From: Lysinibacillus fusiformis
GTDB taxonomy: Bacteria; Bacillota; Bacilli; Bacillales_A; Planococcaceae
DNA length: 64,000 nt
Reading direction: 5' to 3'
Assembly (NCBI RefSeq): GCF_007362955.1
Contig: NZ_CP041696.1
Location: 4,774,001 to 4,838,000, forward strand
Under the pieces are notes generated by a model that saw only the letters and a program-made list of their open reading frames with translations, had not been told where the DNA came from and made no database searches. A program made the position numbers and the translations under genes. Numbering within the stretch: the stretch's first letter is position 1; each line of letters opens with the position of its first letter. Positions 1 through 64,000 of the stretch are shown here, one piece after another.

Positions 1-5
1 AAGAG

Positions 6-113
6 ATGAAAAAAGAATCGGGCGATTTAAAAGTAATCAATAAGCTATTGAGGTTCATAGGTATTACTGTGATATTTTATGCCGTTGCTTCTTTTTTAAT
101 TTTACTGCGATAA
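6..113 (+). CDS. small single-span membrane protein (35 aa)
   Basis: A 35-codon frame begins ATG AAA AAA GAA and ends in TAA. It has a charged N terminus and one hydrophobic stretch (about residues 16-33, with IGITVIFYAVASFLILL) followed by a terminal Arg. The same frame with the same stop position recurs at 50576-50683, and the two copies keep the core LRF(I/L)GIxVIFYA. Conservation of frame between two copies 50 kb apart supports a coding function or a shared repeat. The window begins five bases upstream, so a ribosome site cannot be judged and the gene may be the tail of a longer one. No family recognised. Confidence 0.4.
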   Translation: MKKESGDLKVINKLLRFIGITVIFYAVASFLILLR

Positions 114-240
114 CATTGATTTTTTACATGCTGAAATAAGCATTTACATTACTCGATTCCTTCTGGGACCTGTATTTATATAATATTCAACCATAACTAC
201 TAGGAGTATCCCCAATATGCTATTTTTTTGATATAAAGAT

Positions 241-348
241 AAAAATCCGCGTAAACTCCTGCGGGAAAGCAAGTGCACGAGACCTAGCAGGGAGCGTAAG
301 CGATCGATGCGGCTCGAGCCTTGCCCGCGGAAAGCGTAGCGGATTTTT
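241..348. repeat. GC-rich extragenic palindromic repeat
   Basis: This 108-bp element stands out from its AT-rich surroundings. Its ends are inverted (AAAAATCCGC on the left, GCGGATTTTT on the right), and internal GCGGGAAAGC and GCCCGCGG blocks also pair. Closely similar elements are scattered between genes in Bacillus and Lysinibacillus genomes as I recall them. An open frame read through it on the minus strand is a by-product of the repeat. The rest of the 114-411 interval shows no gene. Confidence 0.6.
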
Positions 349-411
349 ACCATATAGGAAGATAGCCATTATTGTTTGAAGGGCTTCTTAGACAGCCCCT
401 TTCCACAGCTA

Positions 412-1830
412 TTATTTTAATTTCATGATGCTGGCACCAGCAATACCTGGATGTGTCATTTCATACGGATCTAAAATCAAATCTAATTGTTCCGTCGTTA
501 AAACACCTGCCTCGATGCAAAGCTCACGAATAGAACGTCCAGATAAAATTGCCTCACGTGCAAGGCGCGCTGCGATCTCATAACCGATATGAGGGTTTAC
601 CGCTGTTAATACACCTACACTCTTCTCAACGTATTCTTTCATGCGTTCTTCGTTCGCTTCAATATCCTTCAAGCAGTTTTCCGTAAATGCTCGGAACACA
701 TTATTCATAATACTAATCGATTGGATAAGGTTAAAGACTAACACAGGTTCCATAACATTTAACTCTAACTGACCCGCTTCAGACGCAAGGCAAATCGTTT
801 GGTCATTTCCGATAACTTGGAATGCCACCTGATTAAGCACCTCTGGCATAACTGGATTTACTTTCCCAGGCATAATCGATGACCCAGGTTGACGAGCAGG
901 TAAAATAATTTCCCCTAAACCAGCACGTGGTCCTGATGCCATTAAGCGAAGGTCATTCGATATTTTAGACATATTAATCATACAAATTTTTAGTGCCCCA
1001 GACACTTCTGTATACGCATCTGTATTTTGCGTCGCATCCACTAAATGTGTCGCACCTTTCAGTGGTAAACCAGAAATTTCAGCAAGATGCTGGTCAACAG
1101 ACTTAATATAATCAGGGAATGCATTTAAACCTGTTCCTACTGCTGTTGCTCCCATATTCACATCATATAAATTTGGACGTGTTTGACGAATACGCTGAAT
1201 ATCACGATTGATAACACGGCAATATGCTTCAAATTCTTGACCAAGACGGATTGGTACAGCATCTTGTAAATGCGTACGGCCCATTTTAATAACATGTGCA
1301 AATTGCTCAGCTTTTTGGTGGAACACCGCTTGCATGTTCTCCATTGTAACTAAAAGCTCATCAACTAAATGTAATACAGCAATATGAATAGCTGTTGGGA
1401 ATGCGTCATTTGTCGATTGTGACATATTAACATGGCTGTTCGGGCTAATCGATTGATAGTCCCCTTTTTCTTTCTCCATTATCTCTAATGCACGATTTGC
1501 AATCACTTCATTAGCATTCATATTAATCGATGTACCCGCACCACCTTGGATTGGATCTACGATAAATTCACTATCCCATTTACCATCAATTACTTCTTGT
1601 GCTGCTTCGACAATTGCTTCACCAATGTCCTTGGATAGCAGGTGTACCTCCATATTGCCTAATGCAGCTGCTTTTTTCACAATTCCCATAGCTTTAATTA
1701 GTGATGGATGAATTGTATAGCCTGTTATCGGGAAGTTTTCTGTTGCTCGAAGTGTTTGAATCCCGTAATAGACACTGCTTGGTAAGGTACGTTCACCTAA
1801 AAAATCTTTTTCAATACGAACTGTGGACAT
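412..1830 (-). CDS. aspA: aspartate ammonia-lyase
   Basis: Cytosolic aspartase of 472 residues, the usual length for the family. It deaminates L-aspartate to fumarate and ammonia, feeding aspartate into the TCA cycle. The superfamily signature GSSIMPGKVNP, which carries the flexible catalytic loop, lies in the C-terminal half. Upstream are the conserved SPNSHVNMSQSTNDAFPTA and GRTHLQDAVPIRLGQEF blocks that build the active site. The start is an ATG 8 bases after AAAAGGAG. In B. subtilis aspartase sits in an ansAB operon behind an asparaginase. Here no asparaginase is adjacent and the gene appears monocistronic. Fumarase class II is the main alternative, but the loop and length favour aspartase. 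Confidence 0.93.
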   Translation of the reverse strand: MSTVRIEKDFLGERTLPSSVYYGIQTLRATENFPITGYTIHPSLIKAMGIVKKAAALGNMEVHLLSKDIGEAIVEAAQEVIDGKWDSEFIVDPIQGGAGTSINMNANEVIANRALEIMEKEKGDYQSISPNSHVNMSQSTNDAFPTAIHIAVLHLVDELLVTMENMQAVFHQKAEQFAHVIKMGRTHLQDAVPIRLGQEFEAYCRVINRDIQRIRQTRPNLYDVNMGATAVGTGLNAFPDYIKSVDQHLAEISGLPLKGATHLVDATQNTDAYTEVSGALKICMINMSKISNDLRLMASGPRAGLGEIILPARQPGSSIMPGKVNPVMPEVLNQVAFQVIGNDQTICLASEAGQLELNVMEPVLVFNLIQSISIMNNVFRAFTENCLKDIEANEERMKEYVEKSVGVLTAVNPHIGYEIAARLAREAILSGRSIRELCIEAGVLTTEQLDLILDPYEMTHPGIAGASIMKLK

Positions 1831-1943
1831 TATTGTCGACTCCTTTTATGTATACTCACACTGATAGTAGCTAATTAATGCCGGATTGTAAACAGTCAAT
1901 TTTCTGCAAAATGAAGAATTTTTTGTTGATGGCGCCAAGAAAA

Positions 1944-1976
1944 GCAAAAAATCGAGCGCATTTCACACACGCTCGC
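1944..1976 (-). terminator. Rho-independent terminator of the ywnB-like gene
   Basis: CGAGCG and CGCTCG arms enclose an 11-base loop. On the minus strand they are followed by ATTTTTTGC. The hairpin lies 8 bases beyond the stop of the 1984-2613 gene. Confidence 0.8.
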
Positions 1977-1983
1977 TTAAACA

Positions 1984-2613
1984 TTATTTATTTGAAGTCA
2001 CTGTAAAGCGACTATTTACATGTTGTGGGCTTTCTATTTCATCCACTACTGCAATCGCATAATCGCCATAGCTGACATAGCTTTCTCCTGAAGCGTTCAC
2101 TAATAGATGGTCAATACCGGCTGTATAGCTTCCTGTACGTGGACCTTCTGGATCGAAAAATGCTGATGGACTTAAAAAAGTCCATGTAACTTTCGAAGTT
2201 TGTAAATCTTTTAAGTTTTCACCTTGATTTTTTGCAGTTGCAAAGAACATTTCTGGGAAATCAGGTGTATCCATTACACGTACTGTTTTTTCTGGATTTA
2301 CAAATAGGCTACCTGCACCACCGACAACAAATAATTTTGTATCAATGCCCGTGAAAATATCAATTAAATGACGCCCCACTTTTACATGTAATTCTTCTTG
2401 TCCAAAAGGAGCGCCAAACGCATTCACAACAACGTCAAAACCTTTTACATCTTCTTGTGATAGCTCAAGTACCTCTTTTTCAATGACAGCAATATCAGCT
2501 GTCACTTTTGCAGCAGAGCGTACAATTGCAGTCACATCATGGCCACGTTGCAATGCTTCCTCAACAATTTTTTGTCCTGCTTTCCCTGAAGCTCCAATTA
2601 CCGCAATTTTCAT
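1984..2613 (-). CDS. NAD(P)-binding SDR/NmrA-like oxidoreductase (YwnB-like)
   Basis: A 209-residue atypical short-chain dehydrogenase of the NAD(P)-binding YwnB/NmrA type. The Rossmann dinucleotide motif GASGKAGQKIVEEAL is at residues 7-21, followed by the VTAIVR strand that sets NAD(P) preference. The frame is open further upstream, but the start was set at the ATG at 2613 because AGGAGGAATTTAAGT stands directly before it. A ywnA-like Rrf2 regulator lies just upstream, as ywnA and ywnB are paired in B. subtilis. A palindrome matching the regulator gene's own operator overlaps the promoter region, so it is likely repressed by that protein. Substrate unknown. Confidence 0.82.
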   Translation of the reverse strand: MKIAVIGASGKAGQKIVEEALQRGHDVTAIVRSAAKVTADIAVIEKEVLELSQEDVKGFDVVVNAFGAPFGQEELHVKVGRHLIDIFTGIDTKLFVVGGAGSLFVNPEKTVRVMDTPDFPEMFFATAKNQGENLKDLQTSKVTWTFLSPSAFFDPEGPRTGSYTAGIDHLLVNASGESYVSYGDYAIAVVDEIESPQHVNSRFTVTSNK

Positions 2614-2638
2614 ACTTAAATTCCTCCTAAAAATTAGT

Positions 2639-2657
2639 TGTAACAAATTTGGTTACA
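2639..2657. promoter_or_regulatory. candidate Rrf2 operator upstream of the ywnB-like gene
   Basis: TGTAACaaatttgGTTACA has perfect 6-bp inverted arms and lies 26 bases upstream of the ywnB-like start. It shares both outer arms and total length with the palindrome at 3117-3135 upstream of the Rrf2 gene. Confidence 0.6.
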
Positions 2658-2689
2658 GGTTAGATACAGTAAGATCGACCTCGTTTATA

Positions 2690-3100
2690 TTAACGAAGCT
2701 GATCTAATACATCCTGTAAAGTCTGTGCTTGTAACTGTTCTTCCATTGCATCCCAAACAGAAGTATAAACACCCTCCAAAGTACGTTGAATTTTTCGACC
2801 AACGGTACAATCTGGATTCGGCTCATCATGAATAGCAAAAAGCTGCTCAGGCCCATCGATCGCATGGTAAATCGTTAATAGTGACAAATCCTTAGGTTCA
2901 ACTAAAAGGTCGTAGCCTGCTAAACCTGATTGTGACGAAAGCAAACCTGCTTTTTTCAGTACACCAATCATACGACGTACGACAACCGGATTGGTATTGA
3001 CACTACCAGCCATAAAATCAGATGTAAGCTGACTTTTATCTGATGTTGTTGCAATGAGCGAAAGTATATGGATCGCTACCGAAAAACGACTGTTCACCAT
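2690..3100 (-). CDS. Rrf2-family transcriptional regulator (YwnA-like)
   Basis: A 136-residue winged-helix regulator. The N-terminal NSRFSVAIHILSLIA helix and the segment NPVVVRRMIGVLKKAGLL (recognition helix and wing entry) match the Rrf2 fold. A single Cys (PNPDCTVG) is present and there is no three-Cys iron-sulphur cluster motif, so it is closer to YwnA than to NsrR or IscR. The reading frame can start at a GTG at 3112, but the ATG at 3100 follows AGGTGGTG and gives the normal N terminus. A near-perfect 19-bp palindrome lies just upstream, consistent with autorepression. It probably controls the neighbouring oxidoreductase gene as well. Confidence 0.85.
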   Translation of the reverse strand: MVNSRFSVAIHILSLIATTSDKSQLTSDFMAGSVNTNPVVVRRMIGVLKKAGLLSSQSGLAGYDLLVEPKDLSLLTIYHAIDGPEQLFAIHDEPNPDCTVGRKIQRTLEGVYTSVWDAMEEQLQAQTLQDVLDQLR

Positions 3101-3116
3101 ATGTATCACCACCTGT

Positions 3117-3135
3117 TGTAACTATTATAGTTACA
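3117..3135. promoter_or_regulatory. palindromic operator of the Rrf2 gene
   Basis: TGTAACTATTATAGTTACA is a perfect inverted repeat of two 9-base arms around one central base. It ends 16 bases upstream of the regulator start codon and shares its TGTAAC/GTTACA arms with the site at 2639-2657. Confidence 0.65.
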
Positions 3136-3249
3136 GGTTTAGAAAATAGCAAATACTTTGCTTACTAAGCCTGTACAAAATTACACTTGTATATACTGCA
3201 AACTAGTCATTTATAAGTGAACATGGGCAAATTTTTATGGTTTGCCCAT

Positions 3250-3456
3250 TTATATTTTCGAAACATAGATAACTAGTTCTTGCCTTATTTCACCATTTTC
3301 TTCATAAAAATCCAAGTTATGAAATTCGTATTTAAAATGCCCAAGCGGAAACGTCACGCTCTCCCCTTGTGCTGCAGCCAATATTCCAGCTACATCATGC
3401 GACACCATTTGTAAAAGCTCTGTACCTGATAACGTTTCAACAAATACCACATTCAT
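3250..3456 (-). CDS. hypothetical protein, 68 aa
   Basis: A small soluble protein of 68 residues. The ATG at 3456 follows AAGGAGGTGTTTTTG, which is a far better start than the upstream frame start at 3477. It begins MNVVFVETLSGTELLQM and ends in a beta-rich segment (QELVIYVSKI). No signal peptide, membrane segment or cysteine cluster is visible. It precedes no obvious partner. Family not recognised, but the strong ribosome site supports a real gene. Confidence 0.6.
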   Translation of the reverse strand: MNVVFVETLSGTELLQMVSHDVAGILAAAQGESVTFPLGHFKYEFHNLDFYEENGEIRQELVIYVSKI

Positions 3457-3509
3457 CAAAAACACCTCCTTAGCCATTATAGCTTAGAAGGCGCTTACAA
3501 TTACAGCGT

Positions 3510-3725
3510 TTATTTTGGGCGATTTAGGCGAATCTCTTCAATTACCTGCATCATTTTATGCACTTGCTCCTGAGATAGCTCAGCTGTGATTTGTGGGTAG
3601 TCATATTGTTCGTGTGAAATAGTCAATTTTTCAGGAGATGGTTTTTCGAGAGTCTTGTCCCTTTGTTTCTGTCCCCCTCCGTCCGCTTCAATCTGGAACT
3701 TTACAATTTTACTCACCACAATCAC
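3510..3725 (-). CDS. hypothetical protein, about 70 aa
   Basis: A small charged protein with no membrane segment, beginning MIVVSKIVKFQIEADGGG and ending in a helix rich in Glu, Gln and Arg (QEQVHKMMQVIEEIRLNRPK). The likely start is the GTG at 3725 or one of two GTG codons a few residues later, following GCAGGGG. It lies 33 bases upstream of the 3250-3456 gene on the same strand and could be cotranscribed with it. Family not recognised. Confidence 0.45.
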   Translation of the reverse strand: MIVVSKIVKFQIEADGGGQKQRDKTLEKPSPEKLTISHEQYDYPQITAELSQEQVHKMMQVIEEIRLNRPK

Positions 3726-3841
3726 CCCTGCAATTTTAGTTGGATAATTAACCTATATATACCATTCATAATGGTAAAGTCAATCATTCAGCTTATCATC
3801 GGCCAACTAGCCTATTTTAAAAAAAGATTATTTCGACCCAG

Positions 3842-3892
3842 AACTTTCTATTCACTAAAGTGACTTGATTTTCACAAAGTGAATAGAAAGTT
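3842..3892. repeat. 15-bp perfect inverted repeat
   Basis: AACTTTCTATTCACT at 3842-3856 is matched exactly in inverse by AGTGAATAGAAAGTT at 3878-3892, with a 21-base loop. There is no T-run on either side, so it is not an ordinary terminator. It lies between the 3510-3725 gene and thyA. Confidence 0.6.
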
Positions 3893-3930
3893 ATTACAAA
3901 TTCTGTTTTTTACTATAAAATTCTTTCTTA

Positions 3931-3962
3931 AAAAAAGCAGCAACCTTCTTGGCTGCTGCTTT
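3931..3962 (-). terminator. thyA terminator
   Basis: AGCAGC arms with a short loop lie directly after the thyA stop codon. On the minus strand a run of seven T follows. Confidence 0.8.
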
Positions 3963-3965
3963 AAG

Positions 3966-4943
3966 TTATACGGCAATTGGTGCTTTAATCGCAGGATGTG
4001 GGTCATAGCCCTCAATAGAAAGATCTTCAAGTTCTATTTCAAAAATTGACGTTTTATTTGGATTTATTTTTAAGGTTGGTAGGTCCTTAGGTTCGCGTGA
4101 TAGCTGTTCTTTAACTTGCTCCACATGATTTGCATATATATGCGCATCGCCAATACTATGGATAAATTCACCAACTTCAAGCCCACATTCATGTGCAATT
4201 AAATGCGTAAGTAATGCGTAAGAAGCAATATTAAACGGACAGCCTAGTAATGTATCAAGGCTTCGTTGCATTAACTGACAGCTCAGTTTTCCATTTGCAA
4301 CATAAAATTGGAACATGACATGACAAGGTGGTAGCGCAGCTTTACTGCCCTTCGCTCCAGCATTAATGACATCCTCAGGGTTCCAAGCATTCACAATAAT
4401 ACGACGCGAATCTGGATTATGCTTAATCTGATGAATAACATCCTGCAATTGGTCTAGGTTTTCTCCAGTTGACGTTGTCCAGTGACGCCACTGCTTGCCA
4501 TAAACATTGCCAAGTTCCCCGAATTTGCTAGCAAAATCGTCATCCGTTAGTACACGTTCACAAAACGATGCTAACTCAGCTTGGTAACTAGCGTTAAAAG
4601 CGCCATCTACTAAGCAACGACGACCGAAATCCGTCATATCTGGACCACAATAATCATCTGATTGCACCCATTTTTTAAAAGCCCATTCATCCCAAATATG
4701 ATTGTTATTTTGTAATAGATAGCGGATATTAGTATCCCCTTTAATGAACCAAAGAAGCTCACTTGCTACAAGTTTAAACGGCACACGCTTTGTCGTTAAA
4801 AGTGGAAAGCCCTTACTTAAATCAAAGCGCATTTGATAGCCAAATACGCTGTATGTACCGGTTCCCGTACGATCTTCCTTTTTTACACCGTTCTTTAATA
4901 TATGTTGTAATAAATCTAAATACGCAGTTTCTGGATGCGTCAT
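3966..4943 (-). CDS. thyA: thymidylate synthase
   Basis: Cytosolic ThyA-type synthase that methylates dUMP to dTMP using methylenetetrahydrofolate. The catalytic Cys is in [13 protein letters not shown], and the [10 protein letters not shown] and [11 protein letters not shown] blocks are intact. At 325 residues it is the longer Lactobacillus casei-like form, with an extra segment of about 50 residues after [11 protein letters not shown] compared with the 264-residue form. The ATG at 4943 is preferred over a TTG at 4964 because AAGGAG precedes it and [12 protein letters not shown] is the normal start. No dihydrofolate reductase gene follows it here, although the two are often paired in this group. 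Confidence 0.95.
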
Positions 4944-5113
4944 TCCTGTCAACAGCTCCTTCAAGTTTGCTGTTGACCATTATACCATCAAAAAACGACA
5001 ATTAAACGTCAAAAGGGAAAAACAATGTGCACCTTATAACTGGTAAACTGGGAAATATCAGTACTCGAAACTACATTTTTACACACGAATAGCTTTGTCA
5101 CTATCAGTTTAAA

Positions 5114-6034
5114 TTACATATCCATGTCCAACGAATTATTGCGCAGTTCCTTGGAAATGTCATATTCTGTTGTTACAAAGAACATTGGTAACATAATAAT
5201 ATTAAGTAAAACGGGTCCAACAATAAATAACAAGTCGATACCTGGATTAAAATAGAGCCCAAATCCTGTTAGTAGTCCAGACATCACGAGAAATATAATT
5301 TGAGCAGTGATGATCATTAGCGGAATTATCTGATACATATAATTAAGCTTTCTAAAATGATGCATATCCTCTGGATATTGGAGGATTCGATTTTTTAAGC
5401 GCTTTGCTAAAAACAGACAAGTAGCCACTTGCACTAATACGAAGCTAAAATAGATGACACTATAGAGAATCATTTGTCCCTTAACGATAGATCCATCAAA
5501 ATGACCAACACGTTGTTGTAATAGTTCATTGACAGCTCCCTCAAAGATATACTCTCGTTCACTTAGAAATGTAAATGGCTGCGCAAATCCGAGCGTTGCC
5601 CATTCCTTTGCATTGACCTTCCAATTTGTTAATTTACTTGCCATAATTCGTAATTGTATGCCTTCATCTTCACCAAACATTCCCACTAAGATACTGTATG
5701 GTATGGAAATCTTTAGTTGTCCATTTTGCTTCTCCTGAAATAAATCCTCAATGAAAAATGTATAGGCCACATTCGATTGATTTGTTTCATAATGGGCTTT
5801 CTCTACCTTCCAATGGCTGGATAAGGAATTTTCTATGTAATCCTTCATTTCAAAATAAGTAGTATCATTATGTAAACGCTTTGGAATCTTATAGACAAAA
5901 TGATTGTCACCGCCAATAATACAAATATCCACCTCTACAGCATCCGTCTGCAATGTTTCGGCTATTGTCGTCATAGGATACACGATTATAGCAATTAAGA
6001 AAAAAAGGATAAATGACATTTGGCATTTTTTCAC
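5114..6034 (-). CDS. hypothetical membrane protein with extracytoplasmic domain
   Basis: A 306-residue protein with an N-terminal signal sequence (MSFILFFLIAIIVYPM, residues 6-21), an extracellular region of about 160 residues without cysteines apart from one near its start, and three transmembrane helices in the C-terminal third. A short charged cytoplasmic tail ends in SLDMDM. It is divergently placed against the histidine kinase gene at 6249, and the shared intergenic region holds three 22-bp repeats. A link to signalling by that kinase is therefore possible but unproven. Family not recognised. Confidence 0.65.
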   Translation of the reverse strand: MKKCQMSFILFFLIAIIVYPMTTIAETLQTDAVEVDICIIGGDNHFVYKIPKRLHNDTTYFEMKDYIENSLSSHWKVEKAHYETNQSNVAYTFFIEDLFQEKQNGQLKISIPYSILVGMFGEDEGIQLRIMASKLTNWKVNAKEWATLGFAQPFTFLSEREYIFEGAVNELLQQRVGHFDGSIVKGQMILYSVIYFSFVLVQVATCLFLAKRLKNRILQYPEDMHHFRKLNYMYQIIPLMIITAQIIFLVMSGLLTGFGLYFNPGIDLLFIVGPVLLNIIMLPMFFVTTEYDISKELRNNSLDMDM

Positions 6035-6087
6035 AAAATGCCCCCCTTCCCGTCACGCTTGCTAAATTCACACTAGCATAGGCTTAA

Positions 6088-6153
6088 CCGAAAAGACTAT
6101 TTCGTTTTTCCGAAAAACTATTAGTGGTTTTCCGAAACTCCACTTTTCGGTCT
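6088..6153. promoter_or_regulatory. three 22-bp direct repeats upstream of a two-component pair
   Basis: CCGAAA recurs at exactly 22-bp spacing (6088, 6110, 6132), two turns of the helix. The first two units are similar throughout (CCGAAAAGACTATTTCG, CCGAAAAACTATTAGTGG). The third ends in the inverted CTTTTCGG. The array lies between the divergent genes, upstream of a -10-like CATAAT at 6176-6181, and looks like a tandem activator or repressor site. Confidence 0.55.
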
Positions 6154-6248
6154 TCCAAAATTACCAAAAGTTCCGCATAATATAGAGCATACATTTTAAA
6201 GAAAAGAGACATTTACATGATTTTATTAAACATTAAAGAGAGATTTAT

Positions 6249-8444
6249 ATGAGCAAATTAACATACAGTATTTTTATCACATACTTACTTCTGGGTATAT
6301 ATGTGCTTGGCGTCGCTATCCAGACCCCTTATATCGGGATTTCTGTAGATACCGCGAATGGGCAACCAGTCATTGTAAAAACTTATTATACAGATTGGGG
6401 ACAACAACAAAACATCGAAAAAGGTGACATCTTACTTACCATCGACCGCCAGCCTGCTGAAGAAAAAGTAACTATGGGAAAACCTTATTTTTTTAGAAGC
6501 GCGAAAGAACTCACCATTTTAAAGCCTGATGGCGTCGTTAGAGCTATTACAGTCAAGCATACAGATATACCAGAAGAGCTTCTCACACAAATTGTTTTTC
6601 CCCTGTTATATTTTGTGCTTTCCTTTTTCGTGGCTATCTACTTATGGAAACGTACGAAAGAAAATCGAATCACTAACTTACTTACACTATTTTTATTAAC
6701 ATGTTCTTTAGCCTATACAAGTGTTGGAGCCTCAAGCAGAGGGAATTTAGTTGGCTTGGTGGTCATTGATCTCTGTTTAGTATTATGCTTAGTACTTTTC
6801 ATCCATTTTTTACAACATTATTTCTACTATCTACACATAAAGTGGCCATCTTTTCATACGAAATGGCTTTATTTACTACCCTTAGTCATCTCATGCTTTT
6901 TACTTACGGAAATAGATAATTCCCATTTCAGTCGCATCACATCAATTATGATACTCGGTTTGTTTGGTATCCTTGTTCTTTATGCCACTTATCTATTAAT
7001 AATTACTTATTTACGAACAAAATCAGCAAAAATACGCTTGATAGCGCTCGCATTAATCGTGCCTTTCCTACCGTTTTTACTGTTATTTGTTGTGCCAGAA
7101 ATTTTGCACTATACACCGATCATACCTGCCGAATATAGCGCATTATTTTTATTGTTTATTCCTTTTTCATTTATTTTCATTCAAGTGAATGAGCGTTTAT
7201 TTGATATTGAATACCAATTATCTCGCTTGCGCTATTACTGTGCACTTGCATTTTTCAGTGCCTCTGTCATAACAATTGGCATAGCCATATTCTTAGTGGA
7301 ACAGCTTTCTATCACCTTGATTACAGCTATTTTCACCCTTGTTTTTTTAATAAATATTATGAGCTTCTATGTAAAAGAGCAACTTGATTTTAAACATCGA
7401 AAAGTTATATTTTCTTCCAATGGAGATTATGTACATAATTTATATGCAGCGGTAAATAGAATGGGCAAGGCAAAAAATCAGCAAGAATTACTGGCCCGCT
7501 TCACGTATGAAATTACAGAAAAACTTGGTACAACAGCATTTACGATTGAAACCATTTCAGCAGATGTTCCTTTATCGCGTGGTGAAATTATCTCAAAAAA
7601 TCAAATGACACAGCTACTTTTATATGATAATGCAGATGAAAAAATCGTGTTATTGATTAACCATACATTGCAAAAAGAAGAGCTTTTATGGTTAGAATTA
7701 CTTGCCCTCTATGTCTCTATGTTTATCGAAAGTTTAAAACTTATAGAGGATTTAGTGCTTGAAATACAGCATATGAAAGTTACTCATGATACACCGCTAC
7801 CTTGGCTTGATAAGTTATTATGGAATATTATTGAGAAAGAAAAGAGCATATTAGCGCAGGAATTACATGACACAATTTTACAAGAACAACTTCATTTGGC
7901 CAGAGAACTTGATGTACTCGCAGGCGCACCAACCATTAAAAGAGATAAGGTACGAGATATTCGAGAGCAGCTTCTTAATGCCACTAAAGATTTGCGAGAA
8001 TATTGCGAAAATTTAAGCCCACCCCTACTTGATACCTTTGGTTTACAGATTGCTTTGAAAAAATTGGTACAAAAAGTAAATATCCGGGCAAATTTTTTAC
8101 TGAATACACAAATAGAACGTGTTCATTTTCAAGATTTATCTTTACATTTAGTCGTCTATCGTCTTGTTCAGGAGCTTTTCAACAATGCTATTAAACACGC
8201 AGAAGCTACAGAAGTTTCGTTGAGACTGCTTGCAATAGATCGTGGCTTTGTGTTGCAATATGATGATAACGGTATTGGCTGTAATATCGAGGATTTAATG
8301 CAATCTTCTGCTTCTATGGGCATTAATGGTATTCGTGAACGAGTTCGCGCCTTTAACGGTGACATGACCATAACCTCCAAACAAAATGAAGGTATGCATA
8401 TATCTATCAAAATACAAGAGGAAGGCGAACCTATAAATGATTAA
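6249..8444 (+). CDS. ComP-like membrane sensor histidine kinase
   Basis: A 731-residue sensor kinase. After a first membrane helix (about residues 8-25) comes an extracytoplasmic PDZ-like segment with QQNIEKGDILLTIDRQPA, then a cluster of seven or eight membrane helices to about residue 360. The cytoplasmic part carries a HisKA_3-type phosphoacceptor helix (LAQELHDTILQEQL, His about 540), an N box (VQELFNNAIKHAEA) and a G box (DDNGIGCN). The layout and the ComA-like partner resemble ComP of B. subtilis. No comX or comQ gene is next to it, so the ligand is unknown. Its end overlaps the regulator gene by 8 bases, indicating coupled translation. Confidence 0.85.
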   Translation: MSKLTYSIFITYLLLGIYVLGVAIQTPYIGISVDTANGQPVIVKTYYTDWGQQQNIEKGDILLTIDRQPAEEKVTMGKPYFFRSAKELTILKPDGVVRAITVKHTDIPEELLTQIVFPLLYFVLSFFVAIYLWKRTKENRITNLLTLFLLTCSLAYTSVGASSRGNLVGLVVIDLCLVLCLVLFIHFLQHYFYYLHIKWPSFHTKWLYLLPLVISCFLLTEIDNSHFSRITSIMILGLFGILVLYATYLLIITYLRTKSAKIRLIALALIVPFLPFLLLFVVPEILHYTPIIPAEYSALFLLFIPFSFIFIQVNERLFDIEYQLSRLRYYCALAFFSASVITIGIAIFLVEQLSITLITAIFTLVFLINIMSFYVKEQLDFKHRKVIFSSNGDYVHNLYAAVNRMGKAKNQQELLARFTYEITEKLGTTAFTIETISADVPLSRGEIISKNQMTQLLLYDNADEKIVLLINHTLQKEELLWLELLALYVSMFIESLKLIEDLVLEIQHMKVTHDTPLPWLDKLLWNIIEKEKSILAQELHDTILQEQLHLARELDVLAGAPTIKRDKVRDIREQLLNATKDLREYCENLSPPLLDTFGLQIALKKLVQKVNIRANFLLNTQIERVHFQDLSLHLVVYRLVQELFNNAIKHAEATEVSLRLLAIDRGFVLQYDDNGIGCNIEDLMQSSASMGINGIRERVRAFNGDMTITSKQNEGMHISIKIQEEGEPIND

Positions 8445-9063
8445 TATACTGATTGTAGATGATCATCCTGTCGTTTTAGATGGCACAAAAACATTATTAC
8501 AAGATCTAGTGAGAGTACAAATCGAAACAGAGCAAGACAGTGCTGCCGTACTTTCAAGAATGGACATGCAAACATTCCAACTCTTTTTAATTGATATTAA
8601 TATGAAGCCACTGAATGGCATCCAACTTTCAGAGATGATTAAGAAAAAGCAACAAGAAGCGATTATTTTGCTCTATACAGGCTACGAACTATCTGATTAT
8701 TACGAGTTACTGGTCGAAAAAAAAGTGGATGGGCTATTATCGAAGCTTGCTACAAAAGAACAAGTTATTCATACCATACAAGCTGCACTTCGAGGAGAAA
8801 TTTTACTGTCAACCGACTTTCTAGACTTCGTGCAACGTCGTTCACATCATCAAAATAAGCAACAAGAGGTTTTACTAAGTGACAAAGAACAAGAGATCTT
8901 ACAACTTGTAGCACAAGGATGCACCAATAAAGCCATTGCCTCAGCACTTGGCGTCACACAACGTACGGTTGAAAATTATTTATCCAAACTTTTTGTTAGA
9001 CTCCATGTAGAATCACGTGCCGAAGCAGTGATTGTCGCTAAAGAAAAGGCTTGGATAGACTAA
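8437..9063 (+). CDS. ComA-like response regulator, NarL/LuxR family
   Basis: A 208-residue two-domain regulator. The receiver domain has the acidic pair in IVDDHP, the phosphoacceptor Asp53 in LFLIDINM and the conserved Lys in LLSKLATKEQ. A LuxR-type helix-turn-helix fills residues about 145-205 (GCTNKAIASALGVTQRTVENYLSKL). DDHPVVLDGTKT, YTGYELSDYYE and VESRAEAVIVAK line up with ComA of B. subtilis as I recall it, more closely than with DegU. It probably acts on the 22-bp repeats upstream of the kinase gene, which would make the pair autoregulatory. That last point is inference. Confidence 0.87.
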   Translation: MINILIVDDHPVVLDGTKTLLQDLVRVQIETEQDSAAVLSRMDMQTFQLFLIDINMKPLNGIQLSEMIKKKQQEAIILLYTGYELSDYYELLVEKKVDGLLSKLATKEQVIHTIQAALRGEILLSTDFLDFVQRRSHHQNKQQEVLLSDKEQEILQLVAQGCTNKAIASALGVTQRTVENYLSKLFVRLHVESRAEAVIVAKEKAWID

Positions 9064-9154
9064 TTAACAATTTGTTGTGAGGGATTAAGAAAAATGAATT
9101 ATATCGAAATAAATTTTTAAAAGCCAATTTTTACCGATTAATCATTTTTAACTT

Positions 9155-9197
9155 AGGATTAGTTTCTAAAAAAGGCACAATAATCCTCACTTTTTTA
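9155..9197 (+). terminator. terminator of the two-component operon
   Basis: AGGATTA at 9155-9161 pairs with TAATCCT at 9181-9187. The hairpin is followed by CAC and six T. Confidence 0.7.
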
Positions 9198-9267
9198 TTT
9201 GGTTTTTTCAATATTTTACTTGTAAACATACCCATGTAATTTTTTCATACTAAAAAACGGAATATGC

Positions 9268-9441
9268 TGGATAAATGTATAAATCTGTTATATAATAAAG
9301 ACAATAATTAAATTGCTTCATCGTAAACAATGAAATCACGCATTCGAAAGTGTCGTGTTCATACGATTTTTTGAATATGTATTTTTTTTATACAGAGTGA
9401 AGGAATATGATTGTTGAATTTATTTTTTGGAGGTTTTTCTA
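9268..9441 (+). promoter_or_regulatory. promoter and long 5' leader of the cold-shock gene
   Basis: A TATAAT at 9291-9296 has a weak -35 (TGGATA) 17 bases upstream. Transcription from there would give a leader of about 140 bases before the start codon. Long structured leaders are typical of cspA-type mRNAs, where they act as temperature-responsive switches. The leader holds an inverted CGTGTTCATACG region and ends in TTGGAGG before the start codon. Confidence 0.6.
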
Positions 9442-9642
9442 ATGACACAAGGTACAGTAAAATGGTTTAACGCAGAAAAAGGTTTTGGCTTCATCGAAGT
9501 AGAAGGTGGAAACGATGTATTCGTACACTTCTCTGCTATCCAATCTGAAGGTTTCAAAACACTAGAAGAAGGTCAAAAAGTTGAATTCGGCGTTGAAGAA
9601 GGCAACCGTGGCCCTCAAGCTACAAACGTTGTGAAACTTTAA
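9442..9642 (+). CDS. cold-shock protein, CspA family
   Basis: A 66-residue single OB-fold nucleic-acid chaperone. It carries both RNA-binding motifs, KGFGFIEV (RNP1) and VFVHFSAI (RNP2), at the usual positions, and the usual family length. It binds single-stranded RNA and melts secondary structure in the cold. The frame is open from a TTG at 9427, but that lies inside the ribosome site (TTGGAGG). The ATG at 9442 gives the canonical [10 protein letters not shown] start. It is monocistronic, with a strong terminator directly downstream. Which Csp paralogue it corresponds to cannot be told from sequence alone. Confidence 0.95.
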
Positions 9643-9673
9643 TTCTCAATAAAGAATTAACAGTTCAAAATCC

Positions 9674-9706
9674 AAGAGACATCCATATTCGGATGTCTCT
9701 TTTATT
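9674..9706 (+). terminator. csp terminator
   Basis: AAGAGACATCC and GGATGTCTCTT form an 11-bp stem with a six-base loop, followed by T-rich sequence. Confidence 0.9.
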
Positions 9707-9873
9707 ATTATCATCTCTGTTCTACATCAGTCTTTACTTTTTGAAAAGTAATTGCAAGAAACTAATACAAAAGGCATCGCAAATAAATGAAGCTAGTAAA
9801 TATGGAGACTTGTACAGGTGCTAGTTTCACTCAAATAACTAAAAAATAGTTCATACCTACCCTCTACCTCTAG

Positions 9874-11058
9874 TTACGCATAAGAATGTAAGCCAGCAAT
9901 AACTAAATTGACAAATACTTGGTTAAAGACGATGATGCCAAAACCAATGATGGACAACCATGCCGTCTTCTTCCCTTCCCAGCCTTTAGAAAGGCGAAAA
10001 TGCAAAAAGGCTGCGTAATATAAAAATGTGATAAGTGCCCAGACCTCTTTCGGGTCCCAACCCCAATATCGACTCCACGCGATTTGTGCCCAAATCATTG
10101 CGAATAATAAGCCACCCAGCGCAAACAAGGGGAAACCGATGACAACCGCTCTATATGAAATTTCATCCATCAATGCCGGCTGCACTCGGTTTGTTAAAGG
10201 CTTTAACAATACAGTAATTGGTTTTCTCATTATGAGTCGAATTAAACTATATAAAACAGTGCCTACAATAAATGCCCAAACGATTGAATTCAGCTTTTTC
10301 GCATCAACAGCATTTGTTATCTTCAAAAAGCCAATCGCTTCCCCGCTATCTGTCACAGCACCTTTATTAACAATAAGCGGCATCATTGAATAAACTGTCT
10401 TTTCTTCCTTACCCTGCGCATTTTCAAAATGGACCTTTACTTCATCAGTCGTTACATTAAATACTGTAGAAACGCCAATAAAACCGATGACAACAATTAA
10501 ACAATACATGACGAACTCTAATGCATAGGTACTAATTGATTTTTTAGCAAAATCTAAAGTTCTCAATAAGTAAATAATGCCTGTCGCAAACGAGATCGAT
10601 AAAATCGCACTCGACATTGCTACAGTTATAACATGAATTGTTAACCAATTACTTTGTAGCGAAGGAACAAGCGGTGTGACCTCTTTAGCAAACACACTAC
10701 CATAGCCAATAATGATTAATGAAACGGGTATCGTAAACAAGCCAACAACAATTTGCTTATACAAATGATGAATAATCAGGAAGCTTCCTGTTAACATAAT
10801 GCCAAAAAACGTCATAAACTCATACATATTACTTACTGGTGCATGCTCAACAGCAATCCACCTTAAAACGAAGTAACTCAATTGTAATATAAATGCAGAA
10901 TATGTAAGTACTAGTCCTAGGCGCTTAAACATTTTTCCTTTAGATTTCACAGCAAGCCCTAGCGGTAAAATGGCGATTAATAGCAAGATAAATGCTATAA
11001 ACAATGAATTACTACTTAAACTTAAAATCTCTTCTGTACTCAAAATAATTTCCCCCAA
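9874..11058 (-). CDS. resC: cytochrome c biogenesis protein, CcsA/ResC type
   Basis: A polytopic membrane protein of about 390 residues from the System II haem-export and ligation machinery, in which ResB and ResC move haem to apocytochrome c outside the membrane. The haem-binding tryptophan-rich WWD motif is WGWDPKEVWAL near residue 330, and the helix ending VNLVIAGLHSYA is typical of the C terminus. The start is a TTG at 11058 or 11043. The latter follows GGGGGA. In Bacillus the gene closes a resABC operon, but here no resA or resB lies upstream. It is either a dispersed copy or a relic of a rearranged operon. Confidence 0.87.
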   Translation of the reverse strand: MGEIILSTEEILSLSSNSLFIAFILLLIAILPLGLAVKSKGKMFKRLGLVLTYSAFILQLSYFVLRWIAVEHAPVSNMYEFMTFFGIMLTGSFLIIHHLYKQIVVGLFTIPVSLIIIGYGSVFAKEVTPLVPSLQSNWLTIHVITVAMSSAILSISFATGIIYLLRTLDFAKKSISTYALEFVMYCLIVVIGFIGVSTVFNVTTDEVKVHFENAQGKEEKTVYSMMPLIVNKGAVTDSGEAIGFLKITNAVDAKKLNSIVWAFIVGTVLYSLIRLIMRKPITVLLKPLTNRVQPALMDEISYRAVVIGFPLFALGGLLFAMIWAQIAWSRYWGWDPKEVWALITFLYYAAFLHFRLSKGWEGKKTAWLSIIGFGIIVFNQVFVNLVIAGLHSYA

Positions 11059-11201
11059 CGTCCTTTTTTAGGAGAAGTTGTAAATTCACTTCTCTTATAA
11101 ATGAACGTTACCTCGCAAATTAAGTGCCATTTTTTATGACAAATACATTTATTTTTTTAAAATTGTTACAAATTTATGACGTATCAATAAAATGCAGACT
11201 A

Positions 11202-11802
11202 TTAGAGCGCAATTGATTTTCCATATTCTCTTATTAGCGTTAGAAGAATTGACAACATACATAGCAACAATAAATAGACGAATGACGTAATACCTGGTGT
11301 AGCATAGGATTTGTAAAATAAAGCAATCGGTAAATGCCATATCGACCAAATAACGGCTGTAACACAAGCAGTCGACCATAAACCGTACTGTTTACGGAGA
11401 TAGTAATGAAACATTACCATGCCAAACTACTTCTTCTAGCAATGCAGAAAGAGAACCTATAGTTAGGCCAATAACAAGGAATGGGAGGAATTCGGTTAAA
11501 GTAGTAAAAAGGAAAAATTCGGAATAGGTTAAACGGATATATGTATGATAGCTGTAGCCCATAAAAATTGGTAGGCAAATTGCGAAAAGTAACCACTTCC
11601 ACGAGGGTTTTATGAATGAAAATGTTTGCATAATAGCTTGTTTCATGATGAATTTTTGAAGTAGAAAAACTGAACAAAGTGGAATCAACATTGTCAAACC
11701 TAAAAAATTCCGCCCATTGTCGAATTGATTCAAAAAAACATGACTACCTATAGTAATGACATAGATAAAAAAAGTCGTAAACAGCACGATATGTTTTGTC
11801 AA
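11202..11802 (-). pseudogene. CPBP-family membrane protease, frameshifted
   Basis: Two overlapping minus-strand frames together make one CPBP (Abi/CAAX-like) intramembrane protease. The first (11392-11802) ends just after the glutamate motif LLEEVVWHG. The second (11202-11420) resumes with FHYYLRKQYG and the second motif IWSIWHLPIALF. A single extra base within GGTAATG around 11410 would explain the break, since reading GGTATG joins WHG to MFHYYL. Four or five hydrophobic helices precede the motif. The C terminus is short, ending IREYGKSIAL, so the third motif may also be lost. It could be a pseudogene or a sequencing error. Family roles include prenyl-protein processing and bacteriocin immunity. 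Confidence 0.65.
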
Positions 11803-11994
11803 AAGGTTGTCTTTCCTTCCTATAACATAGTCATAATATTTAATAGCTAAAATTAAACCACCTATCCCCGAGATGGAAAAAGGTGGTATTATTAAAAATT
11901 AAAGTTGACATGCCTCTATCTACATCTTACCAAAAATTGAATTATAAGTCTATTTCTTTTTGTATAGTTATGAGAACATGAATATGCGCAAATG

Positions 11995-12012
11995 TTACAT
12001 AACGTTATGTAA
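11995..12012. promoter_or_regulatory. perfect 18-bp palindrome before a methyltransferase gene
   Basis: TTACATAACGTTATGTAA is its own reverse complement. It ends six bases before the ribosome site (TGGAGG) of the 12031 gene and lies downstream of a -10-like TATAGT, where a dimeric repressor could block transcription. Confidence 0.5.
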
Positions 12013-12030
12013 AACAACTGGAGGTTTTAT

Positions 12031-12765
12031 ATGAAGCAAAATATTTATGATGACCCTAATTTTTTCAAACATTATCGACAATTACGAAAAACAAAGTATA
12101 ACTTTAATAATTCGCTTGAACAACCCGCATTGAAATCTTTATTACCTGATCTTTATAATTTAAAGGTACTCGATATCGGTTGTGGTATGGGCGAATTTGC
12201 GAAATACTGTATTGAAAACGGAGCACAGCATGTAACAGCTATTGATATTTCAACAAATATGCTTTTGATAGCGCAGAGCGAGCATGCCCATCAAAAGATT
12301 GACTTTTATCAACAATCGTTAGAGGATTTTAAGGCAACCCCAAGCAGCTTTGATTGTATTACGAGCTCCCTAGCCCTACACTATATGAGTGATTTCCATG
12401 CCATGATTGGCAAGATCACGACGATGCTACGTCCAAATGGTTTAATAATTTTCTCGGTAGAACATCCGATAGCTACAGCACGACAGGAGATGGAAAGATG
12501 GATTTACGATATAGACGGCAACAGGTGTCATTATGCCATTGACGATTATCAAGATGAAGGCTTGCGTAAGCACACTTGGTATGTTGATGGTGTCATAAAA
12601 TATCACCGTACCCTGTCATCCATTATTAATACACTTCTTTCACATGGCCTTGCCATTGAAAAAGTTGTCGAGCCGATTCCCGACAAGGAAGCCATTGAAA
12701 AATTGCCTTCCTTAGAAAAAGAACTGCGACGTCCATCCTTTTTATTAGTAAAAGCAAGAAAATAA
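12031..12765 (+). CDS. class I SAM-dependent methyltransferase
   Basis: A 244-residue soluble methyltransferase. Motif I VLDIGCGMGEFAKY, the acidic residue ending strand 2 (AIDIST), and motif post-I (FDCITSSLALHYM) follow the UbiE/BioC-like Rossmann pattern. The C-terminal region (HTWYVDGVIKYHRTLSSI) resembles small-molecule methyltransferases that act on free substrates. The ATG follows CTGGAGGTTTTAT. An 18-bp palindrome just upstream suggests control by a dimeric regulator, which is not encoded next door. Substrate unknown. Confidence 0.82.
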   Translation: MKQNIYDDPNFFKHYRQLRKTKYNFNNSLEQPALKSLLPDLYNLKVLDIGCGMGEFAKYCIENGAQHVTAIDISTNMLLIAQSEHAHQKIDFYQQSLEDFKATPSSFDCITSSLALHYMSDFHAMIGKITTMLRPNGLIIFSVEHPIATARQEMERWIYDIDGNRCHYAIDDYQDEGLRKHTWYVDGVIKYHRTLSSIINTLLSHGLAIEKVVEPIPDKEAIEKLPSLEKELRRPSFLLVKARK

Positions 12766-12832
12766 ATGACCTAATTTTTGTTGGTGCTTTATAATTCACG
12801 ATAAGCCAACTGGGTAGCGAGCCAAGCAGGTC

Positions 12833-12857
12833 CCACAGATGCTTTTAGCACCTGTGG
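12833..12857. other. hairpin in the 12766-12905 intergenic gap
   Basis: CCACAGATGC and GCACCTGTGG form a stem with one mismatch and a short loop. No T-run follows on the plus strand. It could still be a weak terminator between the convergent 12031 and 12906 genes. Nothing else was seen in the gap. Confidence 0.35.
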
Positions 12858-12905
12858 CTTGTGGTTCACCTTTAGGTTTACTATTCAACGCTAAAAGACC
12901 GCTTA

Positions 12906-13325
12906 CTACTTTAATTTATAATAGATAATCTCTGGATCACCATCATCTAAATTTTCTATAAATCCACTCTTTATAAACCCTGCTGTTTCAAAAACTTTTT
13001 GCATATCGGTGTTCGATTGATTAGTCGAAGAAAATATTTTTGTTGTCGATGCTAACTCGACAAAATGTCCCAATAAGGACGTCGCTATACCTTTTCGCCG
13101 CTCTGTTGGTTTCACGATAACCAAAGCAATAAAACTACATTCAAAAAAATCAGTCGTAAAAATTAGAAATCCACCGATACCACTTTGTGTTTTACAAATG
13201 ATGCATCGTTCTTCAACAATCGCTTTTTCTATTAAATCCTGTCTTGTAGGACTACCAATCACCTGTTGATCGATGGTGACTAGTTCATGTAAATCATCCA
13301 AACAAGCGTACATCAAACAGCTCAT
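12906..13325 (-). CDS. GNAT-family N-acetyltransferase
   Basis: A 139-residue single-domain acetyltransferase. The acetyl-CoA pyrophosphate loop is in TERRKGIATSLLGHFV (motif A, RxxGxA pattern), preceded by the beta-4 strand CSFIALVIV. The C-terminal half has VFETAGFIKSGFI, the usual motif B. It stands alone between convergent or unrelated genes. The acceptor cannot be predicted from sequence. It is one of at least five GNAT genes in this window. Confidence 0.82.
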   Translation of the reverse strand: MSCLMYACLDDLHELVTIDQQVIGSPTRQDLIEKAIVEERCIICKTQSGIGGFLIFTTDFFECSFIALVIVKPTERRKGIATSLLGHFVELASTTKIFSSTNQSNTDMQKVFETAGFIKSGFIENLDDGDPEIIYYKLK

Positions 13326-13474
13326 TATCCACCTCTTCCAATCGTTATAACATTAATTTGCTATTGATACCTTACTGACCAATAAAATGTGTTAGTAATA
13401 ATAATCAAATGATACTTTGATAGTACTGCTACCCATAGATTTCCTAGGTGCGCATGCTCTTTATCGCATTTTAC

Positions 13475-13960
13475 TTAGTCATATTTATCACCTTCGAGGT
13501 CATAACTCATCACGATAAGCTCATCATCGAATCCTGTTACACGCACACCTTCATCAACGAAACCGCATTTCTTATATAATTCCTGTGCTGCTCTATTCGG
13601 CATGTCTACGCTTAATACAAGCTCATTGATAGCAGGAAAATACCTTTGTACAAAAGAAGGTATTAATTGTAATGCTTCCTTTGCATAGCCCTTCCCTTGT
13701 TCATGAAAGTCTGTCGAAAATGAGCGGATTAAAATAGCTTGTTCATTCGCTGAATAAGGAATGACGCCTTCCTTTTCATGAAGCACAAAAAAGGTAACGA
13801 GCTTTCCTTCTTTCATCGCTAAAACTGGATGGCGACTTGCTTCGTTTTTTGCTAGTTCGATGCTAACCTGAGGGGATTTCGTATATCGAAGCTGTTGTTC
13901 TGTTATCGCGTACTGCTCAATCCATTGCTTATCGGTTTCTTCATAAAATTTCAGTTGCAC
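13475..13960 (-). CDS. GNAT-family N-acetyltransferase
   Basis: A 161-residue acetyltransferase. Motif A is HEQGKGYAKEALQLIPSF and motif B is NRAAQELYKKCGFVDEGVRV, the arrangement of RimI-like enzymes. The start ATG at 13960 follows AAAGAAGGGGTATAGTGC. It is downstream of the SUKH-domain gene on the same strand (about 100 bases between them), so they may share a transcript. Substrate unknown. Confidence 0.85.
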   Translation of the reverse strand: MQLKFYEETDKQWIEQYAITEQQLRYTKSPQVSIELAKNEASRHPVLAMKEGKLVTFFVLHEKEGVIPYSANEQAILIRSFSTDFHEQGKGYAKEALQLIPSFVQRYFPAINELVLSVDMPNRAAQELYKKCGFVDEGVRVTGFDDELIVMSYDLEGDKYD

Positions 13961-14059
13961 TATACCCCTTCTTTCTAATGATGATTTGAGTGAAAATTAT
14001 CCATTTGTTGCCGCAATGCATATAAACAATTGTTCTTAAAGGTATTAAAAAATCTACGC

Positions 14060-14707
14060 CTACTCTTCTTCATAAATGGCGGTAAATTCATATTCCCCAT
14101 CCACGACTTGCTGTAAATACTCATCAAATGAAGGTGCAATGACTTCATAACTATCAGGATCATGGACATAGCGAATTATTTGGCCAATTTCCCCCCGTTC
14201 ATTTGGTGTAAAATCAATGTATAAGCTCGACGTACCACCATTATTCATACAATCAGAAAAACATAAGCGCTCTCTTAGTGGCACATGGATATTGATACGT
14301 TCATCAATTGCCATCTGCTCCAAAAACTCTCCATATCGATCTAAAATACTGTCCTGATTATCCACGTGGTAATCATTTATGATTTGTTCAATTGACTTTA
14401 AATAATAAGGATACTCATATAAATCGGAGCCCAAGACTAGCACACAAATTGTATGTTCACCATGCCTGCAATAATACGTTCCATTAACATCTTTTAATAG
14501 ACTTATTAGTGCCTGTGGACATTGCGGAAATACTGCGAGTAAGGCTTGAATTTGTTCTTCATTTGCCCCTGTAGTGAGTTGTAATTGAAGCCGTTCATCT
14601 TCAGGCAAGTATTCCATTAATTCACTAAAATATCGATCGAACTGTCGCATTTTATATACCCTTCTTTCTCTTTGGTCAGCTTCTAAAGCTATAAGTGTCG
14701 GATCCAT
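14060..14707 (-). CDS. SMI1/KNR4 (SUKH)-like protein
   Basis: A 215-residue soluble, acidic protein. The pattern of an N-terminal helix, a middle FPQCPQALISLLKDVNG-type turn and a C-terminal NGGTSSLYIDFTPN strand pair with PSFDEYLQQVVDGEYEF fits the SMI1/KNR4 (SUKH) fold. Bacterial members often act as immunity proteins for polymorphic toxins, but many are stand-alone. No toxin gene is next to it. The ATG at 14707 lies behind a weak AGGAATGATTTT ribosome site. Confidence 0.65.
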   Translation of the reverse strand: MDPTLIALEADQRERRVYKMRQFDRYFSELMEYLPEDERLQLQLTTGANEEQIQALLAVFPQCPQALISLLKDVNGTYYCRHGEHTICVLVLGSDLYEYPYYLKSIEQIINDYHVDNQDSILDRYGEFLEQMAIDERINIHVPLRERLCFSDCMNNGGTSSLYIDFTPNERGEIGQIIRYVHDPDSYEVIAPSFDEYLQQVVDGEYEFTAIYEEE

Positions 14708-14798
14708 CTAATTTTTAAAATCATTCCTCCAATGTGATTCGTCAGTGACAAACAACAATCTCTATTAAAATACAATTAAAATACAATTTGATTCTTAA

Positions 14799-14933
14799 TT
14801 ATTTGAAGTGTTGAATTACACTTACAAGTATCACTAAAATTGCAAGAATCATAAATCCTTTACAGGTAAAACCTGTTACAGTTCTTTGATTATTCGAATG
14901 CCAAAAATCTTTATGATTCCTATCACGCGTCAT
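14799..14933 (-). CDS. small membrane protein, 44 aa
   Basis: A 44-residue frame with an excellent ribosome site (AAAAAGGTGGGATTCTG before the ATG). The polar N-terminal half (MTRDRNHKDFWHSNN) is followed by a single hydrophobic helix (GFMILAILVILVSVI) and a short HFK tail, giving the look of a single-pass small membrane protein with its C terminus outside. It fills the otherwise empty 14708-15222 interval. Family not recognised. Confidence 0.6.
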   Translation of the reverse strand: MTRDRNHKDFWHSNNQRTVTGFTCKGFMILAILVILVSVIQHFK

Positions 14934-15222
14934 CAGAATCCCACCTTTTTCGTTGTTAAAACATTCAAATTATCGATTTGGAAATACATCTTCTTATGTG
15001 TAATACGCAGCAAAATAAAAATAGTTCCATTTTTTAAAATTTTTTGCTTCAATTGAATTTTTATTACGAAGAAATTCTTTATATGCTATTATTTGTATAA
15101 TCTATTTTATGGGGTTGTGAATAGGATTGTGAAAAGTGCAGTAGATGTTTGGTTTGTAAAACAAATTATCCAAGGGATGTAATACATACTGCAGCTCTTG
15201 AACGAGGGAGAATAAAAATTAA

Positions 15223-15777
15223 ATGGAACAATATTTTAAAGAATTTCTTCATGGTCAATTGATTACTTTAAAACAAATGACTTCTATTGATTTAGATGCA
15301 TTTGTAAAAATTGAGAGCGAGAAGCAATCATTATTACTCGCCAATGATGATATACCGTTTCCACATACATTCGATGACCATTCTTCATTTTTTCAAAACA
15401 TAAGTGGCAAAAAAGAAGAATTTATCTTTGGTATTTTTGAACAAACTTCTCAACAACTTATTGGCTCCTGCAGCGTCTATTCGATTAACTGGAAAAACAG
15501 CACTTGCTCTGTAGGGATTTCAGTGGGAGAAGAGTGGCGAGGGAGAGGGATGGGAACAGATGCTATGCGGACCCTCATCACATTTATCTTTGATTATATC
15601 GCGATAAACAAAATTAAACTCCAAGTATTCAGCTTTAATGGGCCAGCCATTCGTTCCTACGAAAAATGTGGCTTTACAAAAGAAGGCGCCTTACGTAATG
15701 AAATTTTCCGCTTCGGCAAATATTACGACATTGTTTTATTTGGTCTATTACGTGAAGAGTGGTCTGAATTAAGTTAA
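15223..15777 (+). CDS. RimJ/RimL-like GNAT acetyltransferase
   Basis: A 184-residue acetyltransferase of the RimJ/RimL (Acetyltransf_3) type. It has the long N-terminal ITLKQMTSIDLDAFVKI segment, the acetyl-CoA loop EEWRGRGMGTDAMRTLI and the terminal block NGPAIRSYEKCGFTKEGALR. Family members acetylate protein N termini, amino-acyl groups or antibiotics. The substrate here is unknown. An ATG at 15223 follows CGAGGGAGAATAAAAATTAA. It ends 10 bases before a strong bidirectional terminator shared with the small convergent gene at 15837. Confidence 0.87.
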   Translation: MEQYFKEFLHGQLITLKQMTSIDLDAFVKIESEKQSLLLANDDIPFPHTFDDHSSFFQNISGKKEEFIFGIFEQTSQQLIGSCSVYSINWKNSTCSVGISVGEEWRGRGMGTDAMRTLITFIFDYIAINKIKLQVFSFNGPAIRSYEKCGFTKEGALRNEIFRFGKYYDIVLFGLLREEWSELS

Positions 15778-15787
15778 CGAAAATAAC

Positions 15788-15823
15788 AACGCACGCATTC
15801 AAAATTAGCCGAATGCGTGCGTT
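15788..15823. terminator. bidirectional terminator
   Basis: AACGCACGCATTC and GAATGCGTGCGTT form a perfect 13-bp stem with a 10-base loop between two convergent genes (15223 plus strand, 15837 minus strand). Confidence 0.85.
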
Positions 15824-15836
15824 ATCTATGTAAGAA

Positions 15837-15956
15837 TTATAACCAATCCTTTACGTATGCAACGAACCCTAAAACTGCTCCAAAGGCTGCTCCAAAAAAT
15901 ACAAAATATCCTGTCTTAATCGCTGCAATGCTCCCTTTGTTTTTTGTATCACTCAT
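15837..15956 (-). CDS. small membrane protein, 39 aa
   Basis: A 39-residue frame, MSDTKNKGSIAAIKTGYF onward, with one glycine- and alanine-rich hydrophobic helix (FGAAFGAVLGFVAYV) ending KDWL. The site AAGGAG lies 4 and 7 bases before two successive ATG codons (15959, 15956). The second gives ideal spacing. It lies downstream of the NTF2-like and phosphatase genes on the same strand and ends just before a strong terminator. The longer plus-strand frame over this stretch has no ribosome site and is its shadow. Family not recognised. Confidence 0.7.
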   Translation of the reverse strand: MSDTKNKGSIAAIKTGYFVFFGAAFGAVLGFVAYVKDWL

Positions 15957-15977
15957 CATTAGTCTCCTTATTTTTGT

Positions 15978-16328
15978 TTATATTGTCGGTGTCCCTTGAT
16001 GAAAATACATTTTCCATGCCGTTTCATGTAACTGCCAAATGGAACTTCTTAATGATTTTTTACCATTTGCCATGGTCGTCGTACAATATGTGGAATGGAT
16101 AATATTCGGTGCTAATTGTTTAATTGTAAAATCTGAAATTGTATATGGTATTTTAAGTAAGCCCGCTTCATTCACTAAAGAGCTTAATTGCATGGTCTTA
16201 TCATATTTCATACCTGAACTGCCAAACTCTACATATTCTTCTGCTAATATTTTCTCAAAATCGTCTTTTCTAGCATACATTAATTGTGTTTCTAATATTA
16301 AAATTTGTTCTTTCAGATCTATGTCCAC
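15978..16328 (-). CDS. NTF2/SnoaL-like (DUF4440) protein
   Basis: A 116-residue protein with the cone-shaped NTF2-like fold. The segment DDFEKILAEEYVEFGSSGMKYDK is the classic DUF4440 start, followed by strands ending in SIWQLHETAWKMYFHQGTP. The frame is open further upstream, but the likely start is the GTG at 16328, preceded by GGGAGGGAGTTTGAA, giving an N terminus just before the DUF4440 helix. That start falls right after the stop of the phosphatase gene (16343), so the two form an operon. Many family members have unknown ligands or steroid-isomerase-like chemistry. Confidence 0.78.
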   Translation of the reverse strand: MDIDLKEQILILETQLMYARKDDFEKILAEEYVEFGSSGMKYDKTMQLSSLVNEAGLLKIPYTISDFTIKQLAPNIIHSTYCTTTMANGKKSLRSSIWQLHETAWKMYFHQGTPTI

Positions 16329-16342
16329 TTCAAACTCCCTCC

Positions 16343-16891
16343 CTACCAAATTCTTTTGACATGTATCAACGATAATTGTTGGAAGGTTAATTGATATATA
16401 TCTGGCATTGATAGTTCTTTCCAAAAATCATAATCATAGTGCGTATCAAAATATTGCATCATCAGAACCATAATATTGCCATGAGTTCCTATCACAATGT
16501 GCTCATTTGGATGCTTAAAAATTATTTGTTTCAAACATTCTATAGCTCGTCCTTGTGCCATATTATTCGACTCACCCCCTACAAGTGCATATGCAGGATG
16601 GCTATATAACTGAAGAATCGCATCGTCGAAATCACTAATTTCCCCTTCCGCCAGTATACGTTCTTTTAAACGATCATTTACATGTATATCTAAATTATGC
16701 TCTTTCGCAATTTCTTCAACAGTCTGAATGGCTCTTTTATAAGGACTTGAATAAACAGCATGAATCGTTTTATCGCGAAATAGTTGTGTTAGATTGTCTC
16801 TATCTACAAGCCCTATGTCGGAAAGTGGACGATTATATTCATCGTTCGAGTAGAAAGAATGTGCATGTCGTACAAAGTAAACTACAGTCAT
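16343..16891 (-). CDS. histidine phosphatase family protein
   Basis: A 182-residue phosphoglycerate-mutase-like phosphatase. The catalytic RHAHS motif (residues 8-12) is the first phosphohistidine site. The second catalytic His is in IVIGTHGNIMVLM, and the Glu proton donor is likely in the ILAEGEI segment. The ATG at 16891 follows AAGGAAGGTCAAA. The upstream TTG lies in that ribosome site. It is the first gene of a short minus-strand operon with the NTF2-like gene. Substrates in this family include phosphosugars and nucleotides and cannot be assigned here. Confidence 0.87.
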   Translation of the reverse strand: MTVVYFVRHAHSFYSNDEYNRPLSDIGLVDRDNLTQLFRDKTIHAVYSSPYKRAIQTVEEIAKEHNLDIHVNDRLKERILAEGEISDFDDAILQLYSHPAYALVGGESNNMAQGRAIECLKQIIFKHPNEHIVIGTHGNIMVLMMQYFDTHYDYDFWKELSMPDIYQLTFQQLSLIHVKRIW

Positions 16892-16919
16892 TTTGACCTT
16901 CCTTTTCAAATCGATGGAA

Positions 16920-17600
16920 TAGAATTAACGTGCCGACCTTTTTTATTCTTTGGATCGTTGTAAAATCAGCTATTACCTATTGTTTCCAAAATTTTTTATC
17001 CAATTGCTCGCCAAGTCTACAGTGATATGCAGTTTTCGGCTAGCTATTGTCAACAACATCACCTAACGTCCATCCGTATAAATTAATCTCAAATCAATTA
17101 TTCCATTTATTACAAAAATATACAACAATATATTTATTTTTCAAACTGTACGCTCAAAGTTGCAGAAGCTATTCAAAGAATAAACAACATAGAAGGTTAT
17201 TTGATAAATTATGACAAGATATGTAGTTGAATAAGTTTTATTGAATTCTAATTGAATTCTAACCAACTCTATATATAGGAAAAAAGTCACTGTAAAAAAA
17301 TGTATTATTCTTAATGTTTTCTAAAATCCAACGTATAAAAAAGGCTATAAATCTATTATATCAGTTATAAACGTATGTAAAAATTACATTAATAGTAATA
17401 TATATAATTACTAAAGCATTAAACGTGCAAGCAACAAATTTTATTCTCTATTAAGATTTAAGCCACTTATATGTGACTTATTTACGAATTTCTATCCCTA
17501 TACACAATATGACATATTTTTTAATTTAAGTGATATACAATGAAAAAGTTGAATCGAGGCCACTAGAATTTATTTCATGAATATGGAGAAAATCATAGGA
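16920..17600. other. 680-bp intergenic stretch without a visible gene
   Basis: Very AT-rich. I see no open frame with a ribosome site on either strand. An imperfect inverted pair AAGCCACTTATATGTGACTT lies near 17460. The right end presumably carries the promoter of the Spo0E-like gene. Confidence 0.5.
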
Positions 17601-17607
17601 GGAAATT

Positions 17608-17775
17608 ATGTTTGTGAATTTTTTACTTAAACAATTCTTGAAGGTTGAAATTGAAATTAAAAGAAGAATTATGTACAAAAAAGCAAAGGATTTAGGATTT
17701 ACTCATCCCAAGGTAGTTGATTGTAGTCAAGAATTAGACGTCTTACTAAATAGATATTTAAAGCAAGCATCTTAA
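17608..17775 (+). CDS. Spo0E-like sporulation phosphatase
   Basis: A 55-residue protein, the usual length for Spo0E-type aspartyl-phosphate phosphatases. The diagnostic SQELD motif is intact (CSQELDVLLNRYL, residues 39-51), with the second helix before it (IEIKRRIMYKKAKDLGF). Family members dephosphorylate Spo0A-P and delay sporulation. The Asp of SQELD is the catalytic residue. The ATG follows ATAGGAGGAAATT. It is a lone gene between long non-coding stretches, with a terminator hairpin about 50 bases downstream. Which of the Spo0E, YisI or YnzD subtypes it belongs to cannot be said. Confidence 0.87.
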   Translation: MFVNFLLKQFLKVEIEIKRRIMYKKAKDLGFTHPKVVDCSQELDVLLNRYLKQAS

Positions 17776-17827
17776 GTAGAAGGAGGAATTTTTATAAAAA
17801 ACTTTAATTTTGCATACTTATTTACAA

Positions 17828-17867
17828 TAAAACCAGTCATCACGAAACACCCATATGGCTGGTTTTA
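17828..17867 (+). terminator. terminator after the Spo0E-like gene
   Basis: AAAACCAGTCAT pairs with ATGGCTGGTTTT (one mismatch), followed by ATCA. The T-run is part of the right arm. Confidence 0.6.
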
Positions 17868-18010
17868 TCATCAGAAAACCAAATCCTTACACGGCTACCA
17901 CTTATAGCCTCCTAGCTAACAACTTCCCTCATATACAAGTATGTAAATCAATGTATACATAACAAGAATTAGGGAAACCTACTGTTAACGCTAAAACAGG
18001 AGGTACAATC

Positions 18011-18502
18011 ATGCAGGTACTATTTCTAACATTGGTTGTCGTTTCGAACTTGTTTTTTCAACCTCAAACTACGCCAGAAGTTTCAACAGACAATATTTGC
18101 GCACCCGTTGAAACATCTAGCCCAGCTATTCAATACCCTGTCAATCAAACTAAATCATTTCTTGATGTAGACGATTTTTATAACCAAATAGATAGAACAA
18201 TCTACGAGGAATATAACAATGCTGCGTTCAACATTCGTCAAAAGATACTATTTAAAGACGTACCGGATGTTAAGCATACGTTTAATATGAAGACGAATCA
18301 TATTGATGAGAAAATGGACCTTTCCAATCACACATTTATACATCCGAATCGACAAGTATATTTTTTAGCATCTTTTTATCAAAATGATCAAGAAGAGTTT
18401 CATAAATTCGTTGTCATAGATGCCGAAACAAAAACCATACTTCTTGGTGGAAGTCATTATCATCATTACGATAATCCCTATCAACAAAATGATAGCCAAT
18501 GA
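18011..18502 (+). CDS. hypothetical secreted protein, 163 aa
   Basis: Begins with a short hydrophobic stretch (MQVLFLTLVVVSNLFFQPQ) that could be a signal peptide, followed by a low-complexity linker and a domain ending in FHKFVVIDAETKTILLGGSHYHHY. That last strand resembles the substrate-facing strand of PepSY-like or secreted inhibitor folds, but I cannot assign a family. The ATG follows AACAGGAGGTACAATC, which is strong. It is flanked by terminators and no operon partner is seen. Confidence 0.65.
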   Translation: MQVLFLTLVVVSNLFFQPQTTPEVSTDNICAPVETSSPAIQYPVNQTKSFLDVDDFYNQIDRTIYEEYNNAAFNIRQKILFKDVPDVKHTFNMKTNHIDEKMDLSNHTFIHPNRQVYFLASFYQNDQEEFHKFVVIDAETKTILLGGSHYHHYDNPYQQNDSQ

Positions 18503-18593
18503 ATAGATGTTTCTCTTGTGACCTCCATAGTTTATAGTATGCATTTAATATCGCATCTAGAAGTATTACGGTTGAAATAGATTGTCAACTTCT

Positions 18594-20522
18594 CTATGCA
18601 TTACTACCGGGTAGCTCCTTTTGCCGAATTTCTTGTTTTATTTCCTCTACAAACTGCTGAAGTGGGATACTAATTAATTCCGACTGACCATATTTTCGAA
18701 CTGTCACACTTTGATTGTCACATTCTTTGTCACCGAGCACTAAAATGTACGGTATCTTTTTCATCTGAGCATCACGTATTTTTTTCCCAAGTTTTTCTTG
18801 ACGATGATCTTCACTAACCCGTATTTGTTCCTGTTGTAAGACGTGCATCACTTGTTGTACATATATTTGATGCGAATCCGCCACACCGATTATTTTTACT
18901 TGTTGAGGTGCTAACCAAGTTGGGAAGGCACCTCCAAAATGTTCAATCAAAATGCCTAAAAAGCGATCAATTGAGCCAAAGACAGCACGATGAATGACGA
19001 CTGGCCGTACTTTTTCATTTTGCTCATTCATGTAGGTTAAATCGAACTTCTCTGGCAATTGGAAATCGAGTTGGACTGTTGCACACTGATGGCTTCGCTT
19101 AATGGCATCTTTTATATGAATATCAATTTTAGGTCCATAGAAGGCCCCATCCCCTTCATTTATTTTGTATGGATAGTCTAAATGATTTAATACGTTTTTT
19201 AACGCCGCCTCGGCTTGATTCCAAAGCATAATATCACCCATAAAATCGTCAGGACGTGTCGACAATTCAATTTCGTATTGAAAGCCAAATACTTGATACA
19301 CCTCATCGATAATTTTTAGCGCCAACACTATTTCGTCTTCTATTTGTTGAGGTGTAACAAAAATATGCGCATCATCTTGGCAAAACGATCGTACACATAG
19401 AAGTCCATTTAAAGCACCGCTAAATTCATGTCGATGAACTTGACCAAATTCTGCCATGCGAATCGGTAATTCTCTGTAGGAATGCCGTTCATTTTTGAAA
19501 ATCAGCATATGCCCTGGGCAATTCATTGGCTTTAAGGCAAAGCTTTGATTATCTACCTGTGTAAAATACATATTTTCTTTATAGTGATCCCAATGTCCTG
19601 ATTGTTCCCATAAGCGTCGATTCATCATCAGCGGTGAACGAACTTCTTTGTAGTCATATTTCGTTTGTAGATGGCGTAAAAAGGACTCCAATTCATTGCG
19701 AATGATTTGACCATTTGCTAAGTAAAAGGGCATTCCAGGTGCTTCTTCCGAAAACATAAACAAGTCGAGTTCTTTTCCTAATTTTCGGTGATTGCGCTTT
19801 TCTGCTTCTTCTAAGAAAACAAAGTAATCATTCATCTCCTCTTTTGTAGCAAATGCTACGCCATAAATACGTTGTAACATTTGATTTTGGCTATCGCCGC
19901 GCCAGTACGCTCCGGAAACCTGCATTAATTTGAAGTGTTGTAATTTACCCGTTGAAGTCACATGAGGTCCACGACATAAATCATAAAACTCCCCCTGTTC
20001 ATAAACCGATACGATATCATTTTCAGGAATATCCTCCAGAAGCTCTAACTTCAACTTATCGTTTGCAAATAGACGTTTCGCCTCTTCTCGCGATACCTCT
20101 TTTCGAAGTATTGGCTTATTTTCTTGTACAATTTGTTTCATCATTTTTTCAATTTGTTGTAAATTACTTGGTACAAGCGAATAGGCAATGCTGATATCAT
20201 AATAAAACCCATTTTCGATTACTGGACCTACCCCAAATTGAGCCGCTGGAAACAAACGCTTAATAGCTTGTGCTACTAAATGGGCAGTTGAGTGACGAAT
20301 AACCTCTATTCCTTCTTTTGAGCTAGCATCGTATAGTGCGATTTGGGCATCTTCCAAGATTGGGCGCGTCAAATCAACGATGGTTCCGTTCACACTCCCT
20401 GCAATTGCTTTCTTACGTAGCCCTGGACTAATCGCTTGTGCAATGTCGGTTAGTGTAACACCTTTAGTAAATACTTGTTGTTTACCATCTGGAAATTGAA
20501 TGTTAATTGCTTGATTTGACAT
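18594..20522 (-). CDS. thrS: threonyl-tRNA synthetase
   Basis: A 642-residue class II synthetase charging tRNA-Thr. The order is an N-terminal TGS domain, the second editing domain with HSTAHLVAQAIKRLFP (HxxxH zinc-type editing site), the catalytic core with the zinc Cys in LKPMNCPGHMLIF, motif 2 RMAEFGQVHRHEFSGAL, and the C-terminal anticodon-binding domain. The frame is open to 20687 on the minus strand, but that extension runs through the T-box leader. The start was set at the ATG at 20522 behind AAGGAGAAGAGAAC. Expression is controlled by the upstream T-box riboswitch, which senses uncharged tRNA-Thr. Confidence 0.96.
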   Translation of the reverse strand: MSNQAINIQFPDGKQQVFTKGVTLTDIAQAISPGLRKKAIAGSVNGTIVDLTRPILEDAQIALYDASSKEGIEVIRHSTAHLVAQAIKRLFPAAQFGVGPVIENGFYYDISIAYSLVPSNLQQIEKMMKQIVQENKPILRKEVSREEAKRLFANDKLKLELLEDIPENDIVSVYEQGEFYDLCRGPHVTSTGKLQHFKLMQVSGAYWRGDSQNQMLQRIYGVAFATKEEMNDYFVFLEEAEKRNHRKLGKELDLFMFSEEAPGMPFYLANGQIIRNELESFLRHLQTKYDYKEVRSPLMMNRRLWEQSGHWDHYKENMYFTQVDNQSFALKPMNCPGHMLIFKNERHSYRELPIRMAEFGQVHRHEFSGALNGLLCVRSFCQDDAHIFVTPQQIEDEIVLALKIIDEVYQVFGFQYEIELSTRPDDFMGDIMLWNQAEAALKNVLNHLDYPYKINEGDGAFYGPKIDIHIKDAIKRSHQCATVQLDFQLPEKFDLTYMNEQNEKVRPVVIHRAVFGSIDRFLGILIEHFGGAFPTWLAPQQVKIIGVADSHQIYVQQVMHVLQQEQIRVSEDHRQEKLGKKIRDAQMKKIPYILVLGDKECDNQSVTVRKYGQSELISIPLQQFVEEIKQEIRQKELPGSNA

Positions 20523-20544
20523 GTTCTCTTCTCCTTTTCTATAA

Positions 20545-20830
20545 AAATAAAAAAACACATATCCGTCCCATAAAGGGACGAGTATGTGTTGATTACCCGT
20601 GGTTCCACCCAAATTCCCACTAGAATGCTCTAGTGGCTCATTGACTATGCTGTAACGTCGCATAATACGGTGCAAGTTTCCAAGCACTGCTCCAAGGTAG
20701 TAAGGGTTTGATGCTGCATTTGGAAGTTTTCAGCTAAGACTTCCTTCTCTGTGAATCGGTCATCAAATCTCGTGTCCTTATCATCGCTGTTTTCATTGTT
20801 TCATGAAATTGATATTTACTATATCTGACA
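20545..20830 (-). promoter_or_regulatory. T-box riboswitch of thrS
   Basis: On the minus strand the leader ends with the T-box sequence GGGTGGAACCACGGG (about 20596-20610). It is followed by a terminator of ACACATA and TATGTGT arms with GTCCC/GGGAC inside and a run of seven T (20549-20591). The hairpin GAGCATTCTAGTGGG region upstream is the antiterminator-proximal stem. Uncharged tRNA pairing with the T box would favour antitermination. The specifier codon could not be placed with certainty by eye. Confidence 0.9.
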
Positions 20831-20971
20831 CGCCATTACTTGTCAATATTTAAAAATTTTATTTATTCCATAATGAATTTTCCATTTTTGTTGATATAGC
20901 CATGTTCTTTTGAATTCACTTTTACCATAAAAAAATTTTCTTTAACATGGCTTCGTTACAGGATAACGTTT

Positions 20972-21433
20972 CTAAATAGTAGTCAATCTTGTCCGTGCAT
21001 CATTGTCATCTGTAATATATTCAATATTTTTATAATTTTCCTCATGTGCTTGTTTATGTAACTGACGAATCACATCATCTTGTTTGCAATAAATCGTGAC
21101 ATAACAACTATCTACAAGCAACAGGACAAATTGACAATCACTTTCCAAAAATTCCTGATATGTAGCCACTTCCTTTGCACTAGCGTAAGAAGGAAAAGCC
21201 TTTAAATCTGTGGATATTAAGTAATAGTCTTCCTCAGAAATTATTTTTAAAAAAGCATCGCTATCTATTACACATACTGTTGGAAACATATCTCTCCCTA
21301 ATGTACCCTCTTCGATGATGTATGATTCTTCTCCACCAATGCGCCAATGCCAATTTTCGATGAGGAGCTTTCCTAACAGATCGAATAATTGCTGACCATA
21401 TTTATTTGGAATTTCAAAGCTAATACCTCTCAT
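20972..21433 (-). CDS. DUF2691-like protein
   Basis: A 153-residue soluble protein starting MRGISFEIPNKYGQQLFDLL and containing the conserved RIGGEESY motif, as in the DUF2691 family of Bacillus. No catalytic motif or membrane segment is visible. It is the last gene of the operon led by amj, 16 bases beyond the stop of a 43-residue zinc-binding-type gene. The ATG at 21433 follows AGGTGGAGGGGCTGT. Function unknown. Confidence 0.75.
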   Translation of the reverse strand: MRGISFEIPNKYGQQLFDLLGKLLIENWHWRIGGEESYIIEEGTLGRDMFPTVCVIDSDAFLKIISEEDYYLISTDLKAFPSYASAKEVATYQEFLESDCQFVLLLVDSCYVTIYCKQDDVIRQLHKQAHEENYKNIEYITDDNDARTRLTTI

Positions 21434-21448
21434 ACAGCCCCTCCACCT

Positions 21449-21580
21449 TTAGTAGTTCATATTATTTGGTAATGGAAATTCAAGCCTTTGGACACAAACA
21501 TAACAATTTGGATCATTGCAACTTTCTTCTTGCCATTCATTACACTTTGTACAAAAATAAGCATCAAATGATTCAATCAT
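21449..21580 (-). CDS. small cysteine-rich (zinc-ribbon-like) protein, 43 aa
   Basis: A 43-residue frame with five cysteines: a CTKC pair at residues 10-13, then SCNDPNCYVC. Four of them could bind zinc in a rubredoxin-like knuckle. Its start overlaps the stop of the preceding gene in an ATGA junction (21577-21580), the usual sign of translational coupling. It lies between the 135-residue gene and the DUF2691 gene of the same operon. Family not recognised. Confidence 0.68.
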   Translation of the reverse strand: MIESFDAYFCTKCNEWQEESCNDPNCYVCVQRLEFPLPNNMNY

Positions 21581-21984
21581 AAATGCAATGGCAATGGAAA
21601 TCCCGTAGGTTTTTCTCTATAGACGTCGCAGTATTCTTTAAAGACAAATTCTTGTCCTGCAAGATTGTCAGGTAACGGTGGTGTGACAATAAAGTTGGAA
21701 CTGCCATGTCCTGTTGAACCCCCACTGCGATCCCTCCAACATTCATATTGTTCCCCTAAAAACAACTCAAAATGATTGCATGAAGATTTTTGCATAAGAT
21801 GAATTGGCGTATCATTTGTAGCATCCCAATCGACGAGAAGCTGTACAACGCTAGCATTTTCATATTGACGGATAAAACTTATCGTGTAATTACGTTCATC
21901 AATTTCAATCGATTTTAAAACTGGGACGTGCTTCCTAAAACCAGATGGTTCAACACGTTTATAATAATCTTCCGTTCTCATCAT
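21577..21984 (-). CDS. hypothetical protein, 135 aa
   Basis: A soluble, aromatic-rich protein (MRTEDYYKRVEPSGFRKHVP at the start, GQEFVFKEYCDVYREKPTGF near the end). No signal peptide or membrane helix. It overlaps both neighbours by four bases in ATGA junctions (21981-21984 and 21577-21580), so it is translationally coupled within the amj operon. Family not recognised. Confidence 0.65.
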   Translation of the reverse strand: MMRTEDYYKRVEPSGFRKHVPVLKSIEIDERNYTISFIRQYENASVVQLLVDWDATNDTPIHLMQKSSCNHFELFLGEQYECWRDRSGGSTGHGSSNFIVTPPLPDNLAGQEFVFKEYCDVYREKPTGFPLPLHL

Positions 21985-22199
21985 TTGAAATAACGATGCA
22001 AGATAGACTTCATGAAATCATAATTTTTAGCCCCTTGGGAGATTATTTCATCTGGTGGAAAGCCGGGATTATTACCAGGAAGGACTTTACGCTCCTTTAA
22101 TAACGTACAAATTTGTTCATCAATAGGGTAAAGGTCTTCCTCATAATGATCTGTTGGGCGATTATAGATTCTCCATTCATGTAAATCCTCCTCTCTCAA
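21981..22199 (-). CDS. hypothetical protein, 72 aa
   Basis: A small acidic protein (MREEDLHEWRIYNRPTDHYE). The segment NNPGFPPDEIISQGAKNYDF and the terminal FMKSILHRYFK look like folded protein rather than chance. The start is a TTG at 22199, 15 bases after the amj stop, with TGAAGAATA before it. Its end overlaps the next gene by four bases. Family not recognised. Confidence 0.6.
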   Translation of the reverse strand: MREEDLHEWRIYNRPTDHYEEDLYPIDEQICTLLKERKVLPGNNPGFPPDEIISQGAKNYDFMKSILHRYFK

Positions 22200-22214
22200 A
22201 TATTCTTCAGCAAT

Positions 22215-23030
22215 TCATGTCATAAATTGGGTGAACCATGCAATATATTTGGCACCTGGAATAAATAAAACTTGCGCTAATACGGTTCCTAACAAGCGTG
22301 ACCCCATCATCATTACCGATGCACGTTTTAGGTTAAGATAGCTACCTCTTTGATTGATCACATCATCAGCAAGGATTGAAATTTTAGGGTCAATGAAGAC
22401 TATCAATAACATAGTGGCAACACCATTGATAAGCCCTGAAGCCATTACAGCCGTTGTCGCTCTTTCAGGAACCAATAAAGTGGCATAAAGTGCTGATAGA
22501 ACGCCAATTGTATAAATCGCGGTTATCACTACATTAATGATAAATAATTTAAGTGGGATATCGCGCCAACTGATTCCCTTTAAATATGAAAAGCTTGGCA
22601 GATGAAAATGCTTGATACTTCGCTTCAAATATTCAAGCGTAAAGCCTTTTTTTAGTAATGCAGGAATAGATCCCCTTTCCTCTGTCAAATAGATTATTGC
22701 CCTTGAAAAAATAGCTACAAACGTTGGCAACAATAGAATACCTAGTAGTGTTCCGAGTGAAGCAGCGCCTATAATAATGCGAAATTGCTGCTCAACAAAC
22801 GCTAATGCGTTTTCCTTTGGTGCTGTATCTATTAAACTCCCAGTAAAGGGTTGTTGCATCATATTTGCGAGCCTTGATACCATTACCATTATATTAAACA
22901 GGGAAAGTGCGGAAGCTAATAATTTCACACGCGCTCCCGATAAACGCACTGCATATGCGAGTGTTTCAATGGAATGTATGATGAGGATGAATAAAGATAT
23001 TATGATTAGCTTTTCTGTCAACATGTCCAA
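22215..23030 (-). CDS. amj: alternate lipid II flippase Amj (DUF2837)
   Basis: A polytopic membrane protein of 271 residues, the same length as Amj (YdaH) of B. subtilis. Amj moves lipid II across the membrane when MurJ is absent. It has six or more hydrophobic helices, the SIETLAYAVRLSGARVKLLA segment near the N terminus, and ISWRDIPLKLFIINVVITAI and RASVMMMGSRLLGTVLAQ later on. All match the DUF2837 family as I recall it. The start is a TTG at 23030 or the ATG two codons later. It leads an operon with four small genes. In B. subtilis amj is induced by envelope stress through sigma M. Confidence 0.85.
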   Translation of the reverse strand: MDMLTEKLIIISLFILIIHSIETLAYAVRLSGARVKLLASALSLFNIMVMVSRLANMMQQPFTGSLIDTAPKENALAFVEQQFRIIIGAASLGTLLGILLLPTFVAIFSRAIIYLTEERGSIPALLKKGFTLEYLKRSIKHFHLPSFSYLKGISWRDIPLKLFIINVVITAIYTIGVLSALYATLLVPERATTAVMASGLINGVATMLLIVFIDPKISILADDVINQRGSYLNLKRASVMMMGSRLLGTVLAQVLFIPGAKYIAWFTQFMT

Positions 23031-23252
23031 ATGCTATTACCTTTTTCAGCAAGCGCATTTCGAAGCACTCACTTATATCTTTCTTAAAATTTATTAAATT
23101 ATTATCCTACATAAATGTTTTCAATTTCCTAATTATTTCCTTTGAAGTATAGAAACGAATTCAAGATACATACTCCTTTCGTTATTATATTCTACGAAAT
23201 TGGTGTTAATAAGTTCCGATTAAAACTATTTTTTACATTTAATTTCCATAAA

Positions 23253-23292
23253 AAAATGCTATTCATAAGATTTCCCCTATGAATAGCATTTT
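23253..23292. terminator. terminator of the 23299 gene
   Basis: AAAATGCTATTCATA and TATGAATAGCATTTT form a perfect 15-bp stem with a 10-base loop, with A/T runs on both sides. It serves the minus-strand gene just upstream. Confidence 0.85.
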
Positions 23293-23298
23293 CTAGTC

Positions 23299-23808
23299 TT
23301 AATGATTGACGACAAATTCATTGTTCCAACTTGTAGAATCAGAAAGTTGATAAGTCACCATATTGGCGGTTACAGCGAGTACGATGCCTGCTCTAAAGCT
23401 TGTATCTTGTGTAGCATTTTCTAATACTAAAACGACATAACCCTCACCTTGCCCCTGTGCGTCTACGGTGTTTGTAGCATCAAATTCAAAAGTTGCATAC
23501 GTATCTTCATCCTTCAAAACGAATAAACGCTCCTCTTTATATACACCATGCTCTTTCAAATTATAGCTTACTGGCATCCATCCTTCTGACCAATCAACAC
23601 TGCCAATTATTTCCTTTTTATAACTGGCGAGTTTCCCGATTGAAAACGTAAAGTAAATCTTTATAATCGCCTGTTCCAACTCATTTTTTCCTTCACATGT
23701 AGCAGCTACTTGAAGCTTTATATCCTCTTTAGAGAGCTTTGATACAATAACTAGAATCGCAACAAAAATACAAATGACAAGCACGACGCTAATAATTATT
23801 AACTCCAT
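23299..23808 (-). CDS. membrane-anchored hypothetical protein, 169 aa
   Basis: Has an N-terminal hydrophobic helix (LIIISVVLVICIFVAILVIVS) and then a globular region beginning KLSKEDIKLQVAATCEG. It is probably anchored with the C-terminal domain outside. The core (KEIIGSVDWSEGWMPVSYNL, LFVLKDEDTYATFEFDATN) is beta-rich. The ATG at 23808 follows GGAGGGGTCTA, and a strong terminator lies directly beyond the stop. Family not recognised. Confidence 0.65.
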   Translation of the reverse strand: MELIIISVVLVICIFVAILVIVSKLSKEDIKLQVAATCEGKNELEQAIIKIYFTFSIGKLASYKKEIIGSVDWSEGWMPVSYNLKEHGVYKEERLFVLKDEDTYATFEFDATNTVDAQGQGEGYVVLVLENATQDTSFRAGIVLAVTANMVTYQLSDSTSWNNEFVVNH

Positions 23809-24028
23809 TAGACCCCTCCGATCATTCCAAGTACTATTACTAATAGATTACCATGTTTTAGGACGAATAGTATTTTTTCATCAAACAATCTTAGATTATG
23901 ACATAGGCCTAAATGATGTGACAAAAAACGAGATACCTTACTTAAGAAGTAATTAAAAGGTATCCCATTAAATTATGAAAGTGGGGAGGAAGAAGGATAA
24001 ATGGCAGCGCTCATTCAGTATTTACTAA

Positions 24029-24493
24029 CTATTTTGTTGCTTGTAATTCAGCAGTTAATGTAAACGGCATTTTTAAATATTCGTACTGTATGGTAATTTT
24101 CCTTGTTTCGGAAGCATTCACCTTCAAAGCATAGTGCTGTGGCTGCTTGCCAATTGCCTGTCTATCTATGTATTGACTAGGGAAAATATTCACTTGCTTA
24201 ATTTTATGAAATGTGAAGTTTGGGTTGCCTTCAATTTTACTTTCCGCTTCAAACGGCTCAGACTTACTCACAACCAATTCAACACTTTCAGGGGGCTTTT
24301 CATTTACGACAATACTCTGTAACTGTATCTCCCGCAGTCCCTTATTTTCAATTTCAATCAATTGAACAGTTGGATTCTCGTCAAAGCTTGTATAAGCATT
24401 GATGACAAGCGGTGGATTACTTTTTAGATAAATGATAAAAACAGCACCCACCACAATCAAACTAAAAAACAAAACAAATAGTATTCTTTTCAT
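24029..24493 (-). CDS. membrane-anchored or secreted hypothetical protein, 154 aa
   Basis: The N terminus is a signal-anchor (MKRILFVLFFSLIVVGAVFIIYL), followed by a beta-rich domain of about 130 residues ending MPFTLTAELQATK. It lacks cysteines in the mature part, so it is not a lipoprotein. The ATG follows AAAGAGAGGAATTGC. It stands alone. Family not recognised. Confidence 0.65.
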   Translation of the reverse strand: MKRILFVLFFSLIVVGAVFIIYLKSNPPLVINAYTSFDENPTVQLIEIENKGLREIQLQSIVVNEKPPESVELVVSKSEPFEAESKIEGNPNFTFHKIKQVNIFPSQYIDRQAIGKQPQHYALKVNASETRKITIQYEYLKMPFTLTAELQATK

Positions 24494-24592
24494 GCAATTC
24501 CTCTCTTTCCGGCTTCACAACAAGTATAGCGGGAAATCATTGCCAGTGGAATTGCTATTTTCCTTCTGAAAATAATTGATAGTCATTACGAT

Positions 24593-25069
24593 TTACAATA
24601 TTTTTTCTAATATTATCTCATCACGTATCGGAATACCATGATCAACAATCAATGGAATTTCGGGCTTCATAGCTCTTGCAAGCTCTACTGCATTTTGTAT
24701 GATTTCAACTAAATAATAGCCCCTTTTTTGATAGAATCCTAAGGCATGTAAGTTATCATTTGTCGTAATGAGCGTCATCAGCGTACAGTCATTTTGGACC
24801 GCAATATTTTCTACTGCTTGTACCAGTAATGAACCAATACCTTTTCCGCCATCAATACTATCGAGCGATATAATTTCACATGTCTCACCATGAATTATAT
24901 AGGTGACTAGCCCAACCATCGTTTGATCCTCATCCACATAAGCAAAGCCATCTAACTTACTACAGTCATAGATGCCACTGGAAATAACCATCTCTGTGCT
25001 CCCCCAATGATCCTTAAAAAACTGTAACACATTATTTCGAGCTAACTGCTGAATAGCAACAACTGTCAT
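24593..25069 (-). CDS. GNAT-family N-acetyltransferase
   Basis: A 158-residue acetyltransferase with the acetyl-CoA loop IDGGKGIGSLLVQAVENIA and motif B NLHALGFYQKRGYYLVEII. It is the third gene of an operon with a MarR-type regulator (25432) and a DUF3147 membrane protein (25085), 15 bases after the latter. Expression is therefore probably controlled by the MarR protein through the palindrome upstream of that gene. Substrate unknown. Confidence 0.85.
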   Translation of the reverse strand: MTVVAIQQLARNNVLQFFKDHWGSTEMVISSGIYDCSKLDGFAYVDEDQTMVGLVTYIIHGETCEIISLDSIDGGKGIGSLLVQAVENIAVQNDCTLMTLITTNDNLHALGFYQKRGYYLVEIIQNAVELARAMKPEIPLIVDHGIPIRDEIILEKIL

Positions 25070-25084
25070 AAATAATCTCCTACT

Positions 25085-25432
25085 CTAAATTGAAATATGA
25101 AAGATACCCGCAACAGCTTTTTGAATTCCTAAAAATAGCGCCCATGAAACGATGCCAAGTCCAATAGCAAAAACAATATGGACAGAAGATTTCATTGCCA
25201 TGTAGATAACAAACAGCATGACCATTGTTGCAGGTAGACCGACCAAAACGCCAACTGTAAATCGCTGGATATGGTCACTTGATTCACTTTGAACCGTGAG
25301 CCAAATAATACTTAAAATACTAACAAGGGGGAGTGCTGCAATAATGCCACCGTATGTAGGAAATCTCCTGGCAACCTCTGTCACGATGCCAATAATTGCA
25401 GCTGAGCTAAGAATTTTTAACAGTGTATACAT
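25085..25432 (-). CDS. DUF3147 small membrane protein
   Basis: A 115-residue protein with four hydrophobic helices and the conserved N-terminal pattern EVARRFPTYGGIIAALPLVS of the DUF3147 family. It sits in the membrane with short loops and may act as a small transporter or assembly partner. Its start overlaps the stop of the MarR gene by one base (TAATG junction), so the two are coupled. Function not known. Confidence 0.78.
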   Translation of the reverse strand: MYTLLKILSSAAIIGIVTEVARRFPTYGGIIAALPLVSILSIIWLTVQSESSDHIQRFTVGVLVGLPATMVMLFVIYMAMKSSVHIVFAIGLGIVSWALFLGIQKAVAGIFHISI

Positions 25433-25830
25433 TATTTCGCCACCTCACTTAAGAGACGAAATGCCTGTAAGATTGTTTGCTGTTCACTAGTTGATAAATG
25501 ATTAAGAGCATGCTGTAGTTTCTCATCATCTAATTCAGTGTTTTTCTTCACGACGTTTAGTCCTTCTGCCGTTAGGTGGAGATTCACCTTGCGCTGATCT
25601 TCAACAGCCCGTTCCTTTTTCACCCAACCGTTGCGTTCTAATTTTTTTATATGCTCAGACGCTGTATTTTGTGAAATATTCAACAACTCTGCAATTTGTC
25701 GAACAGTCACTTCATCTTCCTTTTGAATCATTTGCAATATGCGAACACTTTGATGCGAAATAACATCCTCATGCGTTGTGTGAAGATGATAGAAAATGGT
25801 TGTAAAATAATTATTAATATCTTGAATCAT
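25432..25830 (-). CDS. MarR-family transcriptional regulator
   Basis: A 132-residue winged-helix repressor. The recognition region VRQIAELLNISQNTASEHIKKLERNGWV and the wing EDQRKVNLHLTAEGLNVV match MarR proteins. A dimerisation helix lies at each end. The ATG at 25830 follows AAAGGAGTAATAGC. It leads a three-gene operon with DUF3147 and GNAT genes. A long inverted repeat just upstream is its likely operator. The ligand is unknown. Confidence 0.87.
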   Translation of the reverse strand: MIQDINNYFTTIFYHLHTTHEDVISHQSVRILQMIQKEDEVTVRQIAELLNISQNTASEHIKKLERNGWVKKERAVEDQRKVNLHLTAEGLNVVKKNTELDDEKLQHALNHLSTSEQQTILQAFRLLSEVAK

Positions 25831-25843
25831 TGCTATTACTCCT

Positions 25844-25890
25844 TTAATATATCGTTACAGACGATTATATCGCATTTTACGATATATTAA
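25844..25890. promoter_or_regulatory. inverted-repeat operator of the MarR operon
   Basis: TTAATATATCGT at 25844-25855 is mirrored exactly by ACGATATATTAA at 25879-25890. Between them lies a further related half-site (GATTATATCG). Two dimers could bind across the promoter region upstream of the MarR start at 25830. Confidence 0.65.
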
Positions 25891-26106
25891 AAGGTTTTTT
25901 AATAATGGTTTGAGAAGGCATCGCACTATCCCTCAGATTTTTGGATTTATCGCCCAAATTGTTTGTTTTATCAACTATCTTTCGTGATTAATCACCCAAC
26001 TTTCGTATTTTATTTTTCATATCAAAATCAGTAGTATCTACTCTTACCTTTACATGAATAAAACCCTCCACAAATTCAGTTATAAAACTTTTTATTACGA
26101 CTTTAC

Positions 26107-26304
26107 CTATGACTTATCTGATTTTTTATAATCCTTACTATCCCATGCCCAATTTACAAAGGCAAAGACTACCGTAAACCACAGAGCTTTTCCTGCACTC
26201 GCAAACACAGCAATTTCCTGAGAATAATAATAACTAGTGCCAATATTACAAACGAAAAATGCGATAAATGATACCATATAAATATTTTTTCGTATAAATC
26301 GCAT
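26107..26304 (-). CDS. small membrane protein, 65 aa
   Basis: A two-helix hydrophobic protein (YMVSFIAFFVCNIGTSYYY and ALWFTVVFAFVNWAW) with a basic N terminus (MRFIRKN) and a charged tail (DSKDYKKSDKS). The ATG at 26304 follows AAAGGGGTAAATCAC. It stands alone on the minus strand. Family not recognised. Confidence 0.6.
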   Translation of the reverse strand: MRFIRKNIYMVSFIAFFVCNIGTSYYYSQEIAVFASAGKALWFTVVFAFVNWAWDSKDYKKSDKS

Positions 26305-26382
26305 GTGATTTACCCCTTTTCTTTATTTCATTTTCTTAAAATGCTAAGATAATAATAGTCTTCTTTACAAGGAGGAATCGAA

Positions 26383-26445
26383 ATGGTCGCATTCTTTTGT
26401 AATGCTTGCTCTAGAACGACATCTCTGCAGGTCAAAGAGATCTAG
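26383..26445 (+). CDS. leader peptide of the FusB-like gene, 20 aa
   Basis: A 20-codon frame (MVAFFCNACSRTTSLQVKEI) with a very strong ribosome site (AAGGAGGAATCGAA). It ends inside the left arm of a hairpin that lies upstream of the EF-G-binding protein gene. Translational attenuation through a short leader has been described for staphylococcal fusB. Here ribosome stalling on the leader could open the hairpin. The CNAC and CSR residues resemble the zinc-knuckle start (CAICNR) of the downstream protein, so a relic origin is also possible. Confidence 0.6.
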   Translation: MVAFFCNACSRTTSLQVKEI

Positions 26446-26485
26446 ATTAAGTGAACCCAGTTGAAACAACATGGATGATCTCTTT
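26434..26485 (+). promoter_or_regulatory. attenuator-like hairpin before the FusB-like gene
   Basis: AAAGAGATC (26434-26442), which includes the last codons of the leader peptide, pairs with GATCTCTTT (26477-26485). A second small pair, TAGGC (26485-26489) with GCCTA (26501-26505), follows before the ribosome site GGAGTG at 26515-26520. No T-run follows, which suggests translational rather than transcriptional control. Confidence 0.5.
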
Positions 26486-26527
26486 AGGCCACAACCAAAA
26501 GCCTATATTATAATGGAGTGATTTCAA

Positions 26528-27178
26528 ATGGAAAAACAAACAATCCAGCCGTTTTTAACGGTTGCCAACTATCATTTACTCGAGCAACAAATGAATAAAA
26601 TCTTACACACACTTGCTACAACAATAGATAAAAATGTCATTCTTGCTGTACGCGGTCTTGTTGAAACAGAAATTACAACGAAGATTACAATGACTGCTAC
26701 TGAAGCTCAAATTGTTGAGCAGCTCTTTGCCGTAACAGATCGTACACAAGGAGAGAATTTTTTAGAAAGTCTAAAGCCCTATGTCATCCCTTTCAAAACA
26801 GTAACAGCAAGTACGATTAAAAGCTTGTTCAAAAAGGAAAAAAAGTTAAAGATGCCAAATTTGGTTGATATGGATTTTCAGCAAATTTGCTATTTCGCTT
26901 GGGACGATCCTGGGACGCATCGAAAATATGTTATTATCGAGCAGGAGAAACAGCTAAAAGCTATTAAAGGCCTATTCGGAAATAGTACTATTAAAGGTAT
27001 TTGTGCTATCTGCAACCGTCACGCCGATGTTGGTCTATTTACAACTTCCGTTAAAGGCCAAGTCGTGGGAACATTTACGAATCATAGCAATTACATTTGT
27101 GCGGACAGTGCTAAATGTAACCACCATGTATCTGATATGCACAAAGTGAATGAGTTTTTCGATCGCATCACGCAATAA
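26528..27178 (+). CDS. elongation factor G-binding protein, FusB/FBP family
   Basis: A 216-residue two-domain protein of the FusB type. It has an N-terminal helical bundle (residues 1-90) and a C-terminal treble-clef zinc domain with four cysteines in the order C159-x2-C162 and C191-x5-C197, in the blocks GICAICNRHADVG and NYICADSAKCNHH. Family members bind EF-G and release it from stalled, fusidic-acid-locked ribosomes. Chromosomal homologues are common in Bacilli and may simply assist ribosome clearance. The ATG follows ATGGAGTGATTTCAA. A leader peptide and hairpin upstream suggest inducible translation. Confidence 0.85.
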   Translation: MEKQTIQPFLTVANYHLLEQQMNKILHTLATTIDKNVILAVRGLVETEITTKITMTATEAQIVEQLFAVTDRTQGENFLESLKPYVIPFKTVTASTIKSLFKKEKKLKMPNLVDMDFQQICYFAWDDPGTHRKYVIIEQEKQLKAIKGLFGNSTIKGICAICNRHADVGLFTTSVKGQVVGTFTNHSNYICADSAKCNHHVSDMHKVNEFFDRITQ

Positions 27179-27185
27179 CAAATGG

Positions 27186-27218
27186 GCCTTCTCCATAATT
27201 TGGAGAAGGCTTGTTTTT
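27186..27218 (+). terminator. terminator of the FusB-like gene
   Basis: GCCTTCTCCA and TGGAGAAGGC form a perfect 10-bp stem, followed by TTGTTTTT. Confidence 0.88.
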
Positions 27219-27418
27219 CAGCTTGAAAACGAAGTATCTCCCGTAAATTTTTGAGAAGCACTATTTTACACTTCACCCATCATGCTGTCATGTAATATTT
27301 GTACTTCACTATATGTTCCACCTCGCTTATTACTCACATATACGATTAAAACAACATAAAGTTTCTATTATTTATAAATTATTGAATATTTAGCTATTTT
27401 TCCACTTCATTTCACTAT

Positions 27419-27469
27419 AAAAAAGGCCCGTCACCAAAAGTAAGGGTTACCCTTCATTTGGGACAGCCT
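27419..27469 (-). terminator. terminator of the Wzy-like gene
   Basis: Read on the minus strand, GGCTGTCCCAAA pairs with TTTTGGTGACGGGCC and encloses a second stem (AAGGGTAACCCTT). Six T follow. Confidence 0.75.
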
Positions 27470-27476
27470 ATTGTCA

Positions 27477-28757
27477 TTAATATGAAAGTTTTCGTTTATC
27501 CGTTTTAATGATGGAAGATGCGATAATAACGAAGCCTAGCATTAGAATAAAGATTAAATCCAGTAAACCTGTATGCATCGATACGGTAAACAACGTAATT
27601 GTAAATGCATATGCTACAGAGTGGAAACTGCGAATGCCTTCCTGCTTTACTTTATTATAGATTAGTGAAATTAACACACCATATAACAGGAAGCCGATTG
27701 CCACTAACAAATAACCACCATCTAAGAACAATTGTCCAATAAAGGTTGGTGTTGTTGTTCTTGGTGGGCGTGTAATCCACTTACCTTTCTCCACACTTAT
27801 AGAGTTTACAACCTCCGACACCTTCATGCGTGGCGAAATTTGTTCACCCGGCAAAACGGTATTGAAGATACCCCGGTGAATCTCACCCTTTAAGTAATCT
27901 TCCTCTTGTGTATACTCTATAATTGTACTTAACACGATATGACCTGTTACACTTTCCTGATTTATTGCACGTATCCACTTAGGCGTTAAGTTTACCATTT
28001 GCTCAGCAGTTAACAGCTTGTTTTTTTCCTCTACTGTCAATTCAACGTCTGGTTGGTCACGGGAATTAGATTCCTTTGTTAAATCTTCGGTAAGGACACG
28101 TATAAAGCCGAACATCGAAAATGCTACAGCAATAACTAGTAATGCTGAAAGGAACCAAGTCAATTTCACACGTTTTACAACATAGTGTAAAATAATGATG
28201 CCTGTGAACAGCATTATAATTAATGGTGTACGATAGGCCACTAATAAAAATAAGAACATCACAATTGCGAAAATCGAACCATAAACGAATGCCTTTTTCC
28301 ATGTCATTTTCTTTTCTAGAATCATTTTATACGATAGTAATAATAAAACCCCGAACCATAATAATTGGCTAAAGAAGTTTAACTTAGGGCTGAGGTTACG
28401 ACGATTTGATTCATCAGAAATACCTAAGCCACTACCAAAAATCATCATTAAATAGGAGATTAATCCGAGTAATGTTAATAGTACAATAAAGTGAATGACA
28501 TATTTCCCTAAGAATGAAAGTCCAAATGTTGGAATTGTCCATTGCAGTTTATCGATAATATACACACCTATGTAATAGCAGACAAGCGCTAAAATAACGG
28601 CCGGCCAAATCGACGCGCGTAAATTAAATTGATCAAATCGATGGAAATCGAAAAAGCTTGTAAAAAAATATAGCACTAAAATAAATGGTAAAAAGAAATA
28701 CGGTGAAAACATATCAATCTTATTTAACTTTCCTAACAAACCTTTTAATTTACTCAT
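27477..28757 (-). CDS. O-antigen/oligosaccharide polymerase-like membrane protein (Wzy type)
   Basis: A polytopic membrane protein of 426 residues with about ten to twelve hydrophobic helices and one large central loop (about 90 residues, from VLTEDLTKESNSRDQP to the proline-rich RPPRTTTPTFIGQL). That layout is typical of Wzy-type O-antigen or exopolysaccharide polymerases (OligoWzy-like). The start was set at the ATG at 28757 after AAGGTGTGGATAGGT. The frame extends 26 codons further but without a better ribosome site. No polysaccharide transferases lie next to it, which is unusual for a polymerase. Ligase-type proteins of similar topology are an alternative. Confidence 0.68.
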   Translation of the reverse strand: MSKLKGLLGKLNKIDMFSPYFFLPFILVLYFFTSFFDFHRFDQFNLRASIWPAVILALVCYYIGVYIIDKLQWTIPTFGLSFLGKYVIHFIVLLTLLGLISYLMMIFGSGLGISDESNRRNLSPKLNFFSQLLWFGVLLLLSYKMILEKKMTWKKAFVYGSIFAIVMFLFLLVAYRTPLIIMLFTGIIILHYVVKRVKLTWFLSALLVIAVAFSMFGFIRVLTEDLTKESNSRDQPDVELTVEEKNKLLTAEQMVNLTPKWIRAINQESVTGHIVLSTIIEYTQEEDYLKGEIHRGIFNTVLPGEQISPRMKVSEVVNSISVEKGKWITRPPRTTTPTFIGQLFLDGGYLLVAIGFLLYGVLISLIYNKVKQEGIRSFHSVAYAFTITLFTVSMHTGLLDLIFILMLGFVIIASSIIKTDKRKLSY

Positions 28758-28835
28758 ACCTATCCACACCTTAGTAAGATGTTCCTTCTCCTCCTTTTTA
28801 ACAAACAAATTTTTACCAATTTCTATGTAAAACAA

Positions 28836-29170
28836 AAATAGTATATCATAAGTAAAAAGGTATTTATAGAAAAAATTACTATTTTTTATTTAATATTAAT
28901 AATTTACCATTTAAAATCCATTCACGAACAAACGTGAATGAATTCTTTTAAATAACCACTCCATTTTGGATATGTGTTTTTCTCCAAACAAATTAATAAG
29001 GTTGCACACTTCGGTATAAATGGAGGTTGTTCATTGATAATATAAATGTTTAACGAAGTTTTTTATATTGGACTGATAAATTTAATAATGGCGGTTAATG
29101 TGTAGGGGCTAAATACGTGTAAAACGAGGAAAAAAACAGCGAGCGTGTGTACAGTAATGTGTATTGTTGC
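28836..29170. other. intergenic stretch with an inverted repeat
   Basis: CATTCACGAACAAACGTGAATG at 28919-28940 is a hairpin of 7-bp arms. It lacks a T-run. No gene was recognised. It is AT-rich and probably holds the Wzy-like promoter at its left end. Confidence 0.4.
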
Positions 29171-29527
29171 TTATATCTGTTCATCATCTTCAATAATTAC
29201 CTCACAACTTTTATTGTTTAATGGGTAACCAGTACACTCACTATTACCAGAAAAAATATTTTTACCTCGATGGTTGAATCTTTCTTGTTTGCTTCCAAAT
29301 TCAAACCATGAACTCTCTAAGTTATACCCAAGTATTGATGGTACAGGATCTTTTCCGATATATTCAATTGAGAAGTCTGCCAATTCTCTTTCCTTACTTA
29401 TTTCAGTCTCGTACTTAACAATCCAGTTGTTACTTTTTCCATAAAAATCATATTCTTTCCCGCCACCTGAACAAGCACTTAAAATCAAGGGTATTATCAC
29501 TAAAACTAATATTGGATATGATTTCAC
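29171..29527 (-). CDS. putative lipoprotein, 118 aa
   Basis: The N terminus has a basic residue, a hydrophobic stretch and a lipobox (LILSACSGGG, with Cys19 as the lipidation site). It would be exported and anchored to the outer face of the membrane. The mature part is about 100 residues, with two cysteines in the segment NSECTGYPLNNKSCEVIIE that could form a disulphide. The ATG follows TAGGGGGAGAAATGTG. Family not recognised. Confidence 0.7.
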   Translation of the reverse strand: MKSYPILVLVIIPLILSACSGGGKEYDFYGKSNNWIVKYETEISKERELADFSIEYIGKDPVPSILGYNLESSWFEFGSKQERFNHRGKNIFSGNSECTGYPLNNKSCEVIIEDDEQI

Positions 29528-29769
29528 ATTTCTCCCCCTATATAAAATCGAATTTCTTTCAAAATAAACCTACTATCTTAGTGCAATAAAATGTTTAGCC
29601 TCATTGAAATATTAATACTGGTGGTTATTGAAAAATGGATTTTTTTCATATTTATACTTTGTTTATTCCAATGGCAAAAAAGAAAATTTGATTTTACAAA
29701 AAAAATAAAATAATGTGTATGAAAAATAATAATTAACCTATACTATTAAAGATTTCACTTCAAATCCAA
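29528..29769. other. AT-rich intergenic stretch before the RNA candidate
   Basis: No open frame with a ribosome site is seen. A -10-like TATACT lies near 29738 with a poor -35. It could drive the RNA candidate at 29770, but this is weak. Confidence 0.3.
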
Positions 29770-29962
29770 GTGACTAGGAGGGTTAACCCGATGAGTAAGG
29801 TTGATCGATAGCTCTGAAGGACCATCAATACTGAATAAAGCTAAAGTATGGTTGTCTTAGGTAAATCTTAAGATCGAATGCGGAAGCGAGGCAGTGTGTC
29901 ATGGAGGAATTAAAGTAAGTGGTAATCAAACCCGGAAATATTATTTATTTCCGGGTTTTTTG
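29770..29962 (+). ncRNA. candidate structured non-coding RNA with its own terminator
   Basis: A stretch of about 190 bases without a convincing open frame, unusually G-rich for its surroundings. It has GGGTTAACCC at 29780-29789, a TTGATC and GATCGA stem pair enclosing a second stem (AATACT with AGTATG), and a GCGGAAGCGAGGCAG segment. It ends in a perfect 12-bp terminator stem (AACCCGGAAATA, TATTTCCGGGTT at 29929-29957) followed by six T. It matches no riboswitch or RNA family I can recall. The guide RNA of an insertion sequence end is one possibility, since an IS1595-type remnant follows. Confidence 0.5.
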
Positions 29963-30089
29963 TTTTAGTACTACTGAAAATAAAGTTTAACCAATGAAAT
30001 TCGTCACAGTTAGTTGAATAAGATATTTTTAAGATTTGAGCATTTTCTTTATCTAATCTGCCAAACGGATTTGAATGATAAAGGAACAA

Positions 30090-30316
30090 CATATTATCTT
30101 TATAAAACAGGTGCTGAAAGAACTAAAAGTATTTACTATATTCAAAAAGTTAATAACTATCATCAACGCTTAAAACAGTGGATATTGCAATTCAAAGGTG
30201 TTGCTACGAAATTCTTGCAACATTATCTGGCATGGTTTAATTTCTTGGTGATTGTAGTATTCGCCCGTTTGCAGTTGAAGGTTGCCTGTATCCTACACAA
30301 GAAACGAACGCAATGA
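30090..30316 (+). pseudogene. IS1595-type transposase remnant
   Basis: An open segment carries VNNYHQRLKQW and KGVATKFLQHYLAWF, the characteristic C-terminal tail of IS1595/IS1016-type (ISXO2-like) transposases. No catalytic domain or N terminus is present and the segment has no ribosome site. The lead-in codons before about 30090 are not part of the family. It marks the right end of a decayed insertion sequence. Confidence 0.65.
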
Positions 30317-30524
30317 TTCCGTTAAGAAAAATGATTACGCAACAGGTTTTTAGGCATATTTCGTTGAATAATAACCTATATAACAGAAGTATTCTGTTAA
30401 AACAAAATCGTTAGTTATGAAAGGAATGATGAAAATGAAGCAACTATATAAGGTGATTGAAAAGTAGCGTTTATTTTCTCTTTTCAATCCATAAGTATAA
30501 AAATTTATTGAAAAGAGGATTGTT

Positions 30525-31061
30525 ATGTATTCAGATAAAGAGCTGATAATTCGACCAATTAACGCCAAAGATTTATTTCGTTTGTGGGAACTTATTTATA
30601 AAGACGAACAACCTGAATGGAAAAAATGGGATGCGCCATATTATCCTCATCAGTCGATGCCCTACGAAAAGTTCTTGCTATCTGCAGAAAAATGGGTGAA
30701 TAAAGAAAATTTTTGGGTAATTGAAGTAAATGGCGTTATCCGAGGGATTATTTCATATTATTGGGAACATGAACCTTCACGATGGCTGGAACTAGGCATT
30801 GTTTTCCACGAAGCGAGTACATGGGGAAAAGGATTAGGTACACGTGCTTTGAAGCTATGGATTAACCACTTATTTGATACATTATCTTTAGCTCGTGTTG
30901 GATTTAGTACATGGTCAGGAAATGAACGAATGATTCGTATTTGTGAAAAGTTAGGAATGCAAATGGAAGCGAGAATTCGCAAAGCACGCTATTACAATGG
31001 TCAATATTATGATTCTATTCGTATGGGCATGTTAAGAGAAGAATGGGAGAATGCTAAATAA
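30525..31061 (+). CDS. RimJ/RimL-like GNAT acetyltransferase
   Basis: A 178-residue acetyltransferase. It has the N-terminal block IIRPINAKDLFRLWELIY, the acetyl-CoA loop STWGKGLGTRALKLWI, and the C-terminal GNERMIRICEKLGMQMEARI. It belongs to the Acetyltransf_3 group that includes RimL and SpeG-like enzymes. The ATG follows AAAAGAGGATTGTT. It is a single gene among remnants, with a terminator about 200 bases downstream. Substrate unknown. Confidence 0.85.
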   Translation: MYSDKELIIRPINAKDLFRLWELIYKDEQPEWKKWDAPYYPHQSMPYEKFLLSAEKWVNKENFWVIEVNGVIRGIISYYWEHEPSRWLELGIVFHEASTWGKGLGTRALKLWINHLFDTLSLARVGFSTWSGNERMIRICEKLGMQMEARIRKARYYNGQYYDSIRMGMLREEWENAK

Positions 31062-31075
31062 GTTAGGATGCGATT

Positions 31076-31291
31076 CTAAATTATTCACAACTCGAAAATA
31101 GTTAAATTCGAACCTGGTCTCTTACCGGCTAGATTTTCTTTGACCGCAAAGACTTTAAGTTCAGCTGTATATCGAATAGAACAATCTGATACAGATGCAA
31201 AATCGATTCGCTTCTATTTGTCGGATTTGATGTTCGTTAAAAATGATTCTACTCATGATAATTTCTCCCGTTCTTCATTTCGTATATTTTA
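31076..31291 (+). other. open fragment without a start codon
   Basis: An open stretch of about 70 codons (reading HNSKIVKFEPGLLPARFS, later AKSIRFYLSDLMFVKND) begins after an in-frame TAA and has no start codon or ribosome site. It ends in TAG just inside the following terminator hairpin. It looks like the tail of a decayed gene. Family not recognised. Confidence 0.3.
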
Positions 31292-31308
31292 GTATAACGG
31301 GATTTTTT
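31267..31308 (+). terminator. plus-strand terminator
   Basis: CCCGTT and AACGGG arms with a 23-base loop, followed by A and seven T. Confidence 0.6.
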
Positions 31309-31326
31309 TGTGAAATGAACAAAAAA

Positions 31327-31365
31327 ACCCGAATAGGGTCACTTTTTAAAGTGTCCACTATTCGG
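31327..31365 (-). terminator. terminator of the 31421 gene
   Basis: CCCGAATAG and CTATTCGGG form a 9-bp stem with an inner ACTTT/AAAGT stem. On the minus strand the right arm is followed by a run of T. Confidence 0.8.
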
Positions 31366-31420
31366 GATTCAGTTCAAACGGAGTGGTCTTATTGTTATCC
31401 AAATAAAGCTTCAAGTTAGT

Positions 31421-31987
31421 TTAATCAAGGGTGTCATTTGTATAATCAATAGAATTTGCAATCTGGACGAGCACTTCGGGTACTACTTTATCGGACACAT
31501 CTTTATCAATACTAAACACATATTGCCAATTATCTCTTTCAAAGACCAACATATTAAAACCAAATTTCGCATTTTCAATATATGCTGCATTACTTCCATT
31601 TTCCAACTTAAATAACTCTGATACATACTTTTCGAATGGTATTTTATGCTGAATTGGTCGAACATTAATTTTGAAATGATTTTGAGGGAATTGATCACTT
31701 ATCATTTTCACTTCAAATTCATCATTGATATTGTCATCTAAATTACTAAATCTTCCTAAACGATGGGTAAAACTTATTGGTGGTACTCTAAGTGGTAGCT
31801 TAAGTTCTTTATTAAAATGTTGTTCAAAATCTTTTAATGCAGATTCTACTGTTTTATATCCTATTTCAGTGAAAACTTCTTCCATAGGTTGAGGAGAATC
31901 GATTAAATTTGCATTTACTGTTTCATTAATTGATACGTATATTAAGACGCCAGCTAATACCAATATCATGAGAATATTTTTGTTCAA
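31421..31987 (-). CDS. membrane-anchored hypothetical protein, 188 aa
   Basis: A signal-anchor (ILMILVLAGVLIYVSI) is followed by an extracytoplasmic domain of about 160 residues with the segments SALKDFEQHFNKELKLPLRV and NWQYVFSIDKDVSDKVVPEV. The frame is open to 32062, but the TTG at 31987 follows AGGGGCGATAAAA and places the helix at the N terminus. The last part (DKVVPEVLVQIANSIDY) resembles the end of DUF4367-type domains. The call is tentative. It has its own terminator. Confidence 0.6.
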   Translation of the reverse strand: MNKNILMILVLAGVLIYVSINETVNANLIDSPQPMEEVFTEIGYKTVESALKDFEQHFNKELKLPLRVPPISFTHRLGRFSNLDDNINDEFEVKMISDQFPQNHFKINVRPIQHKIPFEKYVSELFKLENGSNAAYIENAKFGFNMLVFERDNWQYVFSIDKDVSDKVVPEVLVQIANSIDYTNDTLD

Positions 31988-32211
31988 TTTTATCGCCCCT
32001 AAATTATATTTAGGTATATTTTCTCCAATCGAATAGTATATATGCTTTTTGTCTCCGCACACACAATATACTTGTTTTTTTACGAAGGCTTTTGGTTTCT
32101 TCTTATCAATAACTTTATTAACAGTTGTAGAAGACTGAGCTCCTTGCCAACCGAGTTAATAATAGTAAAATATGAGCGACCTAAAACTTTTAGTTGTAGG
32201 TTACTCTCTTT

Positions 32212-32643
32212 TTATTCTACATAAACATCAAAAACAAAAGTTTCTTTTCCCTCAGCCCATGTTGCTTTCAATTCATAAATATAATATCCCTCTTCCGATG
32301 GCATGATTATTTTATTATCTTTAATTTCAACATTATCACTTGTACCATCTTCATTCAGTTTAGTTAGCGTTAAGGAAAGAGGATTTTTTTCAATTTCAAA
32401 TTTTAATGTTTTTCTTTTTTCAACTGCTAATGTTTCGAAGTCATCTGCTAATTTATTTATATCAAGAGAACTTATTGTTTTAATTTCTATGTTGTCTTCT
32501 TTCCATTGGTAATCACCTGGCATCATTGTATAATATTCACTATCCACAACAACTTTCCCTTCGGGTTGAGAAATTGGTATACTGGACGATTTTTTTAAAC
32601 CTAGTAAAAAAATAAATATTTTAATACGTATAGCCATTATCAT
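32212..32643 (-). CDS. hypothetical exported protein, 143 aa
   Basis: A short hydrophobic N terminus (IKIFIFLLGLKK) precedes a beta-rich domain with GYYIYELKATWAEGKETFVF at the end, as in extracellular Ig-like or membrane-stress sensor domains. There is no lipobox. The start (ATG at 32643) has a weak ribosome site. The upstream part may be missing, since comparable proteins carry a longer signal. Family not recognised. Confidence 0.5.
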   Translation of the reverse strand: MIMAIRIKIFIFLLGLKKSSSIPISQPEGKVVVDSEYYTMMPGDYQWKEDNIEIKTISSLDINKLADDFETLAVEKRKTLKFEIEKNPLSLTLTKLNEDGTSDNVEIKDNKIIMPSEEGYYIYELKATWAEGKETFVFDVYVE

Positions 32644-33623
32644 TTGTTCTCTTGTTTTATTGATTACATCAATCTATTTTAAATCAACTCCTACAATTAT
32701 TTTTTCTATAATAATGTTTATTGCAATTAGTTACTCAATATTTTTAGAAATTAAGCATAAGGAATAGTACCTTATGCTTTTTGCTCCACTCTACTGAATT
32801 TCTCCCCCAACTGTTCATAACTCATAAACGGCACCGTAACACTTGGCGGCTTAACCTCTTAATAAACTTTGTTAATTGCTTGTTTGTAAGTTAATCCTAA
32901 GTTGATGAACTTGTCTTTATCTTTCCAGATAACCATAAGTCCTCAATGATTTCCGTAAACAAAGAAAACTTACTGTCTCTATGCATCGTCGTAAACTTTA
33001 CGAACGACTAGAGCTGTACGTTTTTCTTCAAGCAATTTTATAAGTATTTTTAATGCTACATGATAGGATTTCGAAGAACCAAAAACCTCGACAAGGAGGT
33101 GAATTTTACAACGCCAATTGAAAAAGAAATTTCAAAAGGAGGAATAAGGTAAATACCCGTTTTTCAACGAAGGGTGTTTTTATTTGCCTCATATTTTTAG
33201 GTCCGTGCAGACATGTAATTGACTATAATTATAGTCTTTTTTCACATTGTCTACTTAAAGGGGGTAATATCATTGAGTATCTGGACCTGGACCATTTTGG
33301 GTCGGTTACCCTATGACAAGATTACAATAATAGATGACTACATCATTCTGAACAAAGTTAATGTTTTAAGTTGTGCATACCCTATTGTTGTCACAATTAA
33401 TAGTGGCATAATTATGAACCCTGGACTGGCGTAGAGTAGTAAAGTCCTCATAAAAATATTCAATACTAATCCAAATAATAGAGTTGCTTGTTTTATTATA
33501 TATAATTAGAAAAAGACCATGTACTCACTTGAAAATGTGCGCCTGATTATTTATTTTGATTACTAATCAATAGTTTTTATATATCTTTTTAAAGGCTTAA
33601 TTGATAAGTACATTTCTAAGAAT
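32644..33623. other. gene-poor decayed stretch
   Basis: No complete gene was seen. Minus-strand codons around 32780-32860 read PSVTVPFMSYEQLGEKFSRV before a stop, the tail of a lost (possibly phage) gene. A plus-strand hairpin (ACCC and GGGT, followed by GTTTTT) lies at 33157-33181. A 71-codon frame at 33219-33434 lacks support. Confidence 0.4.
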
Positions 33624-34235
33624 TTAATCCCTTAAGAGAAATGTTAGCACGGTCCCCCACAAGAAAATTACTCCATAAAAAAGTCTTTGTAATAAACCTG
33701 CTGGCAAAGGAAAGAAAAATAAAAGAACTATTAGGATAAGCAAAACTAGTAGTACAAATAAATTAAAATAGGTCCATCGCTTCCCTTCAGTTAATGATTT
33801 TGCATAAATCCACAGTCCAAAAAAAACGGTAATCATGCCTATTTGTGCTACTATAGAATGCCAAAATAAATCGATATCAGCTGGTATAAAACCGGATACA
33901 ATATTTCCCAAAGCAAAAATGAGAATAAATACTGTTGCCAATTTGTTGAACCAGTTCTTCTCTAGGTACTGCGAAAGATACAACACACCAACTGAAAATG
34001 TTAAACCATTTACTATAAACAATACATTCATCCAAAAATGATGAGGGGAACAAATTTCATGAGGTGCAATTGAATAAGTATACTTCCCACATGATGTCAC
34101 TCCTAGATCACTCATAGCTTGTTGCATAATATTATAAGGTACAAGTGAAGTCATAATAAAAATCGGTTCTATCACAAAATATAAAATCGTAATAACCCAA
34201 CTTACTATTCCAATTTTTTTTGATATATGTAACAA
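33624..34235 (-). CDS. DUF998 family membrane protein
   Basis: A 203-residue protein with six hydrophobic helices. The region after the first helix contains AMSDLGVTSCG and CSPHHFWMNVLFIVNG, the conserved pattern of DUF998. The start was set at the TTG at 34235, eight bases after GGGGAG, rather than 34259. No operon partner. The function of this family is not established, although some members sit next to transport or resistance genes. Confidence 0.75.
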   Translation of the reverse strand: MLHISKKIGIVSWVITILYFVIEPIFIMTSLVPYNIMQQAMSDLGVTSCGKYTYSIAPHEICSPHHFWMNVLFIVNGLTFSVGVLYLSQYLEKNWFNKLATVFILIFALGNIVSGFIPADIDLFWHSIVAQIGMITVFFGLWIYAKSLTEGKRWTYFNLFVLLVLLILIVLLFFFPLPAGLLQRLFYGVIFLWGTVLTFLLRD

Positions 34236-34556
34236 AATTAATCTCCCCTTTATATACACTTATTCGCAAAATAAATTACCAATTTAATAGTCATAAATTA
34301 TATTATGAACTTAATTTAATAAGACCTAGATATGGCTTAAAATTAAATAATTGATGTCCCCACAAATAACATTTTGTTCACATTGTTTGCTCCCTTTAAT
34401 AACACTGATTTCCTCCTTCAACAAGAAATATTTTCTATAAATAGCATATCAAAGGTTTACTTTACTCGTAAATACAGTGTTAGACTTATAAAATATCAGG
34501 CTTAAGACTTACATTTGATTAATGCTAGACATAGGGTTCGAAACAAGTAAAAGAAA

Positions 34557-35261
34557 GTGGAAAGATTCAACCGTAAATCAACGAGAAATAAATTTAGAGG
34601 AGTAAGCTTACCTTCAGCTCTAAACAAAGATGCAGCGTTAACGGTACCTACATCTGATCAACTAGGTACAATGCTCACATACGCAAAAGAACATGAAGAT
34701 GAAACGTACTATTCAATTTTACTGCTACTTTCTTATACAGGGGTGCGAAAAGGTGAAGCGTTAGGTCTCCAGTGGCGGAATATTGACTTTGAAAAGCAAA
34801 CGATTAATATTATACGGAATCGAACGAAACACGGTACTGGTACAACTAAACCAAAAATAGTGAACGTAAAATCAAAGTTGGTATGAATGTCATTGATTAG
34901 TTAATTTGTTATCAAAAGGGAATCAAAGAAAAGTTGCTATCATTCCGGAAAAAGCTAGAGGTTGAGGATTATGTATTCCATTCATTAGAAAGCATGATAC
35001 CTATGCCGCTGACAACCCTACACAAAGGCTTTAAAAGAATTGTTCAACGTGCTGGGCTAAAAGAGTGCACTATTCATTCTCTCAGGCACTCGCACGCTAC
35101 TATTTTAATGAATGACGGTGTACCAGTAAGAGCGATTGGGGAACACGCCTGAAATAATTTATACCACATACGGGCATGTATTGAGGGAAATGGAAGATAA
35201 AATTATAGATACATTTGACCACGTGGTACCTCAGCAAATTGCTGTTGTTTCCACTTTTTAA
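34557..35261 (+). pseudogene. tyrosine integrase, C-terminal catalytic part, broken
   Basis: Three frame pieces carry the catalytic domain of a phage or ICE tyrosine recombinase. The first Arg box LSYTGVRKGEALGLQW is in the first frame (34557-34886). HSLRHSHATILMNDG is in the second (34934-35152). The nucleophile Tyr in IYTTYGHVLREMEDK is in a third. Stops and frameshifts separate them, and four to six residues around GERLGH are lost. The N-terminal part is missing here, but a matching N-terminal fragment lies at 39511-39873. The 3' end runs into the truncated yolD, marking a junction. Confidence 0.8.
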
Positions 35262-35325
35262 TTTCGACTAAATGCTCTGGCAACATCATAGCAGTCCATT
35301 TCATCGTACCTCGATCACGTAACAT
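35203..35325 (-). pseudogene. YolD-like protein, 3' truncated
   Basis: The frame starts MLRDRGTMKWTAMMLPEH, the typical N terminus of YolD-like proteins, which in Bacillus are encoded before a Y-family DNA polymerase (UvrX/DinB-like) and are DNA-damage induced. It reads through 40 codons and stops inside the integrase fragment, so its C-terminal half and the polymerase gene are gone. The ATG follows GAGGTGGTTTG, and an SOS box lies just upstream. Confidence 0.7.
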
Positions 35326-35342
35326 CAAACCACCTCAAACGA

Positions 35343-35354
35343 GAACGTTCGTTC
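35343..35354. promoter_or_regulatory. SOS (LexA/DinR) box
   Basis: GAACGTTCGTTC matches the Bacillus LexA consensus GAAC-N4-GTTC and stands 18 bases upstream of the yolD-like start codon. Confidence 0.7.
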
Positions 35355-35411
35355 TTTTTTATACTAACATTTAAAGCGTTTACTATATCGCTGTTGAGTA
35401 TTTAGATAGGG

Positions 35412-35732
35412 CTACTGTGGGTTACAAAGTCCCCTACTTAAATGACCACTACATCCGTTTACAACTCCACAACGATCAATTGTATGCCTTACGCATACAC
35501 CTTCAGCTAAGATAGGATATTCTTTGTATTCGTAATTTTCTAAAAAATCGCCATTAAATTCTACTGTTCAACAATATTGTTTTTTTGCCCCCAAAACTTT
35601 TTCTACACACTCTTCATCTTGAGTTCTGTTTTCTAATTTATCTATCGCTTCCAGAATTCTCTTGAAGGACTCCTTGTCAATAACTATATCTCCATCAATG
35701 TTAATATAAAATTCTAATTCATTACTTAACAT
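35412..35732 (-). pseudogene. 106-codon gene interrupted by an in-frame TGA
   Basis: From an ATG at 35732 with a near-ideal ribosome site (TTTAAGGAGGTGAATTTCC) the frame reads MLSNELEFYINIDGDIVIDK and ends KKQYC at a TGA (35568-35570). The same frame stays open for another 51 codons (TVEFNGDFLENYEY, then CVRHTIDRCGVVNGCSGHLS) to a TAG. A TGG-to-TGA change would restore a 106-residue protein with a cysteine-rich C terminus. The alternative is a real 54-residue protein. Family not recognised. Confidence 0.55.
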
Positions 35733-35911
35733 GGAAATTCACCTCCTTAAAGGTAGTATGACTATTAATAATTAAAATAATCAATTTACTCTTATATTGT
35801 TTCCACTACCAAAGTAAGTGTTTCTCTATAGAGCAAAATTTCACACCATCCATCACGGAGTGGTCTTCTTAAAGCCTATTCAACTAAAGCACCAGATAGT
35901 TGAATAGTAAA

Positions 35912-36664
35912 TTATAGAGGACAATAGTGGTTTATTATATCCATAAGACGCTCGGACTTTTCAGACGATACATTTTCAGATAATCTTGCTCCTGCAATAA
36001 TTGGAGCCCATTGAAAAATTTCTTCCTTTGACAAACCACTCTTCTCCAAATATAGTCGTAAATACATTTCAGCTAATTCTACTGAGAACTGTGAATACAG
36101 AAGGTACGTCCGATAAATGTCAGCACGAATATCCCCAGCACTTGAATCAACCCAATCTATAATTGTCGCTTTGCCATTATCAGAAATAATCAAATTAAAA
36201 AGATGGAAATCTCCATGACAAAGTTTATTATCAAATGTCATTGAGTTCAATTTTTGTATTAAAAGAGATTTATGCCTTTCTTCCAAATTAGTAGTAATTT
36301 CAATTTTGCGTCGTAATTTTTCAAACATCGGTTCAAGTGAATCAGCAACGACCATATGTATTTTTTGTTGGATATCAATGGAGATATTGATGAAATGTTC
36401 TGCTTGATCCATGTTTTCAGACAGGATTTCACCCATTGTTCTACCTTTAATATATTCCATTATTATTGCCTGTTTTCCATCTATTTCTGTAACATCCAAC
36501 ACTTTAGGAACATTAAGGCCATGTAAGTAGGCAAAACTTTGCTTATTTGCTTCGTACAATGATTCCGTTAAAGGCAAATAGTCGTTAAACACTTTGACAA
36601 TCTTACCCTCATAAAGATAAATCTTAGCTGTATTTCCTATTGCTATTGGAGTACCTAAATTCAT
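35912..36664 (-). CDS. aminoglycoside phosphotransferase (APH)-family kinase
   Basis: A 250-residue kinase-like protein. The Brenner motif CHGDFHLFNL (His150, Asp152) supplies the catalytic base, and IIDWVDSSAGD (Asp170) is the magnesium-binding DFG-like loop. The N-terminal glycine-rich strand pair and VKVFNDY Lys fit the nucleotide-binding lobe. Such proteins phosphorylate aminoglycosides, choline, or other small alcohols and amines. Nothing nearby narrows the substrate. The ATG follows AAAGGAGAGAAAACCA. It appears intact amid decayed neighbours. Confidence 0.83.
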   Translation of the reverse strand: MNLGTPIAIGNTAKIYLYEGKIVKVFNDYLPLTESLYEANKQSFAYLHGLNVPKVLDVTEIDGKQAIIMEYIKGRTMGEILSENMDQAEHFINISIDIQQKIHMVVADSLEPMFEKLRRKIEITTNLEERHKSLLIQKLNSMTFDNKLCHGDFHLFNLIISDNGKATIIDWVDSSAGDIRADIYRTYLLYSQFSVELAEMYLRLYLEKSGLSKEEIFQWAPIIAGARLSENVSSEKSERLMDIINHYCPL

Positions 36665-36890
36665 TGGTTTTCTCTCCTTTTATACTTATTTTAAATATGT
36701 TGTTCAAAAACTCGTTTCTTAGTCTTCTTACCCTAACCTGCGCATTTAGTTTAATAATACCTCAAATTAGATTCATTTGGAAAACTTTTACCATTTACAT
36801 TCCAGCCAATTTTCTATATTTTGTCTGCTATTTATTTGGGTACGACTATCACGTTCATTCAGCCAGTTATAAAATGGTACTGGACGCCCT

Positions 36891-37318
36891 CTATTCTCTG
36901 TTTCTTTTATAGATGATGAATTTAATCACCTTCTTATCCAAACGCTCAACAGCCTTACTATATGCCCCTAAAAATACAGCTCTTAATGTACTAGCAACTG
37001 TCAGTACACCTTCTTTAATATCCATAGCAATTTTAAATAGTACGTTCTTAGCTTTTATGAAGTCAGTTGCACTTTGAACCTGAGCAGATAATACAACCTT
37101 ATGTAATTCATCTTTCAAGTTATCTGCTAAAGGTAAGCTATTCATGAAATCAAATAGTATTTGTTGGTACTCATTCATGTATTCCTTTTTCTTTTCAGCT
37201 TGCAAAGCCAATTCGTTTTCTAAATCACATAAATTATTAGTTGCTTGTTTAGAACTTAAAACATTAAAAGAGTTTAAAGATAGGTTTTCAAAGTTCTGAT
37301 CAATCTCAAACCTTAGCG
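36891..37318 (-). pseudogene. 5'-truncated hypothetical gene
   Basis: A frame open for about 140 codons. It reads through LSLNSFNVLSSKQ upstream and continues ALQAEKKKEYMNEYQQIL to a C terminus KKVIKFIIYKRNRE, but it has no start codon with a ribosome site and begins at a stop. The helical, charged composition suggests a coiled-coil protein, possibly phage-derived. Family not recognised. Confidence 0.4.
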
Positions 37319-37322
37319 TTTA

Positions 37323-37890
37323 AAAAAGGGGGATTAGACTTTGGTTTTCATAAAGTTGAGGTTATGGTAACAAGTACCTCACCTAATGTAGAAACTTTCA
37401 ATCTTAGAATAGTTGCAATTGACGTTGACGGTAAATTAATAGCTCCGGATGAAGTAACAAATAATAGAAGGTAGCCAAGATAAATTAACAGCTACAGTTA
37501 CACCAGATCCATACTGCTAAAGTAATTTGGACAAGTAGCGACGAATCAATTGCTATTGTAGACCAAAATGGTAATGTAACTGCTATTCGTGAAGGTGAAG
37601 CAGTAATTACAGCAAAGATTGAAAACACTGATATCGAAGCCACTAGTACAGTGATTGTTAAGAAACCAACCAGTGAATCTTCGAGTGCTATTTTGAGTAT
37701 TACTTTAGTAAACGGTATTACCAAAGAGTATGACGTTACTAATAAAGTATTAAATGACTACTTAAATTGGTTTGATAGTGCACAAGGTACTTCAACATTC
37801 AAATTTTCAAAAACTATCTCCCCTTATAAAAAAGTAACGGAATATATCGTACATGATAAGATAGCTTCATTTGAAGTAAGAGAATACTAA
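37323..37890 (+). pseudogene. Big_2 Ig-like domain protein, frameshifted
   Basis: Three overlapping frame pieces. The first reads KKGGLDFGFHKVEVMVTST and ends in TAG. The second holds GSQDKLTATVTPDP. The third carries the typical bacterial Ig-like group 2 pattern KVIWTSSDESIAIVDQNGNV, followed by VTAIREGEAVITAK. The C-terminal segment (YDVTNKVLNDYLNWFDSA) is intact to a TAA. At least two single-base losses break the gene and its N terminus is absent. Such domains occur in S-layer-associated and phage tail proteins. Confidence 0.7.
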
Positions 37891-37899
37891 ACACAAAAA

Positions 37900-37938
37900 G
37901 ACCAGGTACTCAAAATGAGCGTCTGGTCATTAGTTTAA
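37900..37938 (+). terminator. terminator-like hairpin
   Basis: GACCAG and CTGGTC arms enclose TACTCAAAATGAGCG. A closely similar sequence without the full stem is found at 33508-33540. Confidence 0.45.
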
Positions 37939-38000
37939 TTGAGGATAGGACAAAACAGGTTAAAAACCTTAAAAAATATACTTAAATCTCAGCCTCTTTC

Positions 38001-38606
38001 TTATTTCTTTCTTATATAGAGACCCTCAGTTGAACTGATTGTCTCGATAAGTTTTCTATAATTCTTATCTTTAACAAATACAGAAACAACTAATTCATTT
38101 ACCCATGCAATAATATTTAATTCTGGTAAATAAATTGTAGTTTGTTCGTACCCTCTAAGACTTAGTTTTAAGAAATTACTTAATTCTTTAGGGGATATAA
38201 TTTTAATAAAAGGATTGTCTTTCATTTTTAAAAGATAATCTTTTTCTTCGTTTGTAAAGAAATCTGGTAACTCTCTTTGTGAAAAGTAAAAAGAACTTTG
38301 TATCCACAGTGAACTATAACATGATAAGATAGTTAAAGTGTTTATGAATTTTTTTTCAACTTCAAAAAATTCTTTTGGTGTTTCTTCATTTGGACTAAAA
38401 CAAATATCAAGAGGAGCAAACCATTCCATTGATTTATTAATAATCATAGGAAAACGATCTAATATTAGAAAATCTTCTGGGTACATAGTGTAAAGCTCTT
38501 CCTCTTTTTCAAGAAGTCCAGTACTATCAAAGTTTATAGAAAGATTAAATGAATCAACCATATTTTTTATACTCTTATTTTGATTAAAAAATTTTTCATT
38601 CACCAT
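38001..38606 (-). CDS. hypothetical protein, 201 aa
   Basis: A soluble protein with several aromatic-rich segments (PMIINKSMEWFAPLDICFSP, RELPDFFTNEEKDYLLKM) and no signal peptide. The ATG at 38606 follows AAAGGGGGTGTGTATT. It is directly downstream, on the same strand, of a small frameshifted secreted-peptide gene. This recalls immunity proteins paired with secreted peptides, but nothing in the sequence proves it. Family not recognised. Confidence 0.6.
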   Translation of the reverse strand: MVNEKFFNQNKSIKNMVDSFNLSINFDSTGLLEKEEELYTMYPEDFLILDRFPMIINKSMEWFAPLDICFSPNEETPKEFFEVEKKFINTLTILSCYSSLWIQSSFYFSQRELPDFFTNEEKDYLLKMKDNPFIKIISPKELSNFLKLSLRGYEQTTIYLPELNIIAWVNELVVSVFVKDKNYRKLIETISSTEGLYIRKK

Positions 38607-38647
38607 AATACACACCCCCTTTTGAAGATACTAACACATTAGGCTTT

Positions 38648-38939
38648 TTATTTAGAAATAATCTTTACTTTTTCATCCAATGAAGCAACTCTATCACCTT
38701 TATCATTTTTAAACTTCCATTTTCTCCCTCCGTGACCCGCAGTATATATCTTGTGATTCATTATTATCAAAGCCATCAACAATAATTTTTTCTTGATTTA
38801 AAGTATTATTTAACTTCAAATCCTGAGTTTCCATTGCAGAAGCAAGACTCGGTGAAATTGTACTGAAAGTAAATGCAGTACAAGTTAATACGACAAAGTT
38901 TTTAAAGTAGTTTTTTTCAACATTATTTGTATCCTCCAT
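38648..38939 (-). pseudogene. small secreted peptide gene, frameshifted
   Basis: A strong ribosome site GGAGG at 38933-38937 stands 9 bases before an ATG at 38923 whose frame reads MLKKTTLKTLS, a signal-peptide start. A neighbouring frame continues as CTAFTFSTISPSLASA (the rest of a signal peptide with an ASA cleavage site) and METQDLKLNN. Later codons in a third frame give GHGGRKWKFKNDKGDRVASL. Two frameshifts would restore one secreted peptide of about 90 residues. Bacteriocin-like by size, but no family was recognised. Confidence 0.45.
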
Positions 38940-39039
38940 TTTTAATCCTATTTCAAGAATCATATTTTTTATAATGTTATAACATTTTCATTTACCCTCG
39001 AGTTACCATTATCCTATAATTTCCAGTGCAACCAATTCA

Positions 39040-39462
39040 ATGGTAGGTTTACGCCACTTACAGAAGTATAAATTGTTATATGATCCTACGTTTAAAAAAC
39101 AAACTGTAGAGTATTTAGTAAAACATTATAACTTTGATGATTTAACTGATATTGGAATTAAAAGTTATACAAGGGAATTGTTAGAAGGATATCTAGATAA
39201 AACGCAATTAGAACACAAGTACAAACCTTACTCTAATGAGAATGCAATTGATTTTGCTTATGACGCATTGAATTCTCTTTACAAAAACCAAATCACAGAC
39301 TATTTTAGGGATGAAGATATTCCTGTAAACTACTTTTATTATCTGAAAGACGACAATATTAAAGAAGGTTTAAACTATGAATTATATGAAAAAATAACTT
39401 TTATAATTGAGAATGCAAAAGATGAAATTAGAAATTTAGAAAAGAATGCGAATAATCACTAA
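39040..39462 (+). CDS. hypothetical protein, 140 aa
   Basis: A charged helical protein (LLYDPTFKKQTVEYLVKHYN, then DIPVNYFYYLKDDNIKEGL) without signal or membrane segments. The ATG at 39040 has a poor ribosome site, so the gene may be truncated at its 5' end. No operon partner. Family not recognised. Confidence 0.45.
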   Translation: MVGLRHLQKYKLLYDPTFKKQTVEYLVKHYNFDDLTDIGIKSYTRELLEGYLDKTQLEHKYKPYSNENAIDFAYDALNSLYKNQITDYFRDEDIPVNYFYYLKDDNIKEGLNYELYEKITFIIENAKDEIRNLEKNANNH

Positions 39463-39510
39463 ACCTTTTCAAATCACCTACCCATTCCTGTACACACACT
39501 TTGCCCAAGC

Positions 39511-39873
39511 ATGAAAGGAATGGACAAGGTGAAACTATATAAATCAGCAAAAGAACCTGAAATATATCACTATTTCAATGCAAATGAAGAAAAACTATGG
39601 ATGTTTCGACATAAGTATTATGATGCTACTGGAAAGAGGAAAGAGGAAAGAGAAGAAGAAAAGTGGTTTTAAAGCGGAAAAAGCACCACTGAAGGCCCTT
39701 AGAAGTTAAGGCTTCAACCCTGCGTGGTGAAACAAAACATATTGAAAATGAAAATTTAACTACATCACAATGGTTAGATATGTGGTTTGAAATGAGTAAA
39801 AGTAAATGGAAAACCGCCACTATTGTTCAACGCGAAATTGTGATCCGATTAAATATAAAACCTTTATTCTCGT
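39511..39873 (+). pseudogene. tyrosine integrase, N-terminal part, broken
   Basis: The first frame reads KEPEIYHYFNANEEKLWMFR and HKYYDATGKRKEE, typical of the AP2-like arm-binding N terminus of phage integrases. After a frameshift come SGFKAEKAPLKAL and ENLTTSQWLDMWFEMSKSK, the start of the SAM-like core-binding domain. The sequence stops near 39873, where it meets the lipoprotein fragment on the other strand. The catalytic part is missing. A fragment of the right kind lies 4.6 kb upstream at 34557. Confidence 0.7.
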
Positions 39874-40024
39874 AAGCTTGTTTAAATGACTCGATTGTTA
39901 ATTTTGATTTACTAGATTCCTTTTCGACTATAGGATTAGAACTATCAGAACTACTCTTCGGCTCTGAATCACTACAAGCAACTAGGAATACAGCTGCACA
40001 CGATAATATTAATATTTTCTTCAT
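39827..40024 (-). pseudogene. lipoprotein gene, 3' truncated by the integrase fragment
   Basis: MKKILILSCAAVFLVACSDS is a clear lipoprotein signal (lipobox VAC, Cys17), and a Ser-rich spacer and SKLTIESFKQAYENKGF follow. The last codons read into integrase sequence and stop, so the mature domain is lost after about 45 residues. The ribosome site TAGGAGCATTTT is good. Confidence 0.6.
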
Positions 40025-40129
40025 AAAATGCTCCTATCCATAAATATACATAATTTAGGGAGATTCTACTACCTATCTTTTCCGTTTTCCTTTGTCAGTA
40101 TCACTACGTTTAGTTTTTGACATAAGAAA

Positions 40130-40147
40130 AGCACCCAAAAAGGTGCT
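40130..40147 (-). terminator. terminator of the 40155 lipoprotein gene
   Basis: AGCACC and GGTGCT arms with a six-base loop. On the minus strand TTTTC follows. Confidence 0.65.
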
Positions 40148-40154
40148 CTAATAC

Positions 40155-40784
40155 TTAATTTTTCTCATTTAAATCATCCGGATAAACAACAGTGTTAATC
40201 ACTTCGCCGTTAGATTCATTTTTAAAAATTACTGTAACTTTATATTTTTCTGGATCCACGCCATTGAATAACTGGTAATACATACTTGTTATAGCTAGTC
40301 CAAAAGAAGCCATTGAGTCAAGACTGTTTTCAAACTCCTCTTGATTTACTGATAATGTAAATTCAGAAAATGTTTTATTGTAACTTACATCTTTAATCGA
40401 AGGGAAATCTCCACTAGTTTTAATCTCTTCTGTAGCTTCTAAAATGCCTGTTTCTAATTCTTTCATCATTTCTTTGTGCTCTGATTTAGACATTTTATAA
40501 GTTAAAGAACCATCTTCATTCTTGATGACTTCTTTGATGCCATCATTTTTTGATTCAGTAATAACAGTATCAATATCTTGTCCCTCAAAAAAAGAAGCCG
40601 GTAATGTTACTTCAACGTTTAAAAGCCCTTTATCAACCTTAAGCGGTCCCTCTTCAGATGTCTTTTCAGTTGCATTGTCAGCGGCATCTTTTTTGTCGTC
40701 ACTATCTTTTTCTTGATTTTGATTGCAGGCTGACAAAAGAATACTTAGTAATAAAAGTAATGGTAAGATAAATATTTTTTTCAT
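40155..40784 (-). CDS. lipoprotein, 209 aa
   Basis: MKKIFILPLLLLLSILLSAC is a textbook lipoprotein signal with Cys20 as the modified residue. It is followed by an acidic, charged linker (EKDSDDKKDAADNATEKTSE) and a mixed alpha/beta domain of about 150 residues (VEVTLPASFFEGQDIDTVIT and later VDPEKYKVTVIFKNESNGEV). The ATG follows AGGAGTGATTTATA. Intact, with its own terminator. Family not recognised. It belongs to the many lipoproteins of unknown function found in Bacilli. Confidence 0.75.
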   Translation of the reverse strand: MKKIFILPLLLLLSILLSACNQNQEKDSDDKKDAADNATEKTSEEGPLKVDKGLLNVEVTLPASFFEGQDIDTVITESKNDGIKEVIKNEDGSLTYKMSKSEHKEMMKELETGILEATEEIKTSGDFPSIKDVSYNKTFSEFTLSVNQEEFENSLDSMASFGLAITSMYYQLFNGVDPEKYKVTVIFKNESNGEVINTVVYPDDLNEKN

Positions 40785-40854
40785 TATAAATCACTCCTCA
40801 TATACAAATATACACAAATTTAGGAGGTTCGACTATACCATTTACATAACTACT

Positions 40855-41225
40855 CTATTTCTTAGCAGCTTCCGCCTCTTTTTCCAACTCAATATCCAAA
40901 CTAGCAATAATAAATGCTTGCTCTTTACAATCCATAGTTAAAAACTGATTAGGCAGTAAATTAAAACGATGAAGCGCAACATGTGCATAGAATGCAAGTC
41001 CGTCACGCTCATCATCACTGCCTTGTATTAGTTTTTTACTTCTTCTACTTGTTCCTCTAAACCAGTGTCAATTCCGCTGATTTCTGTTACCTTTTCAGAG
41101 ATTTGAGACGCTTCTCCTACCCAGAACATAGATCCAAACAATTTTTCAGCACCGCGAACATTATAAGACTGTTGCTCCCCTTCCCCATAAGAATGATCAA
41201 CTAAATACAACAACTTAGCAATATG
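40855..41225 (-). pseudogene. phage tail assembly chaperone remnant with -1 frameshift site
   Basis: A 5'-truncated frame ends GIDTGLEEQVEEVKN at a TAA (41028). At its last sense codons lies A_AAA_AAC (41031-41037), in the correct phase for -1 slippage. Slipping joins EEVKKLIQGSDDERDG to a second frame that continues FYAHVALHRFNLLPNQFLTM to a TAG at 40855. This is the G/GT architecture of tail assembly chaperones of siphophages. The upstream end stops at a TAG next to 41225, so the N terminus is missing. It is an isolated prophage relic. Confidence 0.68.
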
Positions 41226-41262
41226 CTAAAAACCTTGATATATCAATGTTTTCGAACAAAAA

Positions 41263-41289
41263 AAACACCCGTTTTTTTAACGAGTGTTT
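41263..41289 (-). terminator. terminator of the ypjP-like gene
   Basis: AAACACCCG and CGAGTGTTT arms (one mismatch). A run of T follows on the minus strand. Confidence 0.7.
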
Positions 41290-41297
41290 CATAAGTT

Positions 41298-41906
41298 TTA
41301 TGACAACCACTTAGGTGGTGTGTTTTTTTCCCAGTAAATATCACCTAGGTTGTTATGTGCCATAAAGTCGTCTTCAGCACTGTGGTAATGAAAGTTATAA
41401 TAATAACCTTCTTGTGGTCGTTTCTCTGTGCGGACATGGAAGCGAATCAAATCGGATTCTGTTTGACTGTTAGTAATATTGAAAATTTTTTCACCATAGT
41501 TGCCACTTGGTTTCTCTGTGATTGTTAGAGATGCCAGTGAGCCATCGTCTAAACTCGCTACTGTCATGGCAATCGCTTCTTCCATTTTCGGAAAGATAAT
41601 GGCATCAAATTCATTGCTAATTTTTGGACCAATTTTTGTGCCAAACTTTATGTAAGATTGCTCTTTCGCTGCATCAACAAGTAGTGCACCGTAGTCAATC
41701 GCTTCTTGAAATGATTCGGTGTCGTTTTTAGAATTTATATCTGGTTCAGCCGCTACGGCAGTGCTTGTACCAGATGTCGGCCCGATAGCAGCACGACTCG
41801 ACGGATTTTGATCGAATGCATCCCATATTTCATGTGTTGGCGTAATTAATCCAAATGTTAAAAACGCAACCATGATTACGATACTTTTTTGAACCCACTT
41901 TTTCAT
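41298..41906 (-). CDS. ypjP: YpjP-like exported protein
   Basis: A 202-residue protein with a signal sequence or anchor (SIVIMVAFLTFGLITPTHEI), an Ala/Thr-rich linker and a conserved domain. That domain contains SYIKFGTKIGPKISNEFDAI and a C-terminal GYYYNFHYHSAEDDFMAHNN followed by GDIYWEKNTPPKWLS. These segments match the YpjP family of Bacillus as I recall it. The ATG follows AGAAGGTGCTAATTA. In B. subtilis ypjP lies close to a thymidylate synthase gene. Here thyA is 37 kb away, which fits insertion of accessory DNA between them. Function unknown. Confidence 0.75.
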   Translation of the reverse strand: MKKWVQKSIVIMVAFLTFGLITPTHEIWDAFDQNPSSRAAIGPTSGTSTAVAAEPDINSKNDTESFQEAIDYGALLVDAAKEQSYIKFGTKIGPKISNEFDAIIFPKMEEAIAMTVASLDDGSLASLTITEKPSGNYGEKIFNITNSQTESDLIRFHVRTEKRPQEGYYYNFHYHSAEDDFMAHNNLGDIYWEKNTPPKWLS

Positions 41907-42052
41907 TAATTAGCACCTTCTCTTTTATGTACAATTTGGTAATTATTCTATCTATATATACGTATTAGGCTAATAAAAGGTTTCATATTTCTATAATTCA
42001 TTGTACAATAATTTATGTATAAATGTGTCGTTTTTTAAAGGAGGTACACAGC

Positions 42053-42124
42053 ATGTCAATCGTAATGGGTATTGGTCTTTTAATAATGTTAGGTTACTTA
42101 TCATCTTTATGCTTCACGGACTAA
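42053..42124 (+). CDS. 23-residue hydrophobic micropeptide
   Basis: MSIVMGIGLLIMLGYLSSLC followed by FTD and a TAA. The ribosome site AAAGGAGGTACACAGC is among the best in the window, and a TTGTAC/TATAAA promoter-like pair lies upstream (about 42002-42024). One membrane helix with a Cys near the C-terminal end. Such micropeptides are easily missed. No family recognised. Confidence 0.5.
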   Translation: MSIVMGIGLLIMLGYLSSLCFTD

Positions 42125-42237
42125 TTTAGTCAAAACGCAGTATGAACTCAATTCACGTGTACAATGCCGCATTATCAAGGTTTTGCTATTATTTCCGAAT
42201 TTCTTTTAATGCAATATGATGTAAATAATGCTTCAAC

Positions 42238-42289
42238 TTGGGGCTAAGTGGGGCTCTGTTATGGAGCAACATTGGGGCTAAGTGGGGCT
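42238..42289 (+). repeat. two 18-bp direct repeats containing GGGGCTAA
   Basis: TTGGGGCTAAGTGGGGCT occurs at 42238-42255 and again at 42272-42289. Each copy is itself an imperfect doubling of a TGGGGCT unit. A related TGGGACTAAAAATGGGGCTAA lies at 52823-52843. Such sequence is sometimes the 3' end of phage integrase genes, so these may be element ends. Confidence 0.5.
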
Positions 42290-42330
42290 AATAAAAATAT
42301 GTGGCGTGTTACAGGAATTGGTGAAAGCCT

Positions 42331-42361
42331 AGAGAGGGAACAATGGTTACCTCTCTTTTTT
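42331..42361 (+). terminator. plus-strand terminator
   Basis: AGAGAGG and CCTCTCT arms with a 12-base loop, followed by seven T in all. Confidence 0.75.
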
Positions 42362-42427
42362 ATTTGGCTGCATAATAAAAAACATCCACAATGCTTTGTA
42401 ATCAGAAGGTTCTCATATTCTTTACCA

Positions 42428-43256
42428 CAATATCTGCGATATGGCTTGTTGAATCAAACGGTCTGTCACGGTTGGGATTCCTAATAGACGCACACCACCG
42501 TCTGGTTTCGGGATTTCGACACGACTTACCGGCTGCGGCATAGATTCCCGCTAGAATTTGCGCTTTAATGATTCGCAATTTTCGAGGATGTGTTGACGTA
42601 AGGTTTGTACTGACATCCTCTCTACTCTATGGCTTCCTTTATTCGCTTCGAATCGCTTTAATGCTTGTATCATATTCGGACGTGCTAGAATTTTATTCAA
42701 CATCACCATTTCGTTCCTTTCCGTGAATAGCTTGTCTTCTTATGTCCATTTGAACTACACCCTCCACCAATACCTCATGGACTTCACCATCACTTTCTAA
42801 GCGTGAGGTTTCTTCGTTTTCTGTGTTTATCCATTCAGAGTGGAATGCCAAGGGCTATTCTCTCTTAATTGTTCAGCCCTTCCAATTAGCCCTAGACCCA
42901 ATCGTACTATGACCTCTGCTGACTTCTGATGGTTCAGCTACTTGTCACCAAGTAGGTTATGAAGGGTACTTCACGTTTCCATCAGACCTCCCCGGGTAAG
43001 CGCATGCACTTTCACACCATCTATCGGTCTCATTTACTGAATATGACCTTCGACAGAAGGGACTTTGTTTTGTTAAGCAAATTCATCCAGTCATATCCAG
43101 CCTTTTATGGGGTTCGTGTTCCTCGGACCAGTGTTTTGCCTCCAGCTTCCTTCAGATTCCGCGTCGCCACGGACACCCTTGCTCTTGGCTAACCTTTACT
43201 TCTGTCTTCGAGGTTCGGGACATGCACCCTATAGTTCATACGCATGCCGAGCGCAC
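42428..43256 (-). mobile_element. truncated group II intron (class C-like)
   Basis: On the minus strand the element begins GTGCGCTCGGCATGCG at 43256 and runs through the typical domain I blocks (CCTCGAAGACAGAAGTAAAG, GGTGTCCGTGGCGACGCGG). A broken reverse-transcriptase gene follows. The 5' end lies directly after the Rho-independent terminator of the petrobactin operon, the insertion preference of class C introns. The 3' part, including domains V and VI, is missing beyond about 42428, so it cannot splice. Confidence 0.85.
42430..42709 (-). pseudogene. group II intron reverse transcriptase/maturase, truncated
   Basis: From an ATG at 42709 (ribosome site AAAGGA) the frame reads MLNKILARPNMIQALKRFEA, then MSVQTLRQHILENCESLKRK and an in-frame TAG. 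The same frame continues with the strongly conserved PKPDGGVRLLGIPTVTDR and LIQQAISQILW of LtrA-type proteins before homology ends near 42430. Only about 95 of some 420 to 600 codons remain, so neither reverse transcriptase nor maturase activity is possible. Confidence 0.83.
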
Positions 43257-43289
43257 TTAAAATAAACTGACGTCCATAACGGACGTCAG
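43257..43289 (-). terminator. asb operon terminator, flanking the intron
   Basis: CTGACGTCC and GGACGTCAG form a 9-bp stem with a five-base loop (43267-43289). On the minus strand TTTATTTTAA follows and then the intron starts. It lies 46 bases beyond the asbF stop. Confidence 0.88.
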
Positions 43290-43334
43290 CTTCTCTATTT
43301 ACGAAAACGAACATTTATTTTTTACATCCTTACA

Positions 43335-44159
43335 TTATATTCCCACCAACTGCAACGCCTTCTTAACCTCCTGAACATCTTTTGCTAATATGCTCTTCAC
43401 ATTCGATCCGAACCATTCCAATGACGCATCTACTTCCATGGTTGAAAGTACTCCTGCTAGGAATTCATCATAATCTATTGCACCTTCAAACAATGGAACC
43501 ATCCCTTCTCTAGACCCTGATGCAGCATAAACATTGTTTGGAGAAAAAACACCAAGTTGTGCACGTGAGGCAATATTTTTAAAGTGAAAATGTGAGATAT
43601 AAGGACGAAGTTGCTTCATGGCGACAATAGGGTTTATCCCTGATTCCCATATATGCAAAACGTCAAAGTTCACTCGTAAGCTTGAGTGATTCGTTTCTTC
43701 GAGTAACTGCATCGTTGAAGGTAGATTATCTGTCAATGTGTTCGGATGAGTTTCAACAAGCAAATATTGTCCTTTTGACTCAAGATAATCACAGAGCATT
43801 CTAAGCCTGGAAGTAAGTTCTTCCCTTTCTTTCTTACTCGTGTCTGAACTGCCCTGTTTTCCTACAAATGTACGAATCTTATTCGTTCCCCAGCGCTTTG
43901 CAAGGGAAGATAACTTCTCTGTTTCAGCCATCATTTCAGAAACTGGTGCTTCTAATGGCAAATAATCACTAAGCATGCTCGTTTCCAAACCGTAGGAGCT
44001 TAGCCAATCTGCTCCATAATGAAGTTCATCTGCCAAGTTCTTTGCATGAACACCCCAGAGCTCGATTCCTTGAAAACCTTGAGTTTTTGCAAATTGAGCT
44101 AATTGATCAATCGAATGGAGATGGTGCCGAAACGAGATTGTACAGATAGATAGTTTCAT
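43335..44159 (-). CDS. asbF: 3-dehydroshikimate dehydratase, petrobactin biosynthesis
   Basis: A 274-residue TIM-barrel enzyme (AP endonuclease 2/xylose-isomerase-like fold) that turns 3-dehydroshikimate into 3,4-dihydroxybenzoate, the catechol of petrobactin. GIELWGVHAKN, YLLVETHPNTLTD, FDVLHIWESG and HFHFKNI carry the metal-binding Glu and His residues. NNVYAASGSREGMVPLFEG is almost the same as in Bacillus anthracis AsbF as I recall it. The start is the ATG at 44159, which overlaps the asbE stop as ATGA. The open frame further upstream is inside asbE. Last gene of the operon. Confidence 0.95.
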   Translation of the reverse strand: MKLSICTISFRHHLHSIDQLAQFAKTQGFQGIELWGVHAKNLADELHYGADWLSSYGLETSMLSDYLPLEAPVSEMMAETEKLSSLAKRWGTNKIRTFVGKQGSSDTSKKEREELTSRLRMLCDYLESKGQYLLVETHPNTLTDNLPSTMQLLEETNHSSLRVNFDVLHIWESGINPIVAMKQLRPYISHFHFKNIASRAQLGVFSPNNVYAASGSREGMVPLFEGAIDYDEFLAGVLSTMEVDASLEWFGSNVKSILAKDVQEVKKALQLVGI

Positions 44160-45130
44160 AACATGACCTCTTTCTTGTGCTGTAATATTAACCATGCTTG
44201 AAAACATGCTTGTAATCCTTGCTTAATCTTGAACTCAAGGAGATTTTGTTCTTCTAACTTCACAAAAATATCTTCAGCTAATAACAAATCTTGTGTCATC
44301 GCCAGTTTCATCGCTCGATACTGAATCGTTGTATAACCATTCACTAGACGCTCAATTTCATCACACCATGTTTCAAAGCCTTTCTCATCGTGACCAAGAG
44401 CTTCCCAAAAAAATGCAAACGCATGTTCATATGCATACTTTCTAATCGCTAAAACCGGCAATTGTTTTAATGCAGTCGGAAGTTTTGACATACTTTCTTT
44501 TTCTTTTCCTACGATATACCCTTTAATAATCTCGGTAATTGCTTCTGTCATCGGATTACAATGAAGCTTGATACATGTATTAAAATAGGCTTTAACCGTC
44601 TCTGTAGTCGGAGCAATAATCGTCTCAGAATCAAAGTAATAGCCACCTCCGACAGCTGGCTCTTGGATTGCAACTAAAATCCTCTCCTTCGGCAAAATCC
44701 CTTCCCAGCGAAAATCAGGGTCATACATAAACCACTCTGCTTCATTTTCTGTCGATTCTAGCATCACATAATGTGGAAATGGACGTTGATGAAATTTATT
44801 CTCTCGCTCTGGAAGCATCGATAAATCCAGCATCACCATCACATGTTGATGTGGAGATTTATTTTCTAATAACCTTTGTAGCTTGTTTATATTTTCTTGT
44901 TTTGATTGTTCTTCGTCATACCATTTGTAAAGCTTGATTCCATAGAGCATTTCATACCATGTTTGAAAGAAATGATGATCAATTCGATCTGAGTGGTATT
45001 TTAGCACGCCATTATCGAGCACATCAAAATCTGCGTCCCATACCCCAAAATAGTAGGGCCTATGATCAACACCTTTCGTTTTCTTAATAACTTCACAAAC
45101 ACAGCTTACAAAACAATGAACCTTTATCAT
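44156..45130 (-). CDS. asbE: petrobactin biosynthesis protein AsbE
   Basis: A 324-residue protein matching AsbE, the enzyme that transfers the 3,4-dihydroxybenzoyl group from the carrier AsbD to spermidine. It starts MIKVHCFVSCVCEVIKKTKG, and the segment VDHRPYYFGVWDADFDV is characteristic. There is no standard acyltransferase motif, which is normal for the family. It overlaps asbD by four bases and asbF by four bases, so translation is coupled on both sides. The N-terminal residues include a CVC pair that might be functional. Confidence 0.88.
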   Translation of the reverse strand: MIKVHCFVSCVCEVIKKTKGVDHRPYYFGVWDADFDVLDNGVLKYHSDRIDHHFFQTWYEMLYGIKLYKWYDEEQSKQENINKLQRLLENKSPHQHVMVMLDLSMLPERENKFHQRPFPHYVMLESTENEAEWFMYDPDFRWEGILPKERILVAIQEPAVGGGYYFDSETIIAPTTETVKAYFNTCIKLHCNPMTEAITEIIKGYIVGKEKESMSKLPTALKQLPVLAIRKYAYEHAFAFFWEALGHDEKGFETWCDEIERLVNGYTTIQYRAMKLAMTQDLLLAEDIFVKLEEQNLLEFKIKQGLQACFQAWLILQHKKEVML

Positions 45131-45399
45131 TTTCCCCCTCCGATTTCTACTTTTTGCTGTTTTTCTAAAAAGCTTGCTAGTGTTCCTACTGTTTTGAAAT
45201 CTTTAGGAACGAGAATCTCATCGGGAATGGAAATGCCAAGATCCAACTCTACATGAAGAATCAGTTGAAGGACCATAATTGAATCCATATACAAATCCTC
45301 ATTTAACCGGGCATCTTCATTAAAAGAAGACAGCGTCTGCAACTCTAATGAATTTTCCAAAATATCATAGATGCTCTTGATCAATTGTTGTCTCGTCAT
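45127..45399 (-). CDS. asbD: aryl carrier protein AsbD
   Basis: A 90-residue acyl carrier domain. The phosphopantetheine site is Ser40 in the motif LYMDSIMVLQLI. It carries 3,4-dihydroxybenzoate as a thioester after loading by AsbC and passes it to AsbE. The C terminus (KTVGTLASFLEKQQ) is the typical fourth helix of carrier proteins. It overlaps asbC and asbE by four bases each. A phosphopantetheinyl transferase must act on it, but none is encoded nearby. Confidence 0.92.
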   Translation of the reverse strand: MTRQQLIKSIYDILENSLELQTLSSFNEDARLNEDLYMDSIMVLQLILHVELDLGISIPDEILVPKDFKTVGTLASFLEKQQKVEIGGGK

Positions 45400-46634
45400 A
45401 CTGGTATGCCTCCAAGTTTTTTTCTACTTACTTTTCCATTTGGCAGCTTTTCAATTTCATGAACAAACACAAACTCCATCGGAATTTGATGTGGAGCGAG
45501 AAATTTCCGGCACCATTCTCTAAGCTCCATATTATCGATCGGTTCAGTAGACACGTATAGTGCGCATACTCGCTCTCCTGATAGGTTGTTTTGTTTCTTA
45601 TATACGACTGCTTCGACTATTCTTGGGTCATCCATTAACACGGTTTCAACTTCTTGCGGATACACATTCAAGCCTGCTACATTAATCGTGTCATCCATTC
45701 TTGCAAGAAAATAAAGAACATTATCTTCTATATAGCCAAGATCTTTTGTATAAATCGTTTGTGTAGACAATTTAATGATAATTTCGCTGGGTGTTTGCTT
45801 ATCACCAGCTGTCACCTTCACATGGGGAAGGGGGTAGCCCATTTCTTTCGGATCTTCCACATTAGGGTGAATCGTAACACACCCGGATTCAGAGCATCCA
45901 TACTGCTGTAATACTTGGCGAGATTTCTCTCTTAATGATAGCAACCAGCTATGCGGCATCATTGTTCCTGACGTCATCACACGATCAAATTGTTGATCAA
46001 TAGGTAATAATCGACTTAATGTATAAAGTAACGCTGGAGCCCCATAGAGTATGTGCTTAGGATATTCTATTAGCTTTTTCAAAATATATTTAGGATTACT
46101 ATTCGTAATAATAACCGGCTTTGCGCCCCTTCTAATGCAAGCCAAGACACCACAAATGAATCCATATGAATGAGTAACCGGACAAGCGACAACAGAATTT
46201 GTCAAGGAATCGGCAGGTAACGTCTTCACATAACTTTCAATCTCTTCTTCCACTGAACTCCACGTTCGTTCAATACATTTCGGAGCACCTGTTGTACCTG
46301 AGCTCATTTGAACTAATACGCCTTCTTGGTTATTGGAATGATTTGATAGTTCGATGAAAGAATCGATCGATTGGAACAACAAAAGATGACTACCTGCTGA
46401 AGAAGCAAGCCGCACAGATCCCTCTTTTGGCGTCGCTGAATGGATTGGGACGACTGATCCACCTTTTTGGCGAATATATAAACAAAGAGCTATATATTGG
46501 AAAATATCATCCGTACAAATAGCTAGTCTGCGATTGTTACACTCTCTTAGATGAGATAAACTTTCATATATTTCATATTGCTTCTCGATATCGTCTACTG
46601 TATAAAATTGATCATTGACATAAAACATCATCAT
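45396..46634 (-). CDS. asbC: 3,4-dihydroxybenzoate-AMP ligase AsbC
   Basis: A 412-residue adenylating enzyme of the ANL superfamily, shorter than most members, as is AsbC. The P-loop SSGTTGAPK, the A5-like YGCSESGC, the A7-like YTKDLGYIED and the C-terminal NGKVSRKKL lysine (A10) are all present. It activates 3,4-dihydroxybenzoate with ATP and loads it on AsbD. Three consecutive ATG codons (46634, 46631, 46628) follow AAGGGGGAA. The third has the best spacing. It overlaps the end of asbB by 23 bases. Confidence 0.93.
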   Translation of the reverse strand: MMMFYVNDQFYTVDDIEKQYEIYESLSHLRECNNRRLAICTDDIFQYIALCLYIRQKGGSVVPIHSATPKEGSVRLASSAGSHLLLFQSIDSFIELSNHSNNQEGVLVQMSSGTTGAPKCIERTWSSVEEEIESYVKTLPADSLTNSVVACPVTHSYGFICGVLACIRRGAKPVIITNSNPKYILKKLIEYPKHILYGAPALLYTLSRLLPIDQQFDRVMTSGTMMPHSWLLSLREKSRQVLQQYGCSESGCVTIHPNVEDPKEMGYPLPHVKVTAGDKQTPSEIIIKLSTQTIYTKDLGYIEDNVLYFLARMDDTINVAGLNVYPQEVETVLMDDPRIVEAVVYKKQNNLSGERVCALYVSTEPIDNMELREWCRKFLAPHQIPMEFVFVHEIEKLPNGKVSRKKLGGIPV

Positions 46635-48384
46635 TTCCCCCTTTATCCGCTTGCGCCAACGTATTGCTGACGATATGTCGAAAACTACCTTCTTCTTGAT
46701 TTTGAAGTTTCTTTGTTAGCAAAGATTCAACATAAATATGTGTGCTAGTATGCTGAAGCTGTTTATTTCTTGAGCATAATGATGGAAAACGTTCAAAGTG
46801 CTTCTGTATTCCATCCCTAACTTGACTCCAAAAACGTATTTCTGCAAATCCATACTGCTCTTCTAACAAATAAGATAGTTCACTTAAATGAAACACGAAT
46901 AATGTATCCATAACTAACTCGCGTAAAGCCTCTACAGAAGACATCCAATAATAACAATCGACAGGTCCATCTTTAAAACGTTCGTGTATCGTTTCAAAGT
47001 CTGGAACGAGGCTTCTGTCTGCAATAAATTCTTCAACATATTCGATACTGTCATGGAAATCCCTCAGTACAACCCGAGTCGGCCAGCCATTTTGATGTAA
47101 TAAAATCATATTTTGCGCATGGGCCTCAACAGCAATACCGTGAGCGACAAGCAAGTGCCACACAGGAATAACACTCACTTCGATCAAGCGCTTTACCCAC
47201 TCCTCCGTTCCATATCGGAAAAGCCAATCATCTATAAACGGACGCCCATCTTTCTCCATCATCATTAGCACCGTAAACGGTACCGCTTCCTCATCATCCT
47301 TCATATACGAGCGCACACTCTCTCGCCATATTGAGCCAAGCTGACCTTCTAGTTTTCTGCTATGCTTTTTTGCATTCGGTTCAAAAATAATCCCTGCATA
47401 TTCTTCCAGTACGATAAGAGACGCTTCCTTTTGTAAATAGGAGTCTAATTGAATCACCTGTTTAAGCCATGCTGAAATATGAGGAGAGGCACAAACAGCA
47501 TGAGAATGTAACTTTCGTAATGAAGAGGTATTCACCATATTCATCGAGCATTTTAATTGCGCCTTTTCAGGATTTGAAAAATTCCATAATGTTCGCACCG
47601 ATTGGGTTGCCCGATAGTAATCACCTTCCACATCTAGAGGAATTAGATCTTTTTGCTCAATTAATCCAGCTAGTTCATGTTTCATGTTAAGCCACTGCCA
47701 AGGATGAACCGGTAAAAACGTATACTCTTCATATGTTCCATCTAATACCGCAAGCTTTGCAAGAAGGTCTCCCCACATCAAATGCCCTAGCTCTCTTTTC
47801 CAAAAGCTCTCTTCCTCTTCAAGAACAGTGATTAGTACGTAGCTTCTTCTCATTGCAACCCACTGAAGGGTAAATGATTGCTTTGCCTCAGGGCCATAGT
47901 GTTTATGGTCGTCGATCGTAAAACCGGTTCTTGATTTAAAACAAGGGTGATATGGATGTCCTTCAATGATTTCCGATTCTAATTCTTCATAGCTCGAATT
48001 TCTTCTCGACATGGGCATTTGGAGATGACGATCATTCCATTCACAAAGCTTACTCGTTAAATGAAGTTCTTTCAGTAATTGAGCTTTGTCTCTAACAGTC
48101 GAAAGTAATTCATCTACTAGATCCTCCAGCGTTGCCTTTAGTAATGTTTCATCTTTTCCTACTAGAAAAATACTATCTCCCTTTATACGGATGCGATCAA
48201 ATGCCATTCTTGTCCCTTCACAACGATAGGTGCACTTCTGTCCAACAAGAGTAAGGATTGAAGTCCATTGATCTAGACGAGTTTCTTCATATTTGATTAG
48301 TCCTTCAAAAACCATTGCTTCCACAAGCTGCCGCCTTACACGTAGCTCTGCTTGTTTAGAAGCTATAGGCTGTAGCTTCTGCAT
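46612..48384 (-). CDS. asbB: NRPS-independent siderophore synthetase AsbB
   Basis: A 590-residue IucA/IucC-type synthetase. It uses ATP to activate a citrate carboxylate and join it to the dihydroxybenzoyl-spermidine arm. The family blocks EGHPYHPCFKSRTGF, FLPVHPWQW, SMNMVNTSSLRKLHSHAVC and VEAHAQNMIL are intact, and the last part resembles the FhuF-like domain. The start was placed at the ATG at 48384 behind GAGGAGGCAGAAT. It overlaps asbA by 29 bases, indicating tight coupling. Confidence 0.93.
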   Translation of the reverse strand: MQKLQPIASKQAELRVRRQLVEAMVFEGLIKYEETRLDQWTSILTLVGQKCTYRCEGTRMAFDRIRIKGDSIFLVGKDETLLKATLEDLVDELLSTVRDKAQLLKELHLTSKLCEWNDRHLQMPMSRRNSSYEELESEIIEGHPYHPCFKSRTGFTIDDHKHYGPEAKQSFTLQWVAMRRSYVLITVLEEEESFWKRELGHLMWGDLLAKLAVLDGTYEEYTFLPVHPWQWLNMKHELAGLIEQKDLIPLDVEGDYYRATQSVRTLWNFSNPEKAQLKCSMNMVNTSSLRKLHSHAVCASPHISAWLKQVIQLDSYLQKEASLIVLEEYAGIIFEPNAKKHSRKLEGQLGSIWRESVRSYMKDDEEAVPFTVLMMMEKDGRPFIDDWLFRYGTEEWVKRLIEVSVIPVWHLLVAHGIAVEAHAQNMILLHQNGWPTRVVLRDFHDSIEYVEEFIADRSLVPDFETIHERFKDGPVDCYYWMSSVEALRELVMDTLFVFHLSELSYLLEEQYGFAEIRFWSQVRDGIQKHFERFPSLCSRNKQLQHTSTHIYVESLLTKKLQNQEEGSFRHIVSNTLAQADKGGNDDVLCQ

Positions 48385-50179
48385 ATTCTGCCTCCTCGTA
48401 CTGAAGAACAAACGGATTTGGAATTTTCGTGTATACGGCTTGTTCAAGTTCGGCTTCTAGTTCATCTACATCATGAAACCTTGTTAATAAATTTGCTTTG
48501 AACGCAAGCTCTTCTTGTTTTAGAATGTTACGAACAAATGCCTTCCCGAGACCTGTAAATTCTTTTTCTAATAAGTGCAGTTGATCGATACACCACTCCA
48601 AAAGGATTTTTTCATCGATTAGCTGATCTGCGCCAAATCGGGAAATAACGGGAAACAATTGATTCATAAACAAATAATATGTAAATCTATCATGAATAAG
48701 GTCATCTTCGTAAAATAGCTCTTCTGTTTCATGTAAAGAAGGTTCTATTAAAAGAAGTTCTTCTTTATATGTTTTTGATAAGTAATAGCCTTGGTTATCA
48801 CGATAATAATAAGTAGTTGGATAACCTGAAGAAATGTTTAAGACACTATTTTGCTGATGTGCTTCGAGAGCTATCCCATTCTCATCGTATAACCTTAATA
48901 ATGATTCAATAGCACATTTCCAATAGACTTTAAACCAATCTAAACTTACACTTTCTAATGAGCGGAATTCTGATTGAGAGATTTTCATGATAAGCTGACA
49001 AAGTTTCGATTTTTCTTTTGGCAGAGGCTCTTGAACAAGAGCAGCGATCATGCAGATTCCTTCATCATGTCCTTTAGGAAATACGTTTGAGCGGAAAATA
49101 ACCTCAAACCCTGATTCCGTCTGATTTGGAAACTCTACAGTCATATAGGCTGGGTCATCAATCATCCGAAAAGATGAATGGTTCTGTAAGAAATTAATCT
49201 TATTCATTAACCGAGCCATAACAATTCCAGCTTTTAGTTCATGAGTTCTATTGACCCTCAATGAATTCGTTATTTTTACAGGAATTGAAAACTTATACAT
49301 CATTTCTTCATTTGAGCTATACACCGTTCTTATCGAAGAAGTTGCTGTATAAAATGCCCCAAGCGCACCTTCGTATTTTAGCAATCCTTCAGCAAGCGCT
49401 TTTTTTACATACTGTTGCTGTAAAAGCCATTGTGCTTGAAGTGGGTGCATCGGAATGAGGCAATCCTTCTCTGACATAACAAAATCAGGTTGTGATTTTG
49501 TTAAAGACTGAGAAATGATTTCACTCGCACTTTTTTCTAATACAGAGGACTCTTTCACAATTTTACGGTCGACACGAAAATAGTGAAGTTGGAAAGAACC
49601 TTGTAGCTCTGGAGCAAAACTCGTTTGTTGCCAATTTGCCATCCCTTGTCTGCTTTTAGGTGTCGGATGAAGCCAATGTCCAAATAAGAGAGACTGCTCA
49701 GCTTCAATAAACGTATCGTGAGCTCCATTTTGTTTCTTATCTCCCAAACTCTTTTCAATATAATTTGCCATCGTTTGATAGCTCTCAATTATGCGAAGAA
49801 TGAGTTCATCAAAATGGGAAGAAAGCCCAGGACATCCATCCGCCTTCGCCATTAAATGTAGTTCTTGAATGAGCGTGATGAGTATCGTTAATTTATCTTC
49901 AAGAAGCCATTGTTTTTGTTTCGTACAATACTTCAACGAGACACCAAATATATGTCTTCCAACAAGAGATTTGTATGCCACACCAAATGCAAAACGGGTG
50001 TTTTGTATCGGCAACTCAAGCTCTAACATATGTGCCTCTGTAATCAGGATAGATAGTCGCTGTTCTTTTATCCACTCCTCCTTTTTGACCCAATGTCCAC
50101 TACTCACTTCTCGTATATAACAATTCATAAACGCCTGAAACGTTGCATTTTCTGCAATCTGTTTAGCAATCTGTTGCAT
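48356..50179 (-). CDS. asbA: NRPS-independent siderophore synthetase AsbA
   Basis: A 607-residue IucA/IucC-family synthetase that starts petrobactin assembly by condensing citrate with spermidine. The blocks FGHWLHPTPKSRQGM, LIPMHPLQAQWLL, KITNSLRVNRTHEL and LEAHQQNSVLNI match NIS synthetases. The ATG at 50179 gives MQQIAKQIAENATFQ, as in Bacillus AsbA. An ATG four codons upstream overlaps the ribosome site GAAAGGATGG. First gene of the operon, so expression is expected to respond to iron through the Fur box about 35 bases upstream. Confidence 0.94.
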   Translation of the reverse strand: MQQIAKQIAENATFQAFMNCYIREVSSGHWVKKEEWIKEQRLSILITEAHMLELELPIQNTRFAFGVAYKSLVGRHIFGVSLKYCTKQKQWLLEDKLTILITLIQELHLMAKADGCPGLSSHFDELILRIIESYQTMANYIEKSLGDKKQNGAHDTFIEAEQSLLFGHWLHPTPKSRQGMANWQQTSFAPELQGSFQLHYFRVDRKIVKESSVLEKSASEIISQSLTKSQPDFVMSEKDCLIPMHPLQAQWLLQQQYVKKALAEGLLKYEGALGAFYTATSSIRTVYSSNEEMMYKFSIPVKITNSLRVNRTHELKAGIVMARLMNKINFLQNHSSFRMIDDPAYMTVEFPNQTESGFEVIFRSNVFPKGHDEGICMIAALVQEPLPKEKSKLCQLIMKISQSEFRSLESVSLDWFKVYWKCAIESLLRLYDENGIALEAHQQNSVLNISSGYPTTYYYRDNQGYYLSKTYKEELLLIEPSLHETEELFYEDDLIHDRFTYYLFMNQLFPVISRFGADQLIDEKILLEWCIDQLHLLEKEFTGLGKAFVRNILKQEELAFKANLLTRFHDVDELEAELEQAVYTKIPNPFVLQYEEAEYAEATAYSF

Positions 50180-50215
50180 GTAATAAACCATCCTTTCACC
50201 GAACCTCCCCTAACG

Positions 50216-50234
50216 AATGATAATGATTATCATT
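50216..50234. promoter_or_regulatory. Fur box of the asb operon
   Basis: AATGATAATGATTATCATT is a perfect 19-bp palindrome matching the Fur consensus (GATAATGATTATCATTATC) at nearly all positions. It stands 37 bases upstream of the asbA start codon, where Fur-Fe would block the promoter. Confidence 0.92.
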
Positions 50235-50381
50235 TGTTGTTTAAAAAATTAGTCTTCCTAATTAGAAAGACTCATAAAAGAAATAAATGGAAACAAACGT
50301 GTTGCTGAAAATGATACATCTTTTTGATAATTAAAGGAAAATTTAAATTTATTGGATGATAGTAGATTAATAGCCACTTTA

Positions 50382-50404
50382 TTGATAATGATTATCATTA
50401 TCAA
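50382..50404. promoter_or_regulatory. second Fur box
   Basis: A 23-bp near-perfect palindrome with the core GATAATGATTATCATTATC, identical to the textbook Fur consensus. It is 148 bases upstream of the first box and about 200 bases from the asbA start. It may belong to a second, longer asb promoter or to a nearby unrecognised transcript. No iron-related gene is visible on the other side. Confidence 0.85.
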
Positions 50405-50575
50405 ACATATTTCCATATTACAGTAAATATGGAAATTGCTCAACTGTCTAAAGACCTATATAGCGATACAAGCCATCTTAATAGGCAAAAATTTAGAAGT
50501 GACATCGTTTCTTAATATCGTTTGTACGATGTTATTGATGTGTGGTCTGTTGTGAAGACAAAATATTACAATAAG

Positions 50576-50683
50576 ATGAAAAAAGAATCGAGCGATTCGA
50601 GAAAGGTCAGTATGATATTGAGGTTCTTAGGTATTGGTGTGATATTTTATGCCGATACTTCGTTTTCATCTTTACTTCGATAA
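50576..50683 (+). CDS. small single-span membrane protein, paralogue of 6-113
   Basis: A 35-codon frame starting MKKESSDSRKVSMILRFLGI and ending SLLR with the stop at the same position as the copy at 6-113. It shares the LRFxGIxVIFYA core and the nucleotide context at both ends. The ribosome site is weak (ATAAG). Divergence is scattered over all codon positions, so whether it is expressed is doubtful. Family not recognised. Confidence 0.35.
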   Translation: MKKESSDSRKVSMILRFLGIGVIFYADTSFSSLLR

Positions 50684-50739
50684 CAATTTAGATTTAAGTC
50701 CATAATCATATTACGTGCAATTGTACAAATATACAAAAA

Positions 50740-50762
50740 CCCCTTCGTATCAACGAAAGGGG
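50740..50762 (-). terminator. terminator of the 50775 remnant
   Basis: CCCCTTCGT and ACGAAAGGGG arms with a short loop and one bulge. On the minus strand GTTTTTG follows. Confidence 0.65.
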
Positions 50763-50774
50763 TAAAAATTATAA

Positions 50775-51010
50775 TTATGTACATATGAATTTATAGAGAA
50801 AAGGACCGTTCCAAGGAAACTTTTCAGGTTCTAAATTAACAACAATACCTTCAGCAAAAATTTGCATTGGTGTACCAGAATCTGTTGGTAACGGAACCGC
50901 TCCTGGATCAGCATCACCTGATTGTGGTAATCACAATTTTTTTCTATTGTGTCAACTCTGTTCAATAAGTCATTAATATACTCTTCTAATGTATAAATTG
51001 TAATTACCTC
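50775..51010 (-). pseudogene. frameshifted hypothetical (possibly phage) gene
   Basis: One frame reads TLEEYINDLLNRVDTIEKN near 51000-50940. A second continues QSGDADPGAVPLPTDSGT, then NLEPEKFPWNGPFLYKFICT to the stop. Together they look like one gene of about 75 codons with a single-base change near 50930. No good start codon is visible, although GAAAAGAGGTAATTAC could be a ribosome site. A terminator follows. Family not recognised. Confidence 0.45.
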
Positions 51011-51249
51011 TTTTCATGATTTATATAAATTCTTTTTAAACCCTATAAAATTTATACCTTTTCATTTACTTTAGAATGACATCTAGTTTATATAATCCTT
51101 TAGTATGTAGTCCCAAATCCGTTAACCCTTTTACTTCTCGCAGTATCCTATGTTTCTTATATACTTAAGGGAATAGCTAATGACAATAAAAAGAGCAACC
51201 ATGCATAATAAAAAGCCACACCTGATTGAATGTGACTTAATACAATGGA

Positions 51250-51477
51250 TTAATCAAATGTTAAAATATTTTGTTCTACCACTACCTTATAAACATCTTT
51301 AGTACTAATTAGAATCGTCTTAAAATTTTCTGTTTCAGTAAATGAATACCAAGACTTCTCATTGAACCCATTAGAAATTTCTTCTGTAAATGTTTCTTGT
51401 TTAATATTAGCCTTGATTTTATATTCTTCTTCACGACTTTCGTCAAAGTAAAACTTCACTGTATATTCATACTCCAT
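51250..51477 (-). CDS. hypothetical protein, 75 aa
   Basis: A small acidic protein (MEYEYTVKFYFDESREEEYK) of beta-alpha-beta look ending VYKVVVEQNILTF. The ATG at 51477 follows AGGTGTTGGCTA. It precedes a terminator-like AGTCAC/GTGGCT hairpin around 51213-51235, with a near-copy of the same hairpin at 51552-51582. Family not recognised. Possibly phage-derived cargo. Confidence 0.55.
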   Translation of the reverse strand: MEYEYTVKFYFDESREEEYKIKANIKQETFTEEISNGFNEKSWYSFTETENFKTILISTKDVYKVVVEQNILTFD

Positions 51478-51590
51478 TAGCCAACACCTCCCATCTACCT
51501 ATATCATTGGACAAATGGGCTTGATGTAATCAATAGAAATATAAAGCATAATAAAAAGCCACAACTCATTACGAGCGTGACCTTATTTTG

Positions 51591-51719
51591 TCATTCAAAT
51601 ATTTTCGAAATAACTGTATTCAAATCTAAATATACTTTATCTGAATACACATATTTTATTTTAATGTTTTTTAATTCATCCACGTCTCTTTTTAATAATT
51701 CTAGGTCTATTTCTAACAT
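51591..51719 (-). CDS. hypothetical small protein, 42 aa
   Basis: A charged helical frame (MLEIDLELLKRDVDELKN, then a VYSDKVYLDLNTVISKIFE tail) beginning 17 bases after the stop of the 51736 gene, in the same operon. The codons upstream of the ATG are open back to a TAA overlapping the previous gene, and the ribosome site is weak. It could be the end of that gene after a frameshift. A terminator-like hairpin follows. Family not recognised. Confidence 0.45.
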   Translation of the reverse strand: MLEIDLELLKRDVDELKNIKIKYVYSDKVYLDLNTVISKIFE

Positions 51720-51735
51720 TACGATATCTGTATCT

Positions 51736-52101
51736 TTATCGCCTGAATGTTCTAGATGTTACTCTGTTACCTACCGTATTATTGCTATGTGTAATAGTAA
51801 CATCAGCAACATGTTTTCCATTATGATGGATATGAACTATATTATCATTAAACGTTACATATACTTTTTGTTCTAGATAAACAGCTTCGAATGCATTGTC
51901 AGCTGTTTGATTTACTTTAAAATTATTCACTATAAGATATTTTTCTAAAGTATCAAAGACTTCTTTTTCAGTTTGTTTTAATAATGGATTTAAAACAGTT
52001 TCTTTCAGATGTTTTTTTTCAATTAAATCTTGAATCTCTTTTTTTAAAGACTGTTCATAGTCTTCATTTGCTTTTAAGTTTTTCAAATTTAACTTCCCCA
52101 T
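51736..52101 (-). CDS. hypothetical protein, 121 aa
   Basis: An N-terminal helical and basic region (LNLKNLKANEDYEQSLKKEI) is followed by a beta-rich part (AVYLEQKVYVTFNDNIVHIH, then HNGKHVADVTITHSN). The ATG at 52101 follows AGGAGGCAGGTGTAAAT, which is strong. No signal peptide. It is followed by a 42-codon frame. Family not recognised. Its isolated place among phage-like remnants suggests cargo. Confidence 0.6.
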   Translation of the reverse strand: MGKLNLKNLKANEDYEQSLKKEIQDLIEKKHLKETVLNPLLKQTEKEVFDTLEKYLIVNNFKVNQTADNAFEAVYLEQKVYVTFNDNIVHIHHNGKHVADVTITHSNNTVGNRVTSRTFRR

Positions 52102-52169
52102 ATTTACACCTGCCTCCTACTATTATCATAAAATAAAAGGAAACATATGTTACTATTAGAAAACTAAAA

Positions 52170-52203
52170 CATAAAAGAGACTACCAATTTAGTAGCCTCT
52201 CAT
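52170..52203 (-). terminator. terminator-like hairpin
   Basis: GAGACTAC and GTAGCCTCTC pair with one bulge. On the minus strand TTTTATG follows. It sits upstream of the 51736 gene, so it would end a transcript of the 52364 gene. Confidence 0.55.
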
Positions 52204-52363
52204 GCTTGTTTGCGAAACACAAGTACAAGCGAACGTGCTTATTTTGTTAGCGCATTTCCGTGCGCTTTTGATAAAACTTGATAATATCAATTTACTACAG
52301 ATTTTTGTGAACTTCGCTAGTGTTAGGAAGTTCAATATATTGAATACTAGAAATTTCTAACTT

Positions 52364-52555
52364 CTACACAAACACAAAAACAACAAAATAAACTAATGCT
52401 GTAGGAACTGCGTAAGAAGATATACCCTTTAAACTCCATTTTTCTTCATCAAGTGACCAAAGAAAAATAAACAATGTTATCATGGTAATCCCAAAAGCGC
52501 TCATAATAATATTTAATAATCCAATAACCCCCATCCCCTTTTCTAGCCTTAACAT
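52364..52555 (-). CDS. small membrane protein, 63 aa
   Basis: Two hydrophobic helices (IGLLNIIMSAFGITMITLFI and VPTALVYFVVFVFV) separated by a charged loop WSLDEEKWSLKG. The frame starts MLRLEKGMGV at 52555. A start at the internal ATG (MGV) after AAAAGGGG is better. Family not recognised. Confidence 0.45.
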   Translation of the reverse strand: MLRLEKGMGVIGLLNIIMSAFGITMITLFIFLWSLDEEKWSLKGISSYAVPTALVYFVVFVFV

Positions 52556-52579
52556 TTACATTAATATATTCTTCATGCA

Positions 52580-52792
52580 TTAAGCCCATGCTAACCGCTT
52601 GGCTGTTTCATCAATTAATGCATTGCGTTTACGTAGAACCTTATTGCGCGACATATACAAACGATTCACGATAATTAACCAATCTTCACTTATGCCACTT
52701 GGATTCCAGTACTGCATATCGACGATAGTTTTTAAAGCATCTTCAGCAGGATTTGCACCCGATTGTGATCGTTCCAATTCACGATGCTGCAC
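52580..52792 (-). pseudogene. 5'-truncated phage-like gene
   Basis: A 70-codon frame rich in charged residues (HRELERSQSGANPAEDALKT, then DWLIIVNRLYMSRNKVLRKR). It has no ribosome site and a TGA just upstream, so it is the end of a longer gene. The sequence next to it (52800-52860) carries GGGGCTAA-type repeats and the near-palindrome TTGATAAATCAA, both reminiscent of element ends. Family not recognised. Confidence 0.4.
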
Positions 52793-52924
52793 ACGTCAGC
52801 AGAAGTTTAAAAATCGGAAATGGGACTAAAAATGGGGCTAATTAGTTTAAGAAACCTTATAAACGTTGATAAATCAATACTTTTATCATTTCTTTAATGT
52901 TACACGGACTTATTCATTTACATT

Positions 52925-52961
52925 AAAAAAACCGCGAACTTCTCAGAGCACGCGGTTTTTT
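52925..52961 (-). terminator. terminator of the AbiEii-like gene
   Basis: AACCGCG and CGCGGTT arms with A- and T-runs on both sides, eight bases beyond the stop. Confidence 0.85.
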
Positions 52962-52968
52962 CATTTTC

Positions 52969-53841
52969 TCATTGCCAAACATATAGTTCATTATCCCAAC
53001 TTTTAAAGAATTCACCTTCCTCAACAATTACATTATAAATAGGTAATAAAAGTATTTGTAAACGCTTTATGACTTCTTCAAATTGTAGCGACGTTGGACC
53101 AAAATACACTTGCCATTCTTTAGTTTTTTCCATATCTGCATAAAATAGCGGATGATGTTTTTCTATTATTGTTCTATGGTTATCAAATGTTTCGGAGATA
53201 GCTTCTTGTAATAATCGCCCTTCAATTTTTTGCGTATTTGACAATAGATAAATATCATAAAAATCTTTCATTAGGCAATCCGGAGCTACACAACTAGTCA
53301 TTTTTTCAAACTTTTCAGCAATAATTAAGGCTGTTGGATACGCTAAAATCATTGGTGATGCCATTTCCAATAACGAAGGAAACACTATTTTTTTAGGAGT
53401 CGATAAAAGACTATCCCAAAAGCTAATTCTTACTTGTATGTATGCTTTAGTTTGATCGAGTGTAACAGGAATACTGATTTGAAACTCTTCATTTTTCATG
53501 GTAATCACTAATTCATCTTCTAGAAAACGAATCCCGTCTTCGTGGAATTGAATTGAACAAATGTCCATAAAAGTTCGTTTCACAGTACTTACATCCTCAG
53601 GCATTTGTTTTGCCACCAAAGAAATCTCTCCAGATGATTTTACTGCGCCATTTGTTAATGAATATAATAAAAGATGATCTTTTAGCAAAAATCTTTCTTG
53701 ATATGCGGATACTGATAGTCGATATAACAATCTTTCTTGAAAATAAAGCCCTAGCAATGCTTCAAGGCTTTCTCCTTTTTCAGCGGCCACTTTTTTTAAA
53801 TGCTCTAATACATTCCTTGAAATAGTTTTCACATTGTCCAT
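52969..53841 (-). CDS. AbiEii/AbiGii-like nucleotidyltransferase-fold protein, degenerate
   Basis: A 290-residue protein that follows AbiEii-type toxins across its length: an N-terminal helix (ISRNVLEHLKKVAAEKGESL), LLYRLSVSAYQERFLLKDHL, and a central TALIIAEKFEKMTSCVAPDC-DFYDIYLL block corresponding to the family's EKL-x-A-R-x-KD-x-YD region. The nucleotidyltransferase core expected as KGG...RxTxDIDL reads KDHLLLYSLTNGAVKSSGEI instead, so both acidic metal ligands and the glycine pair appear lost. No AbiEi antitoxin is adjacent. ATG at 53841 after GGTGGAGCTGGAAG. Probably a non-catalytic descendant. Confidence 0.68.
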   Translation of the reverse strand: MDNVKTISRNVLEHLKKVAAEKGESLEALLGLYFQERLLYRLSVSAYQERFLLKDHLLLYSLTNGAVKSSGEISLVAKQMPEDVSTVKRTFMDICSIQFHEDGIRFLEDELVITMKNEEFQISIPVTLDQTKAYIQVRISFWDSLLSTPKKIVFPSLLEMASPMILAYPTALIIAEKFEKMTSCVAPDCLMKDFYDIYLLSNTQKIEGRLLQEAISETFDNHRTIIEKHHPLFYADMEKTKEWQVYFGPTSLQFEEVIKRLQILLLPIYNVIVEEGEFFKSWDNELYVWQ

Positions 53842-54291
53842 CTTCCAGCTCCACCTTTATATAATTTTCTCTAGAATTTTTATTATACATATCAATAATT
53901 TGATTTTTTCTAAAATTCTATAACCTATTATTGCTTAAATTTCAAAACGAGTAAACGGTAATATAAACCAACGTTTTTTTGCTAACTAAGGTTGAAACAG
54001 CAAGGTAAAATCATGGTCAGTCGTTAGTTGAAATTCACGGACAAATACCCTATAACTGAGCAAAGAATTTTTGGTGAGAGGCGATTCACAAAAAAGCAAG
54101 TGCTATTTTTCGTGAAATTTCAAAACCGAATCTTAGTGAAAAACAATGTATTGTTAATCATTTCAAAGTACTAGAAATAACGATAATTTAGTATTTTAAT
54201 TCCGTCATACAAAGTTTTTTAATCACCAACAGAGTAATTAGAACAAAATGTATATTAATTTCGTTCTATGCATAAAGGGAGGGGTTCATAA
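53842..54291. other. intergenic stretch with a possible gene tail
   Basis: On the plus strand codons around 54095-54190 read SAIFREISKPNLSEKQ then a stop, with no start. Otherwise AT-rich, with no hairpin of note. The right end (GGGAGGGGTTCATAA) is the ribosome site of the 54292 gene. Confidence 0.35.
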
Positions 54292-54729
54292 TTGCGTAAG
54301 ATTATTAAATGGGCTACTACATGCATCATTTTGTTTTGCATATATTTAATATACAATCATTTCACTTATGATTTTAACTACACTAACGGTGAAAAAGACG
54401 GTAAATTAGTTACTTCACCGAATGGGACATACTCAGCACAAGTTTATTATCAAAATTATGGTGGAGCAGCAGGTGGAGTTAATATCTTTGTAAATATCAC
54501 TTTTCATTTAGAAGATAATGTTGAGCGCACAATTTACTTTAGTGATGCAAAATCAAAAGTCCAGTTGAACTGGCTCGAAGAGGAAGTTCTTGCTATCACG
54601 AATTATGATGAATATGCTAATCGAAGTGTGGCATTAAAAGTTGGGAAAGAAATTTATGATGAAGAAGGTGGAGCTTGCAGTACATATAAAATCAAAAAGA
54701 ATTATGTATGTTACAGTAAGAATTCATAG
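54292..54729 (+). CDS. DUF5412-like membrane-anchored protein
   Basis: A 145-residue protein with an N-terminal anchor (WATTCIILFCIYLIYNHF) and an exported domain bearing SPNGTYSAQVYYQNYGGAAG and IYFSDAKSKVQLNWLEEEV, the conserved pattern of DUF5412. It starts with a TTG at 54292 after GGGAGGGGTTCATAA. There is a Cys pair near the C terminus (GACSTYKIKKNYVCY). No neighbours suggest a role. Function unknown. Confidence 0.72.
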   Translation: MRKIIKWATTCIILFCIYLIYNHFTYDFNYTNGEKDGKLVTSPNGTYSAQVYYQNYGGAAGGVNIFVNITFHLEDNVERTIYFSDAKSKVQLNWLEEEVLAITNYDEYANRSVALKVGKEIYDEEGGACSTYKIKKNYVCYSKNS

Positions 54730-55376
54730 AGTAGACTTAATAAAAGCTTGTGAAACTATTAATATCATCGTGATTTAACATAGCACTGTTCGTGGTGCAT
54801 CATAGACAACTAAAAAGCATCCCTCAGTTTAGAAAACAACTTAGTGATGTTTTTATCAGTTAATTTACTTTATGTTATTTTCGATTTTCCATATAATTAG
54901 ACAAGGGGCAGCCTCGCTATTCGCGAAGCCACCCCTTTAGTATTTAATAGGTAACATTTTTGTAATTGTAAAGTCTCAACCCAATCATCTGGGGAATATT
55001 ATCTAGAAACGTCATTGTTTCATTACCGCGGTAAAATTCCACTGTGTGCCTTCTAACTTAAGCAACGCAAACCCAACCTTCTTTTGCGTCCTTGCAGCCC
55101 CAAAGCATGCGCCAGTGTGAATAAGTATCCTAAAAAACAAAAAGCAGAATGCCAGTTTACAGAAATTCGCTACCTAAAATAGCACGATATTTATTATAGC
55201 ATAGTATTGAATAATTGTAAAATCATTTTTTAAAATGCTTCTAAGAGCTTCTAAAATTCTTCTGACGTTGTTGCTTTCTCCGTATCCAATCTACTTAATT
55301 GCCCATTCAAATAGGCGGAGCATCACTTTATTTTTCATATTGTATACCCACCTTTCCAAGTCTCACAACTTCACAG
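54730..55376. other. intergenic stretch with hairpin and gene remnant
   Basis: A GC-rich hairpin (AAGGGGCAGCCTCGC with GCGAAGCCACCCCTT) lies at 54903-54938. Minus-strand codons at about 54950-55060 read TVEFYRGNETMTFLDNIPQM then a stop, the decayed end of some gene. Nothing else was recognised. Confidence 0.4.
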
Positions 55377-56165
55377 TTATGCCTCAAGGACGCCATAATG
55401 AAATTTCGCCGTTACCCTCGTTAACTGTTGAAAACCGTATTGCTCAAACCATTCCGAGCGAAAATGCGCTTTCAATACGACACGCTTTTTAGCGACACGT
55501 CTTGCTTCTTTTATCCAGTCATCTGTTAATGCTAGGTGCTCTCCAGCGGATCGTAATGCGTCAAAATTAGTAGCCTCTTCAATGACTTCCTCAAACATCG
55601 GATCCATGTACACGACATCGAAAGCATTATCTGGTAATGATTTCAAATAAGTGACTGCTTCCATCTGTACGACTTCTATTTGTTGCATACAAGCTGTTAG
55701 TGGCAACTCAGACGTATCATATGTCTGCATTCCTCGCTCCACTATAAAGGCTACGTTTGGATTGGCTTCAAGCCCGATTACACGGCCACTTTCTCCAACT
55801 GTGTATGCCGCAAGCATTGCATCAGCAGCAAGACCAAGTGTACAATCTAGTACTGAATCTCCTGTTACAAGCTGCGTCGCCTCCAAAAACGGTTCAGCCT
55901 CCCCACGCGCCACACGCTTCAATCGAAAAGCTGCGGAATTTGGATGAAAGAAAAATGGTTCACTCGCCCCAAAAGCATAATAATCATAGCGATTTTTCCC
56001 CGCAACAATAACATTGGCCTGCATTTCCTGCGATATCTTTCGCACTGATCGCTTTTTTCGAGGTTCAAACGAAATATTTAATTTTTTGCACGCAAAAGCA
56101 GCGAGCGCCATCGACAAGTCGTCTGGTCTGCCCGCTGTAGTGACAATTGTTGTTATTTCTCGCAT
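55377..56165 (-). CDS. class I SAM-dependent methyltransferase (YpiP/RsmJ-like)
   Basis: A 262-residue methyltransferase. VLDCTLGLAADAMLAAY is motif I, VIGLEANPN motif II, and DVVYMDPMFEE the D-P-P-like catalytic loop (DPM here) found in RsmJ-type rRNA methyltransferases. It corresponds to YpiP of B. subtilis as I recall it. The start overlaps the end of brxA by 13 bases, so the two are cotranscribed. N-terminal residues (REITTIVTTAGRPDDLSMAL) are typical of the group. An rRNA or DNA base substrate is likely but unproven. Confidence 0.8.
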   Translation of the reverse strand: MREITTIVTTAGRPDDLSMALAAFACKKLNISFEPRKKRSVRKISQEMQANVIVAGKNRYDYYAFGASEPFFFHPNSAAFRLKRVARGEAEPFLEATQLVTGDSVLDCTLGLAADAMLAAYTVGESGRVIGLEANPNVAFIVERGMQTYDTSELPLTACMQQIEVVQMEAVTYLKSLPDNAFDVVYMDPMFEEVIEEATNFDALRSAGEHLALTDDWIKEARRVAKKRVVLKAHFRSEWFEQYGFQQLTRVTAKFHYGVLEA

Positions 56166-56584
56166 GTTTGCTCTAAAACGCCCGTTAAATGCGCGGTAAT
56201 TTGTTCCACAGGGAAACCTTCAATTTGCTCACGTGGAATAAAGTAGGCTAATTCGCCATCTTTTAAAATTGCCATTGATGGTGAGCTCGGTGGGACATCC
56301 TCAAAAAAACCACGCATAGCTGCAGTCGCTTCAGGATCTTGTCCTGCAAACACCGTAACTAAATTATCCGGCTTCACTGCCGCTACCGCTTCACGCGCAG
56401 CAGGTCGTGCTAGTCCAGCTGCACAGCCACACACGGAGTTAATAACCACTAATGACGTGCCCTTCGCCTCTGCCATAAATTCATTCACTGCATCAACGGT
56501 AGTAAGCTCACTAAAACCTGCCTCCACTAACTCCTCACGCATTGGTTTTACTACTTGCTTCATATATTCATCGTAAGCGTTCAT
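56153..56584 (-). CDS. brxA: bacilliredoxin BrxA/BrxB family
   Basis: A 143-residue thioredoxin-fold protein of the YphP/YqiW group, which removes bacillithiol from S-bacillithiolated proteins. The active site is CGC in INSVCGCAAGLARPAAR. The motif FAGQDPEATAAMRGFF is also conserved. The ATG at 56584 follows GAGGGTAAAAAG. The open frame extends ten codons upstream without a better site. Position next to the ypiP-like gene suggests YphP (BrxA) rather than YqiW (BrxB), but the choice is by context only. Confidence 0.9.
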   Translation of the reverse strand: MNAYDEYMKQVVKPMREELVEAGFSELTTVDAVNEFMAEAKGTSLVVINSVCGCAAGLARPAAREAVAAVKPDNLVTVFAGQDPEATAAMRGFFEDVPPSSPSMAILKDGELAYFIPREQIEGFPVEQITAHLTGVLEQTCEK

Positions 56585-56784
56585 CTTTTTACCCTCTTTC
56601 ATATGTATTCGCAAAGCCTATTATAACAAGGTTTTTTGCATTAGTATAATATTTGGATTTCATCATTATTCACATACATTCGAATTTCCGGTTGCTTTTT
56701 TGTTGCTTTGGTTGCTAAAAAACATTAAAAATATCCTAATATCTAAATTTGCATATTACGGATTCAAAAGAGTTCAAATAAAAA

Positions 56785-56812
56785 AGCCATATCTCGTTAA
56801 AGAGATACGGCT
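56785..56812 (-). terminator. terminator of the FokI-like nuclease operon
   Basis: AGCCATATCTC and GAGATACGGCT pair over 11 positions (one mismatch). A run of six T follows on the minus strand. It lies 33 bases beyond the stop of the 144-residue gene. Confidence 0.8.
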
Positions 56813-56845
56813 ATAATCCTGCTAGTGTCTAACATATTATAAATC

Positions 56846-57280
56846 CTAATATACTACATCTGCAAGATGAATATTTTGGTCAATCTTTAAAGTTATATTG
56901 TAATCTTGCCAAAAAGCATTATTATTATTAGTTATTATTTTCCCATCCTTTAATGATTCTTTAATTTCATTTCTGAACCTTCCTAAACCTAGATTCTTAT
57001 ACCTATTTAATCTTGGTGGTAACCATTCTACATTTGAGAAGTTAATTAGAAATGAATCTGGAATAAAACTTTCATAACTATTTTTATTAAGTTCTGTAAT
57101 TATTCCATTTTCAATTCGAATTGTGATAAGAAAGTCTTCATAAAAAGAAATGCTTAATTCGAAGTAATCTTTTTTTAATAGAAATTTATTATTTACCATT
57201 CTTTTAATCGTTTGTTCAATATTTATGATAAATATTTTTTCATAATCATCTACTGCAGAGGTTCTTATATGATAATCCAT
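56846..57280 (-). CDS. 144-residue partner of the FokI-like protein
   Basis: A soluble protein starting MDYHIRTSAVDDYEKIFIIN and containing a mixed segment ELSISFYEDFLITIRIENGI and SFLINFSNVEWLPPRLNRYK. No catalytic motif, signal peptide or membrane helix was recognised. It begins three bases after the nuclease gene's stop (TGA ACA ATG) with AGAGGGG as ribosome site, so it is translated from the same message. It has the low-GC codon use of its partner. By position it could be an inhibitor or immunity subunit, a target-recognition subunit, or an accessory effector. None of these is proven. Confidence 0.7.
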   Translation of the reverse strand: MDYHIRTSAVDDYEKIFIINIEQTIKRMVNNKFLLKKDYFELSISFYEDFLITIRIENGIITELNKNSYESFIPDSFLINFSNVEWLPPRLNRYKNLGLGRFRNEIKESLKDGKIITNNNNAFWQDYNITLKIDQNIHLADVVY

Positions 57281-57283
57281 TGT

Positions 57284-59878
57284 TCATCCCCTCTTTGAAA
57301 GTTCTTTAACTACATCCTTTGTTACCTTAAAAGTATCAAGCTCTGAATAATCAGCAAGATCTTTGTCCAATGCTTGTTCCATAACCTCTTTTATATCATC
57401 TATATCAATAACCAATTTATCTGTTATTAGTGTTTTATATACCGCATCCATAAAAATGTTTCTAGAATTATGAATTTGTCGATAATTTTTTCTATATTCC
57501 GAATGTAAGAATGTTAACACTTCGATAGGAAAAAAGATTGGCCTTGTGTCATAATTCTCAGGCAGCTTTCTATAAAAATGACTTGCCATAGTTTCATAAT
57601 TATTACTATTAAAATTATTAGAAATAAATATATGTGCACTTAGCTGTTTAATATTACTAAATTTTGTAATGTATTTTATTTGATTTAACATTTCAACGTA
57701 ATCATAAGCTTTCCTTTGCTCACCTTTACCTAAGTCATATCCTTTAGTATTCTTATTTAATTTACAGTCATAAGAAAAGACATATTGTTTCTTTTGTTCT
57801 TCAGCACCTTGTACTGTATATGTTAAAGCGAAAATCCCTTCAGGCACCTCTTTTCCTGACATTTTTTTACCCCATTTTTCAGCATTCGGAAAAATATCTT
57901 TTATAATATTAAATACATCATCCTCAAAATCTGAAGGTGAATATTTGTCCCCAATTAATTCTGGTTCCGGTAAATTTTCTAATAAATCAAATGATTTTCC
58001 TGCAACACTTGATAAATAAGATTTTGCTCGATGTTCTATAGAGGCATAAATCTTGCCAAAGAAATTCTTTGGTTCTTCCATGTTATAAACTCTGCCAAAA
58101 CTAATCGGAAAAATACAATTATTATTATATTTATCTAAATATTTCTCAAGAACCCCAACAAATACTATTACTGTAGGTGTCAAAGTACGATTTATTTTGT
58201 CAAGAACGCTGTTGGATATTGCTCCTTGTTGAATAAGTATTTGTAATGATTCGTTAGTTTGTTTGTTATCTAAATTAATGAATTTATACTTATTTTTATT
58301 ATATGCTTTTTCTGTATCCTTACTTAATTCCCACTCTGTTTCATTACAAAATGAATCAATAAGTTCCTTCACAAATGATCTAACAGTGTCTAATGAGATA
58401 TTTAGTGAGTTATATTCACTTATTTTCAGCTCAGTATTACCGCAACTTGGACATTCTAGTGAATCAATGGACGTATCATCTGTATAATCACACTCTGGAT
58501 TTTTACACGAGATACTTTTTTCTGGTTCTTCAAAAACAATCTTATCCACTATTAATTCATTAAAAATTTCTTGTTCTATTACTGTAAAATCTTTTTTTGT
58601 TGAAAGAGTCATCAGATAATCTGTCAAGTCAGCTTTTCCAGCCACAAATTTAGAATTTGAAATTAATTTATTTAACGGTATTCCAAACTTCAAAAAAAAC
58701 TTCTCTTCGATTTCTTCTTTTATTTTTGGTTCGATGCCACTATCATCTAACGAAAACATAATATTCCCTTCTTCTAATATTGTTGACCTAATAGTTCTAC
58801 TTACTTTTGATGTTTTAAAAGCTAAGCTCTCTATATCTTTAATACTTTCTAAATCAATACACTCTCTTGTATGTGCATCTTTTACTGATGGTAAAACATC
58901 CCCATTTTCCAATTGAAAAATTAGACCTGGTGAATTAACTAAAGGGCTACTTCTGAAAACAATTTTGTTAACAATAAAATCCTCAACTTCTTGTCCATTG
59001 GGTGATATCCCCTCTAAAATAGCTCCTTTAACTTCCTCTGGTTGATATTGATTAAATAATTCTGGCTTAATCTCACTTAGTGTAGTTTCAAATGTTTTTT
59101 CTATATACTTCTTAATTCCTGTTTTTTCTTTCTGAAATTTTGATCTAATTTCCAAAACACCAGCTGTAATATCGATTTGGAACATAATTGGTGCTACTTC
59201 TTTATTTCTAAACGGTTCATCAAAATCCGGCCTTGTGACGTCATTTATTTGTCTATAAACCATTACCACTAGCTTATTTTTTTCATTAGTGGCGTATGAA
59301 TATACATTATAGAAATTCTCTTTATTTGAATTCGAGTGCATATCGTCTTCAAAATCCTTTTTATACTCAGTAGGAATTTTTCTGCTTTTTTCAAAATTAA
59401 CTTTCTTATTTAATAAGAACTGAATTCCTGTACCCTTACTATCCCAATTATGCCAAGTATAAATTTCATTAATATGAGATTGTTTTTCATTCAGCATCTG
59501 ATATAACTGACATATTTGAGAGTTCTCATAAATTTTTTCATATTTTTCAGCTACTGAATTATAATATCTTATAATTGTTTTTTTCTTTCTACTTGAAAAT
59601 TCTCGTAAGATAATAATCTCTTTTTGTCCATCAGATGAAATTATACTAAAGCAATTTACTTTTTCATCCTTTTTGCTACCAGTTAAATCAACTCCTAACA
59701 AAATACCTATTTCTTCCAATTCAGAAAGTGGTAAACTATTAAGAATTTGGTTAAATTTAATCTGTAGTTGAGCAGTAGACAGATCAAGAATTTTATCAAT
59801 CGAAACTCCGGCACGTCTCCAAAATTTCAGATCAAATTTTTCTGGATTTTCAATATCGACATTTATAGACACTAGCAT
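57284..59878 (-). CDS. 864-residue protein with zinc ribbon and C-terminal FokI-like nuclease domain
   Basis: Residues 1-450 are unassigned (mixed alpha/beta, LEIRSKFQKEKTGIKKYIEK near 242-261). A four-Cys zinc ribbon occupies 458-479 (C458 and C463 in SCKNPECDYT, C476 and C479 in ECPSCGN). Residues about 645-835 resemble the FokI cleavage domain: VPEGIFAL (P679, E680) stands for PDG, SYDCKLN (D704, K706) for the VDTK catalytic pair, and GYDLGKGEQRKAYDYVEM parallels GYNLPIGQADEMQRYVEE. HIFISNNFNSNNYETM and FFPIEVLTF continue the match. The gene lies beyond the prophage endolysin, cotranscribed with the 144-residue gene. A defence role is inferred. ATG follows AAAGGGTGT. Confidence 0.78.
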   Translation of the reverse strand: MLVSINVDIENPEKFDLKFWRRAGVSIDKILDLSTAQLQIKFNQILNSLPLSELEEIGILLGVDLTGSKKDEKVNCFSIISSDGQKEIIILREFSSRKKKTIIRYYNSVAEKYEKIYENSQICQLYQMLNEKQSHINEIYTWHNWDSKGTGIQFLLNKKVNFEKSRKIPTEYKKDFEDDMHSNSNKENFYNVYSYATNEKNKLVVMVYRQINDVTRPDFDEPFRNKEVAPIMFQIDITAGVLEIRSKFQKEKTGIKKYIEKTFETTLSEIKPELFNQYQPEEVKGAILEGISPNGQEVEDFIVNKIVFRSSPLVNSPGLIFQLENGDVLPSVKDAHTRECIDLESIKDIESLAFKTSKVSRTIRSTILEEGNIMFSLDDSGIEPKIKEEIEEKFFLKFGIPLNKLISNSKFVAGKADLTDYLMTLSTKKDFTVIEQEIFNELIVDKIVFEEPEKSISCKNPECDYTDDTSIDSLECPSCGNTELKISEYNSLNISLDTVRSFVKELIDSFCNETEWELSKDTEKAYNKNKYKFINLDNKQTNESLQILIQQGAISNSVLDKINRTLTPTVIVFVGVLEKYLDKYNNNCIFPISFGRVYNMEEPKNFFGKIYASIEHRAKSYLSSVAGKSFDLLENLPEPELIGDKYSPSDFEDDVFNIIKDIFPNAEKWGKKMSGKEVPEGIFALTYTVQGAEEQKKQYVFSYDCKLNKNTKGYDLGKGEQRKAYDYVEMLNQIKYITKFSNIKQLSAHIFISNNFNSNNYETMASHFYRKLPENYDTRPIFFPIEVLTFLHSEYRKNYRQIHNSRNIFMDAVYKTLITDKLVIDIDDIKEVMEQALDKDLADYSELDTFKVTKDVVKELSKRG

Positions 59879-60077
59879 ACACCCTTTTTAGCTTTTTTCT
59901 TTATTCTCAACTTTTCTAGGTGGTAAATCAATCCTTTTTTACTATTTGTCTATTTAAATTTCATCTAATTACCAGTTTATCAGAACAGATGTTCCATTTC
60001 AATTAATTTTAACGATAAGCAAAAGCAATAAAAAACAAATAATGCAAGCTTTACTATTTAATACAGGTCCCTAGTAT

Positions 60078-60761
60078 TTACAACGTTCGTTTCATAACAG
60101 AAATAACTAACCCTAATGCCTCACTATCTGTCATACGATCAACACGACCGCTATGGTCCACTTTCATGATGCCACGTTTATGCGTCTCTTTTAATAGATC
60201 CTTTAAATCTTGTTTAGCTGTTGATGTTAACGTGTTTGTCACTTGTGGTTCCTCCTTTGGTTGTGTAATTGGTACGGGCTTCATTGCTTGCTCAATCCGT
60301 TTCAAGAAGCTATTCCAACGTCCCTCTGCTCTGATACGGTGAGGACAATTTTTCTTTGACCAATCGTAGTGTTGTTTTACTCGTTCAATGCCCCACCCAA
60401 ATTCCTTGAGCAACTTAGCAATGTACTGAACAGCATTTTCTTCAGCTGCAGCATAACGAGGACCGCCACTTTTGCTGTAGCAGATTTCAACACCAATTGT
60501 TTTCATATTCCCTGTTCCTTTACCATCCCCACAATGCCATGCGTTACGGTTGAAAGGAATGCCTTGAATTACTTCGATATCGTCAATAGCAATGTGATAG
60601 GATACCTCGTTGTTATTACTTAACATGTATTTAATTTCATTCGCTGCTGATGCATCATTGGCTGTGTTGTGTACAGTGATATACTGTGGAATCATCGTGT
60701 ATAGAGCTTTGATTCCATACTTGCTGGATGGTAATAAATTTTGCTTGAATGCGTAAGCCAT
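60078..60761 (-). CDS. phage endolysin, N-acetylmuramoyl-L-alanine amidase
   Basis: A 227-residue zinc amidase of the Amidase_2 (PGRP-like) family that cuts the bond between muramic acid and the peptide stem at host lysis. Zinc ligands are His31 in YITVHNTAND, the His in NAWHCGDGKG and the Cys/His region NCPHRI. The C-terminal part (LKDLLKETHKRGIMKVDHSG) resembles a wall-binding helix-turn region of CwlA-like lysins. It begins one base before the holin stop, and holin and lysin are translationally coupled. It is the last phage structural or lysis gene before the cargo pair. Confidence 0.9.
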   Translation of the reverse strand: MAYAFKQNLLPSSKYGIKALYTMIPQYITVHNTANDASAANEIKYMLSNNNEVSYHIAIDDIEVIQGIPFNRNAWHCGDGKGTGNMKTIGVEICYSKSGGPRYAAAEENAVQYIAKLLKEFGWGIERVKQHYDWSKKNCPHRIRAEGRWNSFLKRIEQAMKPVPITQPKEEPQVTNTLTSTAKQDLKDLLKETHKRGIMKVDHSGRVDRMTDSEALGLVISVMKRTL

Positions 60762-61027
60762 TACAGCTCACCTTCTTTTTTAGCCGCCTTTAATAAATCG
60801 AACGTGCCTGATGCTGTTAGCCCTGCAATAAATCCAGCTATCAACATGACGTACACTGGATACTCTGATAACGGCCAGAACACAAGACCAATAAAAATAC
60901 CAATCACAACTGACGTGATTGGCATGTACTGAGTGTTAATTTTAAATGTGTTTTTAAGCACCTCCGAAACTGCTAAAACGATAGCAACGATTGTCATTGC
61001 AATGATAAAAATGTTTGTTAAATCCAT
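60761..61027 (-). CDS. phage holin
   Basis: An 88-residue protein with two membrane helices (IFIIAMTIVAIVLAVSEVL and PVYVMLIAGFIAGLTASGTF) plus a middle hydrophobic segment, and a basic C-terminal tail KAAKKEGEL. This is the layout of holins that open the membrane for the endolysin. The start is the ATG at 61027 behind AAGGAG. It follows the XhlA-like gene stop by one base and overlaps the endolysin start. Confidence 0.87.
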   Translation of the reverse strand: MDLTNIFIIAMTIVAIVLAVSEVLKNTFKINTQYMPITSVVIGIFIGLVFWPLSEYPVYVMLIAGFIAGLTASGTFDLLKAAKKEGEL

Positions 61028-61028
61028 A

Positions 61029-61415
61029 TTAAGCACTCTCCTTTTTAAATGTATATTTTTCGATTGTATCCATGCGTGTTTCTAACGATTGCATTCCACC
61101 GTTCAAACTTTGTACTGCGGTAACAATTTCTTTTTGAGCGTCTGCCATTTCTTTTTGACTTCCTGCAAGACTACGAAAAGCATTATTTGATTTATCGACT
61201 TGTTCTAATAGTGTTTTCTCACGCTCTTTTGAATCATTACGATGTTCCTCGTCCAATGCCTTTAATTCTTTTTGCGTATCTACCATGTAGACAAAAATCT
61301 TTCGTGCAATAATTCCTAATCCGATTAATAAAAGTCCTGCTAAATATATCCACGGATTCGGGCTATTTGACATTTGTTCTGCCAATTTTGCCCCTACGAT
61401 TGATGTTAATATCAC
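61029..61415 (-). CDS. XhlA/BhlA-like holin-associated protein
   Basis: A 128-residue protein with one N-terminal membrane helix (PWIYLAGLLLIGLGIIARKI) and a long cytoplasmic coiled coil (TLLEQVDKSNNAFRSLAGSQ to LETRMDTIEKYTFKKESA). This is the pattern of BhlA/UviB- and XhlA-type proteins found with holins in Bacillus phages. The start is a GTG at 61415 after AGGTGAGGACAT. It is the first gene of the lysis cassette. Confidence 0.8.
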   Translation of the reverse strand: MILTSIVGAKLAEQMSNSPNPWIYLAGLLLIGLGIIARKIFVYMVDTQKELKALDEEHRNDSKEREKTLLEQVDKSNNAFRSLAGSQKEMADAQKEIVTAVQSLNGGMQSLETRMDTIEKYTFKKESA

Positions 61416-61539
61416 ATGTCCTCACCTCTGCCCTATATGATTTAAAAATAAGCACCGTGAGAAGCTTCGAGAATCAGTCACATGTACCGTTGCCCATCTC
61501 GATTGCTCTCACAACTCTAGAAAAACATAAAAAATAACG

Positions 61540-61695
61540 CTAAGCTTCTGCCTGCGTTTCAAAATCTTGCTTTGTAATTTCTTTGTACTGCTCAGGAGTA
61601 ATCTCTCCAAATGGATTAGCTTGAGTTTTCACTGCAATTCGTAATTGTACGGCTGTTACCCATTTCGATATAAAAGCAATTTTCCAAAAATCCAT
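61540..61695 (-). CDS. XkdX-like small phage protein, 51 aa
   Basis: MDFWKIAFISKWVTAVQLRI at the start and GEITPEQYKEITKQDF near the end are the XkdX pattern (short tail-associated protein ahead of the lysis genes). The ATG at 61695 follows GGCGGTGTATAGTG. It sits 2 bases from the neighbouring 61698 gene in the same operon. It is too short for routine open-frame lists. Confidence 0.78.
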   Translation of the reverse strand: MDFWKIAFISKWVTAVQLRIAVKTQANPFGEITPEQYKEITKQDFETQAEA

Positions 61696-61697
61696 CA

Positions 61698-61910
61698 CTA
61701 TACACCGCCTTTCATTGAGATAACATCAAGTTTTAGCTGCGTAAGCTGTGAACCAAGATTGTTAATCAGGTGGTCTTTTTGAATATTTTTCACTTTTTCT
61801 TGTGCTAGTTGTTCACCTAAAGACATGACTTGTTCTTCTGTAGTAGGTATCGAACCCACTTTTTCAAGTTCTCCTAATGTACCATCTGGCAATCTTCTCC
61901 GTCTAAGCAT
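61698..61910 (-). CDS. phage hypothetical protein, 70 aa
   Basis: A small charged protein (MLRRRRLPDGTLGELEKVGS) with a C-terminal helix EKVKNIQKDHLINNLGSQLT. It corresponds in position and size to XkdW-type proteins between the tail fibre and XkdX genes of PBSX-like phages. It starts one base inside the stop of the fibre gene (ATG at 61910). Confidence 0.65.
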   Translation of the reverse strand: MLRRRRLPDGTLGELEKVGSIPTTEEQVMSLGEQLAQEKVKNIQKDHLINNLGSQLTQLKLDVISMKGGV

Positions 61911-63553
61911 TATTCAAGCACCCCCATAATTAGATAGATTTTATTGTCAACGTTTATATTAGCTCTAGTGGTAGTTAGTTTGAGAATGATATTATCCTTT
62001 GGCTCTACAGTTTCATAATAAAACTCATCCTCCAACACGCCTTCATACACTGGAACTGTGTGCATCGCTGTGAGGGGTACATACGATTCTTGTTCACCTT
62101 TTAAAGTCATAGATAAATCAACCGTTAAATTTAGATCCTCATCCCGTTGAATCCACAATAAAACGCCCTTCGCAGAACCCTTAGGAGGAGTAATCTTATA
62201 CCTCGCTACAGATTGCAAAATAGACGTTTTAACTTCGTTTTTATTTAGTTTTATCGTTTTAGAAACTTTAAAATCGTAACTGTCCATTAGTTCTACAACG
62301 AATGTATTTGATCCAACTTGTAACTGCGCTAGAGCAATATCAAATTCCCATTTGCCCTCAACAATTTCTAAAGCAACGCTGTTGCCTCCGTTTAATCTAT
62401 AAGTAGCTGTAACAGGATTGCCATCTGGATCGCCCGCTGTACCGCTAATTTTAAATTTATCAGTATTAATTATGCCACTTGGTTGTACGGTATCTACTGT
62501 CAAAGATGGCGGCCGGTTTGGTACAACGTAAAATGCACGATCTGTGCTTGGAGACTGGCCACCATCACCGTCTTGCGCCCAAATTTTAAGCGTATGAGGT
62601 ACACCATCGGTTAAACTACCTGTGATAGCTGTTTCGCCATCAAATAACTTCCCTGCTTTAAATTTAAGCTGCTTGTTAAATGATATAGGCGCGTTGCTCA
62701 GACCGATACCTAAAACAATTTTTTGCTCCATATTAACCTGGGCGTAGATTGTCACAGATTGATTGGCATTTACATCAGCAGCAGATCCAGTGATGTTAAA
62801 TAAGTCATTTTCATACAACGTCATATTGGCATTTGGTGATGAAACAGATACCGTTGGCGCTGTATTGGTTACATTCAATGCAAAACCTTGTGTAGTGGTA
62901 AAATCCCCATCGTTTGCATCCACAGTTATCCATGTACTACCTATTTCTTTACCCGATAGTGTTAATGTACTGCCTGATACACTAGCTGTCGCTACACTAG
63001 GATTGCTGGACGATACTGCATAGGTCAATGCATCTCCCTGTGGATCAGAAAAATAGTTAGCTAGATTGATTGTTACAACACCATCTTTTTTAGTTGATTG
63101 TGTTGGAATCTGAGTATAATTGGGCGCTGTATTTGCTTTTTCTCCTCTTGCATACCAATATCCATCACTATTCCTAGCATTATTTATATATGCATTTTCA
63201 TCGGCAGTAATGGTTGTTAAATATTCACCTGGTTCATAGGTAGTCGAACTTACTGTATGCTTATAAACTGCAAAATTACTAGCGCCATTTGCTACGTATT
63301 TCGTAACAAAATTTGATACAGGTAGACTGAAAACAAATATAAATGCACCGTTATTCGTGCCGTCTGCTCCTAGCATTATTTCACGTAAAATTGGATTTTG
63401 CTCACTTTTAGGATTGATAAAAGGAGGACGTGTTTCATCTACATTATTTGTCGCATATCCATATATAGGTGGTCTATTTTCGTTTTGTAAAAATGTATCT
63501 GTAAAAGTATATTTAGCTTTAACTTTGTATCTATACCAAAAATACTTTGCCAT
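61910..63553 (-). CDS. phage tail-fibre-type protein with Ig-like/cadherin-like domains
   Basis: A 547-residue protein. After an N-terminal tail-attachment region (MAKYFWYRYKVKAKYTFTDT) come repeated beta-sandwich modules: one with YFSDPQGDALTYAVSSSNPS and VATASVSGSTLTLSGKEIGS (Big- or cadherin-like), a second with SPNANMTLYENDLFNITGSA, and a third with DTVQPSGIINTDKFKISGTA and DPDGNPVTATYRLNG. Such modules on tail proteins bind host surface sugars. The C-terminal domain (LNLTVDLSMTLKGEQESYVP) is separate. Encoded between the partial upstream fibre gene and the small 61698 gene. Confidence 0.75.
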   Translation of the reverse strand: MAKYFWYRYKVKAKYTFTDTFLQNENRPPIYGYATNNVDETRPPFINPKSEQNPILREIMLGADGTNNGAFIFVFSLPVSNFVTKYVANGASNFAVYKHTVSSTTYEPGEYLTTITADENAYINNARNSDGYWYARGEKANTAPNYTQIPTQSTKKDGVVTINLANYFSDPQGDALTYAVSSSNPSVATASVSGSTLTLSGKEIGSTWITVDANDGDFTTTQGFALNVTNTAPTVSVSSPNANMTLYENDLFNITGSAADVNANQSVTIYAQVNMEQKIVLGIGLSNAPISFNKQLKFKAGKLFDGETAITGSLTDGVPHTLKIWAQDGDGGQSPSTDRAFYVVPNRPPSLTVDTVQPSGIINTDKFKISGTAGDPDGNPVTATYRLNGGNSVALEIVEGKWEFDIALAQLQVGSNTFVVELMDSYDFKVSKTIKLNKNEVKTSILQSVARYKITPPKGSAKGVLLWIQRDEDLNLTVDLSMTLKGEQESYVPLTAMHTVPVYEGVLEDEFYYETVEPKDNIILKLTTTRANINVDNKIYLIMGVLE

Positions 63554-63554
63554 C

Positions 63555-64000
63555 TTAAACCACCTCCACTAACTCTACGTTGTATGTTTGCCAATTTCCG
63601 ATGCCCATCTCAGCATTGATTGTGTCAATCGCTACATTGCTACGTGAAACTTTTGCGCCTTTTTTGTAGTTATTGACTAATGCCTGTACAGTTATGGTAT
63701 TTGTTCCTATAGCTGTGATAATGACATTTTCCATGTGTAAATCGTCAAAAATTGTTACTTGGGTAAATGTTGTAAAACCTTCTGGACTAGCAACTTTTAA
63801 AACGGTAGTGCCAATAGCCACAGACTCGATTATATCGGTTAATGTTTTATCTAGTATGATTTTATTGGAACTTCCGTCTAATACGTCTGCGAAAGTCCCA
63901 CTATTTCCAGGTACTCGCCCATCAAGTTCCAACTGTACACGCATACGCTCCATCTGACGATACATTTCAATCAAAAAGCGATAGGCATTATAGATACCCC
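63555..64000 (-). CDS. phage tail protein, partial at the window edge
   Basis: The frame is open through the window edge, with AYRFLIEMYRQMERMRVQLE before and GRVPGNSGTFADVLDGSSNK after the first internal Met. These are typical of baseplate or fibre proteins (BppU-like) of Bacillus siphophages. The visible part ends VNNYKKGAKVSRSNVAIDTI and a terminal YNVELVEVV. The true start lies outside the window. It abuts the Ig-like fibre gene by one base. Confidence 0.75.
   Translation of the reverse strand, partial: GIYNAYRFLIEMYRQMERMRVQLELDGRVPGNSGTFADVLDGSSNKIILDKTLTDIIESVAIGTTVLKVASPEGFTTFTQVTIFDDLHMENVIITAIGTNTITVQALVNNYKKGAKVSRSNVAIDTINAEMGIGNWQTYNVELVEVV

Follow-up and report, generated by a model that had tools for sequence, protein, structure and literature searches.

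FokI cleavage domains are best known from type IIS restriction enzymes; their natural versions are thought of as paired with methylases, and they are the workhorse of engineered nucleases (ZFNs and TALENs). BspD6I, like the module described here, has a large and a small component, and the type IV systems GmrSD and McrBC restrict DNA without a methylase. The recognition domains of FokI form a triple wHTH (PMC10853773). PD-(D/E)XK restriction endonucleases are reported as the commonest extra effectors of BREX and DUF499 systems in PMC12839542, in which 'FokI' is used three times, in one passage comparing its DNA-binding domain with BrxA and in references. The nuclease described here shares with FokI and N.BspD6I/R.BspD6I (PF09254) the C-terminal cleavage-domain fold, the motif order and the split into recognition and cleavage parts, but has no adjacent methylase, and its N-terminal part, predicted to be RdgC/CENP-N-like, gave no match to the recognition domains of FokI. 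In the article passages and listings searched, among them PMC12839542, PMC9240713, PMC4080450, PMC10853773 and PMC7614391, no description of the family was found.

The locus lies in a window of 64,000 nucleotides of Lysinibacillus fusiformis DNA and is a compact module of two genes and 3 kb on the reverse strand. The nuclease gene (57284..59878, 864 amino acids) and a partner gene 3 bp downstream of it (56846..57280, 144 amino acids) both start with ATG. Their positions are those of an earlier sequence-only reading of the window, whose observation of the locus as a whole we confirm. A terminator-like hairpin lies 3' of both genes (56785..56812, reverse strand); chance alone would give one such site over the length scanned. 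The frames are intact in relatives at 78%, 55%, 39% and lower identity. Compared with the nearest relative, the nuclease has a dN/dS of 0.15 and the partner one of 0.12, so both frames are real genes under selection.

The location as prophage cargo is borne out. A 63-bp exact direct repeat, the attachment repeat (56563..56625), sits at the start of a bacilliredoxin-like gene (presumably BrxA/YphP) and recurs without mismatch 45.2 kb away (101809-101871 in window-extended coordinates), where an integrase gene (L034:16523-17680) adjoins it, giving a prophage of ∼45.2 kb. The module sits between the endolysin and the attachment site; endolysin and holin genes adjoin it, the endolysin (Amidase_2 by Pfam match; 60078..60761, reverse strand) directly upstream. 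The G+C content is 0.289 for the nuclease and 0.239 for the partner, compared with 0.381 for the neighbouring phage stretch and 0.35 for the host part of the window, and this AT-richness suggests that the operon was acquired as cargo.

Relatives came from translated searches. Six of 261 genomes of the host family matched, one with a doubtful fragment; IMG/VR yielded four records with relatives, GTDB genomes eight loci and plasmids ten records, all haloarchaeal. An 'order' search of 261 genomes (apparently the same set as for the family) returned five of the same loci. Neither of two queries matched any of 50,697 phage records; of 398 genomes sampled across the phylum, the window's own was the only one to match; and an initial scan of genome contigs gave no relative. 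Duplicates were merged (L001/L020, L005/L022/L027, L003/L017/L019, L004/L023, L006/L021, L010/L029 and L016/L032), NZ_CP011565 was dropped before counting (it has the species and plasmid length of NZ_CP008875) and the doubtful G012/L007 (E 7.7e-4, one stop) was excluded. The result was 21 intact nucleases, nine from Bacillota and 12 from haloarchaea, which separate in a tree that is unrooted and read for clades only. One of the 12 is split into two adjacent genes; at the Haloferax larsenii locus (L008:4700-7203) two overlapping genes are seen, split near the border of the RdgC-like module and the zinc ribbon. A broken Bacillota copy on a phage contig (L002:8001-10600), in which several frame breaks (or sequencing errors) split the nuclease while the partner frame is open, stands outside the 21 and was counted among ten Bacillota loci for context only.

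Translation, alignment and predicted structure together give the domain content of the nuclease. In order, the predicted model has a helical N-terminal part, an RdgC/CENP-N-CENP-L-like module (residues 140-394; 58697..59461), a zinc ribbon (C458, C463, C476 and C479; 58442..58507), a degenerate second PD-(D/E)XK-like fold (residues 495-616; 58031..58396) and a FokI-type cleavage domain (residues 624-826; 57401..58009), all encoded on the reverse strand. The zinc ribbon seen in the sequence-only reading holds up in the homologue alignment, with C458 and C476 present in 21/21 homologues and C479 aligned in 20/21; the position of the cysteine near residue 463 varies among the 21. The second PD-(D/E)XK-like fold has no invariant acidic or lysine residue and, on this aligned sequence, is probably inactive.

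The C-terminal domain does show a PD-(D/E)XK fold of FokI type in the predicted structure, as had been proposed from its motifs. These motifs are present (PEG with E680, YDCKL with D704/K706, GYDLGKGEQRKAYDYVEM and HIFISNNF), and a further one, FEDDVF (E652), lies N-terminal to PEG. The upstream glutamate, the catalytic acid and D-x-K occur in order in 21/21 nucleases (E652, E/D680, D704 and K706), and the residues were matched by motif correspondence to what we take to be D450/D467/K469 in FokI numbering. PF09254 scored above the Pfam curated cut-off (25 bits) in 0/5 genomes carrying the gene (best 15.2 bits), and a Pfam scan of 12 members at E 10 gave a weak FokI_cleav_dom match in one (E 0.022). 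FokI was not among the matches listed for the family profile against PDB sequences, and the assignment thus rests on structure, motif register and hhalign. The last gave a probability of 38.9% (12.8% with the full-length profile, P 0.0022), using a FokI profile of only two sequences and an alignment of 53 columns around GYDL...HIFIS, with D-x-K outside it. A 534-residue protein with PF09254 above cut-off was seen elsewhere (L037:394-1998), as the sole ORF of at least 150 residues in a 3.5-kb stretch.

Neither protein matched Pfam, PADLOC, NCBIfam or PHROGs profiles above noise, nor did the large protein match PDB sequences; among the anti-phage profiles of PADLOC-DB 2.0.0, 0 families were matched by either. 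Weak HypA and tRNA-synthetase matches resemble zinc-ribbon similarities and were set aside.

That the first 450 residues match nothing, as had been stated, is true for sequence profiles but not for the predicted structure, in which the front half is shaped like the DNA-binding proteins RdgC and CENP-N/CENP-L. The TM-score to RdgC is 0.38, and the best fold matches in the viral library include RdgC-like models, among them phage 'recombination-associated protein' models. At E 10, the Pfam scan found no RdgC or CENP family in the window protein; the other members were judged among the 25 commonest families listed, and RdgC, FokI and CENP-N were therefore searched separately in the five genomes. 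The RdgC family PF04381 gave no match there at E 10 (it exceeded the cut-off in 1/14 genomes of the control list), and the CENP-N family PF05238 gave none at the nuclease gene and one unrelated weak match elsewhere in G027. RdgC is a ring-forming DNA-binding recombination protein; the nuclease has no sequence-profile match to it and carries its predicted RdgC-like module fused to a cleavage domain. CENP-N/CENP-L (Chl4/Iml3) are eukaryotic kinetochore proteins without a nuclease and with no sequence-level match to the family; they bind CENP-A nucleosomes (PMC4080450).

The phage recombination models, together with the position in a prophage, would fit a phage-biology gene, serving recombination, superinfection immunity or takeover of the host, instead of a defence system. 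Relatives on archaeal plasmids and beside restriction-modification (R-M) genes, the lack of any match in the 50,697 phage records and a base composition unlike that of its phage all speak against this, and we consider it distinctly unlikely.

The partner is predicted to be an α/β protein, and its fold search matched no known fold. It is seen only beside the nuclease, on 3/3 phage contigs and in 3/3 partner-bearing genomes among the 261, and the two proteins diverge together (r 0.974). It was found neither at G109 and L027 nor at a single one of the 12 haloarchaeal loci, and searching the G109 and G001 genomes as a whole did not reveal it either. The partner is thus dispensable at the family level, and the description of the pair as 'coupled' is valid for part of the family only. 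Unlike the small subunit of BspD6I it has no PD-(D/E)XK match, and with no invariant lysine in five-sequence alignments it was rejected as a second nuclease subunit. Its best PDB profile match, Rab6 (E 0.0044), and a pYEATS match (E 0.11) found no support in the fold search and were judged to be chance. A conserved convergent ORF of ∼127 residues comes right after the nuclease in the McrBC-linked haloarchaeal clade (L009:8071-8454, L010:8066-8449, L011:8064-8447 and L030:10063-10446, all reverse strand); the partner profile does not match this 127-residue ORF, which was dismissed as a partner.

A tight two-gene operon, a partner confined to the company of the nuclease, their co-divergence and the lack of a constant methylase could also describe an abortive-infection or toxin-antitoxin-like pair, in which the nuclease would cut any DNA including that of the host, the partner would inhibit it and phage infection would free it. 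As the nuclease occurs without the partner at G109, L027 and the 12 haloarchaeal loci, and the partner gene comes second rather than first, we hold this explanation as a tentative one.

Half of the ten Bacillota loci are in prophages or viral-classed contigs, on the lysis-gene side, with four endolysin types at these five loci (Amidase_2, glycosyl hydrolase 25, Amidase_3 twice and peptidase M15). In the window, L017 and L018 the endolysin gene is immediately followed by that of the nuclease; two opposite-strand ORFs separate them in L002, and ∼7 kb including a transposase, which we take to be IS110-type, in L024. Elsewhere, the G109 nuclease adjoins TnsD/TniQ, TniB-like and Mu/rve transposase genes, and that of G132 has FtsK and replication-relaxation genes close by and hsdM at a distance of 8 kb. 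A 561-residue protein with no Pfam match between FtsK/replication-relaxation genes and hsdM (L036:14927-16612) is possibly a further cargo gene. In Paenibacillus (L025) the nuclease is flanked by a PLD-helicase on one side and type I hsdM/hsdS on the other; this neighbourhood also has a WXG100-EndoU protein, a predicted secreted toxin (L025:658-1938). In Gottfriedia (L026) SLFN/AlbA_2 and a full type I R-M system with its own hsdR come after it, and in Bhargavaea (L027) Vsr, C5 methylase and PLD protein genes are upstream. No BREX genes were recognised in the stretches seen at the ten Bacillota loci.

Five of the 12 haloarchaeal nucleases come directly after an AAA and an McrC-like gene, with a gap of 58 bp in L010. 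In L010 and L028 the McrC-like gene has its name from annotation or Pfam, in L009 and L030 it is judged by likeness, and in L011 it is called a restriction endonuclease. Two nucleases have BREX-5 pglZ as a neighbour in the opposite orientation, and in L015 pglX lies on their other flank; the nuclease is thus not a constant BREX gene. In both BREX-5 loci an AAA gene follows on the same strand (L014:6797-8452 and L015:6796-8460), that of L014 being OLD-like with TOPRIM, and nuclease and AAA gene together resemble an accessory module that runs counter to the BREX genes around it. Two more nucleases have DUF499/DUF1156/PLD-helicase genes as neighbours, which in L031 lie to either side. The remaining three are found with a nuclease-helicase pair and an integrase, with an integrase and ParA, and with a reverse transcriptase and an ArdC-like gene. 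A place among BREX-5 and DUF499/DUF1156 genes is likewise that of the auxiliary PD-(D/E)XK nucleases reported for BREX and the related DUF499 systems in PMC12839542. As raw locus counts, such neighbours are no more than suggestive of an antiviral role.

The McrBC-like genes at 5/12 haloarchaeal loci, and the apparent accessory position among BREX-5 or DUF499/DUF1156 genes at 4/12, are what a type IV-like restriction enzyme might show; it would cut only DNA with phage-type base modifications, and so would need no methylase. The nuclease has no recognised modification-reading domain, its companion genes differ between loci, and in contrast to GmrSD and McrBC no GTPase or HNH domain was found in it, the catalytic domain being FokI-type. 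We regard this as possible, with considerable doubt.

The sequence-only reading had no methylase encoded here, which is correct for the neighbourhood, not for the prophage: a D12-class DNA methylase (L034:15060-15911, 283 residues) is present at its other end, ∼39 kb off. It is the last member of a group on the forward strand (L034:9909-15911) comprising HSDR_N (405 residues), a 494-residue protein without assignment, an AAA_15-type ATPase (555 residues) and the methylase, after which comes an IrrE-like protein; the HSDR_N/AAA_15/D12 group beside the integrase is a possible second defence cluster. Given this enzyme, or host enzymes, and the association of FokI domains with type IIS systems, the nuclease could be a type IIS-like R-M enzyme with a methylase gene outside its operon. 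The window operon itself has no methyltransferase gene, cognate or otherwise; only 1/4 other phage records (which may be fragments) has a D12-class methyltransferase, 22% identical to that of the window, and the latter adjoins HSDR_N and AAA genes. The prophage D12 methylase was accordingly judged unlikely to be cognate. Type I R-M, BREX or McrBC-like genes are indeed found close to some relatives, yet these are not embedded in ordinary R-M operons in the sense of the sequence-only reading: the system beside L026 has its own R subunit (the R gene of L025 is assigned by position only), and no methylase is constant across the loci examined. A type IIS-like enzyme is thus very unlikely, and cognate methylation an unlikely safeguard.

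Our preferred reading, to which we give a probability of about 0.65, is that the pair is mobile anti-phage cargo and the large protein a methylase-independent restriction nuclease combining clamp, sensor and dimerising FokI domain, with a partner that holds or licenses it. The constant element across loci is the nuclease, and the companion genes vary by lineage, so an autonomous DNA-cutting effector is the simplest reading. With a FokI-type domain, a front half predicted to be RdgC/CENP-N-L-like and relatives among antiviral genes in both bacteria and haloarchaea, it is probably an antiviral DNA cutter, not yet described, that needs no partner methylase. The earlier interpretation as autonomous defence is partly supported, by the cleavage domain, the prophage location, the co-occurrence of the partner and the defence neighbours of many relatives. 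In this restriction nuclease, the RdgC/CENP-N-L-like module and the preceding helical part would clamp double-stranded DNA, the zinc ribbon and the catalytically dead nuclease-like fold would recognise something characteristic of foreign DNA, be it a modified base, a DNA structure or a short site, and the FokI domain would pair with a second copy to cut. In most Bacillota versions the partner would bind the nuclease and hold or license it; other lineages do without. The host may be spared by modification dependence, by DNA-structure dependence or by partner control, each of which would suffice.

A bolder version, which we think unlikely, is a mobile prokaryotic immune nuclease built on the helical-plus-clamp tandem of CENP-N/CENP-L, the clamp closing on foreign DNA with methylation unread and the FokI domain cutting. 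The family would then be an unrecognised restriction class and perhaps the prokaryotic origin of the kinetochore fold; in part of it a small protein of new fold would license the nuclease.

The module, being compact and mobile, is amenable to direct testing. If the reading is true, joining a FokI domain to an RdgC/CENP-N-L-like module, with no methylase kept across the loci, would be a new natural solution to self/non-self discrimination; the family, spanning Bacillota and haloarchaea, would supply FokI-type fusions of a new kind and a case in which to test whether the kinetochore fold has prokaryotic ancestors.
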